Origin: Gammaproteobacteria bacterium | GTDB taxonomy: Bacteria; Pseudomonadota; Gammaproteobacteria; SZUA-140 | Assembly (NCBI GenBank): GCA_026982565.1 | Contig: JALSGV010000146.1 | Coordinates: 1-47,492, forward strand | Direction: 5' to 3' | DNA length: 47,492 bases | The notes under the pieces: model-generated | What the model was told of the DNA's origin: nothing | What the model saw: only the letters and a program-made list of their open reading frames with translations | Databases searched by the model: none | Translations under genes and position numbers: made by a program | Part shown: positions 1-47,492 of the stretch, in pieces | How the letters are laid out: every line of letters starts with the position of its first letter | How positions within the stretch are numbered: position 1 is the first letter of the stretch

Positions 1-50
1 CCGTGCCAGGGCAGGCCTGAAGTCCCTAACAGATTGAAATCAAAGGACAG

Positions 51-148
51 GCCATTGCGTGCCGGCCCGCTGACTGCGTTGGCGAAACTTGCTGTAGAAT
101 GACGACAGCGGCATTTCGCCGCCTTGCAGCGAACCAGCACGCAATGGC
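51..148. repeat. Inverted repeat pair at the left edge
   Basis: A 12-base segment (gccattgcgtgc, 51-62) recurs as its exact reverse complement at 137-148, 74 bases apart. No reading frame here looks like a gene. The left 225 bases hold this pair and the half palindrome at 156-180, downstream of the leftward glycosyltransferase gene. A role in transcript ending is possible but not shown. Confidence 0.4.
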
Positions 149-155
149 TGAATAC

Positions 156-180
156 GATATATATTATTGCCGGGTTAATA
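156..180. repeat. Half copy of dispersed palindrome family A
   Basis: These 25 bases match positions 16-40 of the perfect 40-bp palindrome at 41604-41643 at 22 of 25 places, including the core ttgccgggtt. The left arm is not recognisable here. It lies just past the 3' end of the leftward glycosyltransferase gene. Confidence 0.6.
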
Positions 181-225
181 ACTACCATTTCCGATAAAAA
201 ACTGGCCGCAGCCCCCTTTCAAGGC

Positions 226-2292
226 TTACTGTTCTCTGCTTGAGCAGTAGGTACGCCACATCGTCCTGTAGGCGTCCTCCATATCCCGCGCGAATGCCGT
301 GCTGTTGCACAGGGGTGATGCCTTCATCCGTTCGCGCAATGATGCGCTCAGCGCCTTATGGGCTGTCTCATCGTCTGCCAGATTTTTCGCTATTTTCACA
401 TAGGCCTTCTCATCGGCCGCAATGCAGTCTTGCAACTCCAGTTGGGACAGCAGGCTGGCGCCTACGCGTCCGGCATGGCTGTTTCCCGCCAGGGTGATCA
501 CCGGGACGCCCATCCACAGGGCATCGCATGTCGTGGTGGTGCCATTGTAGGGGAAAGGGTCCAAGGCAATATCCACCTTTCCATACAATGCGAGGTGCGC
601 CTCGCGTGTCGGCATCCAGCCGTGAATTTCCAGGCGTTGACGCGACACCCCCTGTTTTTCGAAAGCGCGTTCGAGGCTTTCCCGCGTTGCCTGATCCTGC
701 ATGGATTTGCATTTGATCAACAGCTTTGCGTTCTCTACCGCATGGAGAATCTTTGACCACAAGGCAATCACACCAGGAGTGATCTTGGAAAGGTTGTTGA
801 AGGAAGCAAAGGTCACACCCCTCATATTCCTGGCTCTGTCCGGCAATGGCGCCGCTTCATCGGGAGCATAACAAAGGAAACCATGGGGCAGGCGCACCAG
901 TTGCTCTGCGTAATACGGATCGCTGACACCGGGGGGGTCGGCAATGCCGTCCGTGATGCGGTAATCCATTGCCGCCAGGCCGGTGGTATTGGGGTAGCCC
1001 AGCCAGGTTGCCTGTATGGGCGCCGGCCGCATGGCAAATACGGGGAGACGGTTTCCTCCGGTATGCCCGGCCAGATCCACCAGGATATCGATCCTGTCGC
1101 TGCGGATCTTTCCGGCCAGTTGCTCATCATTCATGCCATAAACATCGCGCCAGTGGTCGGCCAGCGATTGCAGGTGCCGGGTGGTTGCATCCGCGCGGAT
1201 TATATTGGCGTAGCAAAATACTTCTATTTCCCGCCGGTCATGTTGGGCGAGCAACGTCTCGATGAAGAAGGCGACGGAATGGGCGCGAAAATCCGGTGAC
1301 ACATAGCCGATTTTCAATCGCCGTTCAGGATGACGATCCTGCTGATACCCTTCCCCGGCCCGCGCAATCCGCCCATGCGACCGCCCCCAGCGCATATGCT
1401 CCTGGTATATCTCATCCACGCTGTGCCGGGTGGAATAATTCAGGCTGAAGAGCAGCTTGCTGTGCAAGGCCCCATTGCCGGGCTGCAGGCTCATGGCGCG
1501 GCGATAGGATGCCTCGGCATCTCCTGGCCTTCCCTGCGCCAGGTAGATGTTCCCCAAATGGCTGCATGCGTCCGCATACTCGGGTTGCAGGCGCAGGGCG
1601 GCCTGAAAAGCGGCCTCCGCTTCGGACAATCTGCCCTGATCCGCGAGGATAACGCCGAGGTTGTTATGGGTCTCTGCGGAGCTGGGGTCCAGCGCCAAGG
1701 CTTTTTGGTATTGAGCGATGGCTTCGTCAGGCTGGCCCTGCGCTTTCAGGGCAAGGCCCAGGTTGTTATAGGCGCCCGCCCCGTCGGGGCACAGCCGAAT
1801 GGCCTCTCTGAAACAGGCAACCGCCTCATCGAGCCGGCCCAGCATGCACAACAGGGCGCCCAGATGGTTGTATGCATCGACATTGCCCGCATCCAGGTCC
1901 ACGACCTGCCTGAAGCAACCCGCGGCTTCTTCATGGCGGTTGAGCTGCAGCAGGATTTTGCCGAGGTCGAAGTGGGGCCCGCTGTGCCCCGGTTGCAGGC
2001 GGATCACTTCTTTCAGGGCATCGGCGGCTTGCGCCAGCCTGCCCAGACGGTGGCAGGAAACCGCCAGATTGTGCCATGTTTCCACATTGTCGGGCTGCAG
2101 CTCCAGGGCCTCACGGAAGGCCGGCGCCGCCTTGTCAAATTCACCCAGCCTGACATGGATGATCCCTTTCATGGCGAGCAGAGCGGCATCAGCGCCATGC
2201 TGATTGTACAGCGCGGCACACAGCCGCGCGGCGGATACCCATTCGCCGCTGCGCATCAGTTGCTCTATCTTGCTCCGCTGCTCAGAAAACAT
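226..2292 (-). CDS. TPR-containing GT41 family glycosyltransferase (SPINDLY/OGT-like)
   Basis: Predicted cytoplasmic O-linked sugar transferase of about 688 residues. The N-terminal half is a run of 34-residue TPR units (repeats of the form A-x-x-x-F-R-x-A-L-x-L-x-P). The C-terminal half is the GT41 catalytic region, starting near KIGYVSPDFRAHSV, with LAGHTGGNRLPVFA, the conserved ATWLGYPNTTG, and the sugar-nucleotide end DPFPYNGTTTTCDALWMGVP. The bacterial family uses UDP-GlcNAc or GDP-fucose; the donor cannot be told from sequence. An alternative ATG at 2340 would add 16 residues, but that stretch overlaps the 3' end of a decayed methyltransferase gene in another frame, so I prefer 2292. 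Neither start has a clear Shine-Dalgarno. Such genes often sit beside surface-glycan methyltransferases, which fits the relic upstream. Confidence 0.88.
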   Translation of the reverse strand: MFSEQRSKIEQLMRSGEWVSAARLCAALYNQHGADAALLAMKGIIHVRLGEFDKAAPAFREALELQPDNVETWHNLAVSCHRLGRLAQAADALKEVIRLQPGHSGPHFDLGKILLQLNRHEEAAGCFRQVVDLDAGNVDAYNHLGALLCMLGRLDEAVACFREAIRLCPDGAGAYNNLGLALKAQGQPDEAIAQYQKALALDPSSAETHNNLGVILADQGRLSEAEAAFQAALRLQPEYADACSHLGNIYLAQGRPGDAEASYRRAMSLQPGNGALHSKLLFSLNYSTRHSVDEIYQEHMRWGRSHGRIARAGEGYQQDRHPERRLKIGYVSPDFRAHSVAFFIETLLAQHDRREIEVFCYANIIRADATTRHLQSLADHWRDVYGMNDEQLAGKIRSDRIDILVDLAGHTGGNRLPVFAMRPAPIQATWLGYPNTTGLAAMDYRITDGIADPPGVSDPYYAEQLVRLPHGFLCYAPDEAAPLPDRARNMRGVTFASFNNLSKITPGVIALWSKILHAVENAKLLIKCKSMQDQATRESLERAFEKQGVSRQRLEIHGWMPTREAHLALYGKVDIALDPFPYNGTTTTCDALWMGVPVITLAGNSHAGRVGASLLSQLELQDCIAADEKAYVKIAKNLADDETAHKALSASLRERMKASPLCNSTAFARDMEDAYRTMWRTYCSSREQ

Positions 2293-2314
2293 GTTTTTCT
2301 GGTATAAGGGCAGT

Positions 2315-2616
2315 TTAGGGTGCTTTGTCCACAATGACATTCAAGCTAATCATTTCCCCATTGATTCGGGTAAGGCTGTCACCCTCAAACAAGCCAAACT
2401 CCCGCACCTGCGTAAACGGCTGAAACCGGCCTCGGTAAGAAAGATGGCGAGAATTTCCAGATTGAGGCCCATCTGATGATAATCGTATTCATCCATGCGG
2501 CCACCGAAGATTACGCGCATCACGAATACCCAGTCAGGTTGTGTCTGCTCTGGATTTATCAGCGAGAACAATGAATAATCATTGGGGCTGAAAAGGCGGG
2601 AGATTGGCTTTTTTGC
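2315..2616 (-). pseudogene. Remnant of a SAM-dependent methyltransferase, truncated and frameshifted
   Basis: Only the C-terminal part of a methyltransferase is readable. One frame gives LFSPNDYSLFSLINP and then VMRVIFGGRMDEYDYHQMGL and FLTEAGFSRLRR; this matches the end of the family in which a hydrophobic MR-x-x-FGG motif is followed by D-x-x-D-[FY]-H. Near 2405-2412 the homology moves to the +1 frame, which continues REFGLFEGDSLTRINGE and then ISLNVI and stops at 2315. The SAM-binding N-terminal half is absent; the frame is closed by a stop at 2617-2619. I therefore call it a pseudogene beside the GT41 gene. Both reading-frame halves were read directly from the sequence; the family assignment rests on recalled motifs. 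Confidence 0.65.
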
Positions 2617-2681
2617 TCATCAACTTTTAATTATAACAGATCCGTTGAACTATTTGGACCTTCAGGCTGTCACTCTAGGCT

Positions 2682-3263
2682 ATGGCAAAGATTATCGGCT
2701 TTCCTGACCAGGGTTCTGATCAACGCGGCTTTGAGCAATTGCTTCAGCCCCACGTCGACCACCTGTACCGCCTCGCCTACCGCTTCGCCGGCAACAAGCC
2801 CGACGCCGAAGACCTGGTCCAGGATCTGATGATCAAGATCTACCCCCGACGCCAGGAGCTGAATCAGGTGGAGAACCTGCGGCCGTGGCTGGTGCGTGTC
2901 ATGTACAACCTGTTCATCGACGGCAAGCGCCGCCAGAATCGCTCCCCCATTCACCTCACCGTGGACAATACCACCGACTATGAAGGCAGCGATCCCCTGG
3001 ACTACCTGGAGAGCGAGAATCCCGGCCCCGAGTATGAAACCGCCCGCCACCTCTACAATGGTCATATGGTGCGCACCTTCGACCAATTGAGCAATGACCA
3101 CCGCATGGTGCTGTCACTGCACGATATCGAGGGCTATACCCTGGAAGAAATGACCGCCATACTGGACTGCCCCATCGGCACCCTGAAATCCCGTTTGCAC
3201 CGTGCGCGGGCGCGATTCCGGGATTTGCTGAAAATTTCCCTGACCGAACCGCAGCACGACTGA
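2682..3263 (+). CDS. ECF-type RNA polymerase sigma factor
   Basis: Sigma-70 family factor of 193 residues, the usual ECF length. Region 2 lies at about residues 20-95: LYRLAYRFAGNKPDAEDLVQ followed by RPWLVRVMYNLFIDGKRR. Region 4 lies at about 130-185: FDQLSNDHRMVLSLHDIEGY, then LEEMTAILDCPIGTLKSRLH, the helix-turn-helix that reads the -35 element. It should direct polymerase to a small set of stress or envelope promoters. The zinc-finger anti-sigma gene follows on the same strand but 236 bases away, not overlapping as is usual, with a palindrome between them. No good Shine-Dalgarno precedes the ATG. Confidence 0.9.
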   Translation: MAKIIGFPDQGSDQRGFEQLLQPHVDHLYRLAYRFAGNKPDAEDLVQDLMIKIYPRRQELNQVENLRPWLVRVMYNLFIDGKRRQNRSPIHLTVDNTTDYEGSDPLDYLESENPGPEYETARHLYNGHMVRTFDQLSNDHRMVLSLHDIEGYTLEEMTAILDCPIGTLKSRLHRARARFRDLLKISLTEPQHD

Positions 3264-3366
3264 CGTCACTGACATACTGCAGCCCCCTCACCCCGGCCCC
3301 ACATCCCTCAATGAAGATAGGGCAAAATATCCTTGCCCGCCAGATGCAAGGACCTCAAAGCCTCAA

Positions 3367-3406
3367 CTATCAACCCGACAACGACATATATTGCTGTCGG
3401 ACTGAA
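3367..3406. repeat. Diverged copy of dispersed palindrome family A
   Basis: A 40-base element matching the perfect palindrome at 41604-41643 at 32 of 40 positions. At least one change is compensatory: the G-C pair at positions 11/30 is A-T here, suggesting the paired form is or was kept. It lies between the sigma factor and anti-sigma factor genes, in their 5' untranslated spacer. The upstream side (about 3283-3300) also has a C-rich stretch like one arm of the hairpin at 11688. Confidence 0.6.
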
Positions 3407-3499
3407 AATATCATTATTAACAACAAGTTAAAAACATATGCTGCAAGGGAACCTTTTCCCAGAACTTAACGTGTTTATATTACCCGAGTAGCTAATACG

Positions 3500-4180
3500 A
3501 TGAATTGCCAAGAAAATATAAACAAACTGGATGATTATCTCGACGCCTCGCTGGATGATGCCGGGCGACTTCTCGTAGACGCGCACTTGTCCGCATGCGC
3601 GGCATGCCGCAGTGCCTATGAAACAGAACGAAACATCCGGGCTGCCTTGCGCTGCCTGCCAGTGGAAAAACCCGCCAGCGACTTTCATCAACGCGTTTTT
3701 GCCAACACCTACGCTCACCACGCGCGCACGGCGCGGCGCCGCTATGGTTTCGGACTGGGCGGTGCCATCGCTGCCGGCTTCTTCCTGGTGATCGCCAGCA
3801 ACCTGCTTTTCAAATCACCGCCGCCCGCGCCGAACAACCTCCATGAGGCCATTCCCGGCATGACCATCAGCCTCAATGAGGTGCGCGACGTCAAGCTGAT
3901 TTTCAAATCGGCGCAGAATCTCGACAAAGCCAGATTCACCATCGTGCTGCCGCCCGGCCTGGAGCTGGACGGCTACCCCGACCAGAGTGAAATCAGCTGG
4001 GAAGGCAACCTGCGCAAGGGGGAAAACCTGCTGATCCTGCCCATCGTGGCCCGCATCCCGGGCGCGGGAGAACTGGCTGCCTACGTGACCCACGAGGACA
4101 GGGAAAAATCCTTCCGTCTGCACATGAACATCAACCATCAGGAATCCGCTCTGCCCCGTTCCGACGTACAGCCGGTCTGA
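3500..4180 (+). CDS. Membrane-anchored zinc-finger anti-sigma factor
   Basis: Predicted regulator of the preceding ECF sigma factor, 226 residues. The N-terminus has the zf-HC2 anti-sigma zinc pattern: C3, then H29-x3-C33-x2-C36 in VDAHLSACAACR. This is cytoplasmic and should bind the sigma factor. One membrane helix follows at about residues 78-97 (GGAIAAGFFLVIASNLL). The periplasmic remainder (about 98-226) carries a beta-rich segment, LDKARFTIVLPPGLELDG, that I cannot assign to a family and that may sense the signal or contact the exported products of the next genes. The H-rich gene starts 21 bases after the stop, so co-transcription is likely. Confidence 0.75.
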   Translation: MNCQENINKLDDYLDASLDDAGRLLVDAHLSACAACRSAYETERNIRAALRCLPVEKPASDFHQRVFANTYAHHARTARRRYGFGLGGAIAAGFFLVIASNLLFKSPPPAPNNLHEAIPGMTISLNEVRDVKLIFKSAQNLDKARFTIVLPPGLELDGYPDQSEISWEGNLRKGENLLILPIVARIPGAGELAAYVTHEDREKSFRLHMNINHQESALPRSDVQPV

Positions 4181-4201
4181 TCCACGCGGCCAGAGAGAAC
4201 C

Positions 4202-4774
4202 ATGAACTTCACCCGTCTCATCCTCGCCCTCACTATCAGCTACCTGCTGTTCATGCTGTTTTCCACCAATGCCAATGCCCGGGAACCGCTGGAGGATGTC
4301 ACTATCCAGATCATGGATATCAATGACGACATCGACGATTTCATCAACCGCATCGAGCTGCCGAAACCGGTGCGCGAAAAGATGACGGCTGGCCAGCCGC
4401 AGCATATACGCCCCCACGCACATGCTGATTCGGCAGATGAGCTGAGGCCCCATGATCATCCCCGTGAAGAACTCATAGCGGAGGATCACCCTCATGATGA
4501 TTTGCCCGCGCTTGAACGCACCCACGAAGTCACCGCTGTGGAAGTCAGCGCCAGCGCCGCTGAGGAAGCAGTGCAGCATGCAGTCAAGGAAGAGATGACC
4601 GCTGAACACTCCGCCGAAGAGCGTGAGGCCATGAACGAGCACAGCGCCGAATCCCGGGACGGGATGAAAGAATCCCGTGATGGCGATGACGACAGGCGTG
4701 AAAAAATCTCCGTGGAGATCGAAGAAATCCGCGAAAAAGCCAAAGAGCACGCCGAGTCGCGCGACGACGACTGA
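4202..4774 (+). CDS. His- and Glu-rich exported protein of unknown function
   Basis: 190 residues, no family recognised. A signal peptide is clear (TRLILALTISYLLFMLF, cleavage after NANA near residue 27). The mature protein has a His/Asp-rich middle (about 60-105: PHAHADSADELRPHDHP, then EDHPHDD) and a highly charged C-terminal third dominated by Glu, Arg and Asp, probably helical or disordered. The spaced histidines suggest periplasmic metal binding, but this is inference. The start is supported by gagag ten bases upstream. Position directly after the anti-sigma factor suggests it belongs to that regulon. Confidence 0.6.
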   Translation: MNFTRLILALTISYLLFMLFSTNANAREPLEDVTIQIMDINDDIDDFINRIELPKPVREKMTAGQPQHIRPHAHADSADELRPHDHPREELIAEDHPHDDLPALERTHEVTAVEVSASAAEEAVQHAVKEEMTAEHSAEEREAMNEHSAESRDGMKESRDGDDDRREKISVEIEEIREKAKEHAESRDDD

Positions 4775-4824
4775 GGCACCCCTCCCATCGGGGCGCTCGC
4801 CCCAAAAACCCACCTTTTCTCTTA

Positions 4825-4833
4825 TGCTATAAT
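4825..4833 (+). promoter_or_regulatory. Extended -10 promoter
   Basis: tgctataat is a perfect TGnTATAAT extended -10 element, with no good -35 (as is usual for this class). It lies about 90 bases upstream of the TPR/beta-barrel gene and just past the His-rich gene, so the former may also be transcribed independently of the sigma operon. Confidence 0.5.
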
Positions 4834-4922
4834 TCCACCGTGTGGAAGACGGGGATAAAACTATTGTGTGTCTCTTTACAGATTTTGAGCCTGGCGGATA
4901 ACCGGCCAGCAGAACATGCCTC

Positions 4923-6326
4923 ATGGAAGAAGCCCTAGCAGACCTCCCCACCCCGAGCCTGCCGTGCTACCCACCCACCATCTTGAAGGACCTGAAGACA
5001 GCAGCCTCCAAATGGCGGCACAAGGCGGCCTGTCTGTTTATCCTGTGGGGCGCCCTCGCGGTCATCGCCCCCCTGGCATGGGCTGACAGCCCACCATCCA
5101 CCATCTACGGGAAAGGCAGCCAGGCCTTCGAAGCAGGCGACTACGAAACCGCTCTGAAGGCCTTCCTCCAGGCCAGGGCCGAAGGGCTCGACAGGCCCAA
5201 GCTGGACTATAACCTGGGTGTCACCTATTTCAAGCTGGCGCGCTATGAAGAGGCCCGCAAGGCCTTTCTCGCCAGCGCCGCGGCAGAGAGGATGGCGCCA
5301 CTGGCGCACTACAACCTGGGACTCGTGGCATTGAAGCAGGAAAAGCGCAGGGAGGCGCGGCAATGGTTTGAAAAATCCCTGGCTGAAAGCGACAACCCCA
5401 AGTTACAGACCCTCGCCAGCGCCATGATCTCGCAAATGGACGAGGTCACGCGTCAGGCGCCCCCTTCCGGATGGTCCGGTTTCATCAGCGGCAGCGCCGG
5501 CTTCGACAGTAATGTCACCCTGGTGTCTGACTCCGAAACCATCGTCAGTTCGGACAAGAACGACCAGTTCCTGGATTTTTTCGCCTATGGCAAGGCACGC
5601 TTTGCAAAAAACAGAAACCACTCCAACAATTTCGAGGCCAGCCTTTATATCCTGAAATACATGGAGTTGAGTGACTTTGATACCAGTTCGGCGCGCCTGG
5701 GCGGCTCACTGGAACGCAAGTGGAAGTCGTGGCAACTGAAAAGTGGCCTGCACTATGTCAACACCCGTCTCGACAATGAGGGTTATACCCACAGCGGTCT
5801 GCTGAACATGCGCGGCCTGCGCAAGCTGCATGATAATCACCTGCTGGGGCTGCGCTACGAATTCAGCTATATCGACGACCTGGATACGCGCTTCAACTTC
5901 CTGCAGGGCTGGCGCCAGAAGACGGAAGTCGAATCCACCTGGCTGCTCAGAAACAAGCGCTTCAAGCTGACCTACCAGCTGGAACTCAACAACCGCCGTG
6001 ATATCGACACCTCGCGCTATATCAGCTTCTCACCCACGCGTCACCGCTTCCGCCTGCGCAGCGAATTCCAGCTCGACCCCCAAGCCGAAGGCACCATTGA
6101 TCTGCGCTACCGCTACAGCCGCTACAACGATGCCACAGACCTCGCCGACGGCTCCCACCAGACCCGCCGCGAAAGCCGTTACCAAGTGGTGCTCAGCATC
6201 AGTCAGAACCTGAAACGGGGGCGTACTTTTTCGACGGAATACCGCTACATCCACAATACCTCGAATTTCCGGATCTATGACTACAACCAGCACCTGCTGA
6301 CGGTCAATCTGTCGTGGCCGTGGTAG
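4923..6326 (+). CDS. TPR protein with C-terminal outer-membrane beta-barrel
   Basis: 467 residues. A hydrophobic segment near 34-54 ending in APLAWADS is a signal peptide preceded by an unusually long N-terminal region, so the true start may lie downstream (a TTG at 4983 is possible). Three TPR-like units follow (about 60-165: YGKGSQAFEAGDYETALKAF, LDYNLGVTYFKLARYEEARK). From about residue 185, starting at FISGSAGFDSNVTL, the sequence alternates polar and hydrophobic residues and is rich in aromatic girdle residues, ending in the typical C-terminal strand HLLTVNLSWPW. The layout recalls surface-lipoprotein assembly modulators and other TPR-porin proteins, but I cannot assign one. It closes the sigma/anti-sigma locus. 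Confidence 0.65.
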   Translation: MEEALADLPTPSLPCYPPTILKDLKTAASKWRHKAACLFILWGALAVIAPLAWADSPPSTIYGKGSQAFEAGDYETALKAFLQARAEGLDRPKLDYNLGVTYFKLARYEEARKAFLASAAAERMAPLAHYNLGLVALKQEKRREARQWFEKSLAESDNPKLQTLASAMISQMDEVTRQAPPSGWSGFISGSAGFDSNVTLVSDSETIVSSDKNDQFLDFFAYGKARFAKNRNHSNNFEASLYILKYMELSDFDTSSARLGGSLERKWKSWQLKSGLHYVNTRLDNEGYTHSGLLNMRGLRKLHDNHLLGLRYEFSYIDDLDTRFNFLQGWRQKTEVESTWLLRNKRFKLTYQLELNNRRDIDTSRYISFSPTRHRFRLRSEFQLDPQAEGTIDLRYRYSRYNDATDLADGSHQTRRESRYQVVLSISQNLKRGRTFSTEYRYIHNTSNFRIYDYNQHLLTVNLSWPW

Positions 6327-6337
6327 ATGGTTACGTC

Positions 6338-8596
6338 TCACTTCCCCGCTCTGACCAGGCTCCCCAAGCCCGCCGCATCGAGACGGTCATTGAGAAAGGC
6401 GCGAATGGCGCCACTGTCTTCCATCAACAGCGCTTCGTCGAGGATGTTGCGCGCCTCGGTGATGCTGAAATTACAGATCACCCACTTGATGCGCGGCAGG
6501 CTGGCGGCGGTGGTGCTGAGGCTGGAGATGCCCATGCCCAACAGCAGGATGGCGGCGGCGGGGTCGCCGGCCATCTCGCCGCACACGCTCACCGGCCTGT
6601 CATGGCGCTGCGCGGCGAGGACCACATGGGCCAGGGCCCGCAGCAGGGCGGGATGCAGGGTGTCGTACAGGGCGGCGACGCGGGTATTGTTCCTGTCCAC
6701 GGCCAGCAGGTACTGGGTGAGATCGTTGGTGCCCACGGAGAAAAAATCCACCCGCGAAGCCAGATCCTCTATCTGGTAGAGCATGGAAGGCACTTCGATC
6801 ATGATGCCGATCTCCGGCATGGAGATGGGCTCGCCCTTCCCTCTCAGTTCATCGAAAACCCGCATGATGATTTCCCTGGCCTGGTCCACCTCCGCCACAT
6901 GGCTCACCATGGGCAGCAGCAGGCGCAGATTGCCGAGGCCGGCCGAGGCGCGCAGGATGGCGCGCAGTTGCACCACGAAGATCTCCGGGTGATCCAGGGT
7001 GACGCGGATACCGCGCCAGCCCAGGAAGGGATTGTCTTCATGGATGGGGAAATAGGGCAGCACCTTGTCGCCCCCGATGTCTAAGGTTCGCAGATAGACG
7101 GGGCGCGGCGAAAAGGCCTCCAGCACCTTGCGGTAGATGCCGCACTGCTCCTCCTCGCCGGGGAACTGCTGGCGCATCATGAAGGGAAATTCCGTGCGGT
7201 AGAGGCCCACCCCTTCGGCGCCCCGCGCCAGGGAGGGATTGATGTCCGACAACAGGCCCGTGTTGGCATAGAGGGGGACGCGCACCCCGTCCCGGGTGAC
7301 CGCGGGCCTAGAAGACAGCTCCTCCAGGCCGGCAACGAGTTCCTCTTCCTCCCGCGCCAGGCGCTGATATTCATCCCGCACCGCGGCGTGGGGGGAGACG
7401 AAAACCCGCCCCTTGTAGCCATCCACGATGAGTTCGCGGCCATCGATGCGGGATACCGGCAGATAGCTGGCGCCCACCACGGCCGGCACGCCCAGGGCGC
7501 GGGCGAGGATGGCCACATGGGAGGAAGTGGACCCGCCCCCGGAGACGACGCCCGCGAGGCGCTCCAAGGGGGCCTGGGACAATTCCGTTACGGAGATTTC
7601 CTCGCCCACCAGGATGGTCCTCTCTGGATAGTCCATCTGGCTGGTGGCGTTGTTCTGGATATGGGCGAGTATGCGCCGCCCCAGGTCGCGGATGTCGCCG
7701 GCCCGCTCGCTGATATAAGGGTCGTCCATCTCGTCAAAGATCCGGGCGTGCTCGAAAATAGTCGCGCGCAGGGCCCCCGCCGCCCAGTTGCCGGCGCGGA
7801 TGTTCTCGATGGTCCTGGCCTCCAGCGTCCTGCTGTCCAGCATCAGGGCGTAGGCATCGAACAGGGCGCGGTCTTCCCTGCTGAGGGCGGCGCTCATGCG
7901 CCTGGAGAGATCCTTGATCTCCCGGCGCGCGGCAGCCAGCGCGGCGAGGAAGACCGCCACCTCTTTTTCCGTATCCTGGATGGCGCGGTCGGGAATGGCT
8001 TCCAGGTTGGCCGGCGGGTAGACCACGACCGCGGTGCCCAGCCCCACACCGGGGGCGCCGGGCAAGCCGTCGATATGGCGCCCGCCCGCCTCGTCGTCCG
8101 CCAGCCCCTTGATGCCGCCGCTGGCATCGGCATGGGCGATGGCCCCCGCCAGTTGGGAAGCCACCGTGAGAAGAAAGGAGACGTCGTCTTCCCCGAAATG
8201 GCGCTCGGTGTGCTGCACCACGAGGATGCCCATCACCTGGCGGTGGTGGATGATGGGTACGCCCAGGAAACTGTGGCAGGGAGCCTCGCCACTCTCGGCG
8301 CAAAAGCTGAAACGGGGATGCGCGGGCGCATCGGCAAGATTCAGCGGCTCCTGGGTCTCCGCCACGACACTGACCAGCCCCTCGCCGCGCGCCAGGCGCA
8401 GGCGGCCCACGGCCTGCGGGTTGAGGCCATCCGTCGCCATCAGGACATATTGCGCGGATTGGGCGTCCGTCAGATAGACGGAACAGACATCGGCATCCAT
8501 GGCCTGCTTGACCCGGCGCACGATGATCCTGAGGGCCTCGGCCAGGTTTTGCGCCTCATTGACTTCGTTGACGATGCGGCGCAGGGTGTGCAGCAT
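6338..8596 (-). CDS. ptsP: Phosphoenolpyruvate-protein phosphotransferase, nitrogen PTS enzyme I
   Basis: EI-Ntr of 752 residues, close to the E. coli length of 748. A GAF domain (about 1-165) is followed by the enzyme I core. The phosphoacceptor is H360 in SGGGSTSSHVAILARALG, and the PEP-binding barrel shows TRDGVRVPLYANTG, EGVGLYRTEFPFM, FFSVGTNDLTQYLLAVDRNN and VCGEMAGDPAA with the active-site Cys. It uses PEP to phosphorylate NPr and then EIIA-Ntr, linking nitrogen and carbon status to potassium and stress control. The GAF domain is the expected glutamine or 2-oxoglutarate sensing site. It lies 24 bases downstream of rppH, the standard gammaproteobacterial order. Confidence 0.95.
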   Translation of the reverse strand: MLHTLRRIVNEVNEAQNLAEALRIIVRRVKQAMDADVCSVYLTDAQSAQYVLMATDGLNPQAVGRLRLARGEGLVSVVAETQEPLNLADAPAHPRFSFCAESGEAPCHSFLGVPIIHHRQVMGILVVQHTERHFGEDDVSFLLTVASQLAGAIAHADASGGIKGLADDEAGGRHIDGLPGAPGVGLGTAVVVYPPANLEAIPDRAIQDTEKEVAVFLAALAAARREIKDLSRRMSAALSREDRALFDAYALMLDSRTLEARTIENIRAGNWAAGALRATIFEHARIFDEMDDPYISERAGDIRDLGRRILAHIQNNATSQMDYPERTILVGEEISVTELSQAPLERLAGVVSGGGSTSSHVAILARALGVPAVVGASYLPVSRIDGRELIVDGYKGRVFVSPHAAVRDEYQRLAREEEELVAGLEELSSRPAVTRDGVRVPLYANTGLLSDINPSLARGAEGVGLYRTEFPFMMRQQFPGEEEQCGIYRKVLEAFSPRPVYLRTLDIGGDKVLPYFPIHEDNPFLGWRGIRVTLDHPEIFVVQLRAILRASAGLGNLRLLLPMVSHVAEVDQAREIIMRVFDELRGKGEPISMPEIGIMIEVPSMLYQIEDLASRVDFFSVGTNDLTQYLLAVDRNNTRVAALYDTLHPALLRALAHVVLAAQRHDRPVSVCGEMAGDPAAAILLLGMGISSLSTTAASLPRIKWVICNFSITEARNILDEALLMEDSGAIRAFLNDRLDAAGLGSLVRAGK

Positions 8597-8620
8597 GGTT
8601 CGCGGCCCGGGTTACGGGTG

Positions 8621-9103
8621 TCAGCGCCGCCCGGGGCGGCAGTAGGGCTCGAATTCCTTCAGGGCCCGCTTGTAGACGTCCCGCTTGAAGGCGACGACCT
8701 CCTTCAGGGGGGACCAGTAATCGATCCAGCGCCAGAAGTCGAACTCGGGTTTTTCCGTCAGGTCGAAGCGCACCCGGCTCTCGTCGGCGGTCAGGTTCAA
8801 CATGAACCAGATCTGCTTCTGGCCTATGCATACCGGCTTGGAATGGTGGCGCACCAGGCGCCTGGGCAGGCGGTAGCGCAGCCAGTCCCGGGTCCGCGCC
8901 ACGATCTCCACATCAGTCGGGGCAAGGCCGATCTCTTCGCGCAATTCACGAAACATGGCCTCTTCCGGGGTCTCGTTGGCGGCGATGCCGCCCTGGGGGA
9001 ACTGCCAGGCATCCTGGCCGATGCGCCTTGCCCACAGCAGTTTTCCCGACTGATTGCGCAACATGATCCCGACGTTCGCCCGGTATCCATTTACATCAAT
9101 CAC
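8621..9103 (-). CDS. rppH: RNA pyrophosphohydrolase
   Basis: Nudix hydrolase that removes pyrophosphate from 5'-triphosphate mRNA ends and so starts RNase E-dependent decay. The Nudix box is complete: [20 protein letters not shown] followed by IGL. Conserved family segments include [15 protein letters not shown] and KQIWFML. I start it at the GTG at 9103 (residues [14 protein letters not shown], matching the family N-terminus) with agagag about ten bases upstream, which gives 160 residues; the longer open frame to 9160 has a non-homologous leader. ptsP follows, and the HAD gene is divergent. Confidence 0.93.
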
Positions 9104-9261
9104 TTGGTATATACTCTCTAAGTTGAATCTGCAATTATGCCAATTTTCACACAATTGCATTCACCACGGCAAATCAGATATCCCGGTCCGCGCCCGGCGG
9201 CGCCCTGACGGCCCCACCGGAAGATCATATTATTTTTCTTATATTACAAGAGGTTAACATT

Positions 9262-9915
9262 TTGGGTCTGGCAATTTTCGATCTCGACAACACCCTCCTG
9301 GGAGGCGACAGCGATTATTTATGGGGACAGTTTCTCGTTGAGCAGGGCATTGTGGACGGCGACCATTATGAACGCGAGAACGAACGTTTCTATGAGGAAT
9401 ACAAGGCAGGCGCCCTGGACATCCTTGAGTTCCTGAATTTCTCCCTCAAGCCCCTCTCCGAACACCCCATGGACCAGTTGCTGCGCTGGCGTGAGCAGTT
9501 CATGCGGAAGAAAATCGACGCCATCATCCTGCCCAGGGCCCGCGCCCTGGTGGAAGAACACCGGGCGCAGGGTCACCACCTGTTGATCATCACCGCCACC
9601 AATGCCTTCGTGACCCGCCCCATTGCCGAAGCATTCGGCATCACGGATCTGCTCGCCACCGAGCCTGAGATACGTGACGGCCGCTACACAGGGCGGGTGG
9701 CCGGCACCCCCTGTTTTCGGGAAGGCAAAGTGGAGCGACTGGAACAGTGGCTGAAAAGTGAAGGCCTGAACCTGGCCGGCAGCTGGTTCTATTCCGATTC
9801 CCACAATGATCTGCCCCTGCTGGAACTCGTTACCCATCCCACGGCCGTCGACCCCGACGACACCCTGGCCCAGCATGCCGAGATGAAGGGTTGGCCCATT
9901 CTGTCCCTGCGCTGA
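9262..9915 (+). CDS. HAD-IB family phosphatase (SerB-like)
   Basis: 217-residue cytoplasmic hydrolase. Motif I is FDLDNTLLGGDSDYLWG with the nucleophilic Asp; motif II is LLIITATNAFV; motif III/IV are seen near GKVERLEQWL and FYSDSHNDLPLLELV with the metal-binding D-x3-D type acid pair. The family includes phosphoserine phosphatase and related small-molecule phosphatases; substrate unknown. The start is TTG at 9262, set by aagagg eight bases before it. Divergent from rppH, a common gammaproteobacterial arrangement, and followed two bases later by the ABC permease gene, so it shares that transcript. Confidence 0.85.
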   Translation: MGLAIFDLDNTLLGGDSDYLWGQFLVEQGIVDGDHYERENERFYEEYKAGALDILEFLNFSLKPLSEHPMDQLLRWREQFMRKKIDAIILPRARALVEEHRAQGHHLLIITATNAFVTRPIAEAFGITDLLATEPEIRDGRYTGRVAGTPCFREGKVERLEQWLKSEGLNLAGSWFYSDSHNDLPLLELVTHPTAVDPDDTLAQHAEMKGWPILSLR

Positions 9916-9917
9916 CC

Positions 9918-10919
9918 ATGTCGATCCCCGACCTTCAATCCCAGGCCACGCCTCATCCGGGGCGGCGTCAAGCGCTGCTCCTGGTTCTGGGACTGATTGC
10001 CGCCGCCAGCCTCCTCTTTGCCCTGGTCACCGGCAGCGTGACGCTGGACTGGCAGGCCTTATGGCGGGGTGAGGACACCCAGCAGCGCCTGATCCTCGAA
10101 CTGCGCCTGGCGCGCGCCCTCAACGCCTTCACCTGCGGCGGCCTGCTGGCCCTCGCCGGGGCCCTGCTGCAGGTGCTGCTGCGCAACCCCCTCGCCGACC
10201 CCTACATCCTCGGCGTGTCGGGCGGGGCCTCGGTGGGGGCCCTGCTGGCCATCCTGGCCGGTCTGGGCGGTGTATGGATGACAGGCAGCGCCTTCGCCGG
10301 CGCCATGCTGTCCATTTTCCTGGTCTTCGTGCTCGCCCACGAACGCCGCGGCAGTTGGACGCCCACCCGCCTGCTGCTGACGGGCGTGGTCATCGCCGCC
10401 GGCTGGGGCGCACTCATCAGCTTCATCCTGGTCACCAGCCCCGACACCCATCTGCGCGGCATGCTGTTCTGGCTCATGGGCGACCTGAGCCAGAGCGGCG
10501 CCTCCCTGAGCGGCGTGGTCGTGCTGGCGGCGGGCCTGCTCCTCTCCCTGCCCATCGCCCGCGACCTCAACGTCCTGGTGCGTGGCGACCTGCGCGCCAG
10601 CGCCCTCGGTGTTCCTCTCCAGACGCTGCGCCTGCAGATCTACGGACTCTCGGCCCTGCTCACCGCCACGGCGGTCACCTTCGCCGGCAACGTGGGCTTC
10701 GTGGGCCTCATCATCCCCCACTTCATGCGCCTGCTGGGGGCCCATGACCACCGCATCCTCCTACCCGCCTGCGTGCTGGCGGGCGGCAGCCTGGTGATTA
10801 TCGCCGATACCCTGGCGCGCACCCTGCTGGCGCCCCAGCAACTGCCCGTGGGCATCGTCACCGCCCTCATCGGCGTGCCCGTGTTCCTCTACCTGCTGCA
10901 CAGGAACAGCGCGCGGTGA
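9918..10919 (+). CDS. FecCD/BtuC-type ABC transporter permease
   Basis: Inner-membrane permease of 333 residues (about ten helices) of the iron-siderophore/cobalamin/heme importer class. Signatures are QRLILELRLARALNAFTCGG, ALLQVLLRNPLADPYILGVS with the conserved G-A-S-V-G following, and the end segment GFVGLIIPHFMRLLGAHDHR. I choose the ATG at 9918, two bases after the HAD stop; an in-frame ATG at 9891 lies inside that gene. The ATPase gene overlaps by four bases. No periplasmic binding protein or TonB receptor lies nearby, so substrate is open (vitamin B12, heme or ferric siderophore). Confidence 0.9.
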   Translation: MSIPDLQSQATPHPGRRQALLLVLGLIAAASLLFALVTGSVTLDWQALWRGEDTQQRLILELRLARALNAFTCGGLLALAGALLQVLLRNPLADPYILGVSGGASVGALLAILAGLGGVWMTGSAFAGAMLSIFLVFVLAHERRGSWTPTRLLLTGVVIAAGWGALISFILVTSPDTHLRGMLFWLMGDLSQSGASLSGVVVLAAGLLLSLPIARDLNVLVRGDLRASALGVPLQTLRLQIYGLSALLTATAVTFAGNVGFVGLIIPHFMRLLGAHDHRILLPACVLAGGSLVIIADTLARTLLAPQQLPVGIVTALIGVPVFLYLLHRNSAR

Positions 10920-11683
10920 CCCTCCTCGAAGCACACGGCCTGGGTATCACTATTGGCGGCAAAACCGTCTGCGAGGATCTGTCCCTGCGCATCGGGGCGG
11001 GACAGGCCTGGGGCATGCTGGGCCAAAACGGCATCGGCAAGACCACTCTGCTGCTGACCCTGGCGGGCCTGCGGCCCCCGGATTGCGGTGAGATCCGCCT
11101 CAAGGGCAAACCACTGGCGCAGTGCGACCGCCCGGAGGTGGCGCGCGACATCGGCGTGGTGCTGCAGGACAACCGCGAGCTGTTTCCCAGCACCGCTCTG
11201 GAGACCGCCCTCATCGGCCGCCACCCTTACCTGAAACGCTGGCAGTGGGAAGACCGGGCCGACCTGGACAAGGCCCTGGACGCCCTGCGCGCCATGGATC
11301 TGGCGGGCATGGCGCAGCGGGATGTGGGCACCCTCTCGGGAGGGGAGCACCAGCGCCTGCAGATCGCCACCCTCCTCACCCAGGACCCGGCCCTCAGCCT
11401 GCTGGACGAGCCCATCAACCACCTGGATCTGCGGCACCAGATCCGCACCCTGGAGATTCTCTCCCGACGCCTGAGCAGCCCAGGCCGCGCCCTGCTCATG
11501 GTGCTGCACGATATCAATCTGGCCGCGCGCTTCTGTGACCACATCCTGCTGGTATGCGGAGATGGTATTGTACGCGCAGGCCCCAGGGATGAAGTGCTGA
11601 CGCTGGAAAACCTGAATGCGCTCTACGGGTATCCCTTGCGCCAGGTTGAGGTGGAGGGCCGGGTGGTTTTTGTGCCGGGTTGA
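10916..11683 (+). CDS. FecE/BtuD-type ABC transporter ATPase
   Basis: 255-residue nucleotide-binding subunit pairing with the preceding permease. Walker A is GQNGIGKTT (about 36-44), signature LSGGEHQR, Walker B with LSLLDEPINHLD, and the switch His in VLHDINLAARF. The start is GTG at 10916, within the GTGA overlap with the permease stop, which implies translational coupling. The Q-loop is VVLQDN. It powers import across the inner membrane once the missing binding protein, presumably encoded elsewhere, delivers substrate. Confidence 0.92.
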   Translation: MTLLEAHGLGITIGGKTVCEDLSLRIGAGQAWGMLGQNGIGKTTLLLTLAGLRPPDCGEIRLKGKPLAQCDRPEVARDIGVVLQDNRELFPSTALETALIGRHPYLKRWQWEDRADLDKALDALRAMDLAGMAQRDVGTLSGGEHQRLQIATLLTQDPALSLLDEPINHLDLRHQIRTLEILSRRLSSPGRALLMVLHDINLAARFCDHILLVCGDGIVRAGPRDEVLTLENLNALYGYPLRQVEVEGRVVFVPG

Positions 11684-11687
11684 TCTT

Positions 11688-11768
11688 CCCCTTACCCCGA
11701 CCCTCTCCCCGGAGGAAGGGTGTCACAAAAGCCTTTGGCGACACTCTCTAGAGGGGTTGGGGTGAGGG
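11688..11768. terminator. Large imperfect hairpin between convergent genes
   Basis: Two C-rich/G-rich arms (ccttaccccgaccctct near 11690, agaggggttggggtgagg near 11750) form an imperfect stem of nearly 20 bp, with an inner gtgtc/gacac pair in the loop. It fills the whole gap between the end of the ABC ATPase gene and the end of pilT, which converge, so it likely ends both transcripts. The arm sequence resembles a C-rich element that is dispersed in many proteobacterial genomes; a partial match is visible near 3283. Confidence 0.55.
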
Positions 11769-11770
11769 AA

Positions 11771-12808
11771 TTATTGAAAGCTGTCCTTGTTCGCCGCCTT
11801 GGCCATGGCGTCCTGCTTGGTGATCAGACCTTTTGCCAGCAGGTCCGCCAGGCACTGGTCGAGGGTCTGCATGCCCAGGGCCTGCCCGGTCTGGATGGCG
11901 GAGTACATCTGGGGAATCTTGTTCTCACGGATCAGGTTGCGGATGGCCGGTGTGCCCACCATGATCTCGTGGGCGGCGATGCGGCCGCCGCCGACCTTTT
12001 TGAGCAGGGTCTGGGAGATCACCGCGCGCAGGGATTCGGACAACATGGAGCGCACCATTTCCTTCTCCGCCGCCGGGAAGACGTCGATGATACGGTCGAT
12101 GGTCTTGGCCGCGGAACTGGTGTGCAGGGTGCCGAACACCATGTGCCCGGTTTCCGCCGCGGTGAGGGCCAGGCCGATGGTTTCCGGGTCGCGCATTTCA
12201 CCCACCAGGATGACATCGGGATCCTCACGCAGGGCCGAGCGCAGGGCCTCGGCGAACCCCAGGGTGTCGCGGTGCACTTCGCGCTGGTTCACCAGACACT
12301 TCTTGCTCTGATGGACGAATTCGATGGGATCCTCCAGGGTGAGGATGTGGCCGAATTCGTTGTTGTTCTTGTAGTCCAGCATGGCGGCCAGGGTGGTGGA
12401 CTTACCGGAGCCGGTGGGGCCGGTCACCAGCACGATGCCGCGCGGATAGTCGGCGATGTCCTTGAAGACCTCGGGACAGCCCAGTTCTTCCAGGGTGAGG
12501 ATGGTGGAGGGAATGGTGCGGAACACCCCGCCCACGCCACGATTCTGGTTGAACACGTTGACACGGAAACGCGCCAGCCCCGGAATCTCGAAGGAGAAGT
12601 CCGTCTCCAGCTTTTCCTCGAAATCCTTGCGCTGCTTGTCGTTCATGATGTCGTACAGCATGTTCTGCACGGTCTTGTTGTCCAGGGCGGGAACGTTGAT
12701 GCGCCGCACGTCGCCATCGACGCGGATCATCGGTGGCAGACCCGCGGACAAATGTAAATCCGACGCATTGTTCTTGGCGCTGAAGGCCAGCAGTTCTGCT
12801 ACATCCAT
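11771..12808 (-). CDS. pilT: Type IV pilus retraction ATPase PilT
   Basis: 345-residue hexameric ATPase that depolymerises type IV pili for twitching motility and DNA uptake. Start is set by gaggag a few bases before the ATG. It shows the N-terminal DLHLSAGLPPMIRVDG, Walker A GPTGSGKSTT (130-139), Asp box ILTLEDPIEFVH, Walker B DVILVGEMRDPET, and the PilT-specific end AIRNLIRENK followed by QMYSAIQTG, which separates it from PilB. It is divergent from yggS, the usual arrangement. No other pilus genes are in the window. Confidence 0.96.
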   Translation of the reverse strand: MDVAELLAFSAKNNASDLHLSAGLPPMIRVDGDVRRINVPALDNKTVQNMLYDIMNDKQRKDFEEKLETDFSFEIPGLARFRVNVFNQNRGVGGVFRTIPSTILTLEELGCPEVFKDIADYPRGIVLVTGPTGSGKSTTLAAMLDYKNNNEFGHILTLEDPIEFVHQSKKCLVNQREVHRDTLGFAEALRSALREDPDVILVGEMRDPETIGLALTAAETGHMVFGTLHTSSAAKTIDRIIDVFPAAEKEMVRSMLSESLRAVISQTLLKKVGGGRIAAHEIMVGTPAIRNLIRENKIPQMYSAIQTGQALGMQTLDQCLADLLAKGLITKQDAMAKAANKDSFQ

Positions 12809-12902
12809 GGTGTTCTCCTCTGTAAATACGGCATGCCTTTGCCAACAGTCGTTAACTTATCAAGAACTAACGGCAATCAAAACCACATCTTGAGAGACGG
12901 GG

Positions 12903-12908
12903 TATAAT
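12903..12908 (+). promoter_or_regulatory. -10 box of the yggS-proC-yggT transcript
   Basis: tataat lies 21 bases before the yggS start codon and gives a predicted 5' leader of about 15 bases. No convincing -35 is present at 16-18 bases upstream, so this is a partial promoter call. Confidence 0.4.
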
Positions 12909-12929
12909 CCTCCCTACGGCGGAAACCCC

Positions 12930-13613
12930 ATGAATCAGATCGAGGAAAATTTCATCCATATCAGGGCAGCCATTGCCGAGGCGGAACAACGCTTCGGCCG
13001 CCCGCCGGGATCCGTGCGCCTGCTGGCCGTGAGCAAGGGACATGCCGTGGAGCACTTGCGCCAGGCCATCGAACAGGCCGGGCAGCGGGATTTCGGGGAA
13101 AGCCAAATACAGGAGGCGCTGCCCAAAATCGACGAGTTGGGGAAATATAACCTGATCTGGCATTTCATCGGCCCCATCCAGTCCAACAAGACCCGTTCCA
13201 TCGCGCATCACTTCGACTGGGTGCACAGCGTGGACCGCATCAAGATCGCCCGCCGCCTCGACGAACAACGGCCGGATGGCAGGCCGCCCCTGAATGTGTG
13301 CATACAGGTCAACGCCAGTGGCGAATCCACCAAGTCCGGCATCACCGCCGATGAAGCACCGGCCCTGGCGCAAGCCATTTCGCACATGCCGCGCCTGCGT
13401 CTGCGCGGCCTGATGGCCATCCCGCAGCCACTGACTGAATTCCAGCGGCAGCGTGATGCCTTCCACCAGATCCGGGAAATCAAAGAAAATCTTGAAAAAC
13501 AGGGGTGGCTCCTGGACACCCTGTCCATGGGCATGTCGGGAGACATGGAGGCGGCCATTGCCGAGGGCGCCACCCTCGTGCGCATTGGCAGGGGGCTGTT
13601 CGGGGCGCGGTGA
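12930..13613 (+). CDS. yggS: YggS/PLPBP family pyridoxal phosphate homeostasis protein
   Basis: 227-residue soluble PLP-binding protein; not an enzyme in known members, it buffers PLP and affects amino-acid and keto-acid balance. K36 in LLAVSKGHAVEHLRQAI is the PLP-binding lysine. Other family segments: DFGESQIQEALPKI, WHFIGPIQSNKTR, LNVCIQVNASGESTKSG and the end LSMGMSGDMEAAIAEGATLV followed by RIGRGLFG. First gene of the conserved yggS-proC-yggT cluster. Confidence 0.95.
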   Translation: MNQIEENFIHIRAAIAEAEQRFGRPPGSVRLLAVSKGHAVEHLRQAIEQAGQRDFGESQIQEALPKIDELGKYNLIWHFIGPIQSNKTRSIAHHFDWVHSVDRIKIARRLDEQRPDGRPPLNVCIQVNASGESTKSGITADEAPALAQAISHMPRLRLRGLMAIPQPLTEFQRQRDAFHQIREIKENLEKQGWLLDTLSMGMSGDMEAAIAEGATLVRIGRGLFGAR

Positions 13614-13674
13614 AGCGCATCCGCGCGCTTTCTTTGCGCTTTCCCCGCCGGACCATTACACTTGTCGACTGTTT

Positions 13675-13697
13675 CCTGAACCCACGGATTCAGGTAT
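13675..13697. repeat. Dispersed palindrome family B, copy 1
   Basis: Arms cctgaa and ttcagg surround cccacgga. The same 23 bases, without a mismatch, recur at 47143-47165. This copy lies between yggS and proC, 24 bases before the proC start codon, so it is transcribed in the leader of proC. Confidence 0.7.
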
Positions 13698-13720
13698 TTT
13701 CTATAAAGATCACGACACAG

Positions 13721-14557
13721 ATGGAAAAGCACACGATCGCATTCATAGGTGGTGGCAATATGGGGCGCAGCCTCATCGGTGGTCTCATTGCCGATGGTTT
13801 CGATGCCGCCCGCATCCGCGTGGCGGAGCCTGACGGGCAGCGGCGCGATGCCCTGGCCGGTCAATTCGGCATCATCGCCACCAGCACGGGCGCCGAGGCC
13901 GTGTCTGACTGCAATGTGGTGGTGCTGGCGGTCAAGCCCCAGGTCATGCAGGGGGTGGCCCGGGAGCTGGGCGCCCATCTGCATGGCAAGCCGGTGCTGG
14001 TGATCTCGGTAGCCGCCGGCATCCGGGAAAGCGCCCTCGAGCGCTGGCTGGGCGGCGGGCTGGCCATCGTGCGCGCCATGCCCAACACGCCGGCGCTGGT
14101 GCAATCGGGCGCCACGGCCCTGCACGCCAACCCGCGCGTCAGCCGCGAACAGCGCAGCCTGGCCGAGTCCGTCTTGCGCGCCGTGGGCCTCACGGTGTGG
14201 CTGGAGGACGAAGCCCAGATGGACGCGGTGACCGCCCTTTCCGGCAGCGGACCGGCCTATATCTTCCTGGTCATGGAGGCCATGGAGCAGGCGGGCCGGG
14301 AACTGGGACTGGCGCCGGAGACCGCCCGCCTGCTCACCCTGCAAACCGCTTTTGGCGCGGCGAAAATGGCCCTGGAGACCAGCGAGGACACCCGCTCCCT
14401 GCGCGAGCATGTGACCTCCCCGGGCGGCACCACGGAACAGGCCCTCAAGGTGCTGATGGAAGGCGATATACAGCAACTCTTCACAGAGGCGCTCAAGGCG
14501 GCGCACCGGCGTGCCGTTGAACTGGCTGAACAACTGGGAGAGCGTGACCATGAATGA
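13721..14557 (+). CDS. proC: Pyrroline-5-carboxylate reductase
   Basis: 278-residue NAD(P)H-dependent enzyme for the last step of proline synthesis. The dinucleotide-binding loop is IAFIGGGNMGRSLIGGL (residues 6-22). The catalytic C-terminal domain has LSGSGPAYIFLVMEAM and the family signature REHVTSPGGTTEQALKVLM. Start at the ATG at 13721, from which the glycine loop falls at the usual place; the longer frame upstream lies in yggS sequence. Its stop overlaps the yggT start by eight bases. Confidence 0.96.
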   Translation: MEKHTIAFIGGGNMGRSLIGGLIADGFDAARIRVAEPDGQRRDALAGQFGIIATSTGAEAVSDCNVVVLAVKPQVMQGVARELGAHLHGKPVLVISVAAGIRESALERWLGGGLAIVRAMPNTPALVQSGATALHANPRVSREQRSLAESVLRAVGLTVWLEDEAQMDAVTALSGSGPAYIFLVMEAMEQAGRELGLAPETARLLTLQTAFGAAKMALETSEDTRSLREHVTSPGGTTEQALKVLMEGDIQQLFTEALKAAHRRAVELAEQLGERDHE

Positions 14558-15125
14558 AGCCTATATGTCCCATGCGGCCGTGTTTCTCATCAATGCGGTG
14601 GCCGGCATTTTTCTGGTGCTGGTGCTGGTGCGGCTGATCCTGCAGCTGGTGCGGGCCGATTTCCACAATCCGGTCAGTCAGTTCGTCGTCAAGGCCACCA
14701 ACCCCGTTTTGCGGCCCTTGCGCCGCGTCATCCCCGGCTGGGGCGGTCTCGACCTCGCCTCGGTGCTGCTTCTCGTCGCGGTGCAGATGCTGGCCCTGTT
14801 CCTCATCTACATGGCCATGGGGAAGGCCATCTCCCTCTCAGGCCTGTTCGTGCTCTCCATTGCGGAACTGCTTTCCCTCACCTTCAATTTCTTTCTCGTC
14901 ACCATCCTGTTCCAGGTCATTCTGAGCTGGATCGGGCCGGGCACCTATCACCCGGTGACGGCCCTGCTCTACAGCCTCAATGACATCCTGCTGCGGCCCG
15001 CGCAGCGTATCATTCCGCCTTTTTCCGGGATCGATTTGTCTCCGCTCGTCGTCTTGATTGTGATACAATTGCTCAAGATCTTGATCGTGGCCCCCATCAC
15101 CAATCTGGGGCTCAGCCTGGGCTAG
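14550..15125 (+). CDS. yggT: YggT family inner-membrane protein
   Basis: 191-residue integral membrane protein made of two similar YggT halves, each with two helices and the P-x-L-R-P-[LA]-[RQ]-R-[VI]-I-P motif: NPVLRPLRRVIPGWGGLDL and ILLRPAQRIIPPFSGIDLSP. Function is not settled; relatives affect osmotic tolerance or division-site and thylakoid organisation. The ATG at 14550 has gggagag upstream and overlaps the proC stop, so translation is coupled. Confidence 0.92.
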   Translation: MNEAYMSHAAVFLINAVAGIFLVLVLVRLILQLVRADFHNPVSQFVVKATNPVLRPLRRVIPGWGGLDLASVLLLVAVQMLALFLIYMAMGKAISLSGLFVLSIAELLSLTFNFFLVTILFQVILSWIGPGTYHPVTALLYSLNDILLRPAQRIIPPFSGIDLSPLVVLIVIQLLKILIVAPITNLGLSLG

Positions 15126-15204
15126 TCACCCGCCGGACTCAGGAAGAATCCCCCGCGGCTGTTGTCTTCATTCAACAGCGAGCCCCAATCAACCTGGCCG
15201 ATCC

Positions 15205-17559
15205 ATGACTATGAAGCTCAATCTTCCCGCAAAAACCATCATGCTGCTGGCAGCCATGCTGTTGTTGTCCATCACCGTCAGCGCCCAGGCGGCCAACACC
15301 CAGTGGACCTCCGTCAACCCGACGCCTGTTTTCAATGAGTTGCAGGATATTCTGTGGGACGGCAACCGCTACATCGGCGTGGGATCCAGCGGCGTCATCC
15401 TCACCAGCGCCGATGGCGTCACCTGGGACACCCAGTCCATCGACGCCCTGCACCAGTTGTACGGCATCACCTGGAACGGGTCCACGACCGATCCTCTCTA
15501 TGTCATATCGGGTGACCGCGGCCTGTTGATCACCAGCACGGACGGCAATACCTGGACGTTTCAAAACACCGGCATCCGCGCCGAGGCGCTCCTCAGTGTC
15601 GCCTGGAGCCCGGGGCTGTCGCTATATGTCACCGTGGGCGCCAACGGCGTCCTGCTTACCAGCCCGGATGCATTGACCTGGACGCGGCAGAGTTCGGGCA
15701 CCGGCGCCATGTTGAGACGGGTGGTGTGGAGCGACGATCTGCAGCAGCTTGTCGCCGTGGGAAGTTCCGGCCTCGTCATCACCAGCGTCGACGGGGTCAC
15801 CTGGACCATACGCAACCAGGATGCCGCCAGCCTGATTCTGCGCGGGCTGATGTGGAACACGGCGCGGCAGGAATATGTCGCCGTGGGCACCAACGGCGCC
15901 GTGCTCACCAGCAAGAATGGTTTTTCCTGGAAGGCGCCCGTCAATCTCAACCCCAATCCTCCCACGGATCAGACCCTCTATGCCGTCGCCTGGGATGGCA
16001 CCAACAGCCAGTACGTGGCTGTGGGCAGCAACGGTTTCATCATGACCAGCCCCGATGCGATGAGCGATCCTGACATCCCCCACACCTGGACGCCGCAGAC
16101 ATCGAATGTGACCAGTCAGCTTCAGGGGCTCACTTGGGACAACATCAATGGTCAAGTCATCGTAGTGGGCAAGGAAACCCTGCTTTCCAGCCCCGATGGC
16201 GTCACCTGGACAGGCCTGTCCAATGACGTCACCCAACAGGCCGCCAATCTGACCGGTGTCGCCTGGGGCAACAGCACCTTTGTCGCCGTGGGCGATCTCG
16301 GCACGGTGGTGAGCAGCCCCAACGGCGCGACCTGGGCCGACCACACGGCGGCCTCCACCACGACGGAACCCCTCCATGGCATTGCATGGGGCAATCCTGT
16401 TTTCGCCGCCGTGGGCAATGCCGGCACTGTGATTACCAGCCCCGATGGCGTCGTGTGGACCAACCAGGCCAGTAATTCCTTGACCACCCAGGCCCTCAAT
16501 GCCATTACCAGCGGTGGGGGCCGCTTCGTCGCCGTTGGCGATGGCGGAACCGTGATCACCAGCAGCGATGGGGCCACCTGGACGGCAGGCGCCAGTAACA
16601 CGACGGCCAATCTCACCGCCATTGCCTGGGACAACGGCAATGGCCTGTTCATCGCCGTGGGTGATGGCGGTAGCGTGATCACCAGCCCCAGCGGCGCGAC
16701 CTGGGAGATACGCGCCCCGCTCAGTACCGCAGACACCACCGAGAACCTCAGCGGCATCATCACCGGCGGGAATGAAAGTGTCGCCGTCGGCGCCAGCGGC
16801 GCCATGATAAGCAGTACGGACGGTGTAAACTGGACAACCGTCAACTCGGGCACTGCACTGAATTTCCATGCCATCAAGTGGAATGGCGTGCAGTATCTGG
16901 TTCTGGCCGACGATGGCATCGTCCTCTCCAGCCTGGACGCCACCGACAACAGTTTCATTCTTTTTCCCCAGGTCACGGACCAGCCCCTGCGGGCGGCGGC
17001 CTGGAATACGGAGATCTTTGTCGCCGTCGGCGACGGCGCCACCATCCTCTCCAGCGGGCAAGCGGACCTGGCCATCAGCGCCGCGGTGAAGCCGGAGCCC
17101 GCCACGCAGAACAAGGTCATGAGCCTTGCCACCACTCTCTCCAATACCAGCGCCCTCTATACGAACAACGTTACCTGGAGTTTCATCCTGCCCTCCAGCG
17201 TGACTTTCGATGCGGCCTTCCCTTCCCAAGGCAGTTGCAGCTTCTCCCTCAATACCGTGAGCTGCGACCTGGGCGCTGTCGTCGCCGGCGCAGAGGCCGT
17301 CTCCGTCATCGTCGATGTCATCCCCATCCAACCAGGCCCCATCACCAGCACGGCCACGGTCTTTGCCAACAGCGATATCAACACCAGCAACAACAGCGCC
17401 TCTGTGAACAGTCAGGTGAATAAGGCGGACCCGAACCTTGAAGACCCGGACAATGGTAATGCAAAAAACGGCGGCCTGGGCGCGCCTGGCGCAGGACTGC
17501 TGCTTTTGTTGTCGGCCATGTGGGTTTGGCGCCGGCAATCAGACAGGGCAAAGCCATAG
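15205..17559 (+). CDS. Large exported double beta-propeller protein with C-terminal anchor
   Basis: 784 residues. A signal peptide ends at SAQA (about residue 29). About 14 repeats of roughly 45 residues follow, each with A-V-G-x-x-G-x-[VI]-[IL]-[TS]-S-x-D-G-x-T-W, for example VGSSGVILTSADGVTW and VGDGGTVITSSDGATW; 14 units suggest two seven-bladed sialidase/Ycf48-like propellers. A DUF11-like Ig domain (about 625-730) has SFILPSSVTFDAAF. The C-terminus is NGGLGAPGAGLLLLL, a helix and then RRQSDR, resembling GlyGly-CTERM rhombosortase signals. So the protein is probably exported, cleaved and surface bound; ligand unknown. It sits between yggT and yggU, interrupting a cluster that is normally contiguous. 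Confidence 0.7.
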   Translation: MTMKLNLPAKTIMLLAAMLLLSITVSAQAANTQWTSVNPTPVFNELQDILWDGNRYIGVGSSGVILTSADGVTWDTQSIDALHQLYGITWNGSTTDPLYVISGDRGLLITSTDGNTWTFQNTGIRAEALLSVAWSPGLSLYVTVGANGVLLTSPDALTWTRQSSGTGAMLRRVVWSDDLQQLVAVGSSGLVITSVDGVTWTIRNQDAASLILRGLMWNTARQEYVAVGTNGAVLTSKNGFSWKAPVNLNPNPPTDQTLYAVAWDGTNSQYVAVGSNGFIMTSPDAMSDPDIPHTWTPQTSNVTSQLQGLTWDNINGQVIVVGKETLLSSPDGVTWTGLSNDVTQQAANLTGVAWGNSTFVAVGDLGTVVSSPNGATWADHTAASTTTEPLHGIAWGNPVFAAVGNAGTVITSPDGVVWTNQASNSLTTQALNAITSGGGRFVAVGDGGTVITSSDGATWTAGASNTTANLTAIAWDNGNGLFIAVGDGGSVITSPSGATWEIRAPLSTADTTENLSGIITGGNESVAVGASGAMISSTDGVNWTTVNSGTALNFHAIKWNGVQYLVLADDGIVLSSLDATDNSFILFPQVTDQPLRAAAWNTEIFVAVGDGATILSSGQADLAISAAVKPEPATQNKVMSLATTLSNTSALYTNNVTWSFILPSSVTFDAAFPSQGSCSFSLNTVSCDLGAVVAGAEAVSVIVDVIPIQPGPITSTATVFANSDINTSNNSASVNSQVNKADPNLEDPDNGNAKNGGLGAPGAGLLLLLSAMWVWRRQSDRAKP

Positions 17560-17622
17560 ACAGGCCGTAAAGCGCTGAGCGGGGAACCGGTGGGCCTTGC
17601 TGTGCTCAGCGTATCCACTACG

Positions 17623-17949
17623 ATGACAATACCACCGGCAATCGAATGGGATGGTCAGGACCTCATCCTGAATGTCCGCCTTCAGCCATGCGCCAGCCAT
17701 GACGGTATTGCCGGGCTGCATCAGCAACGTATCAAGATCCGCCTCACCTCGCCCCCCGTGGACGGCAAGGCCAATGCCCATCTCATTCAGTACCTCTCCC
17801 GCCTCTTTCGTACGCCCCGGTCCGATATTTGCTTGTTATCAGGGAAAACGGGCCGCGATAAAAGGGTCAGGATCCATGCGCCCCGATGTCTGCCCCCGCG
17901 GATCATGAACCTGCAGGACTTACAAAGCATTAGGGATTCAAGGCCTTAA
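17623..17949 (+). CDS. yggU: DUF167/YggU family protein
   Basis: Small cytoplasmic alpha/beta protein of 108 residues. Family hallmarks are LQPCASHDGIAGLHQQRIKI and the core LTSPPVDGKANAHLIQYLSR with the conserved P-P-V-D-G-K-A-N. The pattern then continues to LSGKTGRDKRVRI. Function unknown in the family. Start chosen at the ATG at 17623; the open frame extends to 17590 but without homology. Expected directly after yggT, but displaced 2.5 kb by the propeller gene. Confidence 0.88.
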   Translation: MTIPPAIEWDGQDLILNVRLQPCASHDGIAGLHQQRIKIRLTSPPVDGKANAHLIQYLSRLFRTPRSDICLLSGKTGRDKRVRIHAPRCLPPRIMNLQDLQSIRDSRP

Positions 17950-18123
17950 ATATGAACAGGGATGCGCGCAAGAATCAGAAAATTCCGCTTGACGGCAAAT
18001 ATGAAACGGATTTCACACTTTTAGCGTAAAACATTCAAAAAAATCGTAATTTTTCCGATATCTAAAGAAGTGCGGATCACGGGCGCGGTTTCTGCCTGTG
18101 GGGGAGCAAATGGAAAGGAAACT

Positions 18124-20145
18124 ATGGCGACAAATATACTGGAAATGAATACCTGCCAGCAGCAGGCGCATTTCAAGGATCAGATGCAGGCCTTTGCCGA
18201 CTGGAAGGCCGAACTCACATCTTCCATCAATCAGTTTCATGCCTGGCTGAACCAACACGACCTGGCCAACCCCGAACTCGAACTGCGTATCTATGATGCC
18301 GTCAAGGCACTCAACGACGATCAGCTGAGCATCGCCTTCGTCGCCGAATTCTCGCGTGGCAAGACAGAGTTGATCAACGCCATTTTCTTCGCCGACTATG
18401 GGCGCCGTCTGCTGCCCTCCGAGGCCGGGCGCACCACCATGTGCCCGACGGAGTTGTTCTACGACACGGAGGCGGATGAATCCTACATCAAGCTGCTGCC
18501 CATTGAGACCCGCCTCAGCGATATCAGCCTCTCCGATCTGAAGAACGAGGAAAACTACTGGACCCGCCTGCCCCTGGACACGGACGATCCGGAGCAGATG
18601 GCGGAGACCTTCCGCGAGATCGTCAAGACAAAAATGGTGCCCGTGGCGGAGGCGGAGAAGCTGGGCCTTTTCCATGGGGATTTGGCCGGCGCAGACGAGG
18701 ATGATGCCGCCCCCAAGAAAACGGAAATCCCTGTCTGGCGCCATGCCCTCATCAGCTTCCCCCACACGCTGCTGAAGCAGGGCCTGGTGATCCTGGACAC
18801 ACCGGGACTCAACGCCCTGGGCAGCGAGCCGGAACTGACCCTCAGTATGCTGCCCAGCGCCCAGGCAGTGCTGTTCGTGCTCTCCGCCGACACCGGCGTA
18901 ACCCGCAGCGACCTGGACATGTGGCAAAACCACATCGTGGCCTTCCGCAACAATAAACAGCGTGGCCTGGTGGCGGTGCTAAACAAGATCGACACCCTGT
19001 GGGATGAAATGAAACAAGCCGCGGAGGTGACCGCCACCATTGGCGAGCAGTGCAAGGCCACCGCCAATCTGCTGGGCATCGATGCCCGCAATGTCTTCCC
19101 GGTTTCCGCCCAGAAGGCCCTGCTGGCCAAGACCCGCAACAACGACGAGCTGCTGGCGAAGAGCAATCTGACGGCCCTGGAAAACCTGCTGGCCAACGAG
19201 ATCCTGCCGGACAAACAGAGCATCATCTGGGACAATACGGTCGCCGGCGTGGAAACTCTCATCGCCGACACCCATACGCCCCTGACGGCCCAGATTGAAG
19301 ACCTGGACCAGCAGATCAAAGAGCTGTCCTCCCTGCGTGGCAACAACGAGGAGGTGGTGCAACACCTGTTGCAGAAGGCCAAGGAGAAAAAGGCGACGTA
19401 CTACGAGTGCGTCAAGAGCTTCCAGCTCAACCGCCGCAAGCTGGCGCTGCAGGCCAAGAGCATGTTCAACACCCTGGACATCAAAGCCATCGACCGGGTG
19501 ATCGAAAAAACCCGCAAGGAAATGTCGGGCAGCTGGACCACGCCGGGGATGAAGAACGGCATGCTGGTATTTTTCGACAGCTTGCGCGACGCCATGCAGA
19601 TCATCACCCGCCAGTCCAACGAGACCCATGCCCTGGTGGAAAATATCTACCGTAAATTCAATGAAGAATTCAACCTGAACGTGCCCATACCGAGGAAATA
19701 CCCGGCGCATATCTTCAGCAGCAACCTGGATCAGCTCTACCTGAAATCAGAGGAATTCCGCAACAGCAGTTTCACCACCATCGGTGAGCAAAGCTTCGTG
19801 GTGAAGAAGTTTTTTGTCTCCCTGGTCAGCCATGCCCGGCAGATTTTCCTGGATGCAAACAGGGAGGCGGATACCTGGATGAAGGAAATTATCAACCCCC
19901 TGGTCAACCAGATCCAGGAGAAACGCAAGGGGATCGAGCAACACATGAAGACCCTGAGCAAGATCAGGGAATCGAAGAACAGTGTGGAAGGCCAGCTCAA
20001 GGTGATGAAACAGAAACGCCAGGAACTGGACAGCAAGGTCTCCTCGCTGAAGCAGATGCAGGAGACCCTGGAATCCTGTGCACCATCACGGAATTCACCC
20101 CCGGCAGCGCAAATGGACCTGGAAGAGAAGCGGGAAGCTATTTGA
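18124..20145 (+). CDS. Dynamin-like GTPase
   Basis: 673-residue large GTPase of the bacterial dynamin-like class. G1 is VAEFSRGKTELIN (P-loop 74-81), G3 is LDTPGLNALGSEPE (225-228 for DTPG) and G4 is LNKID (about 286-290). A switch-like T-T-M-C-P-T-E segment lies at 104-110. The remainder is helical with coiled-coil stretches (about 390-450 and 620-670), as expected for the stalk. It likely binds and remodels membrane or complexes with a partner; no second dynamin gene is adjacent. Start at 18124 is supported by aaagga six bases upstream; an upstream in-frame extension to 18070 lacks support. A strong terminator follows. Confidence 0.82.
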   Translation: MATNILEMNTCQQQAHFKDQMQAFADWKAELTSSINQFHAWLNQHDLANPELELRIYDAVKALNDDQLSIAFVAEFSRGKTELINAIFFADYGRRLLPSEAGRTTMCPTELFYDTEADESYIKLLPIETRLSDISLSDLKNEENYWTRLPLDTDDPEQMAETFREIVKTKMVPVAEAEKLGLFHGDLAGADEDDAAPKKTEIPVWRHALISFPHTLLKQGLVILDTPGLNALGSEPELTLSMLPSAQAVLFVLSADTGVTRSDLDMWQNHIVAFRNNKQRGLVAVLNKIDTLWDEMKQAAEVTATIGEQCKATANLLGIDARNVFPVSAQKALLAKTRNNDELLAKSNLTALENLLANEILPDKQSIIWDNTVAGVETLIADTHTPLTAQIEDLDQQIKELSSLRGNNEEVVQHLLQKAKEKKATYYECVKSFQLNRRKLALQAKSMFNTLDIKAIDRVIEKTRKEMSGSWTTPGMKNGMLVFFDSLRDAMQIITRQSNETHALVENIYRKFNEEFNLNVPIPRKYPAHIFSSNLDQLYLKSEEFRNSSFTTIGEQSFVVKKFFVSLVSHARQIFLDANREADTWMKEIINPLVNQIQEKRKGIEQHMKTLSKIRESKNSVEGQLKVMKQKRQELDSKVSSLKQMQETLESCAPSRNSPPAAQMDLEEKREAI

Positions 20146-20225
20146 TGTGCCACGCCAGCCTCCCCCCAGCACCGCAGCTTGCGCCATTCACGCAGATTCG
20201 CTAGACTTATGCTGATAACTGTGGG

Positions 20226-20250
20226 AAAAGCCCGGTAGATCCGGGCTTTT
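20226..20250 (+). terminator. Rho-independent terminator after the dynamin gene
   Basis: Perfect inverted repeat aaaagcccgg/ccgggctttt with a five-base loop, flanked by A on one side and T on the other, 80 bases after the dynamin stop. Confidence 0.85.
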
Positions 20251-20300
20251 CTGCTTGTGGCGAGCGGCCATGCCTGCGCTAAAAAGCAACGCCCATTGCA

Positions 20301-20319
20301 TATAATTATAATCATTCGA
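20301..20319 (+). promoter_or_regulatory. Possible -10 region and Fur-like box
   Basis: tataat at 20301-20306 lies 30 bases before the next start codon. The overlapping 19 bases match the Fur consensus gataatgataatcattatc at 14 of 19 positions. AT-rich promoters give such matches by chance, so this is weak. Confidence 0.25.
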
Positions 20320-20335
20320 TCACTGTCAGCCTCTC

Positions 20336-20860
20336 ATGTCATCACAGCCAGACCAGCGTATTCTATTGAAATATCTCGTGGCCTCGCCACTTTTCTTCTT
20401 CATTGGAACCGTACACGGCGTCATACAGGTGATCCCGCCAGTGCGCGCGTGGCTGGACTCCATTGGCAGCCCCTACGGCGGCCCCGGGCACATGATCGAC
20501 CCCCTCGCCCACGCCCATATCAACGTCGTGGGCGGTGTCGTGCTGTTGTGCATGGCGGTGACCTATTATCTGTTTCAGGCCATTTCCGGACGCCCCGTCT
20601 TTTCCCGGCGCCTGGTCAACCATTCCTTTTGGTGGACGGTCATCGGTATTACCGGGTTCTATTCCACCCTGCTGTTCTTTGGCATCCGGGAAGGACAATA
20701 CCTGCTGGAAGGCAACTCTCTGGCCGCCGAGGAGCTGCACGCCATCTATGGCCCCATCATTGCCACCGTATCCACCGTCATGGGCATTGGGTTCTGGGTA
20801 TTCTTCACCAACGTATTCATGACGGCCAAGGCCGTTTTTTCGCGGCGCCATGCCCCCTGA
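20336..20860 (+). CDS. Half-size heme-copper oxidase subunit I-like membrane protein
   Basis: 174 residues, about four membrane helices. Residues 57-68 (DPLAHAHINVVG) align with the segment of CcoN-type subunit I that binds both hemes (His-x-His), here H59 and H61. The following YYLFQAISGRPVFSRRLVNH and FWW match the conserved stretch after that helix (compare LYSLALANFHYWF in the full subunit at 36137-37546). H27 and H52 are further candidates. No CuB histidines are present, so it is not a complete oxidase; it could be a small heme b protein or sensor. The next gene overlaps its stop by 11 bases. A similar protein is encoded at 42675-43205. Confidence 0.6.
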   Translation: MSSQPDQRILLKYLVASPLFFFIGTVHGVIQVIPPVRAWLDSIGSPYGGPGHMIDPLAHAHINVVGGVVLLCMAVTYYLFQAISGRPVFSRRLVNHSFWWTVIGITGFYSTLLFFGIREGQYLLEGNSLAAEELHAIYGPIIATVSTVMGIGFWVFFTNVFMTAKAVFSRRHAP

Positions 20861-21371
20861 TTGTGGCTGCCCTCCGGAATATCCGGACTGGCACGATACG
20901 GATATCGATCTCGGCGGTTACCGTGTCCACACCCTGCCCATCCCCATGTTCATGCACATGCCCCTCGCCTACGAGATGTATCTGCAGCGCCAGCAGCAGG
21001 CCATCGACGCCCTGCACCTCAAGGAACCCTGGCCGCGGCTGATCCTGACGCGGTCCGGTCTCTTGCGTGGCTCCATCACCCGCCTGCTGGAGGACACCAC
21101 CTCCCTCTCCCGGCATGTGCACAATCTGCCAACCCCTTATCATGTCAGGGCTTTTCTCCACCACGGCAATGTCAGCATGCTTTCCAATCCAGTACGGAAG
21201 ATGCAGATGACCCTTATGGAAGAAGGACGGATTCCCAAGGAGCTCTACCTGTGCCATCTCACCTGCCCGCGCTGCAGCGAGGAACGCGGCGGCGACAAGA
21301 TACTGTTACTGCGCCACTGGCGGGATAGCCCCCTCCTGAAGAAACGCCTGAAGGCGCGCGCCAGGCCCTGA
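20850..21371 (+). CDS. Conserved-looking soluble protein with clustered cysteines, unknown function
   Basis: 173 residues, no signal peptide or membrane helix, family not recognised. Cysteines lie at C5 and C7 (PPDCGCPPE) and at C135, C139 and C142 (LYLCHLTCPRCSEE), with many histidines (H36, H56, H89, H91, H98, H104, H105). These could form a metal or iron-sulfur site, by inference only. The start codon lies inside the end of the half-size oxidase-like gene, so the two are translationally coupled and likely act together. Confidence 0.55.
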   Translation: MPPDCGCPPEYPDWHDTDIDLGGYRVHTLPIPMFMHMPLAYEMYLQRQQQAIDALHLKEPWPRLILTRSGLLRGSITRLLEDTTSLSRHVHNLPTPYHVRAFLHHGNVSMLSNPVRKMQMTLMEEGRIPKELYLCHLTCPRCSEERGGDKILLLRHWRDSPLLKKRLKARARP

Positions 21372-21435
21372 CAATCGCCCGCAAAACCAGAGTCGTCACT
21401 ACGACCAGATTACCCAACCCTTCCCCCTCGCAAGA

Positions 21436-21466
21436 CACATAACCTTTATTTTCAAGTGGTTATGTG
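21436..21466. other. Hairpin with 9-bp arms
   Basis: cacataacc at 21436-21444 pairs exactly with ggttatgtg at 21458-21466. No T run follows on either strand. It lies after the 173-residue protein gene and 34 bases before the putative -35 of the small ORF, so it could end the former or serve as an operator. Confidence 0.4.
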
Positions 21467-21499
21467 GCAGGGAGATTCCCGCTCGCGCGACCTTAATTG

Positions 21500-21529
21500 T
21501 TGACCTTTCTGCTCATAATATGCCATAGT
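21500..21529 (+). promoter_or_regulatory. Sigma-70-like promoter of the 37-residue ORF
   Basis: ttgacc (21500-21505) and catagt (21524-21529) are separated by 18 bases, 68 bases before the small ORF. The -10 is imperfect. Confidence 0.4.
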
Positions 21530-21596
21530 TGAGGCCAAGCACTACGTCGCTAGCGCTAAAATCAACAACAACGTCTGAACCGGGAGGAAAAATAAC

Positions 21597-21710
21597 ATGA
21601 GTGGAGACAACTGGATGGACATCAGCAAACTTGACGGTTTCATTGTCATCGCAGTCCTGGGTATCTGGGGTGTGCTGATCTTTGGCGTCGCCAACAGCCT
21701 GGCGCTGTAA
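21597..21710 (+). CDS. 37-residue single-pass membrane miniprotein
   Basis: Reads MSGDNWMDISKLDG, then a hydrophobic helix (FIVIAVLGIWGVLIFGVA) and a short tail. A strong cgggagg lies about ten bases before the ATG. A promoter-like sequence lies upstream and a perfect terminator 28 bases downstream, so it looks like a complete one-gene unit. No family recognised; small respiratory-complex subunit or membrane regulator are possible. It lies among oxidase-related genes but is not in an operon with them. Confidence 0.65.
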   Translation: MSGDNWMDISKLDGFIVIAVLGIWGVLIFGVANSLAL

Positions 21711-21738
21711 GCCGCCCAGCAAGTTACTGTCAAAACGT

Positions 21739-21772
21739 AAAAAAGGCCGGATGCTTCCATCCGGCCTTTTTT
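21739..21772 (+). terminator. Rho-independent terminator after the 37-residue ORF
   Basis: aaaggccggatg and catccggccttt form a stem of at least 12 bp with a cttc loop, followed by six T. A textbook terminator; flanking A and T runs make it potentially bidirectional. Confidence 0.9.
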
Positions 21773-21973
21773 ATTTATGCCTCTTTTCCATGCACCGCCC
21801 TTGAAAACCGCAGCGGATTAAAGGAATATAACCTTCATAGCTGTGTCATTGCCGGGCAGTGGCAGGAACGCCCATGCAAAGGACTGATTCAACCCGTTGT
21901 TTGAAATCACAAGCGCGCGCTCACTTACAAATGTCATGGCGCCCGGACAAGGCGCTCATGCAGCAGATCATTA

Positions 21974-22984
21974 ATGGCCCGACGTAGACAACTCGTACAC
22001 GAGCAGACTTTCAGAACCATCCTGTTGTGGCTGGGCTGGGCGTCAACGGCCATTGCGGTCTACTTTGTTCTCTACCTCGACACCGACGTCTGGGAACATA
22101 TCAAGCAGGACCAGAGCAAGATCACCTGGGTGATCATTGGCATGTTCCTTCTGGGGCTCCTGATCAGCCTGCACCTGACACTGGCCATTACCAACGAGGC
22201 CATGCAGGCGGTCAGGTTTGGAGATATCGCCAAAAAGGAAAGTCTGCACGGCGTCAAACCGCAGAGCGACTTCCATGCCATCCAGCGTTTCTTCCTGTCG
22301 CTCAAGGATATCCTGGAGAAAAATGCCACGCCGGACATCGAGTCATTGATCGAGGTGGAGCTTGCCGACTACCGCCGCAAGAGCCATGTGGTTGAAGTCA
22401 TGGGTAATCTTCTCATTACCCTGGGCCTGATCGGAACGGTGATCGGCCTCACCCTGACGCTGACCGGATTGACGACCTCCCTGGATGCCCTGGGGCATGA
22501 CCAGAGCCGCCTGATCGATGGTTTGAGACGCGCCATGGGGGGAATGGGCACCGCTTTCTATACGACGCTGCTGGGTTCTGTCCTGGGCGGGATCCTGCTG
22601 CGCGTCTTCGCCCTGATCACCGATGGCGGCATCGACAATCTCACGGACATCCTCAAGAAGATCTGCATGGTCTATTGCGCCTCTGACATCAAACCCACCT
22701 TTGAGCGGGACATGCGGATCATCAATGCGGAGATCGAGCGCCTGGGGGCCAACGTGCGGCTGCTGCGCGAGGCGCTCAGCGATACCAGGGTCGCCATGCA
22801 CGAATTTCATGACGAAGCAAAGAAGCTCAACCAGCTCAACGACGAGGACGACAGGGAGAAGACCCTGCGTGACTCGGTGGTGCTGCAGATGTACTATTCA
22901 GATCTCCTCAAGAATGAAATCCGCATGGTGAACAAGATCAACCGCTCGTGGTGGGGCAAGCTGCGCCGTGCTCTGCGCAACTAG
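21974..22984 (+). CDS. MotA/TolQ/ExbB-type proton channel family protein
   Basis: 336-residue inner-membrane protein. Helices lie at about 15-35, 50-72, 140-165 (VMGNLLITLGLIGTVIGLTL) and 185-215 (GGMGTAFYTTLLGSVLGGIL); the last two carry the G-rich MotA/ExbB core with G-x-I-G-T-V-x-G and the conserved G-T-A-F-x-T-T-L-x-G. A cytoplasmic segment (75-138) and a long helical tail (from about 225 to 336) extend it well beyond TolQ length. It should form a pentameric stator-like channel. The partner is the next gene, whose TM resembles MotB/ExbD. The two form an isolated pair distinct from MotAB, TolQR and ExbBD. Confidence 0.82.
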   Translation: MARRRQLVHEQTFRTILLWLGWASTAIAVYFVLYLDTDVWEHIKQDQSKITWVIIGMFLLGLLISLHLTLAITNEAMQAVRFGDIAKKESLHGVKPQSDFHAIQRFFLSLKDILEKNATPDIESLIEVELADYRRKSHVVEVMGNLLITLGLIGTVIGLTLTLTGLTTSLDALGHDQSRLIDGLRRAMGGMGTAFYTTLLGSVLGGILLRVFALITDGGIDNLTDILKKICMVYCASDIKPTFERDMRIINAEIERLGANVRLLREALSDTRVAMHEFHDEAKKLNQLNDEDDREKTLRDSVVLQMYYSDLLKNEIRMVNKINRSWWGKLRRALRN

Positions 22985-23012
22985 GGCGTGCTGACACTCA
23001 TGTAGCAGAAGC

Positions 23013-23783
23013 ATGGCCTATAAACGAAAGCGCAGTTCCTCCAATATTCACGAAAGCTTCTCCGACGTGGCCCTGCTCATGCTGGCCACCTTCATCTTTC
23101 TGCTGGTGATCATCCTCATTTCCTCACGACTTGCGGAGGAAAATGAATTGCCGCGACTGCAGAAGGAAGTGGAAAAACTGCGTGAACAGGTAAATCTCTC
23201 TGAAGCAGACAAGGAAAGACTCAAAAAAGATCTCGAACGGGTCATCATCACCGATCCCGAAACCCAGATCAAAACCATCCTCGACTCAGCCAGCATTGGA
23301 CGCAAGGATTTCGATCTTTTCGTCGCAGGCCTGAAGGACATCCCCGGCAAGGATATCCACCTGGTCGTCGACGCCACGGGCTCCATGCACGGGGTGTCCA
23401 TATTCCTGGTACCCATTCTGCGCCTTATCGTCATTCGCGCCAACAAGGAACTGAACGCCATCACCTGGTTCTCGGACAATCGCGCGGTCACCAGCACCGG
23501 CACCATGGCCGAAATGTTCGACAATCTGATGAGCGAGGCCCCCTTCGTGGGCAACCGGGAAACCATCGGCCGGGCGTTCCGTGTCGCTGCCAACGAGGCG
23601 CCCATTCCTGGCGCCTATATGCTCATCGGCGATGAACCCTCAGACGATGTCATCCACTACACCAACATTCCCAGCCCGGTCTTCACCCTGCCCATGGGAC
23701 GCCTGGACCCTCCCACAGAGGCGGAATACCGCTCCCTTGCCGAAAAAACGGGCGGCAAGATGCTCAACCTGAACTTCAAATAA
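23013..23783 (+). CDS. MotB/ExbD-like single-TM protein with coiled coil and VWA domain
   Basis: 256 residues. N-terminal ESFSDVALLMLATFIFLLVI (14-33) mimics the MotB/ExbD helix with the proton-carrying Asp (D18). A coiled coil follows (about 41-80, LPRLQKEVEKLREQVNLSEA). The rest is a VWA-like domain: IHLVVDATGSMHGVS gives a MIDAS loop with D120, T122 and S124 (a D-x-T-x-S variant of D-x-S-x-S), then ITWFSDNRAVTSTG with a second metal-site Thr candidate and YMLIGDEPSDD. So a proton-motive-force-driven channel may move a metal-binding adhesion-type domain in the periplasm. It starts 28 bases after the channel gene. No OmpA-type peptidoglycan-binding domain is present. Confidence 0.75.
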   Translation: MAYKRKRSSSNIHESFSDVALLMLATFIFLLVIILISSRLAEENELPRLQKEVEKLREQVNLSEADKERLKKDLERVIITDPETQIKTILDSASIGRKDFDLFVAGLKDIPGKDIHLVVDATGSMHGVSIFLVPILRLIVIRANKELNAITWFSDNRAVTSTGTMAEMFDNLMSEAPFVGNRETIGRAFRVAANEAPIPGAYMLIGDEPSDDVIHYTNIPSPVFTLPMGRLDPPTEAEYRSLAEKTGGKMLNLNFK

Positions 23784-23795
23784 AACCTGGCCGCT

Positions 23796-24221
23796 TCAGT
23801 GCGGCCTTCTGGTCTGCACGTTGTGAATCTCGATACGGATAATGTTGTCGGACACGGGCTGAAACATGATCAGGCCTTCAGTTGCCCGGGTCCCATTGGT
23901 GTACGTGGTGTTGTAGCGCAATATGTAACGTACGCCGCTGAATACCGTATTGACCACGATATCCTTGAACTTGTAGCTCTCCAGGTCTCCCAACTTCTGT
24001 TGATACTCTTCCAGTTGCCGGATGATCTCGGCGCGCGGCTGCTTTTCCACGTACAGCTCCGCCGCACTGGCAAAATCGCCCTGCTTCAAGGCCACATAGA
24101 ACTGCTCTCCGATTTCCTCGGCGGACGGACCAGCCGGTCCTGACTCTCCGCACCCTGTAAGGGTAATAACCATCAACAACAGGAGTGCCGGCAGGAGGGT
24201 TGCTGTGCGCTGTATTGGCAT
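23796..24221 (-). CDS. Small lipoprotein of unknown function
   Basis: 141 residues. Signal peptide with lipobox LTGC (C24), Asp absent at +2 (Gly-Glu), so outer-membrane sorting is expected. The mature part has a helical segment SAEEIGEQFYVALKQGDFAS and AAELYVEKQP, then beta-rich YKFKDIVVNTVFSGVRYILR, a layout like DUF4864/NTF2-like lipoproteins. I choose the ATG at 24221, with gggag eight bases upstream; a longer frame reaches 24344 with an ATG at 24254 that lacks a Shine-Dalgarno. It converges with the VWA gene, leaving 12 bases between stops. Confidence 0.65.
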   Translation of the reverse strand: MPIQRTATLLPALLLLMVITLTGCGESGPAGPSAEEIGEQFYVALKQGDFASAAELYVEKQPRAEIIRQLEEYQQKLGDLESYKFKDIVVNTVFSGVRYILRYNTTYTNGTRATEGLIMFQPVSDNIIRIEIHNVQTRRPH

Positions 24222-24450
24222 GACTAGGCTCCCAAATAATGTTAGAATTTTCATGCAGATACAGTTCCGAAAAAAATCTGTAACGTCCGGGTACCGCATG
24301 GGATATAATTGAAGCACCACTGCTGACCAGCACCCTCCGGGCATTCTGCATAGTAGTGGTGGGGGGATAACTTACACCGTGATCAAGTCAGAGTAAAGGT
24401 CTGTGGCATCGCCGCCAGATCTGTATCAGCGTTATTTGCTTTATATATAG

Positions 24451-25758
24451 ATGACACCCATGAGCAGTAATACGACATTCAAGGACATCCCAATCACCCA
24501 GGAAATAAAGAAGCCAAGGCTGTCATGGGTACGCATGGCTTCACGCATCGGTTTCCTGGCACTCCTGGTGCTGATTCCCACGACCGGCCTGTTCCGCATC
24601 GACCTTTCTTCCGGCTTCGTCATACTCAACCATCAGATCTGGTTTTCCGATTTCTTCATCGTGTTCGGCTTCTGGCTCGCCATCGCCAGCCTGCTCATTC
24701 TGCTGTATTCTTCTTTTGGAACGGTATTCTGCGGCTGGGCCTGTCCACAGAATACCATGTCGACGTGGGCCAACAAAACGACATCCAGGCTGTTGGGCAA
24801 GCGCGCCTTGATCAACTGGGGCGATGACGAATCCAATGTCAAAGTCTCCTCCGGAAAAAACAAGAAGAAAAACTGGTTCCTGCTCTTTCTCAGTATTCTC
24901 GGCATGTCCATGCTGGTTTCCCTGCTGCCCCTGCTGTATTTCTTTCCACCGGGCGCCATCTGGTCCTTTATCACCTTCCAGGAAGATCCCAGACTGGCAG
25001 GCTCGCTGCACTGGATCTACACAGTCTTCGTTTTCATCGCCTTCGCCAACATCGCCGTGGTCAGACACTATGTGTGCCGCTACATGTGCATCTATCGCAT
25101 CTGGCAATTCCTGTTCAAGACCCGGGATACCCTGCATATCGAATACGATGCCGGGCGGGGCGCCGAGTGCAGCAAATGTAATTACTGCGCCACGGTCTGC
25201 CCCGTGGATACGGATCCACGCAACACAGCGACTTACGACAGCTGCACCAACTGCGGGGAATGCATTACGGCATGTGACAACCTGCACCGCAAGGACGGCG
25301 TCAAGGGCCTGTTGCATTACAAATTCGGCCGGCGCACAGACAAGGAAGACATCAAGAACCGGATGAGCCTGGCTTCCTTCGCACGGCGCGCCTCCTGGGT
25401 ATTGCCGGTCTTCGTGCTGGCCATCGGTATGTTCATTTGGGGACTGGTCATCTATAAACCCTACCACTTGTCCGTCTACCGTGCCGACATCCGCCATGGC
25501 GATAAGATCCAGAACTACCGCATCAACATCGCCAACAAACGCTATGAGCCGGCGACTGTGAGCTTTTCGGTCGCCGGAATTTCCGATCAACTGTACGAGC
25601 TAGACACCGAGCAGGTGACTTTTGAGACCGCAACCCGCAAGGATCTCAATCTCTATATCGACGATTCTCTGGAACCTGGGCTTTATACCATTCGGGTAAC
25701 CGCTGTCTCACAAGACGGCTGGCAGGAAAGCTACAATTTTCAACACTATGTACGCTAG
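24451..25758 (+). CDS. ccoG: CcoG/FixG/RdxA cytochrome oxidase accessory ferredoxin protein
   Basis: 435-residue membrane iron-sulfur protein that supports copper delivery to cbb3 oxidases as a Cu(II) reductase. Helices at about 35-50, 65-90, 145-165, 190-205 and 313-335. The TM motif FCGWACPQ (93-100) and the HYVCRYMCIY pair are family hallmarks. Two [4Fe-4S] sites are complete: C240, C243, C246, C250 and C265, C268, C271, C275. The C-terminal FixG immunoglobulin-like domain spans about 345-435. It lies 8-13 kb from the cbb3-like oxidase on the other strand and is followed by two membrane-associated proteins. No clear Shine-Dalgarno before the ATG; 24460 is an alternative. Confidence 0.9.
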   Translation: MTPMSSNTTFKDIPITQEIKKPRLSWVRMASRIGFLALLVLIPTTGLFRIDLSSGFVILNHQIWFSDFFIVFGFWLAIASLLILLYSSFGTVFCGWACPQNTMSTWANKTTSRLLGKRALINWGDDESNVKVSSGKNKKKNWFLLFLSILGMSMLVSLLPLLYFFPPGAIWSFITFQEDPRLAGSLHWIYTVFVFIAFANIAVVRHYVCRYMCIYRIWQFLFKTRDTLHIEYDAGRGAECSKCNYCATVCPVDTDPRNTATYDSCTNCGECITACDNLHRKDGVKGLLHYKFGRRTDKEDIKNRMSLASFARRASWVLPVFVLAIGMFIWGLVIYKPYHLSVYRADIRHGDKIQNYRINIANKRYEPATVSFSVAGISDQLYELDTEQVTFETATRKDLNLYIDDSLEPGLYTIRVTAVSQDGWQESYNFQHYVR

Positions 25759-25761
25759 AGC

Positions 25762-26202
25762 ATGATAACCATGAACGATACACCGCAAAACAAGAAACCC
25801 TTGGTCAATCCCATCGATGAAGTAGAATGGGGAGAGGAGCGCGAGGATCACCTGGGTTACAAAAATGCCAATGACCGAATAGAGAAACGTGGCCTGGAAG
25901 ACTGGGAAATGGTCGAATACATGTCCGAGAAATCGGATCACAAGATTCCCTACTGGTTCATTGCACTGTTCTTCATTCTTTTGCTGGTTGCCGTGGGCCT
26001 GACCTTCCCCTTCTGGGGTGTGCGGCCCGGATTCGAGCGCCCCTGGTTTGACTGGGGTATACCGGCTGCCGTTGCCTGGGTGGTCAGCATGGCAGCAGTT
26101 ATCTACTACTTGGTTGATTACCGCATATCCCGCGCCGAGAAAAAGGAGCAGGAGGAAAAAGAAAAGGCAGCGGCAGCCAAGGATAATACGGGTACTGAAT
26201 AA
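25762..26202 (+). CDS. Two-TM protein in the ccoG operon
   Basis: 146 residues; start three bases after the ccoG stop, so co-transcribed. A hydrophilic N-terminus (1-70) rich in acid residues, then helices YWFIALFFILLLVAVGLTFP (about 74-93) and PAAVAWVVSMAAVIYYLV (about 110-128), and a charged Glu/Lys tail. Its loop PFWGVRPGFERPWFDWG resembles the segment after the first helix in the 217-residue protein at 34373-35026 (MPIWGQRPTAEL), suggesting a shared fold. Probably an assembly or accessory factor for the oxidase; not assignable to CcoH or CcoI. Confidence 0.6.
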   Translation: MITMNDTPQNKKPLVNPIDEVEWGEEREDHLGYKNANDRIEKRGLEDWEMVEYMSEKSDHKIPYWFIALFFILLLVAVGLTFPFWGVRPGFERPWFDWGIPAAVAWVVSMAAVIYYLVDYRISRAEKKEQEEKEKAAAAKDNTGTE

Positions 26203-26222
26203 CGCTTCAAGGAATGACTCAT

Positions 26223-26621
26223 ATGATGACTGCCCCAAACAAATTCATCGGGCTGGTTATTCTGGCCCTGCTCACAGCCGCCTGCGCCCCCAGCGACATC
26301 CCGGTCTATCCCACCAAAAAATGGGAAGATATCAATATCACTATTGAAACGCGCCCCAGCCGCGCAGAAAGGGGGATGAATGAATTCCTTGTCATTGCCA
26401 CGCGCCCGCCTCGGCGCCCAGCCAGTGATCTCGTCGTCTCCATGCGTATTAATAACACCGGGAAGTGGCATCAGGGCATCCAGGACGGGCATGTGGGAGT
26501 CTACCGCCGTGCCGTGTTCGTCGAGGATCCGGAGAAGGATTCACTCTCAGTTCGCCTGGAACACGATGACCGCGAGATGATCCTCAATTTCCCTCTCAAC
26601 CCAGACACGCCTTCGCCATAG
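26223..26621 (+). CDS. Lipoprotein with FixH-like position, unknown function
   Basis: 132 residues. Lipoprotein signal peptide IGLVILALLTAACAPSD with C21 as the lipidated residue. The mature part looks beta-rich: ITIETRPSRAERGMNEFLVI, VVSMRINNTGKWHQGI and VGVYRRAVFVEDPEKDSLSV, an Ig- or YtkA-like outline. In other bacteria FixH/CcoH follows CcoG; here a lipoprotein occupies that place, which suggests periplasmic help in oxidase assembly (inference). I choose the ATG at 26223, nine bases after aagga; the ATG at 26214 is too close to it. Confidence 0.55.
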   Translation: MMTAPNKFIGLVILALLTAACAPSDIPVYPTKKWEDINITIETRPSRAERGMNEFLVIATRPPRRPASDLVVSMRINNTGKWHQGIQDGHVGVYRRAVFVEDPEKDSLSVRLEHDDREMILNFPLNPDTPSP

Positions 26622-26732
26622 TGTATAAAAATGCAGGGTGCGCGCACTCATGCCTACGTAGCCAAGAACGCAGTAAACAGGATATTAAGAAGATTTGTGT
26701 CCCCGGAAATGATATCTACCGAGGGCGGATTG

Positions 26733-26771
26733 AGCGGGCCTGGCTGCTTCGTGACGTTGGCCAGGCCCGCT
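26733..26771. other. Strong 12-bp hairpin in the ccoG downstream spacer
   Basis: agcgggcctggc (26733-26744) pairs without mismatch with gccaggcccgct (26760-26771), loop 15 bases. No T run follows on either strand. It lies between the ccoG operon and the oppositely oriented 25-residue ORF, so a shared terminator or RNA-stabilising structure fits. The rest of 26622-27295 holds that ORF, the promoter of the 43-residue ORF and otherwise AT-rich DNA with nothing I can name. Confidence 0.6.
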
Positions 26772-26844
26772 GCAGATTGACTCTGAATCGATCCTGATTA
26801 TACCAGTGGCGTACCACCAGCTATCGGAAAATGGGCTCAGAGCT

Positions 26845-26922
26845 TTATATCGTCAACGCTGGTAGCAATACGAATATGAAGATCGAGATACCGAACAGTA
26901 CAAGTAGGAAATTCAGATTCAT
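26845..26922 (-). CDS. 25-residue hydrophobic miniprotein
   Basis: Reads MNLNFLLVLFGISIFI and on to a stop, almost entirely hydrophobic, one membrane helix. A clear aaggggt lies eight bases before the ATG. Very short, so chance is possible, but the spacing is good and the frame contains no charged residue. It lies alone in an AT-rich gap, convergent with the ccoG operon. Confidence 0.4.
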   Translation of the reverse strand: MNLNFLLVLFGISIFIFVLLPALTI

Positions 26923-27200
26923 TTTGAGTACCCCTTATTATATTAAATTATCAGTTATATGTATCCAGCACATGATACCCTCCCCCTGCCTGTGCAATCC
27001 CCTGAAGGGTTGGCGCGGCATTTCAAAAAGTATCAGGTAGGACTCTATGCTTTCCTGTTGTGCTCAATATACTTTATACAAACATTTTTGCTCTTGCAAG
27101 TATTCCCAGGAATTCCCAAGCACAACAGGGCACCGCTTAACATATTGATTCAGTAAGGAATTGGCGATCATCTACACAAAGGAAAAGTCAGAAAAACTTA

Positions 27201-27229
27201 TTGCCTTTTACTCCGATATTGGCTATATT
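27201..27229 (+). promoter_or_regulatory. Sigma-70 promoter of the 43-residue ORF
   Basis: ttgcct (27201-27206) and tatatt (27224-27229) with an ideal 17-base spacer, 66 bases before the ORF. Confidence 0.55.
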
Positions 27230-27295
27230 TAACGTTCTCGATTCCCCCGGTGAAGAAGGGGATATGCATACAAAATATGATGGAGGGGTAAAGGA

Positions 27296-27427
27296 ATGGT
27301 AGAAGAACTCGGCATTAACTTACTGGTACCAATCTTCGTTTTCGGATTTCTCATCGTCGCAGGCATCGTCATCACCAACATCGGCCTGGAAGATGTCAGC
27401 AAGCGCAAATCCCGCGGGGAGATCTGA
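27296..27427 (+). CDS. 43-residue single-pass membrane miniprotein
   Basis: Short N-terminus MVEELGINLLV, helix IFVFGFLIVAGIVITNIGL and a basic tail EDVSKRKSRGEI, so the basic end should be cytoplasmic. A ggaggggtaaagga sequence precedes the ATG, a good sigma-70 promoter lies upstream and a strong terminator downstream. It is therefore a complete single-gene unit. The family is unknown to me; membrane topology resembles small subunits of respiratory complexes. Confidence 0.65.
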   Translation: MVEELGINLLVPIFVFGFLIVAGIVITNIGLEDVSKRKSRGEI

Positions 27428-27484
27428 TCAGCGGCATCACCGTGTAAGCTTGCAAGCATGGCGCAACAGACGCCAGGAAGAACG

Positions 27485-27516
27485 AAAAAGAGCCTGTTTA
27501 CGCAGGCTCTTTTTTT
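27485..27516. terminator. Bidirectional terminator
   Basis: aaaaagagcctg and caggctcttttt form a 12-bp stem with a six-base loop and A/T runs on both sides. It ends the 43-residue ORF transcript and, in the other direction, the spermidine-synthase-like gene whose stop is at 27527. Confidence 0.9.
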
Positions 27517-27526
27517 GTCCGGATGA

Positions 27527-30172
27527 TTATGACCCGCCCTTGTGCCGGACCACCTCATCCAAGGGGCTCAGTTCCCGCAGATAGATAAGATAGTTGTCGG
27601 CTTTTTCATGGTTTCCGGCTTCCCTTTCCAACTGCCACAATGCCTTGACCGCTCCGGCGTGATCCGGCCGTATGGACAGTATTTTCAACAACGCATCCCT
27701 ACGGCTCAGTCCCTTATTGGCAGCCTGCGCCAGGGACGCGAACATCTTGTCGGCAATGTCAAAACCGACCCAGCGGTCCCTGGGGTTGGCATCATAGGCA
27801 AAACGCATCAGTTGCTGCGCCTCCCGGGGTTTCTTGTTGAGCGTTGCGTTCAGACTGCGCATGGCCAGTTCCGATGCAATGTAGGCGCGCTCGAAGACTT
27901 CACGGCTATCTGGCGGCACCTGGAGCGCGCTGCTGGCCGCCTCTACAGGGGGACGCTGCTGCAGCAGGCGCAGAATCAGTAAACTCATATCGTGCGCCTG
28001 GGTATAACGTAACTGTGGCAGGCTGAATTCAATGCGTGGCGCCCATTCGTCCTGTACAGGACCGCTGGCAACGCGGATAGGACCCCAGTACCTCCCCAGC
28101 CAGGTCCAGGGGCCTTCTCCACCCGTGACCGCTGTTTGCTGCCAACCCCCCATGCGCGCCAGGTTGGCCAGCATAGCCGGAGCGCCCCCCAAGTCGCTGT
28201 GTGGTCCCACCATGGCCAGCCTGAGGCCATCGACAAACAGAACGGCCTGGGGAAAGACCTGCTGGAAACTTCTCAGGACGGTCTCCAGGGAACGGGTATC
28301 GAACTGGTTAAGCGCCAGCCATTGCACGAACAGGCCCTCTTCCGTGAGGCGCTCCCTGGCCCGCCTGAACTGCTGCACTGATAACAGGTTGCTGCGGCCC
28401 ACGAGATCAGGGTGGAACAGATCACCGATGATGACATCATAGCGTTGCGCTGCGGCGCGTAGAAATCGCCTGGCATCGTCGTGGCTCACCGCTATCTTGT
28501 CCATGACATCGGCATTCACCGGTGAGAAAAATGCGCTGGCGGCCTCGATGGCTCCGGCAGACAATTCCACCGACTCCGCCCTCAATTGCGGGAAATCCAG
28601 CGCACCCGCAGCCGTAATGCCAGTCCCCAGCCCCAGGAACAATACCTGACGTGGTTCCGGATGAAGCAGCAAAGGCAGGCGGGCCTGGTTTTTCTGAACG
28701 GTAACGGCCGTGGGTTCCGACGATGCATCCATGCGCCGCAGGTCGGACAGCAGCAAACGCTGGCCATCAGGCTGCTCCACCACATGGGTAATGGAAAGGA
28801 TATCTTCTTGTACGAACAGATCCCGGCTGTCAGCATGGGCCTTGGGCAACAGTTGGCTGACAGGCGGCATGGTGGCGACAGGATAGGCCAATGCGATCAA
28901 CAAGGGAGCAGCCAGCCAGCCCCTGCGCAACTGTGACCATTTCATGCCACAGGCAAAAAGCATGAGCGCTGCCAGGCTGATTGTTGCCGCAGTCCCCATA
29001 TAGGGCACCAGCAGAAAACCGGCAATGAGTACACCGAGGGCGGCCCCCACTGAGTTGGCGCCATAGAGCCAGGCCCCGGTAACAGCACCGGCCTGCGATC
29101 CGGCGCCTTCCTGTGTCAGATGCCGGTTCAGCATGGGTAACCAGGCGCCCAGTATCAAGGTGGTGGGCAGGGTCAACAGGGCCAGGGCCAGAAGCTGCGC
29201 TGTCATCGCCTCGCTGAGCGAATCGAAACGGGCATGATCCGCCCAGGCGGCCAACTCAGGCAAGCCCCAAAGACTCAGCAGCGCAAACAGGCCTGCGATG
29301 ATGGGAAACCAGCCCAGGCCATGCCGCAGGGAAATATGTTTTGCCAGCAAGCTGCCGAGCCCCAGACCGACCAGGAAAACGAACAGGATGATAGCCAGGA
29401 CATACTCCGTCCGCAGCAGGATCATTCCATAGAATCTCGTCCAACCCAACTGAAGGATCAGGGCGGCTGCGCCGATTCCGGCATACAACAAAAGGGCCGA
29501 CCATGGTGGTATTGAATGCGCCTTGCTCCGGGCCACAGGGTGGCCTGCTGGCTTTGCCTTTATTGCAATGAGAAAGGCGCAAACCGCGATTGCCATGCCC
29601 AGCAATGCGACGAGCCTGATGGATACCACCCAACCCATTTCAGGCAGCAACAACAAGGGCAGCAAAGCCCCCAGTGCCCCACCGAGGGTATTGAGTCCGT
29701 AGATAGATGCAAGGCTGACTGGTGTTGCCTCGAAGCACTTGAGAATCAGTGGAAAACCTATTCCCAGCGCCATTGCCGGTACGAACAGGATCAGGAAAGC
29801 AACGGTCGACTGCAGGAGATACCATTCCGACAAGGGTGCATTGACTGCGACTTGGCTCAGCAACGCGTCGACCGAGGCAAACAGGCCGGGCATCATGAAT
29901 GCAAATAGAGCAACCGCCCCTTCGAGCAAGGCAAAAACGATAAGCGGCCTGGAGAACTTCCTTGCCAACCAGGTCCCGACGAAGCTCCCCAGCCCCAGGC
30001 CCGACATAAAGGCCGCCAGGGTAATGATTACGCCAAAGATACTGGCGCCGAATAAGATGGACAGCATGCGGACCCACAATACTTCATAGGTCACACCGAC
30101 CACACCGGAAAGGAAATAGAGACAGAGCAAAAGCCATGGCCAGCTTTTGCCTCTATAGTCAGATACGCCCAT
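27527..30172 (-). CDS. Fused multi-TM transporter and spermidine synthase-like protein
   Basis: 881 residues. The first half has about 12 or more helices with transporter-like G-rich turns (SGLGLGSFVGTWLARKF, MALGIGFPLILK, LNTLGGALGALLPLLL). The second half holds a spermidine-synthase fold: VLFLGLGTGITAAGALDFP is the nucleotide-binding loop, AESVELSAGAIEAA supplies the acidic ribose ligand, and YDVIIGDLFHPDLVGRS is the gate-type Asp motif. The C-terminus has TPR-like helices (AQQLMRFAYDANPRDRW). Fused MFS/spermidine synthase proteins are widespread but their reaction is unproven; polyamine synthesis coupled to export is one idea. The leftward oxidase-accessory genes lie upstream. Confidence 0.8.
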   Translation of the reverse strand: MGVSDYRGKSWPWLLLCLYFLSGVVGVTYEVLWVRMLSILFGASIFGVIITLAAFMSGLGLGSFVGTWLARKFSRPLIVFALLEGAVALFAFMMPGLFASVDALLSQVAVNAPLSEWYLLQSTVAFLILFVPAMALGIGFPLILKCFEATPVSLASIYGLNTLGGALGALLPLLLLPEMGWVVSIRLVALLGMAIAVCAFLIAIKAKPAGHPVARSKAHSIPPWSALLLYAGIGAAALILQLGWTRFYGMILLRTEYVLAIILFVFLVGLGLGSLLAKHISLRHGLGWFPIIAGLFALLSLWGLPELAAWADHARFDSLSEAMTAQLLALALLTLPTTLILGAWLPMLNRHLTQEGAGSQAGAVTGAWLYGANSVGAALGVLIAGFLLVPYMGTAATISLAALMLFACGMKWSQLRRGWLAAPLLIALAYPVATMPPVSQLLPKAHADSRDLFVQEDILSITHVVEQPDGQRLLLSDLRRMDASSEPTAVTVQKNQARLPLLLHPEPRQVLFLGLGTGITAAGALDFPQLRAESVELSAGAIEAASAFFSPVNADVMDKIAVSHDDARRFLRAAAQRYDVIIGDLFHPDLVGRSNLLSVQQFRRARERLTEEGLFVQWLALNQFDTRSLETVLRSFQQVFPQAVLFVDGLRLAMVGPHSDLGGAPAMLANLARMGGWQQTAVTGGEGPWTWLGRYWGPIRVASGPVQDEWAPRIEFSLPQLRYTQAHDMSLLILRLLQQRPPVEAASSALQVPPDSREVFERAYIASELAMRSLNATLNKKPREAQQLMRFAYDANPRDRWVGFDIADKMFASLAQAANKGLSRRDALLKILSIRPDHAGAVKALWQLEREAGNHEKADNYLIYLRELSPLDEVVRHKGGS

Positions 30173-30237
30173 CAGTCACGATGTTGACTTTCAGCAAGGA
30201 CGTACCATCGATGCATACTGTATATCGAGCAATCGGG

Positions 30238-30636
30238 TTAATACAGGCTCCAGGAGAAAGGAAAGAACCACACAATAGCCGTTACCGCATGAACGATGGC
30301 AAGGAAAACGGTGAACCCCGCGCCAATCATATGCGCAATAAATACTTGTTTTCCAAACAACACCATGGCTATGCCCAAGCCCGCCGTGGCTATAACGCCC
30401 ACCAGCAGAAACACCCCCATGATGAACATGATGAGGCGTTTCTGCTCCAACTCAATTTTTACCAGATCACTTTCGGTTTGCTCCTGTTCGGTGAAGGCCT
30501 GCATGACCTTGAGACCATCATCCATTTCTTCCTCAGCCCAGGCTACTCCCATATTGGCCATGCCGTATGCCAGCACCATCAGGAGGCATAATAAACTCAT
30601 GCCACCTGTCCATCCTGTTCTTGCTATTGTCATCAT
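30238..30636 (-). CDS. Exported or membrane protein with three hydrophobic segments
   Basis: 132 residues from the ATG at 30636 (ggag lies 14 bases upstream). N-terminal signal-like helix MSLLCLLMVLAYGMANMGVA with AWA cleavage, an acidic helical stretch (MDDGLKVMQAFTEQEQ), then helices MFIMGVFLLVGVIATAGLGI and GAGFTVFLAIVHAVTAIVWF. No family recognised. Separated by about 300 bases from the oxidase accessory operon upstream but on the same strand, so a part in that system is possible. Confidence 0.5.
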   Translation of the reverse strand: MMTIARTGWTGGMSLLCLLMVLAYGMANMGVAWAEEEMDDGLKVMQAFTEQEQTESDLVKIELEQKRLIMFIMGVFLLVGVIATAGLGIAMVLFGKQVFIAHMIGAGFTVFLAIVHAVTAIVWFFPFSWSLY

Positions 30637-30695
30637 AAAGACAGGTCTCCTGGTATTCGTTACCAATCAATCATTATTGTTTTTACAATTACAAA

Positions 30696-30719
30696 CAGGA
30701 CAATGTACTTATTGTCCTG
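30696..30719. other. 9-bp inverted repeat in the 308-base gap
   Basis: caggacaat (30696-30704) and attgtcctg (30711-30719) flank gtactt. In the leftward direction it is followed by tttgt, so it could be a weak terminator of the accessory operon or an operator for the gene starting at 30636. The rest of 30637-30944 shows no convincing gene. Confidence 0.4.
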
Positions 30720-30944
30720 CCATGTCAGTCGAGTCCGTTACTCAACCAGGCATGCCGCCTTCAGTCAATGCTTGGATTTTCTGCGGTCAGCTCAGAGAAA
30801 TTAAGGAGGCAGTGCTCCCTGGGCGGTATACTGGCCTTATTGCAGGATATCAGCTCTGATACAATTGGTGTTTCTCCCCCACCAGAAATATGCAACATCC
30901 ACCATACACCCCCAGCAGGCAGAACACACAACCCTCACAGTTGA

Positions 30945-31205
30945 TTATTCGCCTCCCTTGTCCAGACTGTCTTCTTTTACATTTTTTTCGTTGTCCTTGG
31001 CCGCAGCCTGGAAGGCAAATTTCCAATAGAGTATCGCCATCAATATGATGGGGATTAACACCATGGGCAACAGAAAAATGAAAATAGCCCATGGCGTATC
31101 GATAGTAACATGCAGCCAGCGATAACTGTCCGCTGCATGGGCCACAGAGGTCTGCCCGGCCAACAACAAGAATAGTGATAGTATTTTATACATTTTATTT
31201 AACAT
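30945..31205 (-). CDS. Small exported single-TM protein of the oxidase accessory operon
   Basis: 86 residues. Signal peptide KILSLFLLLAGQTSVAHA, a short periplasmic part (DSYRWLHVTIDTPW), a helix AIFIFLLPMVLIPIILMAIL and a charged tail (AAKDNEKNVKEDSLDKGGE). The start overlaps the end of the SUMF1-like gene by 11 bases. Two ATGs, at 31205 and 31193, are possible. Unknown family; last gene of the tightly packed accessory operon. Confidence 0.55.
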   Translation of the reverse strand: MLNKMYKILSLFLLLAGQTSVAHAADSYRWLHVTIDTPWAIFIFLLPMVLIPIILMAILYWKFAFQAAAKDNEKNVKEDSLDKGGE

Positions 31206-32256
31206 CCTGTGCACACCTGAAGCCGAAGAAATTGGAGGCATAGTTCGGCCACGAAAAGTTGCGGTGGTAGCCTGAGGTCGAGAAGGGATCGCTCTTCCAT
31301 GAACCACCCCGCAACACCTTGTATTTTTCCTTGGTACTCACGAATTCCACCAGTTTCATGGAGCGCTCGGCAGCAGATTTAGGCACTTCAGGTATTTTGG
31401 CCTTGAAGATCTCGTCCGGCGCCATCGATCCAGGGTATGGCTCAAAATCATCGGCCACCCATTCGCTCACGTTGCCCGACATGTCCAGAATGCCTTCAGG
31501 GGTTGCGCCTTCCGGATAGCTGCCCACTATGGTGGTTGAGCCTACCTGGTAATAGGTGTTCAATTTCTGTGGATCCATCGTGTTGCCCCAGGGCCAGCGG
31601 CGCCCCTCCGTGCCTCTTGCAGCCCGTTCCCATTCCGCCTCACTCGGGAGGCGCTTGCCGGCCCAGTTGGCGTAATTCAATGCGTCATACCATGACACCA
31701 TGGTCACCGGATGAAGTTCGAGTCCTTGCGGAATTTTGCCTTTAACCCAATGCATGGGTGGCCGGCTTCCCGTGGCGGCAATGAAACGCGCATACTGGGC
31801 ATTGGTCACCGGATATTTATCGATCCTGTATGCAGGTAATTCAACTTTGTGCCGAGGCTGATCCTGCACATCAGCGCGCTTGAAATTGGTGCCCATGTAG
31901 AAAACCCCTGCCGGGATTTCCACCATGCTGTCCAGTTCCGCCCATTGCTCGGGTGAGAGCAGGGCCTCTACCTCCTCGACGGTATAGGGCTGAATCTCAT
32001 CAAGGCCAAATTCGTGAATCGAATGGCGAACAATATCTTCCCCCGCCGCTCTCAGCTTGGTATCCAGTTTCTCGATATCGTAGGCTACCTTGTCCCGCAT
32101 ATCCGCCATGCGGTTACTGCCCAGGGAAACCACATGCACTGTTCCCCCAACGAGGACCAGAACAATACAACTTACAAATGTCGCCGCAAGAAAGCGACGC
32201 CTTTGTTCTATCTGGCTCTTGCTTATGGGAATCTTCTTGGTATAGCTAATACTCAT
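31195..32256 (-). CDS. Membrane-anchored SUMF1/FGE-fold protein lacking catalytic cysteines
   Basis: 353 residues. One N-terminal helix (about 23-45, LAATFVSCIVLVLVGGTVHV) anchors a periplasmic SUMF1 (formylglycine-generating-enzyme sulfatase) domain from about 112: MVEIPAGVFYMGTNF, YPVTNAQYARFIAATG, RLPSEAEWERAARGTEGRRW, ILDMSGNVSEWV and VLRGGSWKSDPFSTSGYHRN. The only cysteine near the C-terminus is in FFGFRCAQ; the active cysteines of true formylglycine enzymes, which lie before it, are absent. So it is unlikely to make formylglycine and more likely binds a partner. Similar domains occur next to nitrite/nitric-oxide reductase genes (NirV). Co-transcribed with the CcoS-like and cytochrome genes. 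Confidence 0.75.
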   Translation of the reverse strand: MSISYTKKIPISKSQIEQRRRFLAATFVSCIVLVLVGGTVHVVSLGSNRMADMRDKVAYDIEKLDTKLRAAGEDIVRHSIHEFGLDEIQPYTVEEVEALLSPEQWAELDSMVEIPAGVFYMGTNFKRADVQDQPRHKVELPAYRIDKYPVTNAQYARFIAATGSRPPMHWVKGKIPQGLELHPVTMVSWYDALNYANWAGKRLPSEAEWERAARGTEGRRWPWGNTMDPQKLNTYYQVGSTTIVGSYPEGATPEGILDMSGNVSEWVADDFEPYPGSMAPDEIFKAKIPEVPKSAAERSMKLVEFVSTKEKYKVLRGGSWKSDPFSTSGYHRNFSWPNYASNFFGFRCAQDVK

Positions 32257-32258
32257 TG

Positions 32259-32747
32259 CTACTCTTCCTTGCCAGTTGCCTGTGCTGACGCTTGTGATGT
32301 TTTTTGATACCGTTTGTGCAGAAGCCTCTTATCCGTCCTGCCATATGTCTTCTTGACCAGGATTTCACCAACGACGCCTCCTATCGCGGCAAATTCCATG
32401 GCCAGGATCAAAACCAGAAACCAGTATCCCATGGGCAGCACAACGCCAAACTCAGGCGCCACTGGCATGTTATTGACTTCATAATAGCTCAGGATACGCA
32501 CTGGCAATGGCGCCAGATGCGCCAGGATCTTACCGCCCAGTCCAAAAATCAGGGAAACCACTATCCCTGCCAGAAACGGAACGAAAAACAGATTGACGAC
32601 CCACAGTGGACTGAATGTTCCAACGCCATAGAACATCTCGAGGTTGACACCCGTCACCTTATCGCCGATGTAGATGACAACCGATCCAGCCAGGATGGCC
32701 AAGGTGCCCATCCCTACATCCATCCATGTAACCCTGAATTTATACAT
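32259..32747 (-). CDS. Polytopic membrane protein of the accessory operon
   Basis: 162 residues, about four helices (DVGMGTLAILAGSVVIYIGD; LWVVNLFFVPFLAGIVVSLI; GVVLPMGYWFLVLILAMEFA) and a basic Lys/Arg-rich tail. No heme-ligand His within helices. Three-base gap before the next gene (SUMF1-like) and three bases after the cytochrome gene, so it is co-transcribed. Not recognised; probably an assembly or structural component. Confidence 0.55.
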   Translation of the reverse strand: MYKFRVTWMDVGMGTLAILAGSVVIYIGDKVTGVNLEMFYGVGTFSPLWVVNLFFVPFLAGIVVSLIFGLGGKILAHLAPLPVRILSYYEVNNMPVAPEFGVVLPMGYWFLVLILAMEFAAIGGVVGEILVKKTYGRTDKRLLHKRYQKTSQASAQATGKEE

Positions 32748-32750
32748 TGT

Positions 32751-33233
32751 TTATTGCTGATATTTTTTGCCGGTCAGTTTTTCATATTCGGCCTTTTTGG
32801 TTTCCTCCAGATACCAGTCCTCCACCTTCAGGCTTGCCAGATAAGCCGCTAATGTCCGGCGATCATCTTCTGGCAGATGAGCATATGATGGCATTTTATA
32901 GGTATTGCTCAGACGGGTTGGAAGGATATCCTGCGGATTCTCCGCTGACAGGTAGTTATAGAACCATTCCTCATTTCTGATGGCTCCAATTCCGTCTAGG
33001 GCGGGCGCTGGAACGCTGGCCATCATATTCCGTACCATCCACAGAGTATGGCAATCTGAACACTTATTGGCCTTGTATATCTTATCCGCCTTCTGTTGAA
33101 GCTCCTGAGATGCTGTCGTGTAAAAGGGGATGCCAGGATCCGGGTTTTCGATTTCCTGATAGCCTCTGTAGACAACCATCACCACCACCAATACGGCAAT
33201 AGTAATATAGATATTCCGTTCACCTCTTTTCAT
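32751..33233 (-). CDS. Membrane-anchored monoheme cytochrome c
   Basis: 160 residues. N-terminal anchor helix (about 8-22, IYITIAVLVVVMVVY) with the rest periplasmic. Heme site C58-S-D-C61-H62 in KANKCSDCHTLWMVRN; the axial Met is probably in YKMPSYAHL. The heme domain resembles class I cytochromes of CcoO/NorC-like subunits. Start overlaps the CcoS-like gene by 14 bases. It could bring electrons to the oxidase encoded just upstream, or be a subunit. Confidence 0.75.
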   Translation of the reverse strand: MKRGERNIYITIAVLVVVMVVYRGYQEIENPDPGIPFYTTASQELQQKADKIYKANKCSDCHTLWMVRNMMASVPAPALDGIGAIRNEEWFYNYLSAENPQDILPTRLSNTYKMPSYAHLPEDDRRTLAAYLASLKVEDWYLEETKKAEYEKLTGKKYQQ

Positions 33234-33507
33234 ATTTCTTGTTCAGGCGCTCCGCCTTCTCTTTGAGATATTTTTGCCGCTTTGCAACCTGCTCGGCATG
33301 AACCTCCTGCATCTTTTTAAACTCGTCCTCGTCCATTTTGTCCTTATCGTCTTCATCGAACACCACATACTTGATGTCCTCGTCGAACTGTTCGTTCTTG
33401 GCGGCCCATCGCAGACCGAAAACCGCAGCGATGAGTATACCCGCCGCAACAACGATCCAGACATAAATCGTCCAGCCATCAGGCAAATTTTCTATGAAAT
33501 TTTTCAT
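33220..33507 (-). CDS. CcoS-like cbb3 oxidase assembly protein
   Basis: 95 residues. One N-terminal helix (about 15-33, VWIVVAAGILIAAVFG) followed by LRWAAKNEQFDEDIKYVVFD. This matches the CcoS/FixS pattern W-A-[VA]-x-[SN]-x-Q-F-D-D followed by an acidic I-L-F-D-D-D end. The C-terminal half is a longer charged coiled-coil tail than in typical CcoS (about 50-60 residues), so the assignment is as a relative. CcoS is needed for cofactor insertion into cbb3 oxidases, consistent with the oxidase operon next door. Confidence 0.65.
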   Translation of the reverse strand: MKNFIENLPDGWTIYVWIVVAAGILIAAVFGLRWAAKNEQFDEDIKYVVFDEDDKDKMDEDEFKKMQEVHAEQVAKRQKYLKEKAERLNKKYEKR

Positions 33508-33523
33508 GATTCATTCCTCCGAA

Positions 33524-33871
33524 TTATACGAGATAGCCGTCGATCAGCTGGAGATAGCCAAAAAATACCGCAATGAATATGCTGAGGATGATCGCCCCCA
33601 TCATATATTTTTCACCCGTCTTGAGCCCCCCCTTGTTCTTATCCTTGGGCCAGTATATGAATATGATCATCGCATAGACGATCAAGGAAACGATCAGGAA
33701 ACCGAAAATAAAATTACTGGTCCCCTGGGAACGGAGGCTCTCGATACTGAGGTCCATGCCCCATAACAAATCCTTATTGTCAGTCTGAGCCTGAACCAGA
33801 AAATTAAAAATCGGGTCCCCTATGCTAGCGGCCCAAAATGTAGTCAGTCTATCTATAAATAAGGAGAACAT
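33524..33871 (-). CDS. Two-TM protein heading the accessory operon
   Basis: 115 residues. Hydrophobic segments at about 53-72 (FIFGFLIVSLIVYAMIIF) and 92-110 (GAIILSIFIAVFFGYLQL), with a weakly hydrophobic N-terminus. No family recognised. First gene of the leftward unit that continues with the CcoS-like gene 16 bases on. The region 33872-34118 upstream is AT-rich and should carry its promoter, but I see no clear -10/-35 pair. Confidence 0.5.
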   Translation of the reverse strand: MFSLFIDRLTTFWAASIGDPIFNFLVQAQTDNKDLLWGMDLSIESLRSQGTSNFIFGFLIVSLIVYAMIIFIYWPKDKNKGGLKTGEKYMMGAIILSIFIAVFFGYLQLIDGYLV

Positions 33872-34118
33872 ATTACTATTTGACAGCTTCTAAATTGAAA
33901 AGTTATTAATGGACATCTGAAATAGTAGGAGGCAGACACTGTGGCAAAACATCCCTATCATCTCGGTAAAAAGCTTATCCAACTACTCCATATTGTAACC
34001 CATTGACCTGATCGAGTGTAGCCTGAAAGCTCTCAGCCACATCTAACACTGCAATGAAAAGCAGCCGTATAATCAGTTAATTACAAATAACATTGGCACT
34101 CCTGTGAGGCAGAGAAAA

Positions 34119-34148
34119 AAAAGATGCCGCTATAAAGCGGCATCTTTT
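34119..34148. terminator. Bidirectional terminator after the oxidase operon
   Basis: agatgccgct (34122-34131) and agcggcatct (34136-34145) form a perfect stem with loop ataa; A runs on the left and T runs on the right make it work both ways. It separates the oxidase operon (ending at 34188) from the accessory operon (starting at 33871). Confidence 0.88.
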
Positions 34149-34187
34149 ACTATCTACTGCTACTATCTTGTACCCAGGAGTCAGTTA

Positions 34188-34349
34188 TTAATTGAAAACG
34201 TCGTCCTCATGTACAGTCTTTGCTGCTTCCTCTGCTTTGTTCTTGGCCCAATATTTGTCCACCAGCGCCATGCCGTACCAGGCAGGAGCGATGAGCACCA
34301 AGAGTATGAGAAGCCCAAAAATCAAAGGTGGATAATCTACATCAATCAT
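34188..34349 (-). CDS. CcoQ-like 53-residue membrane subunit
   Basis: Reads MIDVDYPPLI, helix IFGLLILLVLIAPAWYGMAL, then VDKYWAKNKAEEAAK and an acidic end. gggaga lies 12 bases before the ATG at 34349. A small one-helix protein at the 3' end of a cbb3-like operon fits the place of CcoQ/FixQ, though the sequence is not clearly homologous. The terminator follows 40 bases later. Confidence 0.6.
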   Translation of the reverse strand: MIDVDYPPLIFGLLILLVLIAPAWYGMALVDKYWAKNKAEEAAKTVHEDDVFN

Positions 34350-34372
34350 TTTACCGTTCTCCCAGTATTTGG

Positions 34373-35026
34373 TTATGACGCTTTAGACATGTCAGGCTTC
34401 TGCGAGAAGTGCGGCAGACGCTTGCATACGATTACCATTGCTATTATAAAATAACTCACGTAGAAAACGTCGATGGTGTAACCTTTATCCCACCATGGTT
34501 GTACACGTTCGCGCTTTCCATCGGGACGCCAGCTTCCTGAGAAATTCGCCAGCACGACTTGGTCACCGATGACGTTGTAACTCTCAGGACCATAGGTGCC
34601 ACCACCACCGGCAACGATTTCACGAATGCCCGGCGCTGCCAGTTGCAGATCCTCCCAGGAGATCGGATGGCGATCCAGCAAACCTGGCAGTCTGGAATCC
34701 TCTGCATTCCTGTGTACCTCCATTGCCCTCTCGGTGAGATAGGCAATCTTTTCAGGTCCAGTGGCCAGCTTTTGCACCTCGGGTGAATCCATGAGCTCCA
34801 CCATTGGCGCATACAGCTCTGCGGTAGGCCTCTGTCCCCAAATCGGCATGGTGATCATGAATGCCGTGAGGATGATCAGTGCGATCAACCATGTCAAAGG
34901 ATAGGGCAAGCGGTTATTGCCTTCCCACAAACCACCAGGTTTTTCAGACTCCCAGAGTTCCAGAGCCTTTCTCGCTTCCTCTTCATCTGCCAAGCAGTAT
35001 AGAGGATTATCCATTTTCCAAGCCAT
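34373..35026 (-). CDS. Heme-less two-TM oxidase-operon protein (CcoP-position)
   Basis: 217 residues. First helix at about 44-63 (PLTWLIALIILTAFMITMP), a large loop of about 120 residues (periplasmic by the usual charge rule), and a second helix at about 180-200 (DVFYVSYFIIAMVIVCKRL). No CxxCH, so it is not a cytochrome, though it sits where CcoP would be. The loop contains a G-rich turn (IVAGGGGTYGPESYNVIG) and a Trp-rich stretch. Good Shine-Dalgarno (gggggaga) before the ATG; 15 bases after the cytochrome gene. Unknown family, likely subunit III-like or structural. Confidence 0.6.
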   Translation of the reverse strand: MAWKMDNPLYCLADEEEARKALELWESEKPGGLWEGNNRLPYPLTWLIALIILTAFMITMPIWGQRPTAELYAPMVELMDSPEVQKLATGPEKIAYLTERAMEVHRNAEDSRLPGLLDRHPISWEDLQLAAPGIREIVAGGGGTYGPESYNVIGDQVVLANFSGSWRPDGKRERVQPWWDKGYTIDVFYVSYFIIAMVIVCKRLPHFSQKPDMSKAS

Positions 35027-35041
35027 TATTATCTCCCCCGT

Positions 35042-35998
35042 TTATTTTAAGCTGGTTAGAATCCAATCGATCAGCGCACGTATTTCACTATCACGCGCAT
35101 ACTCCGGCACTTCAGGCGGATAAGCGACCTCACCCTTTCTATATGCTTCGTACTCCTTGCGCCACTTGGCATAATCGATGGGGTTGCCATTCACATCCAC
35201 CTTACCCCAGAGATAATCGAATCGGGGCATGATAGAATTGGGTTGCACCAGCCTTGGGTTGAAGAAATGCATCATCATCCATTCACGCGATGAATTTCTG
35301 GATGCAACGTGGAGAAGATCCGGGGCTTTGCGGTCAGAACCAAAAGCAGTCGGCATCTCACCGTTCATGTCTCCCTGGTACGGAGGCCACCCGAACACCT
35401 GCCAGTCCTGCGTATGTTCAGGCAGCAGGGTGTGGCACCACCAGCACTGCTCCGTGGTGTAGACCTGCTTGCCCTTTCCGACATAGCGTGTGTTCTCATC
35501 TCCAGCGGTTGCCAGGGTAGCCTCAACGGTCCAACCCCGTGTTACAGACGCAAGTTCAGGATAGGCCCATTCCTCGCCATTCACATCGGCATAGCTGATG
35601 GTGAAGACCGCGCCGGCCTCTTTGCTGGCCTGATCTATCTTGCCCTTGCTGAATCCCAGGCTCTTGACCGTTGGACCCAGATTGTTAGGGTGATTGATAG
35701 GTGACGCCAATGGTGTGCCTGGCTTGTAGACGTAGGCGCGCACTGGCGGATCGATTGTTTCTCCGGTTTTGGGATCCTTGTCCAAGATAACGGTCAGCGG
35801 TTTTCCATCTCCCCGCACCAAGGGATCTTCGAACGACCACCCCATGGTTCGCCCGTTTGACAAGGCCTTGTCCAGACCTACCCATGTCGACTCGGCAGAA
35901 ATGAAGTCGAAACTTGGGAAAAACAAGGTAATCGACATGGACAGGCCAAACATCCCGCCGATTCCTGCACATCCTAGCTTATAATTTTGAAAAGCCAC
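35042..35998 (-). CDS. CcoO-like monoheme cytochrome c subunit
   Basis: 318 residues, GTG start at 35998 with ggggagga ten bases before it. N-terminal helix (about 10-27) anchors a large periplasmic domain. The heme site is C185-W-W-C188-H189 in TTEQCWWCHTLLPE, and the axial Met is likely in NSIMPRFDYLWG. The local order (heme site, long loop, N-S-x-M-P) is that of CcoO/FixO, which is itself monoheme. Extra N-terminal domain (about 40-170) is larger than usual. It should pass electrons to the b-type heme in the catalytic subunit. An intra-operon hairpin separates it from the subunit I gene. Confidence 0.75.
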   Translation of the reverse strand: MAFQNYKLGCAGIGGMFGLSMSITLFFPSFDFISAESTWVGLDKALSNGRTMGWSFEDPLVRGDGKPLTVILDKDPKTGETIDPPVRAYVYKPGTPLASPINHPNNLGPTVKSLGFSKGKIDQASKEAGAVFTISYADVNGEEWAYPELASVTRGWTVEATLATAGDENTRYVGKGKQVYTTEQCWWCHTLLPEHTQDWQVFGWPPYQGDMNGEMPTAFGSDRKAPDLLHVASRNSSREWMMMHFFNPRLVQPNSIMPRFDYLWGKVDVNGNPIDYAKWRKEYEAYRKGEVAYPPEVPEYARDSEIRALIDWILTSLK

Positions 35999-36030
35999 TT
36001 ATACTTCCTCCCCTAGTTTTTTATTACCCT

Positions 36031-36058
36031 TCCCCACCGGCCAGATCGCCGGTGGGGA
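36031..36058. other. Intra-operon hairpin between subunit I and cytochrome c genes
   Basis: tccccaccggc pairs with gccggtgggga (11 bp, loop six bases). The T run lies only on the rightward side, where no gene reads toward it, so for the leftward operon this is not a standard terminator. It may adjust subunit ratio by mRNA processing or stabilisation. Confidence 0.65.
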
Positions 36059-36136
36059 TTTTTTAAGGGTTGATGCTCATTTCATTCGTTTTATGAAGCA
36101 TCAAATGTTATTGCTTGTTGAGATAGATGCCGGTAC

Positions 36137-37546
36137 TTATCTCTCGTAAGCCAGCTCATGTGCATAGCGGCCCTTCGGCACTACCGTACCTTCACGGGCA
36201 GTCATATACATGTTGTACAGCCAGACCACGTTACCGGTAAATACCATGGTGCCACCGATCCAGCGAGCGATCATGTATGGGTGCTCTGCGATTACCACGT
36301 CAATATATGGTACTTCGTAGATCTTACCACCACCCTGAATCAGGCCCGCGATTGTCATGGAGATCCAGTAGATGCAGAACCCGATGATGACAAACCAGTA
36401 GTGGAAGTTGGCCAATGCCAGAGAATAGAGCTTGCGCTTCAGCATTTGCTGCAGACCGAAGTAGACCGCTGCAATCTCCAGGAAACTGGACATACCCAGC
36501 AAGGCCAAGTGAGCGTGTGCAACGATCCAGCCCGTGCCATGCACGTACCAGTTAATGGCTCGCGTCTGTTGAAACCCACCCTGCATGTTCAGGGGGATGG
36601 CCAAGAGTACACCCGTGATGGAGAACTTGGTTTCAATGTTCTCGACAAACATGCTCCAACGCCCTTTGATGGTGAGGAGAATATTGGCCACGAATGCCAC
36701 CGCCGGGATAAGGATCAATACACCTTCCACTGAAGCAAAGGACTTCAACCACTCGGGCAGCGGCGCAGACAGCAGATGATGCGAAGCAGGAGTGGAATAG
36801 AAAGCAATGATCGCCCAGAAATGCAGGTGACCGATACGATGCGAGTAGAGGGGGTTACCTGACAATTTGGGAATCGTGTAGTACGCGATAGCCGCAGCAA
36901 CCGGCGTAATCCACAGCCCCAGTACATTATGGGCGAACCAGAATGTCAGGTAGCCTTCCGTCAGACCGGTAAGGTTGAACAGCTCGGCGGAGTTACCTAC
37001 CAGGAACACGATGATCACCATAAAGATACATGCACCGAAGAACCAGTTGGTAATGTAAATACCCTGTGTCTTACGCTGGGCTATGGTCATCCATACATTG
37101 ATACCCAAGGGTAGCAGGACACCAAAGACCACCACCAAGTCGATAGGCCAGATCAAATCTGAATACTCGCGACCAGAAGTGAAACCCAGCCACAGCAGAA
37201 ACAGCCCCAGCGACAAACCCACATTCCAAAGGAAGGCAGTCCATACACCTAGCTTCTCAGACCACAGACGGGTATTACCCAACGCCGGCGTCATATACAT
37301 CATGGTCATGGCGAACGCCATGGAGATCCAGCCCAGAATTACCGCGAGCACGTGTACCTGACGCATGTGACCAAATGCAAAAAGCTCGGTTCCCGTTACA
37401 AAATCCGGGAATGCGAGCTTGGCAGCATTGAAGGAACCCAGACCGGTCCCGATGATAAACCACAGAATTGACGAAAAACCGAAGTAGATTGTTGCTGTCC
37501 CTGGCGGGATGTCTTCGTTTTTCGCTGTTAGATATTTAAACAGCAT
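36137..37546 (-). CDS. Divergent C-family (cbb3-like) heme-copper oxidase catalytic subunit
   Basis: 469 residues, about 12 helices. H65 (FGHMRQVHVLAV) should bind low-spin heme b. H206 in FWFAHNVLGLW, H256 and H257 (STPASHHLLSAPLPEW) should bind CuB. H344 and H346 (WIVAHAHLALLG) bind high-spin and low-spin heme. Y250 lies 44 residues after H206, the distance of the cross-linked His-Tyr pair in cbb3 oxidases. The Glu that follows the first metal His in nitric oxide reductases is absent (Gly at +4), so oxygen reduction is favoured. The C-terminus matches CcoN (MAYNxxMT-like end WLYNMYMTAREG). Good aggagg Shine-Dalgarno. Overall sequence is distinct from classic CcoN. Confidence 0.85.
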   Translation of the reverse strand: MLFKYLTAKNEDIPPGTATIYFGFSSILWFIIGTGLGSFNAAKLAFPDFVTGTELFAFGHMRQVHVLAVILGWISMAFAMTMMYMTPALGNTRLWSEKLGVWTAFLWNVGLSLGLFLLWLGFTSGREYSDLIWPIDLVVVFGVLLPLGINVWMTIAQRKTQGIYITNWFFGACIFMVIIVFLVGNSAELFNLTGLTEGYLTFWFAHNVLGLWITPVAAAIAYYTIPKLSGNPLYSHRIGHLHFWAIIAFYSTPASHHLLSAPLPEWLKSFASVEGVLILIPAVAFVANILLTIKGRWSMFVENIETKFSITGVLLAIPLNMQGGFQQTRAINWYVHGTGWIVAHAHLALLGMSSFLEIAAVYFGLQQMLKRKLYSLALANFHYWFVIIGFCIYWISMTIAGLIQGGGKIYEVPYIDVVIAEHPYMIARWIGGTMVFTGNVVWLYNMYMTAREGTVVPKGRYAHELAYER

Positions 37547-37623
37547 CCTTCACGCCCTCCTAAAAATTACTTTCTTGTAAATTTATTATCGATGTCGATT
37601 CAGCTAGCGATCAGTCACGCTGC

Positions 37624-37713
37624 TCATTCTTCCATCTTAGTCAACAGATACCATGAAAACCACATGCTTGAAAAAGCGAGAATCACACCACATGCGCCGG
37701 CGAATGCAGCCAT
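37624..37713 (-). CDS. 29-residue membrane miniprotein before the oxidase gene
   Basis: Reads MAAFAGACGVILAFSSMW, then FSWYLLTKMEE. One helix with an aromatic cluster and a charged C-terminus. A strong ggggaggtgtgtt precedes the ATG. It is encoded 77 bases before the catalytic subunit on the same strand, so a micro-subunit of the oxidase is likely. A similarly sized ORF with a near-identical ribosome site lies at 45005-45100. Confidence 0.6.
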   Translation of the reverse strand: MAAFAGACGVILAFSSMWFSWYLLTKMEE

Positions 37714-37776
37714 AACACACCTCCCCTTGATAATTTAGATTGTTATCTTCAAGACAGAAATCGTTTCAGCCTTATC

Positions 37777-38067
37777 TTACCAGCCCGTATTGTCGCCCTT
37801 GGCCTCCAGCGCGCCATGTCTGGACATCCCGATATAGACGATCACGGCAAAGGCAAAACCAAAGACCAGCATCACTGCGTTGACAAACCCATTGAACGTC
37901 GTGGGATCGTAGGCCTCGCCATACCAGCCTCCCCAGCTTTCAAAAGGCCCGCGTCCAACCGCGCACATCACGGCAGCGCCAAATACGCTTCCGTTGCCCA
38001 TGCCGACCGTGAATGCAGGTATGAGCAGCGCAAAGAATAAGCGTCCTAAGGTGAGCTTGTTTTCCAT
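37777..38067 (-). CDS. First gene of the oxidase operon: two-TM protein
   Basis: 96 residues. Helices at about 8-35 (LFFALLIPAFTVGMGNGSVF) and 62-82 (FVNAVMLVFGFAFAVIVYIG), with a Gly/Trp-rich loop (GRGPFESWGGWYGEAYD). Start at 38067 is supported by agagggggg seven bases upstream; the frame continues upstream to 38163 without a ribosome site. Unknown family. By position it may be a subunit or assembly factor of the cbb3-like oxidase. Confidence 0.6.
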   Translation of the reverse strand: MENKLTLGRLFFALLIPAFTVGMGNGSVFGAAVMCAVGRGPFESWGGWYGEAYDPTTFNGFVNAVMLVFGFAFAVIVYIGMSRHGALEAKGDNTGW

Positions 38068-38700
38068 ATTCCCCCCTCTTCTGGTTATTTTATTTTTGAC
38101 CGGAAAGTCCGGCTTCCGCGTAGTGACTCCGACCGGGATCCTATCCCCTCCCGATCTGATCACTACTTACCAGCCACGGCAGCCTAAGACTTCCAACCTC
38201 GATAACGACTGTTTGAATTCCAGCTTAGTCCGTCACTTGGCTATTATCATGCGAATCGTCAGACATGACTTCCCACATAGCGATAAATTATAGACCTAAT
38301 TCCAGATATTGCAACTGTTCCTCAGGATTAAATCCATACTGATGACACCTATCCGTCAGCACTGTCAACAAGCGCTGCGACACACCTCATTCATTCCGCA
38401 ACAGCCTATCATAATCGCGTCAAATCAATATTTTATTTTTATAAAGCCGTGGCGGCAAGCAAGCCGACCGCAGTCCTATGCAAAATCTGAGCCCCCATAT
38501 AACCGCCCTCCCAATAACCAAGGGCAGCCATCAGGATTGCTGTTTTTTTACGGCTAATTTTCTCAATTGAAACATCATTCAGACCGCGCCAGCCGACATC
38601 ACCCCACGATTCAATTGTGCTTCGACACACAATTTTTTTGACCTCGGCACGTGATATGCGAGACTTATGCTTCGTACATCAAACATCGCAATCAAAGACT
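38068..38700. other. Divergent intergenic region upstream of the oxidase operon
   Basis: AT-rich 630-base gap between the leftward oxidase operon and the rightward 79-residue protein. It must hold the oxidase promoter, but I see no FNR/ANR-type ttgat-N4-atcaa site and no strong -10/-35 pair. A leftward open frame at 38439-38630 lacks a ribosome site and is not supported as a gene. Confidence 0.5.
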
Positions 38701-38940
38701 ATGCAGATCAAGGAAATTATAATCTATGGCCTCGTGGGCATCAGCTCACTCACCATGCTGGCCTACACGGTCCACATGTTCATCGGGGGGATGGTCAGCG
38801 AACAGACCGAAAATCTCGTCATGCTCGGTGCCGTACTGATCGGGGCTGTCGTCCTCGGTATTCTCGCATGGGATGTCATCAGGCGCAGACGCAACTACGA
38901 AGCTTATATGGCTGAATCCAAGGAGGATGACAATACCTGA
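38701..38940 (+). CDS. 79-residue two-TM protein
   Basis: Start at the ATG at 38701 (MQIKEIIIYGLVG). Helices IIIYGLVGISSLTMLAYTVH (about 6-26) and VMLGAVLIGAVVLGILAW (about 43-60), then a basic stretch DVIRRRRNY and an acidic end. No good Shine-Dalgarno; the frame could start upstream at 38617. Unknown family. Divergent from the oxidase operon and possibly controlled with it. Confidence 0.5.
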   Translation: MQIKEIIIYGLVGISSLTMLAYTVHMFIGGMVSEQTENLVMLGAVLIGAVVLGILAWDVIRRRRNYEAYMAESKEDDNT

Positions 38941-38993
38941 CCCTGGCGGCATTGAACCGCCAGGGGATGCCTCTGCGTAGGCCATGCGCGATC

Positions 38994-39473
38994 TCAATGC
39001 GGGCTGGCTGCGTCTCTGTCATGAGTTCTTTTCAGATACTCATCCCAATCGGCATCATCCGGATAGATCATCGGATCCTGATTCACACGCCAGAGCTTGT
39101 GATGCGGCTTCGATACGCCTGCATCATGGCACGATTCCAGGCTATGCTCACTGTCAATCTCGCAAACCTCCGGTGTATGGCCTGTCATGGCCTTGAATTC
39201 ATAGGGCATGGTCCCGCAACGGTTTCTCCCGGTCAAACTGCAACTCTTGACCCTGAAAAGCGCATAGAACGGATCCCATCCCATAGCGCCGGTCAAAACG
39301 GGATAGATTGCGGCCAATATGGCATAGGCTTCCCACCAAACTGACGCCCCACCCGTGAATGCGACGAAATAAAATGCAAAACCAATCATGGCGATTCCCA
39401 GCCCCAAACGAAACAGCCTGTCGATCAAACCCATGTTCTGCATGACAGAGGGCTCAACGGTCATGGTAGTCAT
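38994..39473 (-). CDS. DUF2892-type membrane protein with Cys/His-rich tail
   Basis: 159 residues from the ATG at 39473, which is seven bases after aggagg; a GTG at 39482 is too close to it. N-terminal DUF2892 (YgaP-like) TM pair: NMGLIDRLFRLGLGIAMIGF and YAILAAIYPVLTGAMGWDP. In YgaP this domain anchors a rhodanese; here the C-terminal part (about 85-159) is not rhodanese but has scattered Cys and His (SCSLTGRNRCGT, VCEIDSEHSLESCHDAG). So possible metal or persulfide binding, by inference. Confidence 0.7.
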   Translation of the reverse strand: MTTMTVEPSVMQNMGLIDRLFRLGLGIAMIGFAFYFVAFTGGASVWWEAYAILAAIYPVLTGAMGWDPFYALFRVKSCSLTGRNRCGTMPYEFKAMTGHTPEVCEIDSEHSLESCHDAGVSKPHHKLWRVNQDPMIYPDDADWDEYLKRTHDRDAASPH

Positions 39474-39747
39474 GGTGCTCACCTCCTGTTTACGGTTGTT
39501 GATTCACTAGGCCTGAATTGAAACATGTTTCAATAGCCGCTTCCGTAACAAAATCACCCTAATGACTGCTTGAACTTGATCCCATACTGCCCCATGCCAA
39601 TAACCCGATTGAAATTGCGGTAAATTTCTTATTCATTGCACCTGTAATATACTCATGTACAAGGGGTCACATGAATGGGTGGTTTATCTCCGCCGAAAAC
39701 CAAGCGGGATATGGTTTCAATAACGAATTATCTCAGGAGGGTTTGAT

Positions 39748-40344
39748 ATGGCAACCAAATACCACGCGCTGCGCACCACCACATTAGATCACAGCATCAC
39801 CTATTGCCGGCCTGCCTTTGAAACACAGCAGGTCACACCAGACGACCCAGCCATTTCTGTCATGACCGATCTCAGAAAAACCAAGGCCATTACTATTCGT
39901 CCCGACACGCTGCTGGACGACTGTAACCAACACATGATTCGCAACAATGTTCGCTTGTTGCTGGTAACCGACGCTCTGCGCAACGTGGAAGGGATCATTA
40001 CAGCCAGGGACGTACTGGGTGAAAAGCCGATGCTGCTTATTCAGAAAACGGGGGTGACACGTCAGGAAATCCAGGTAAGAGACATCATGACACCCACATC
40101 GAGTCTTGAGGCCGTGAGCCTAGAGGACGTCGAAAATGCCAGAGTGGGTGACATCGTCGAAGACCTGATCAGCAAGGGCCGCCACCATGCTTTGGTCATC
40201 TGTGGCGACCCAAAGCAATCCAGCGCCATGATATGCGGGATATTCTCTGCGACACAGATCGGCAAGAAAATCGGCGCCCCCATTGAACCGGCCGACATCG
40301 CCAAGACCTTTGCCGAGCTGGAAAAAATCATCGTTGCGCAGTAA
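39748..40344 (+). CDS. CBS-domain protein
   Basis: 198-residue soluble protein with tandem CBS domains at about 37-95 (VMTDLRKTKAITIRPDTLLD; LLLVTDALRNVEGIITARDV) and 110-180 (VRDIMTPTSSLEAVSL; HHALVICGDP; GIFSATQIG). Tandem CBS pairs bind adenosine nucleotides and act as energy sensors. aggaggg lies eight bases before the ATG. It is followed by the lactonase-type gene. An upstream 6-6-6 inverted repeat gaaatt-gcggta-aatttc (39611-39628) could be an operator. Confidence 0.85.
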   Translation: MATKYHALRTTTLDHSITYCRPAFETQQVTPDDPAISVMTDLRKTKAITIRPDTLLDDCNQHMIRNNVRLLLVTDALRNVEGIITARDVLGEKPMLLIQKTGVTRQEIQVRDIMTPTSSLEAVSLEDVENARVGDIVEDLISKGRHHALVICGDPKQSSAMICGIFSATQIGKKIGAPIEPADIAKTFAELEKIIVAQ

Positions 40345-40414
40345 CCCGGCAACAACTGCGCTCGCAACATATGTACCCGCGGGAATATACACTCTGTGAT
40401 GGTCCTGCGGGTAC
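40343..40414. repeat. Partial palindrome-A arm and inverted repeat
   Basis: aacccggcaacaa (40343-40355) equals part of the left arm of the palindrome at 41604. It includes the CBS stop codon region. Just after it gtacccgc (40373-40380) pairs with gcgggtac (40407-40414). The latter may be a hairpin ending the CBS transcript. The arm match is short and could be chance. Confidence 0.35.
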
Positions 40415-40459
40415 CTTACAAAACTTCAACCCCGGCTTGAGCCGCCAAAAGGAGGAAAA

Positions 40460-41584
40460 ATGCCTGACATCTCTTGCGTAGGAAAATATTTTACCATTCT
40501 CAATCTGGCTGCGGGCGCACTGCTATTCCATGCAACCTTACAGGCTGATACACCTGACGGCGGCGACGATGGGAATCCCATCCATCACCAGTTTATGTTT
40601 TCAGCAAACCAGGCAGGACACAACCTGTCCGCTTACCGCCTGGATAATCAGAAGGGAGAGCTGATTCCCCTGAATGGCGCACCGTTTGAAACGGGCAGGT
40701 TTCCTGTCTCTGTGGCCGCCTCCCCAGACGGCAAATACGTTTACGTCACCAATCAGGGCGCTGACAGCATTTCCGCTTTCGCAATCGATGCGCAGCACAA
40801 TACTCTCAGGCCTGTGCCCGGCTCTCCCTTTCCCGCAGGCCCTTACCCTGATGCCATCACCATCTCTCCGGACGGAAGGTTCGTCTATGTCGCCAATGAG
40901 GACAGCCAGTTAGTCAGAATCTTTCAGGTTGACCCCGGCAGCGGGCGCCTGCTGAATACCGGGCATACCGCCACCACCGGAAAGCATCCGATTTATATCA
41001 CTCTGACCCCTGATGGAAAATTTGCACTGGTTGCCAATTTTAATGATGCGAGCATCAACATATACCGCGTCGACCCTGACAATGGCACACTGGCAGACAC
41101 AGGCGCCCTGGCCAGAACGGACGACAACCCCATCCATATCGCCATAACACCCGACAGCCGTTTTGCCTATATTGCCAATTATGGCAGCACCACTGTGTCG
41201 GCATTTTCCATCACCCCCGATGGGAAATTGACGCCCGTGCCAGGCTCCCCCTTTGTTGCTGGCGCAAAGCCCTACTCGGTCACGGTGGACTCCAGCGAAC
41301 GCCATGTCTTCGTCGTCAACTGGGCGGGACACGATGTCAGCGTCTTCAATCTCGATGCTGAGAATGGCGCCATCTCCGAAATCAAGGGATCACCCTATCC
41401 CACGGATTGGTACCCCTATGACGTGGTCGTCGCACCCGATGATCAGCATCTTTATGTCGCCAACAACGGCGCTGCCAATATCTCAGCCTATGAGATTGAT
41501 ACGGTATCAGGCAGCTTGGCTCCACAGAGACATTCTCCATTCACGGCTGATCTCGGTCCCTATTCCCTGGCTATAACACGCTGA
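40460..41584 (+). CDS. Exported lactonase-type/YVTN beta-propeller protein
   Basis: 374 residues, signal-like N-terminus (ILNLAAGALLFHATLQA). Seven repeats of the YVTN/lactonase form follow: PVSVAASPDGKYVYVTNQGA, PDAITISPDGRFVYVANED, PIYITLTPDGKFALVANFND, PIHIAITPDSRFAYIANYGS, PYSVTVDSSERHVFVVNWAG, PYDVVVAPDDQHLYVANNGA. The fold is that of 6-phosphogluconolactonase and surface-layer propellers. The likely exported location argues against a pentose-phosphate role; binding or hydrolysis of an extracellular compound is open. Its Shine-Dalgarno is aggagg six bases before the ATG. Confidence 0.78.
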   Translation: MPDISCVGKYFTILNLAAGALLFHATLQADTPDGGDDGNPIHHQFMFSANQAGHNLSAYRLDNQKGELIPLNGAPFETGRFPVSVAASPDGKYVYVTNQGADSISAFAIDAQHNTLRPVPGSPFPAGPYPDAITISPDGRFVYVANEDSQLVRIFQVDPGSGRLLNTGHTATTGKHPIYITLTPDGKFALVANFNDASINIYRVDPDNGTLADTGALARTDDNPIHIAITPDSRFAYIANYGSTTVSAFSITPDGKLTPVPGSPFVAGAKPYSVTVDSSERHVFVVNWAGHDVSVFNLDAENGAISEIKGSPYPTDWYPYDVVVAPDDQHLYVANNGAANISAYEIDTVSGSLAPQRHSPFTADLGPYSLAITR

Positions 41585-41603
41585 CAAGAAAACGTAACAA
41601 ACA

Positions 41604-41643
41604 TATCAACCCGGCAACAATATATATTGTTGCCGGGTTGATA
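41604..41643. repeat. Perfect 40-bp palindrome (family A, best copy)
   Basis: The left 20 bases, tatcaacccggcaacaatat, are the exact reverse complement of the right 20. It lies 20 bases after the lactonase-type gene stop and before the 3' end of the convergent operon at 41719. A rare 20-bp perfect dyad could be a cruciform, an efficient terminator (with no T run) or a protein site. Related copies lie at 3367-3406 and 156-180. Confidence 0.85.
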
Positions 41644-41718
41644 AAATACGGGTTGGCCGGTGATTTCGTTGCGGCATGATCTGCCTATCAGCCCAGCCTA
41701 CAAGGCGTTTGATCGAGA

Positions 41719-42177
41719 TTAACGATAGACCTCGAGGCGCGATTTGGCGTCCTTGAAGCTGGCTTCATCCGGGAACTGTCCAAGATGAAAAATTGACTGC
41801 TGCTTCTTGCCGGTGCCATCCATCCCGGTGAGTGCAAACGTCTTGCCACCTATCTCCGAGAAAAATTTGAGATCCTTCACCAACACGACTTCTTCACCAT
41901 TACGCTGAATCATGGTGATACGGTCTTTGCCGATCTCAAGGGCGATTACCGCTGAGGGCAATAACATGAGCCGGGTCTTGAGGATGCGGTTACCCCCAAT
42001 GAAGAGAAACAAGAAACCCAGAAACACGAGCAGGTAGGACCAGTTCTGCTCAGGACCAAACCATAGCTGCACGCCGATGGAGAGCAGTGCGATGACCGTG
42101 GGCACGTATAGCAGGAGGTCCCAGGTCATACCTTTTTTGTCCTGAATCAGGTCGTAACGGAGGGTAGCGCCTGCCAC
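41719..42177 (-). CDS. Two-TM protein with PH-like C-terminal domain
   Basis: 152 residues from a GTG at 42177 that lies four bases after the stop of the thioredoxin gene. The frame runs upstream in the shadow of that gene without homology. Helices at about 19-40 (LLLYVPTVIALLSIGVQLWF) and 46-65 (NWSYLLVFLGFLFLFIGG). Then IALEIGKDRITMIQRNGEEV and VVLVKDLKFFSEIGGKTFAL resemble the beta strands of bacterial PH-like domains. Fourth gene of the leftward operon; role unknown. Confidence 0.55.
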   Translation of the reverse strand: MAGATLRYDLIQDKKGMTWDLLLYVPTVIALLSIGVQLWFGPEQNWSYLLVFLGFLFLFIGGNRILKTRLMLLPSAVIALEIGKDRITMIQRNGEEVVLVKDLKFFSEIGGKTFALTGMDGTGKKQQSIFHLGQFPDEASFKDAKSRLEVYR

Positions 42178-42181
42178 TTGA

Positions 42182-42688
42182 TCATCCCAGATCTTTATTG
42201 ATGATGCGCTTGAGCACAGGCTCCAGTTCGTTGTAAAGCAGCCGGCCGGGGCGTTTGAAGCGCACGATGCCCTCGGAATCGATGATAAAGGTCCAGGGAT
42301 CTCCCTTGACGCGATAGGCGATGAATGCGCCCGGGTTCTGATACTGATCCATGTGAAGAAAAATGACATCATCTCCATATTTCTGCAGCATGGCCTTCAA
42401 CATCTGTAACTGCTTGTCGCAAACAGTACAATGTCCGGGCGTGGCGAACTCAATCAGGATGGTCTTGCCCTCCTTGAGGGCTTCATCCAGAGAGTACTGA
42501 TACATGCGCTCATCGGGATAGCGATAGGTTGTAATCCTGCTGAAATCTCCGCCAACATCGGGAAGCGTCAAGGTCCTGATGCTGGGCGCGGGACTCCCCA
42601 CACGCAATGTTCCCTCCGGAGACTCCATGCACGCTGCAAGTCCAGCAACCATAGCAAGCACCAAAAATATTGTTTTAATTCTGCCCAT
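42182..42688 (-). CDS. Thioredoxin-like lipoprotein
   Basis: 168 residues. Lipoprotein signal IFLVLAMVAGLAACMESPEG with C20. A periplasmic thioredoxin fold follows: ILIEFATPGHCTVCDKQLQM gives the redox pair C87-x-x-C90, then VIFLHMDQYQNPGAF and cis-Pro-like GDPWTFIIDSEG. It could keep cytochrome heme-site cysteines or a copper site reduced in the neighbouring proteins, as TlpA and Sco relatives do. Starts 14 bases inside the end of the half-size oxidase gene (coupled). Shine-Dalgarno gggaaa. Confidence 0.85.
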   Translation of the reverse strand: MGRIKTIFLVLAMVAGLAACMESPEGTLRVGSPAPSIRTLTLPDVGGDFSRITTYRYPDERMYQYSLDEALKEGKTILIEFATPGHCTVCDKQLQMLKAMLQKYGDDVIFLHMDQYQNPGAFIAYRVKGDPWTFIIDSEGIVRFKRPGRLLYNELEPVLKRIINKDLG

Positions 42689-43205
42689 AGCTTTTTTCCC
42701 ATCCAGAACAAGTCTTGAAAAGGTTATACGCCCAGATGATATTGGCAAGCAGGACCAAACTGCCGAAGATGCCCATGGTTCCAAGAATCGGCTTAACCAG
42801 TTTTTCAACCTCTTCGAGCGGCATGGTCTGACCTGAAATCCCACCGACCACACCAGCAATGGTAAAAAACACCACCATCCCCACAAGGCCGACATTATGA
42901 ATCCAGAAATGCACCTTGACCAGGCGCAGGCTATAGATGGGCCGCTTGATGAGGCGTGGCACGATGTAATAGACCGAGGCAAAAATGGCCATTTCAACCC
43001 AGCCCAGGAGATTGATGTGGGTATGGGCACGCACGATCAGGTCACCGTGTATACGGTGATCGACAAAATAGCGAAACTCCGGGATACCGCCCATCAATAC
43101 CCCCCATGTAAACCCGATGATACTGTAGGTGATACAGGCGTAGATAAACCATAACGTATATCGTCGGTATTCCAGCTCATTCTCGTGAAGCCACGGCTCA
43201 TTCAT
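42675..43205 (-). CDS. Half-size heme-copper oxidase subunit I-like protein, second paralogue
   Basis: 176 residues, about four helices. VRAHTHINLLGWVEMAIFAS with H61 and H63 matches the His-x-His heme helix of CcoN, and PRLIKRPIYSLRLVKVHFWI matches the following conserved segment of CcoN. Additional His: H50, H53, H99 and H103. No CuB cluster. The protein thus corresponds to only the C-terminal helices of subunit I; a small heme-b membrane protein is the simplest reading. It is co-transcribed with an anchored cytochrome c (overlap eight bases) and a thioredoxin lipoprotein, so a membrane electron-transfer complex is likely. Its overall likeness to the protein at 20336-20860 is moderate. Confidence 0.65.
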   Translation of the reverse strand: MNEPWLHENELEYRRYTLWFIYACITYSIIGFTWGVLMGGIPEFRYFVDHRIHGDLIVRAHTHINLLGWVEMAIFASVYYIVPRLIKRPIYSLRLVKVHFWIHNVGLVGMVVFFTIAGVVGGISGQTMPLEEVEKLVKPILGTMGIFGSLVLLANIIWAYNLFKTCSGWEKSYGQN

Positions 43206-43791
43206 CGGCCTTCTCCTGCACCCCTTCCTCCTGCGGCTTGTCTCTTATGTCCTTGTATTTCTCTTTCCATTCTTGTGGTACGAACGAACCCACCATGGCA
43301 TCGATAAATTCGGAACGGCCTGGTGGTGGCGTTTTGGCTACAGAAGAGCCGGGATCAGCCTTCAACTCCGAGATGAAGATAGCCATGAGACGCAATTCCT
43401 CGTCCGACATTCGGGAGACATAGGCTGCCTCCTTGGGGGGATAGCCATGATCGATAGTTGGACCATGGTAGTATTTCTCAGGTTCACGCAGAAACTTCTC
43501 GATGCGTTCAGCAGTATATTTTGACCCCAACCCGTCCAGTGACAGACCCATGCTGGTTCCTGCACGCAATGCGCGGTGGCAGGCATTACAGTTGGCCTTG
43601 CGGTAAATCTCTGAACCCTTCAAGCCATCTTCAGAAAAGTCAAAGAACGTCGTTTGGGTATACATGGGTTCGTCAGACGTGAGTCGAACGGTTTCCAGCA
43701 CGATATATCCGATCATGGCGAGTGCGAAAAACACGCCGAAGATGATAAACAGGATTTTCTCGCCGGATTTGAGGGGTTGTTTACTGCTCAT
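43198..43791 (-). CDS. Membrane-anchored monoheme cytochrome c
   Basis: 197 residues. Anchor helix at about 13-33 (ILFIIFGVFFALAMIGYIVL). Heme site C68-N-A-C71-H72 in YRKANCNACHRALRAG; axial Met candidates lie in VSRMSDEELR. The arrangement (short cytoplasmic start, one TM, one heme) is like NorC and the anchored cytochrome at 32751. First gene of the four-gene respiratory operon. Shine-Dalgarno weak. Confidence 0.8.
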   Translation of the reverse strand: MSSKQPLKSGEKILFIIFGVFFALAMIGYIVLETVRLTSDEPMYTQTTFFDFSEDGLKGSEIYRKANCNACHRALRAGTSMGLSLDGLGSKYTAERIEKFLREPEKYYHGPTIDHGYPPKEAAYVSRMSDEELRLMAIFISELKADPGSSVAKTPPPGRSEFIDAMVGSFVPQEWKEKYKDIRDKPQEEGVQEKADE

Positions 43792-43820
43792 ATTTCGAAG
43801 ATGACCTGGCGTGGATTAGG

Positions 43821-43894
43821 CGTATGCCGCTTTGACTCAACTGCTGGCTGATTGATGCTCCTGGAAAAGCCGGGGCTTACCTCAATGGCATACG
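43821..43894. other. 8-bp inverted repeat upstream of the cytochrome operon
   Basis: cgtatgcc (43821-43828) and ggcatacg (43887-43894), 58 bases apart, lie 30-100 bases before the start of the leftward cytochrome/half-oxidase operon. Possible operator pair; short, so weak. Confidence 0.3.
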
Positions 43895-43938
43895 GGCTGA
43901 AGTGGACAAGATTCTTCTCTGCAGTTTCCTCCAATGAT

Positions 43939-43966
43939 AAATGAGGGCGGTTTTACCGCCCTCATT
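43939..43966. terminator. Hairpin after the cytochrome c4 gene
   Basis: aaatgagggcgg and ccgccctcattt form a perfect 12-bp stem with loop tttta. It lies 70 bases beyond the leftward cytochrome c4 stop. T content after the stem is modest on both strands. Confidence 0.75.
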
Positions 43967-44034
43967 TAATTGGCGAGCCTGCAATCATATCACATCAATG
44001 TGGCTCAAACCTCATTCCCTTCTTCACTGAGTGA

Positions 44035-44823
44035 TCAGTTCATGTAGGGCCTGAAGAAGTTGCCATTAGACAAAGGGTTGGCATTGGTCAGATAGGCCGC
44101 AGCATTATGGATATCCTCATCAGACATCTTTTTTGCGACCGCCTGCATCTGGCCCATGGGATCGTTTGTACGGCTGCCATCGCGCCACTGCTTCAGCTGA
44201 TTGACCAGATAGACATACTTCTGCTGGCCTATCATCGGATAGACGGGTGGCGCACCACGTCCGGCATAACCATGGCAGGACTTGCACGCTGGCACACCCT
44301 TGCCTGGACTGCCAAGATCCTTGGGAGCATTATAACCGTCACTTCTGACCGCGCTTCCGTATTCCACCAGCGCGCGTCCCTTGTATACCGTACCCACCTC
44401 AACGCCGGCCTCTTTTAGGGCAGCCAGGTCGGAGCCGAGATCAGTGGGTCTCAGGGCGGCCAGATAAGTCGACACATCGATCCGATCCTGCCTGGACAAA
44501 CCCTTGGCATTGGCATTCATGACAAACATGGTGGTGTCTTGACGCTTGTCTGATGCATAGTCTTCCAGCTGTTTGAAGAGGAAGCTGAAGAACTGACCGG
44601 CGATCATCGGCGTACCAAGATCGTCATTACCCGTACCTGTCTCACCGTGGCAACTGGTGCAGGCAGGCACATCGCCCTTACCGTTTTTGAAAATATTCTC
44701 ACCGTTGGCTTTGTTGCCGGTGCCCTTGGAATACATGCCTTCCGCAGCCATGACGCTGCTGGCGGTAAACGCAACACCAATGATCATGGCAATTGCTATC
44801 ACAACTGATTTTGCTTGTTGCAT
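44035..44823 (-). CDS. Diheme cytochrome c4-like protein
   Basis: 262 residues, periplasmic. Signal peptide cut after SVMA (about residue 26). Two class I heme domains: C55-T-S-C58-H59 (PACTSCHGETG) and C180-K-S-C183-H184 (PACKSCHGYAGRG), each followed by P-M-I-[AG]-[GQ]-Q and an axial Met in the late loop (MFVMNANAKGL and MQAVAKKMSDEDI). Such proteins carry electrons to cbb3-type oxidases, fitting the neighbourhood. Shine-Dalgarno gggaggagggg about seven bases before the ATG. A hairpin terminator follows. Confidence 0.9.
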   Translation of the reverse strand: MQQAKSVVIAIAMIIGVAFTASSVMAAEGMYSKGTGNKANGENIFKNGKGDVPACTSCHGETGTGNDDLGTPMIAGQFFSFLFKQLEDYASDKRQDTTMFVMNANAKGLSRQDRIDVSTYLAALRPTDLGSDLAALKEAGVEVGTVYKGRALVEYGSAVRSDGYNAPKDLGSPGKGVPACKSCHGYAGRGAPPVYPMIGQQKYVYLVNQLKQWRDGSRTNDPMGQMQAVAKKMSDEDIHNAAAYLTNANPLSNGNFFRPYMN

Positions 44824-45004
44824 CTGCAGACCCCTCCTCCCGCTTTATACTCGCTATTGTTATTTAAATCTTCGGCCAGGACTGCTGCATCAGCACCAGA
44901 TCCAGGGCAATCTTGTCGGCTTTGACGGACGATGACGGCCCAGTCCTGTTCAACAGCACCGGCTTTCGACTCTATTGAAAAGCTTGATTATCCCCGCTGA
45001 ACCT

Positions 45005-45100
45005 TTACGAGTTAATCTTGAGCAATATTGCTGCCAGAATGAACGCTGCTACGAACCACAGCGCATACAAAGTTACCACACCTGCTGTGTCTAAAAGCAC
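45005..45100 (-). CDS. 31-residue membrane miniprotein
   Basis: GTG start at 45100 with ggaggtgtacc before it. Reads MLLDTAGVV and the helix TLYALWFVAAFILAAILLK, ending INS. Same size class and same ribosome site core (ggaggtgt) as the 29-residue ORF before the oxidase gene; both share A-G-x-V-[TI]-L and a W-F pair in the helix, weakly. It lies 180 bases upstream of cytochrome c4 on the same strand, so it may be expressed with it. Confidence 0.55.
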   Translation of the reverse strand: MLLDTAGVVTLYALWFVAAFILAAILLKINS

Positions 45101-45628
45101 GGTACACCTCCATCTCTTTGTTAGTTTATTTATTATTCGCCTGCCCCGGGCATTCCGAGACCAGCGAGGTCTTTATTTAAACTTAACCAGCGCACAGTAT
45201 ACGTGACTGTGCCGAGTATAACAATTCCCTGCCACCAATCAAATCATTGGCCGGTACCGGCAGTTGCGCCCCCCGGCATATCCGCAGGTTGAATGTGTTA
45301 TTAAACATGACTCACGGACGTATTGCAAGCACATGCCCGCCGTTACGCAACCCAATGACTGACAATTTTTCTACGTCATGATTTCCCATCGGGAATCAGA
45401 ATGTTACTTTGCAGGCAAACGAACAGGGCCTTCTGCCAGCCTGTTTTCACCATATCATGACAGGCCCGATATGCTTCGCTATAATCCCGAGGCTTGGCCC
45501 ATCGCTTACCGGCCGGTTGCATGGCCATTTAAATAAGCTGCGGTTCAACCATATACCAGTGTTGGCATGTGCTGGCGGATATCCGTACTGTATTCGCAAC
45601 CAGCTTTGGATTCTATAACTATCATAAA
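45101..45628. other. Intergenic region without a supported gene
   Basis: About 530 bases between the 31-residue ORF and the GT39-like gene. It holds gcacagt/actgtgc (a 7-bp inverted pair near 45190-45210) and a 12-base palindrome gccggtaccggc near 45250. An open frame at 45409-45618 lacks a ribosome site and any homology I can see, so I do not call it. Confidence 0.5.
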
Positions 45629-47137
45629 ATGAAAGACTTAAGAACTATCACACATACAATCACCGACCGCTACTGGGGTATACTGGTCCTGCTGGCTTGG
45701 GGTGCCGGCCTGCTGTTTTTCGGCCTGATACGATTTGAACCCTACGGTCTGGATGAAGGCGCCGCGCGGGGACTGATACTCAACTGGTCCATCGCGGATG
45801 GTGTGCTGAATCCCATCGTCACCCTGGGCATTCCCGACTTCCGCGCCCTGCTATTCATCCCCCTGGGGCTTTATTGGTCTGGAAGCATCATCGCCGCCAA
45901 AGTCTACACCATGTTGCTGGCTTTTCTGGCCGTCACCCTGCTGTACCACTGGAACATGAAACATGCCGACCGCGAGTCCGCCATCATCGGCTGCGCCCTG
46001 CTGCTGGTTCTGCCTCTGTTCATCAATCAGATCGACGCCATCGCTATCGGTATCTACCTGCTGCTGACCTTCGGCGTCGCGCTTTCCATCGACAATCGTT
46101 ACAGGAAAATCAAACGACCCCTGGGCGGCTGGTATTTCATCCAACTGCTCTGGGTTGGGCTCACCATCACCATGCATCCCATGGGGCTGGCCTATCCCCT
46201 GGCCCTGGCCTGGCGCTGGCACAAAGATCCCATCGATGAACGGCAGAAACAACACCTGTATATCGGCCTGGTGCTGGTCGTAGGCACCATCCTCATCATG
46301 CGTGGTGGCTGGCAGAACGTCGACTGGCTGGTCAACCCCCTGCTGTCACTATCCCAGGCCTTTCAAGCCATCACACATGTAACCGGTTCGCCCAACTGGT
46401 TCCTGGGCGGGATCTTCGCCATTGCGCTGGTTTACATTCTGTGGCGTGACCGGCGGTTCTTGTTGTCGAATCTGCTGGGTTCGATCCTGTTGTTTGCCAT
46501 TGTCATCGGCCTGAGCGCGGCCGAGAGTTCCTGGGCATTGCTGGTCATCACCCTGGTCTTTCTGCGCGGCGCCTATCACCTGCTGCGCTTCAACCAGGCC
46601 ATTGGCCAAGTCGGCTTGTTGCGCACGCGGGGTATCGTCATCGGAATGATATTCGTGATCTCCACCGCCTCCATGATCATGGACAAGAACCGCATCAGAG
46701 CCATCACCGAACTCCAGGTCAGCCAGCAGGATAAGCTGATTCGCTCGCTGGCCCAGGCGGCGGAAGACCCGGACATCCCCTTCCAGATCGCCAGCCAGTG
46801 GCCCGGGCGCACCATGATCGCCAGCAAGCGCCATACCTTCCCCCTGCCACCGGCAGAGGGCAAGAACAGCGAGGAATTCCTGGAATCCATCACTGGCATC
46901 ACTCACCTCATCTTCGACCCCTATGACCCGGACAACGAGGCGCTGGCTCGTCAGATCGCCGTTCTGGCAGGCTATACCAAAACAGCCGAACTCAATGCTG
47001 AGGGCGTTATCGTAGAGGTCATCCCGCAACGAATCGATCATGCTGAAGGGGAAAGCGGTGAACCCGCCACAACTGATAAGCCCGCGCAGCCTAGTACTCC
47101 TTCAAGGAATACCAGTGGAGAGGACCAGACCTCGTAG
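45629..47137 (+). CDS. Polytopic membrane protein, GT39/ArnT-like
   Basis: 502 residues from the ATG at 45629 (the frame extends to 45569). About 9-10 helices. The first periplasmic loop has RFEPYGLDEGAARGLILNWS, an acidic pair like the catalytic Asp-Glu of GT-C lipid-linked sugar transferases; later SPNWFLGGIFAIALVYILWR and LLVITLVFLRGAYHLLRFNQ are helical. The C-terminal soluble tail (about 360-502) ends in a low-complexity acid/Ser/Thr/Pro segment. Assignment to GT39 is by layout, not by secure motif. Dispersed palindrome B follows its stop. Confidence 0.55.
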   Translation: MKDLRTITHTITDRYWGILVLLAWGAGLLFFGLIRFEPYGLDEGAARGLILNWSIADGVLNPIVTLGIPDFRALLFIPLGLYWSGSIIAAKVYTMLLAFLAVTLLYHWNMKHADRESAIIGCALLLVLPLFINQIDAIAIGIYLLLTFGVALSIDNRYRKIKRPLGGWYFIQLLWVGLTITMHPMGLAYPLALAWRWHKDPIDERQKQHLYIGLVLVVGTILIMRGGWQNVDWLVNPLLSLSQAFQAITHVTGSPNWFLGGIFAIALVYILWRDRRFLLSNLLGSILLFAIVIGLSAAESSWALLVITLVFLRGAYHLLRFNQAIGQVGLLRTRGIVIGMIFVISTASMIMDKNRIRAITELQVSQQDKLIRSLAQAAEDPDIPFQIASQWPGRTMIASKRHTFPLPPAEGKNSEEFLESITGITHLIFDPYDPDNEALARQIAVLAGYTKTAELNAEGVIVEVIPQRIDHAEGESGEPATTDKPAQPSTPSRNTSGEDQTS

Positions 47138-47142
47138 GCATA

Positions 47143-47165
47143 CCTGAACCCACGGATTCAGGTAT
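47143..47165. repeat. Dispersed palindrome family B, copy 2
   Basis: Exact 23-base match to 13675-13697. Here flanking ta extends the arms to tacctgaa/ttcaggta. It lies between the convergent GT39-like gene and mutM. Confidence 0.7.
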
Positions 47166-47169
47166 AAAT

Positions 47170-47492
47170 TCAACGCTGGCAGCGGGGGCAATACCAGGTA
47201 GAACGCTGCCCCTGACTGATACGCTGTATGGCCGCGCCACACTCTTTGCACTGTTCGCCCTCACGGCCATACACCATCAGTTCCTGGGCAAAATAACCTG
47301 GCCGCCCGTCACTATCGCTGAAATCCCGCAGGGTGGTGCCGCCATGACCGATAGCCTGCCTCAGCACCGCTTTTACGCCTTCCGCCAGACGCTGATAGCG
47401 TTGCCGCGATATGCGGCCCGCCGCGCGCCGGGGATCGATGCCGGCAGCGTACAGGGCCTCATTCGCATAGATATTGCCCACCCCCACGACGA
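47170..47492 (-). CDS. mutM: Formamidopyrimidine-DNA glycosylase, 3' part
   Basis: C-terminal 107 or so residues of MutM/Fpg, running off the right edge, so the catalytic N-terminal proline is outside the window. The helix-two-turn-helix segment reads [20 protein letters not shown] with the DNA-binding Asn, and [16 protein letters not shown] is conserved. The zinc finger [20 protein letters not shown] plus CPRC has all four cysteines. It removes oxidised purines such as 8-oxoG. Convergent with the preceding gene. Confidence 0.93.

Follow-up and report, generated by a model that had tools for sequence, protein, structure and literature searches.

Electrons enter textbook cbb3 oxidases through the diheme subunit CcoP, and the K-channel is the only known proton-input channel of this family. 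The naming of a "distal" cbb3 form reportedly goes back to Ducluzeau 2008. "Proximal" and "distal" forms have been described in Zetaproteobacteria and Gallionellaceae (PMC7029218, PMC8788666, PMC10734462). In Ferrovum JA12, according to the available part of its description, only cbb3 subunits I and II are present and subunit III is missing (FERRO_02570/02560), and co-localised c-type cytochromes are proposed to stand in for it (PMC4725956). In Tenderia electrophaga a non-canonical "complex IV-2" that clusters with ACIII is among the most expressed genes, and canonical ccoNOPQ is weakly expressed (PMC5371394). Searching the literature for cbb3 oxidases without CcoP gave nothing relevant; the Ferrovum paper was found by another route.

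The locus described here lies in a window of 47,492 nucleotides, the whole stretch of DNA analysed, from a Gammaproteobacteria bacterium (assembly GCA_026982565.1, contig JALSGV010000146.1). From its sequence, the operon encodes a distinct branch of the high-affinity cbb3 class, carried by iron- and electrode-oxidising bacteria; a heme-less relative would take the place of the diheme subunit. The existence of the branch has been glimpsed before; its make-up had stayed unexplained. It seems to lack the CcoP hemes while keeping the anchor of that subunit, and several near-complete genomes apparently encode no other oxygen-reducing enzyme. Because the CcoP hemes seem to have been dropped and K-channel residues are changed, the branch offers a natural experiment on the purpose of CcoP and the K-channel, and the operon is a marker for iron- and electrode-oxidising bacteria, in which the downhill path of electrons remains poorly defined.

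The oxidase operon and its catalytic subunit

The oxidase genes form one operon on the minus strand, running from 38067 to 34188 in the order 96-aa, 29-aa, CcoN-like, CcoO-like, 217-aa and 53-aa gene (Table 1). An intrinsic terminator follows, so that this span matches one likely transcription unit, and a terminator stands at the same place in most relatives where the 53-aa gene was found. The 96-aa gene lies upstream of subunit I in all 44 loci with enough flanking sequence, and both the CcoO-like and the 217-aa genes follow subunit I in 46 of 46 loci. The 29-aa ORF, with a conserved LAFSSMW core, recurs upstream of subunit I in nearly all related loci, which argues that it is a real gene. 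A re-reading of the region bears out the ORF positions of the original prediction, and the three tiny or small TM proteins that it listed are real, as judged by their presence across loci (44/44 for the 96-aa protein, nearly every locus for the 29-aa protein, 32/46 for the 53-aa protein). The hairpin between the CcoN-like and CcoO-like genes has counterparts in only part of the relatives, with differing sequences, and may act in mRNA processing or stability. On the opposite strand, just upstream of the operon, lies the gene for a small TM protein (38617-38940, +), kept as about 65 aa in relatives among Gammaproteobacteria and Zetaproteobacteria.

Table 1. Features of the oxidase operon and the surrounding module, in window coordinates
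Feature	Position	Strand	Evidence and occurrence
Diheme cytochrome c, 262 aa, upstream part of module	44035..44823	-	Two CxxCH, Pfam; 32/44 loci
Membrane-anchored monoheme cytochrome c, 197 aa, upstream part of module	43198..43791	-	Cytochrom_C E=1.8e-8; 37/44 loci
Partial subunit-I-like protein, 176 aa, one HxH	42675..43205	-	COX1 positions 301-411, E=6.6e-18; 37/44 loci
96-aa protein, first gene of oxidase operon	37777..38067	-	Two predicted TM segments, conserved motif GMGNGSVF, alignment
29-aa single-TM protein MAAFAGACGVILAFSSMWFSWYLLTKMEE, CcoQ/CcoM-sized	37624..37713	-	Read from sequence
CcoN-like catalytic subunit I, 469 aa	36137..37546	-	COX1 match, invariant ligands, tree
Strong hairpin between CcoN-like and CcoO-like genes	36031..36058	-	No U-run after the hairpin on this strand
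CcoO-like monoheme cytochrome c, 318 aa, GTG start	35042..35998	-	FixO match
217-aa protein: CcoP TM2 motif, putative periplasmic domain, second TM	34373..35026	-	
53-aa single-TM protein, last operon gene	34188..34349	-	Detected in 32/46 loci
Intrinsic terminator closing the oxidase operon	34119..34148	-	3' of the 53-aa gene
115-aa membrane protein, second operon	33524..33871	-	Linked in 42/46 loci
CcoS/FixS-like protein, 95 aa (cbb3 maturation)	33220..33507	-	FixS 24.7 bits, Pfam cut-off 23.1; 42/46 loci
Membrane-anchored monoheme cytochrome c, 160 aa	32751..33233	-	Cytochrom_C E=3e-6; 42/46 loci
162-aa multi-TM protein, no family	32259..32747	-	40/46 loci
Membrane-anchored FGE-sulfatase (SUMF1)-domain protein, 353 aa	31195..32256	-	Pfam E=5.7e-58; 42/46 loci
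86-aa protein, signal-like N-terminus, one TM segment	30945..31205	-	42/46 loci
Membrane protein, about 120 aa	30238..30600	-	42/46 loci
CcoG/FixG-like polyferredoxin (cbb3 maturation)	24451..25758	+	Fer4_18, Fer4_5, weak FixG_C

The 469-aa protein matches the Pfam family COX1 (E=9e-74) and aligns over its full length with P. stutzeri CcoN (3mk7, E=3.5e-63), its best solved relative; the match with NorB (4xyd) reaches only E=0.006, and the ccoN model TIGR00780 gives 224.6 bits, below the cut-off of 583. H65, H206, Y250, H256, H257, H344 and H346 align with P. stutzeri H60, H207, Y251, H257, H258, H345 and H347. The six heme and CuB histidines are invariant in the clade, and the putative cross-link tyrosine, which lies in helix VII and not in helix VI, aligns with Y251 in all clade sequences; its distance of 44 from the histidine is the same as in P. 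stutzeri (H207/Y251). A CcoN-like subunit with all of these histidines and Y250 at +44 had been proposed from the sequence of the window, and the alignment agrees. The CcoO-like gene also corresponds to its proposed identity as a monoheme CcoO: the protein matches FixO over residues 175-299 (E=3e-15), with a single CxxCH, present in 67 of 67 orthologues, in a conserved CWWCHTLLPE. Between its TM anchor and heme domain lies an extra domain of roughly 120 residues. Structure prediction gives this domain (residues about 65-172) high confidence and models the heme domain poorly, and a PDB search with the predicted extra domain found no matching solved structure.

A maximum-likelihood tree of subunit I was built from 52 rows, with canonical CcoN, a second cbb3 clade (Burkholderiales and plasmids) and NorB taken in. 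The orthologues of the 469-aa protein form one clade (support 100/98) on a long stem of about 2.5 substitutions per site, and canonical CcoN, the second cbb3 clade and NorB form separate clades of their own (each 100/100). The branching order of the three cbb3 clades has a support of 86/8, and NorB is their outgroup, some 5 substitutions per site away; a larger quick tree recovers the same clade. Subunit I thus belongs to a C-family branch that is monophyletic and separate from both canonical CcoN and NorB, and a neighbourhood survey of 46 loci finds the same companion genes throughout, both as had been anticipated. Placement inside ordinary CcoN was rejected on the separate clade, and placement inside the nitric oxide reductases on the tree and the poor NorB match.

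The branch occurs, with the same partners, in Tenderia-like Gammaproteobacteria, Burkholderiales (Ferrovaceae) and Zetaproteobacteria, and partner genes are constant across these three proteobacterial lineages. A scan of named genomes identified 65 loci (69-95% identity) from uncultured Gammaproteobacteria, biocathode and vent bins included, from Ferrovaceae/Betaproteobacteria and from Mariprofundaceae/Zetaproteobacteria; a Ferrovaceae locus, L043, is 77% identical. Clade-profile scores are bimodal over 300 genomes from the order of genome G038, 12 of them scoring above 950 bits and the rest at or below 271. A profile of the 217-aa protein, run over 398 Pseudomonadota genomes, matches only the genome of the window and 43 genomes of three families, which we read as Zetaproteobacteria, since several share coordinates and contig numbers with Zetaproteobacterial records, as G196 C122 does with the Mariprofundaceae locus L044.

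P. stutzeri S240, Y317, T321 and E323 are replaced by G, A, N and Q without exception in the clade. We take S240 and Y317 to be K-channel residues in cbb3; 26 of 26 canonical CcoN have S and Y there, whereas 20 of 20 clade members have G239 and A316. P. stutzeri Y223, T293, N289 and Y251 are kept (Y222, T292, N288 and Y250 in the window), the E125 position is D, and two new invariant histidines, H236 and H240 (window numbering), lie in the same stretch as the channel residues. The second cbb3 clade has Q at E323 and Ser at T321 and keeps S240 and Y317. The loss of canonical K-channel residues could impair proton pumping.

The 217-residue subunit and the CcoP hemes

The original prediction described the operon as lacking CcoP and the 217-aa protein as a heme-less two-TM protein. 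No CxxCH is present in any of its 63 orthologues. Weak but significant FixP_N matches were found in four relatives (E between 5e-5 and 3e-4; one exceeds the curated cut-off), in frames of 216-231 aa that are orthologues of the 217-aa gene and all lie directly after the CcoO-like gene. Comparison of the 217-aa family with CcoP by hhalign, using a small set of four true CcoP and one unrelated diheme protein, yields E=2.5e-5 for about 80 residues that span the second CcoP TM with its flanks; a reversed control gives E=0.03, and the other small subunits tested have no match. Both families share the motif G-I-x-E-x-NN-x-LP. Pfam finds no match in the window copy, for which the predicted structure is weak (pLDDT 69) and a PDB fold search with the model found no match. 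Because the CcoP TM2 is kept and CxxCH is absent from the 63 orthologues, the 217-aa protein is best read as a heme-losing CcoP relative, and a CcoP relative without hemes is its most likely identity. The most economical reading is a CcoP relative from which the first TM and both hemes would have been lost and to which a C-terminal TM would have been added. The description as heme-less therefore stands, with kinship to CcoP added; "without CcoP" holds for the diheme protein, for which the genome search found no candidate, and does not hold for the family, to which the 217-aa gene most likely belongs.

A hidden diheme CcoP was rejected after a FixP_N search of the rest of the genome, a 91% complete assembly, gave no FixP_N/CcoP match. 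Among the family members searched, a canonical FixP_N match is absent except in relative G008, which carries canonical ccoN and ccoP in addition. G008 is what lends some appeal to an ordinary CcoN with its CcoP encoded elsewhere, but the genome search and the position of the clade outside canonical CcoN make this very improbable. The 217-aa protein might instead be an unrelated accessory subunit that resembles CcoP TM2, with CcoP truly absent. The similarity is indeed limited to one TM region and flank, and neither Pfam nor the fold search recognised the window copy; against this stand the FixP_N matches in four orthologues, all directly after the CcoO-like gene, the gap between the hhalign value and its reversed control, and the common motif. 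We consider an unrelated subunit a minority possibility, with perhaps one chance in a handful or slightly better, and prefer descent from CcoP.

Behind the CcoG-like gene, a 146-aa two-TM protein (25762..26202, +) has a CcoP-TM2-like anchor in common with the 217-aa protein. Its Zetaproteobacterial homologues match the 217-aa profile at E about 1e-5, and one of them adjoins a small monoheme cytochrome.

The wider module and its probable place in respiration

The conserved module extends beyond the span 34188-38067. A second operon lies 3' of the oxidase genes in 42 of 46 loci (40 of 46 for its 162-aa gene) and is not downstream in the other four. Its 160-aa cytochrome has one CxxCH in 51 orthologues and is a candidate electron-entry replacement for the CcoP hemes. 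In a Zetaproteobacterium, a CcoG-like gene is located downstream of the module. After the module, a membrane protein of ~880 aa with a spermidine-synthase-like domain (27527-30172, -) is present in Gammaproteobacteria and Zetaproteobacteria.

Short proteins (about 175 aa) with one HxH, whose COX1 match is confined to the C-terminal part (positions 301-420), are encoded at 42675-43205 (-) and 20336-20860 (+) and at G000:C42:24514-24879. Most relatives have two families of them, the first linked to the oxidase module together with a monoheme cytochrome; these proteins might bind a single heme.

Neither cytochrome bd nor a second full-length heme-copper oxidase was found in the genome of the window (91% complete) or in relatives G003, G005, G007, G009 and G011 (95-99% complete), so the enzyme is probably the main oxygen reductase of these organisms, and O2 reduction would be its natural role unless they respire something else. 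In seven Burkholderiales loci the 96-aa gene is immediately preceded by a complete ACIII operon, actAB1B2CDEF. Linkage to the oxidase is seen only in Burkholderiales and not at the window; ACIII of the genome studied here is on another contig (C24). ACIII-oxidase supercomplexes are known with aa3 (PMC8361435), which makes a physical partnership of ACIII with this type of oxidase plausible. The electron source would be iron or cathode oxidation, judging from the organisms that carry the operon.

The whole is best explained, with a probability of about 0.75, as a C-family O2 reductase with a heme-less CcoP relative and a rebuilt K-type route that probably serves as main oxidase. This C-family heme-copper oxygen reductase would form a separate branch, apparently shared horizontally. 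Subunit I, which has the ligands, would contain the His-Tyr pair and bind heme b, heme b3 and CuB. Fe(II) oxidation, cathode oxidation or ACIII would supply electrons to periplasmic c-type cytochromes, which would pass them to the single CcoO-like heme, and the membrane-anchored monoheme cytochrome of the next operon may help entry, doing the job of the CcoP hemes. The 217-aa subunit, similar to CcoP in one TM, would retain the CcoP anchor as a structural piece after loss of both hemes. Protons may follow a K-type route in which the inner residues, observed to be changed, have been rebuilt, and the enzyme would probably serve as the main terminal oxidase of these lithoautotrophs. A fuller picture is possible, though we hold it tentatively: a dedicated oxidase of iron- and electrode-oxidisers with the CcoP hemes abandoned and the proton channel rebuilt, joined to ACIII in a supercomplex and equipped with small subunits and membrane-anchored monoheme cytochromes of its own.

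Two other functions were weighed against this main reading. Membership of the heme-copper superfamily and the replacement of canonical CcoN E323 would also suit a nitric oxide reductase or NO-dismutase-like enzyme; yet the clade retains Y250, a position occupied by Ser or Ala in the four NorB sequences used, a branch of some 5 substitutions per site separates it from NorB, and several near-complete relatives show no other full-length heme-copper or bd oxidase, which together leave this reading very improbable. That O2 is reduced without proton pumping, by a low-coupling oxidase suited to a small energy drop, is suggested by G, A, N and Q at the S240, Y317, T321 and E323 positions throughout the clade; Y222, T292, N288 and Y250 are nevertheless kept, and the new invariant H236 and H240 in the same stretch could rebuild the path, and we regard loss of pumping as unlikely. 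A K-type route with rebuilt inner residues is the preferred reading.

Comparison with described oxidases

The sampled Zetaproteobacterial genomes contain only two cbb3 forms, which fits the two of PMC7029218, and by elimination the window branch is probably the "distal" cbb3 of Zetaproteobacteria and Gallionellaceae. Like the "distal" form of Zetaproteobacteria, Sideroxydans and Gallionellaceae, it is a second form beside the canonical one with a different subunit composition. By its description, "complex IV-2" of Tenderia is a candidate counterpart of the operon. The second cbb3 clade (e.g. Paraburkholderia aromaticivorans pBN2) is likewise C-family with Q at E323, but it is a separate 100/100 clade that keeps S240 and Y317 and has another gene neighbourhood; some of its members apparently have a fused CcoN-CcoO. 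The ACIII-aa3 supercomplex of Flavobacterium johnsoniae also brings ACIII and an oxidase together, as here only gene adjacency in Burkholderiales suggests; its oxidase is an A-family aa3, whereas the window enzyme is C-family.

With canonical CcoNOQP (P. stutzeri 3mk7/5djq) the window enzyme shares the subunit I family, the heme and CuB ligands, the helix-VII Tyr, a monoheme CcoO and the CcoS- and CcoG-like factors. It differs in having the putative heme-less 217-aa relative instead of diheme CcoP, an extra CcoO domain, extra small subunits, and replacements of S240, Y317 and E323. The unnamed branch with its own subunit set that was originally predicted is upheld as a C-family branch with constant subunits; the type itself had been seen earlier, in Ferrovum JA12, as the available part of its description indicates (PMC4725956). 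The Ferrovum locus numbers fit the window gene order, the comparison being with the published description, and that part of the description recognises neither the CcoP-like gene nor the wider module. The new elements here are the likely CcoP relative without hemes, the conserved module in full, the altered proton-channel residues and the linkage to ACIII.
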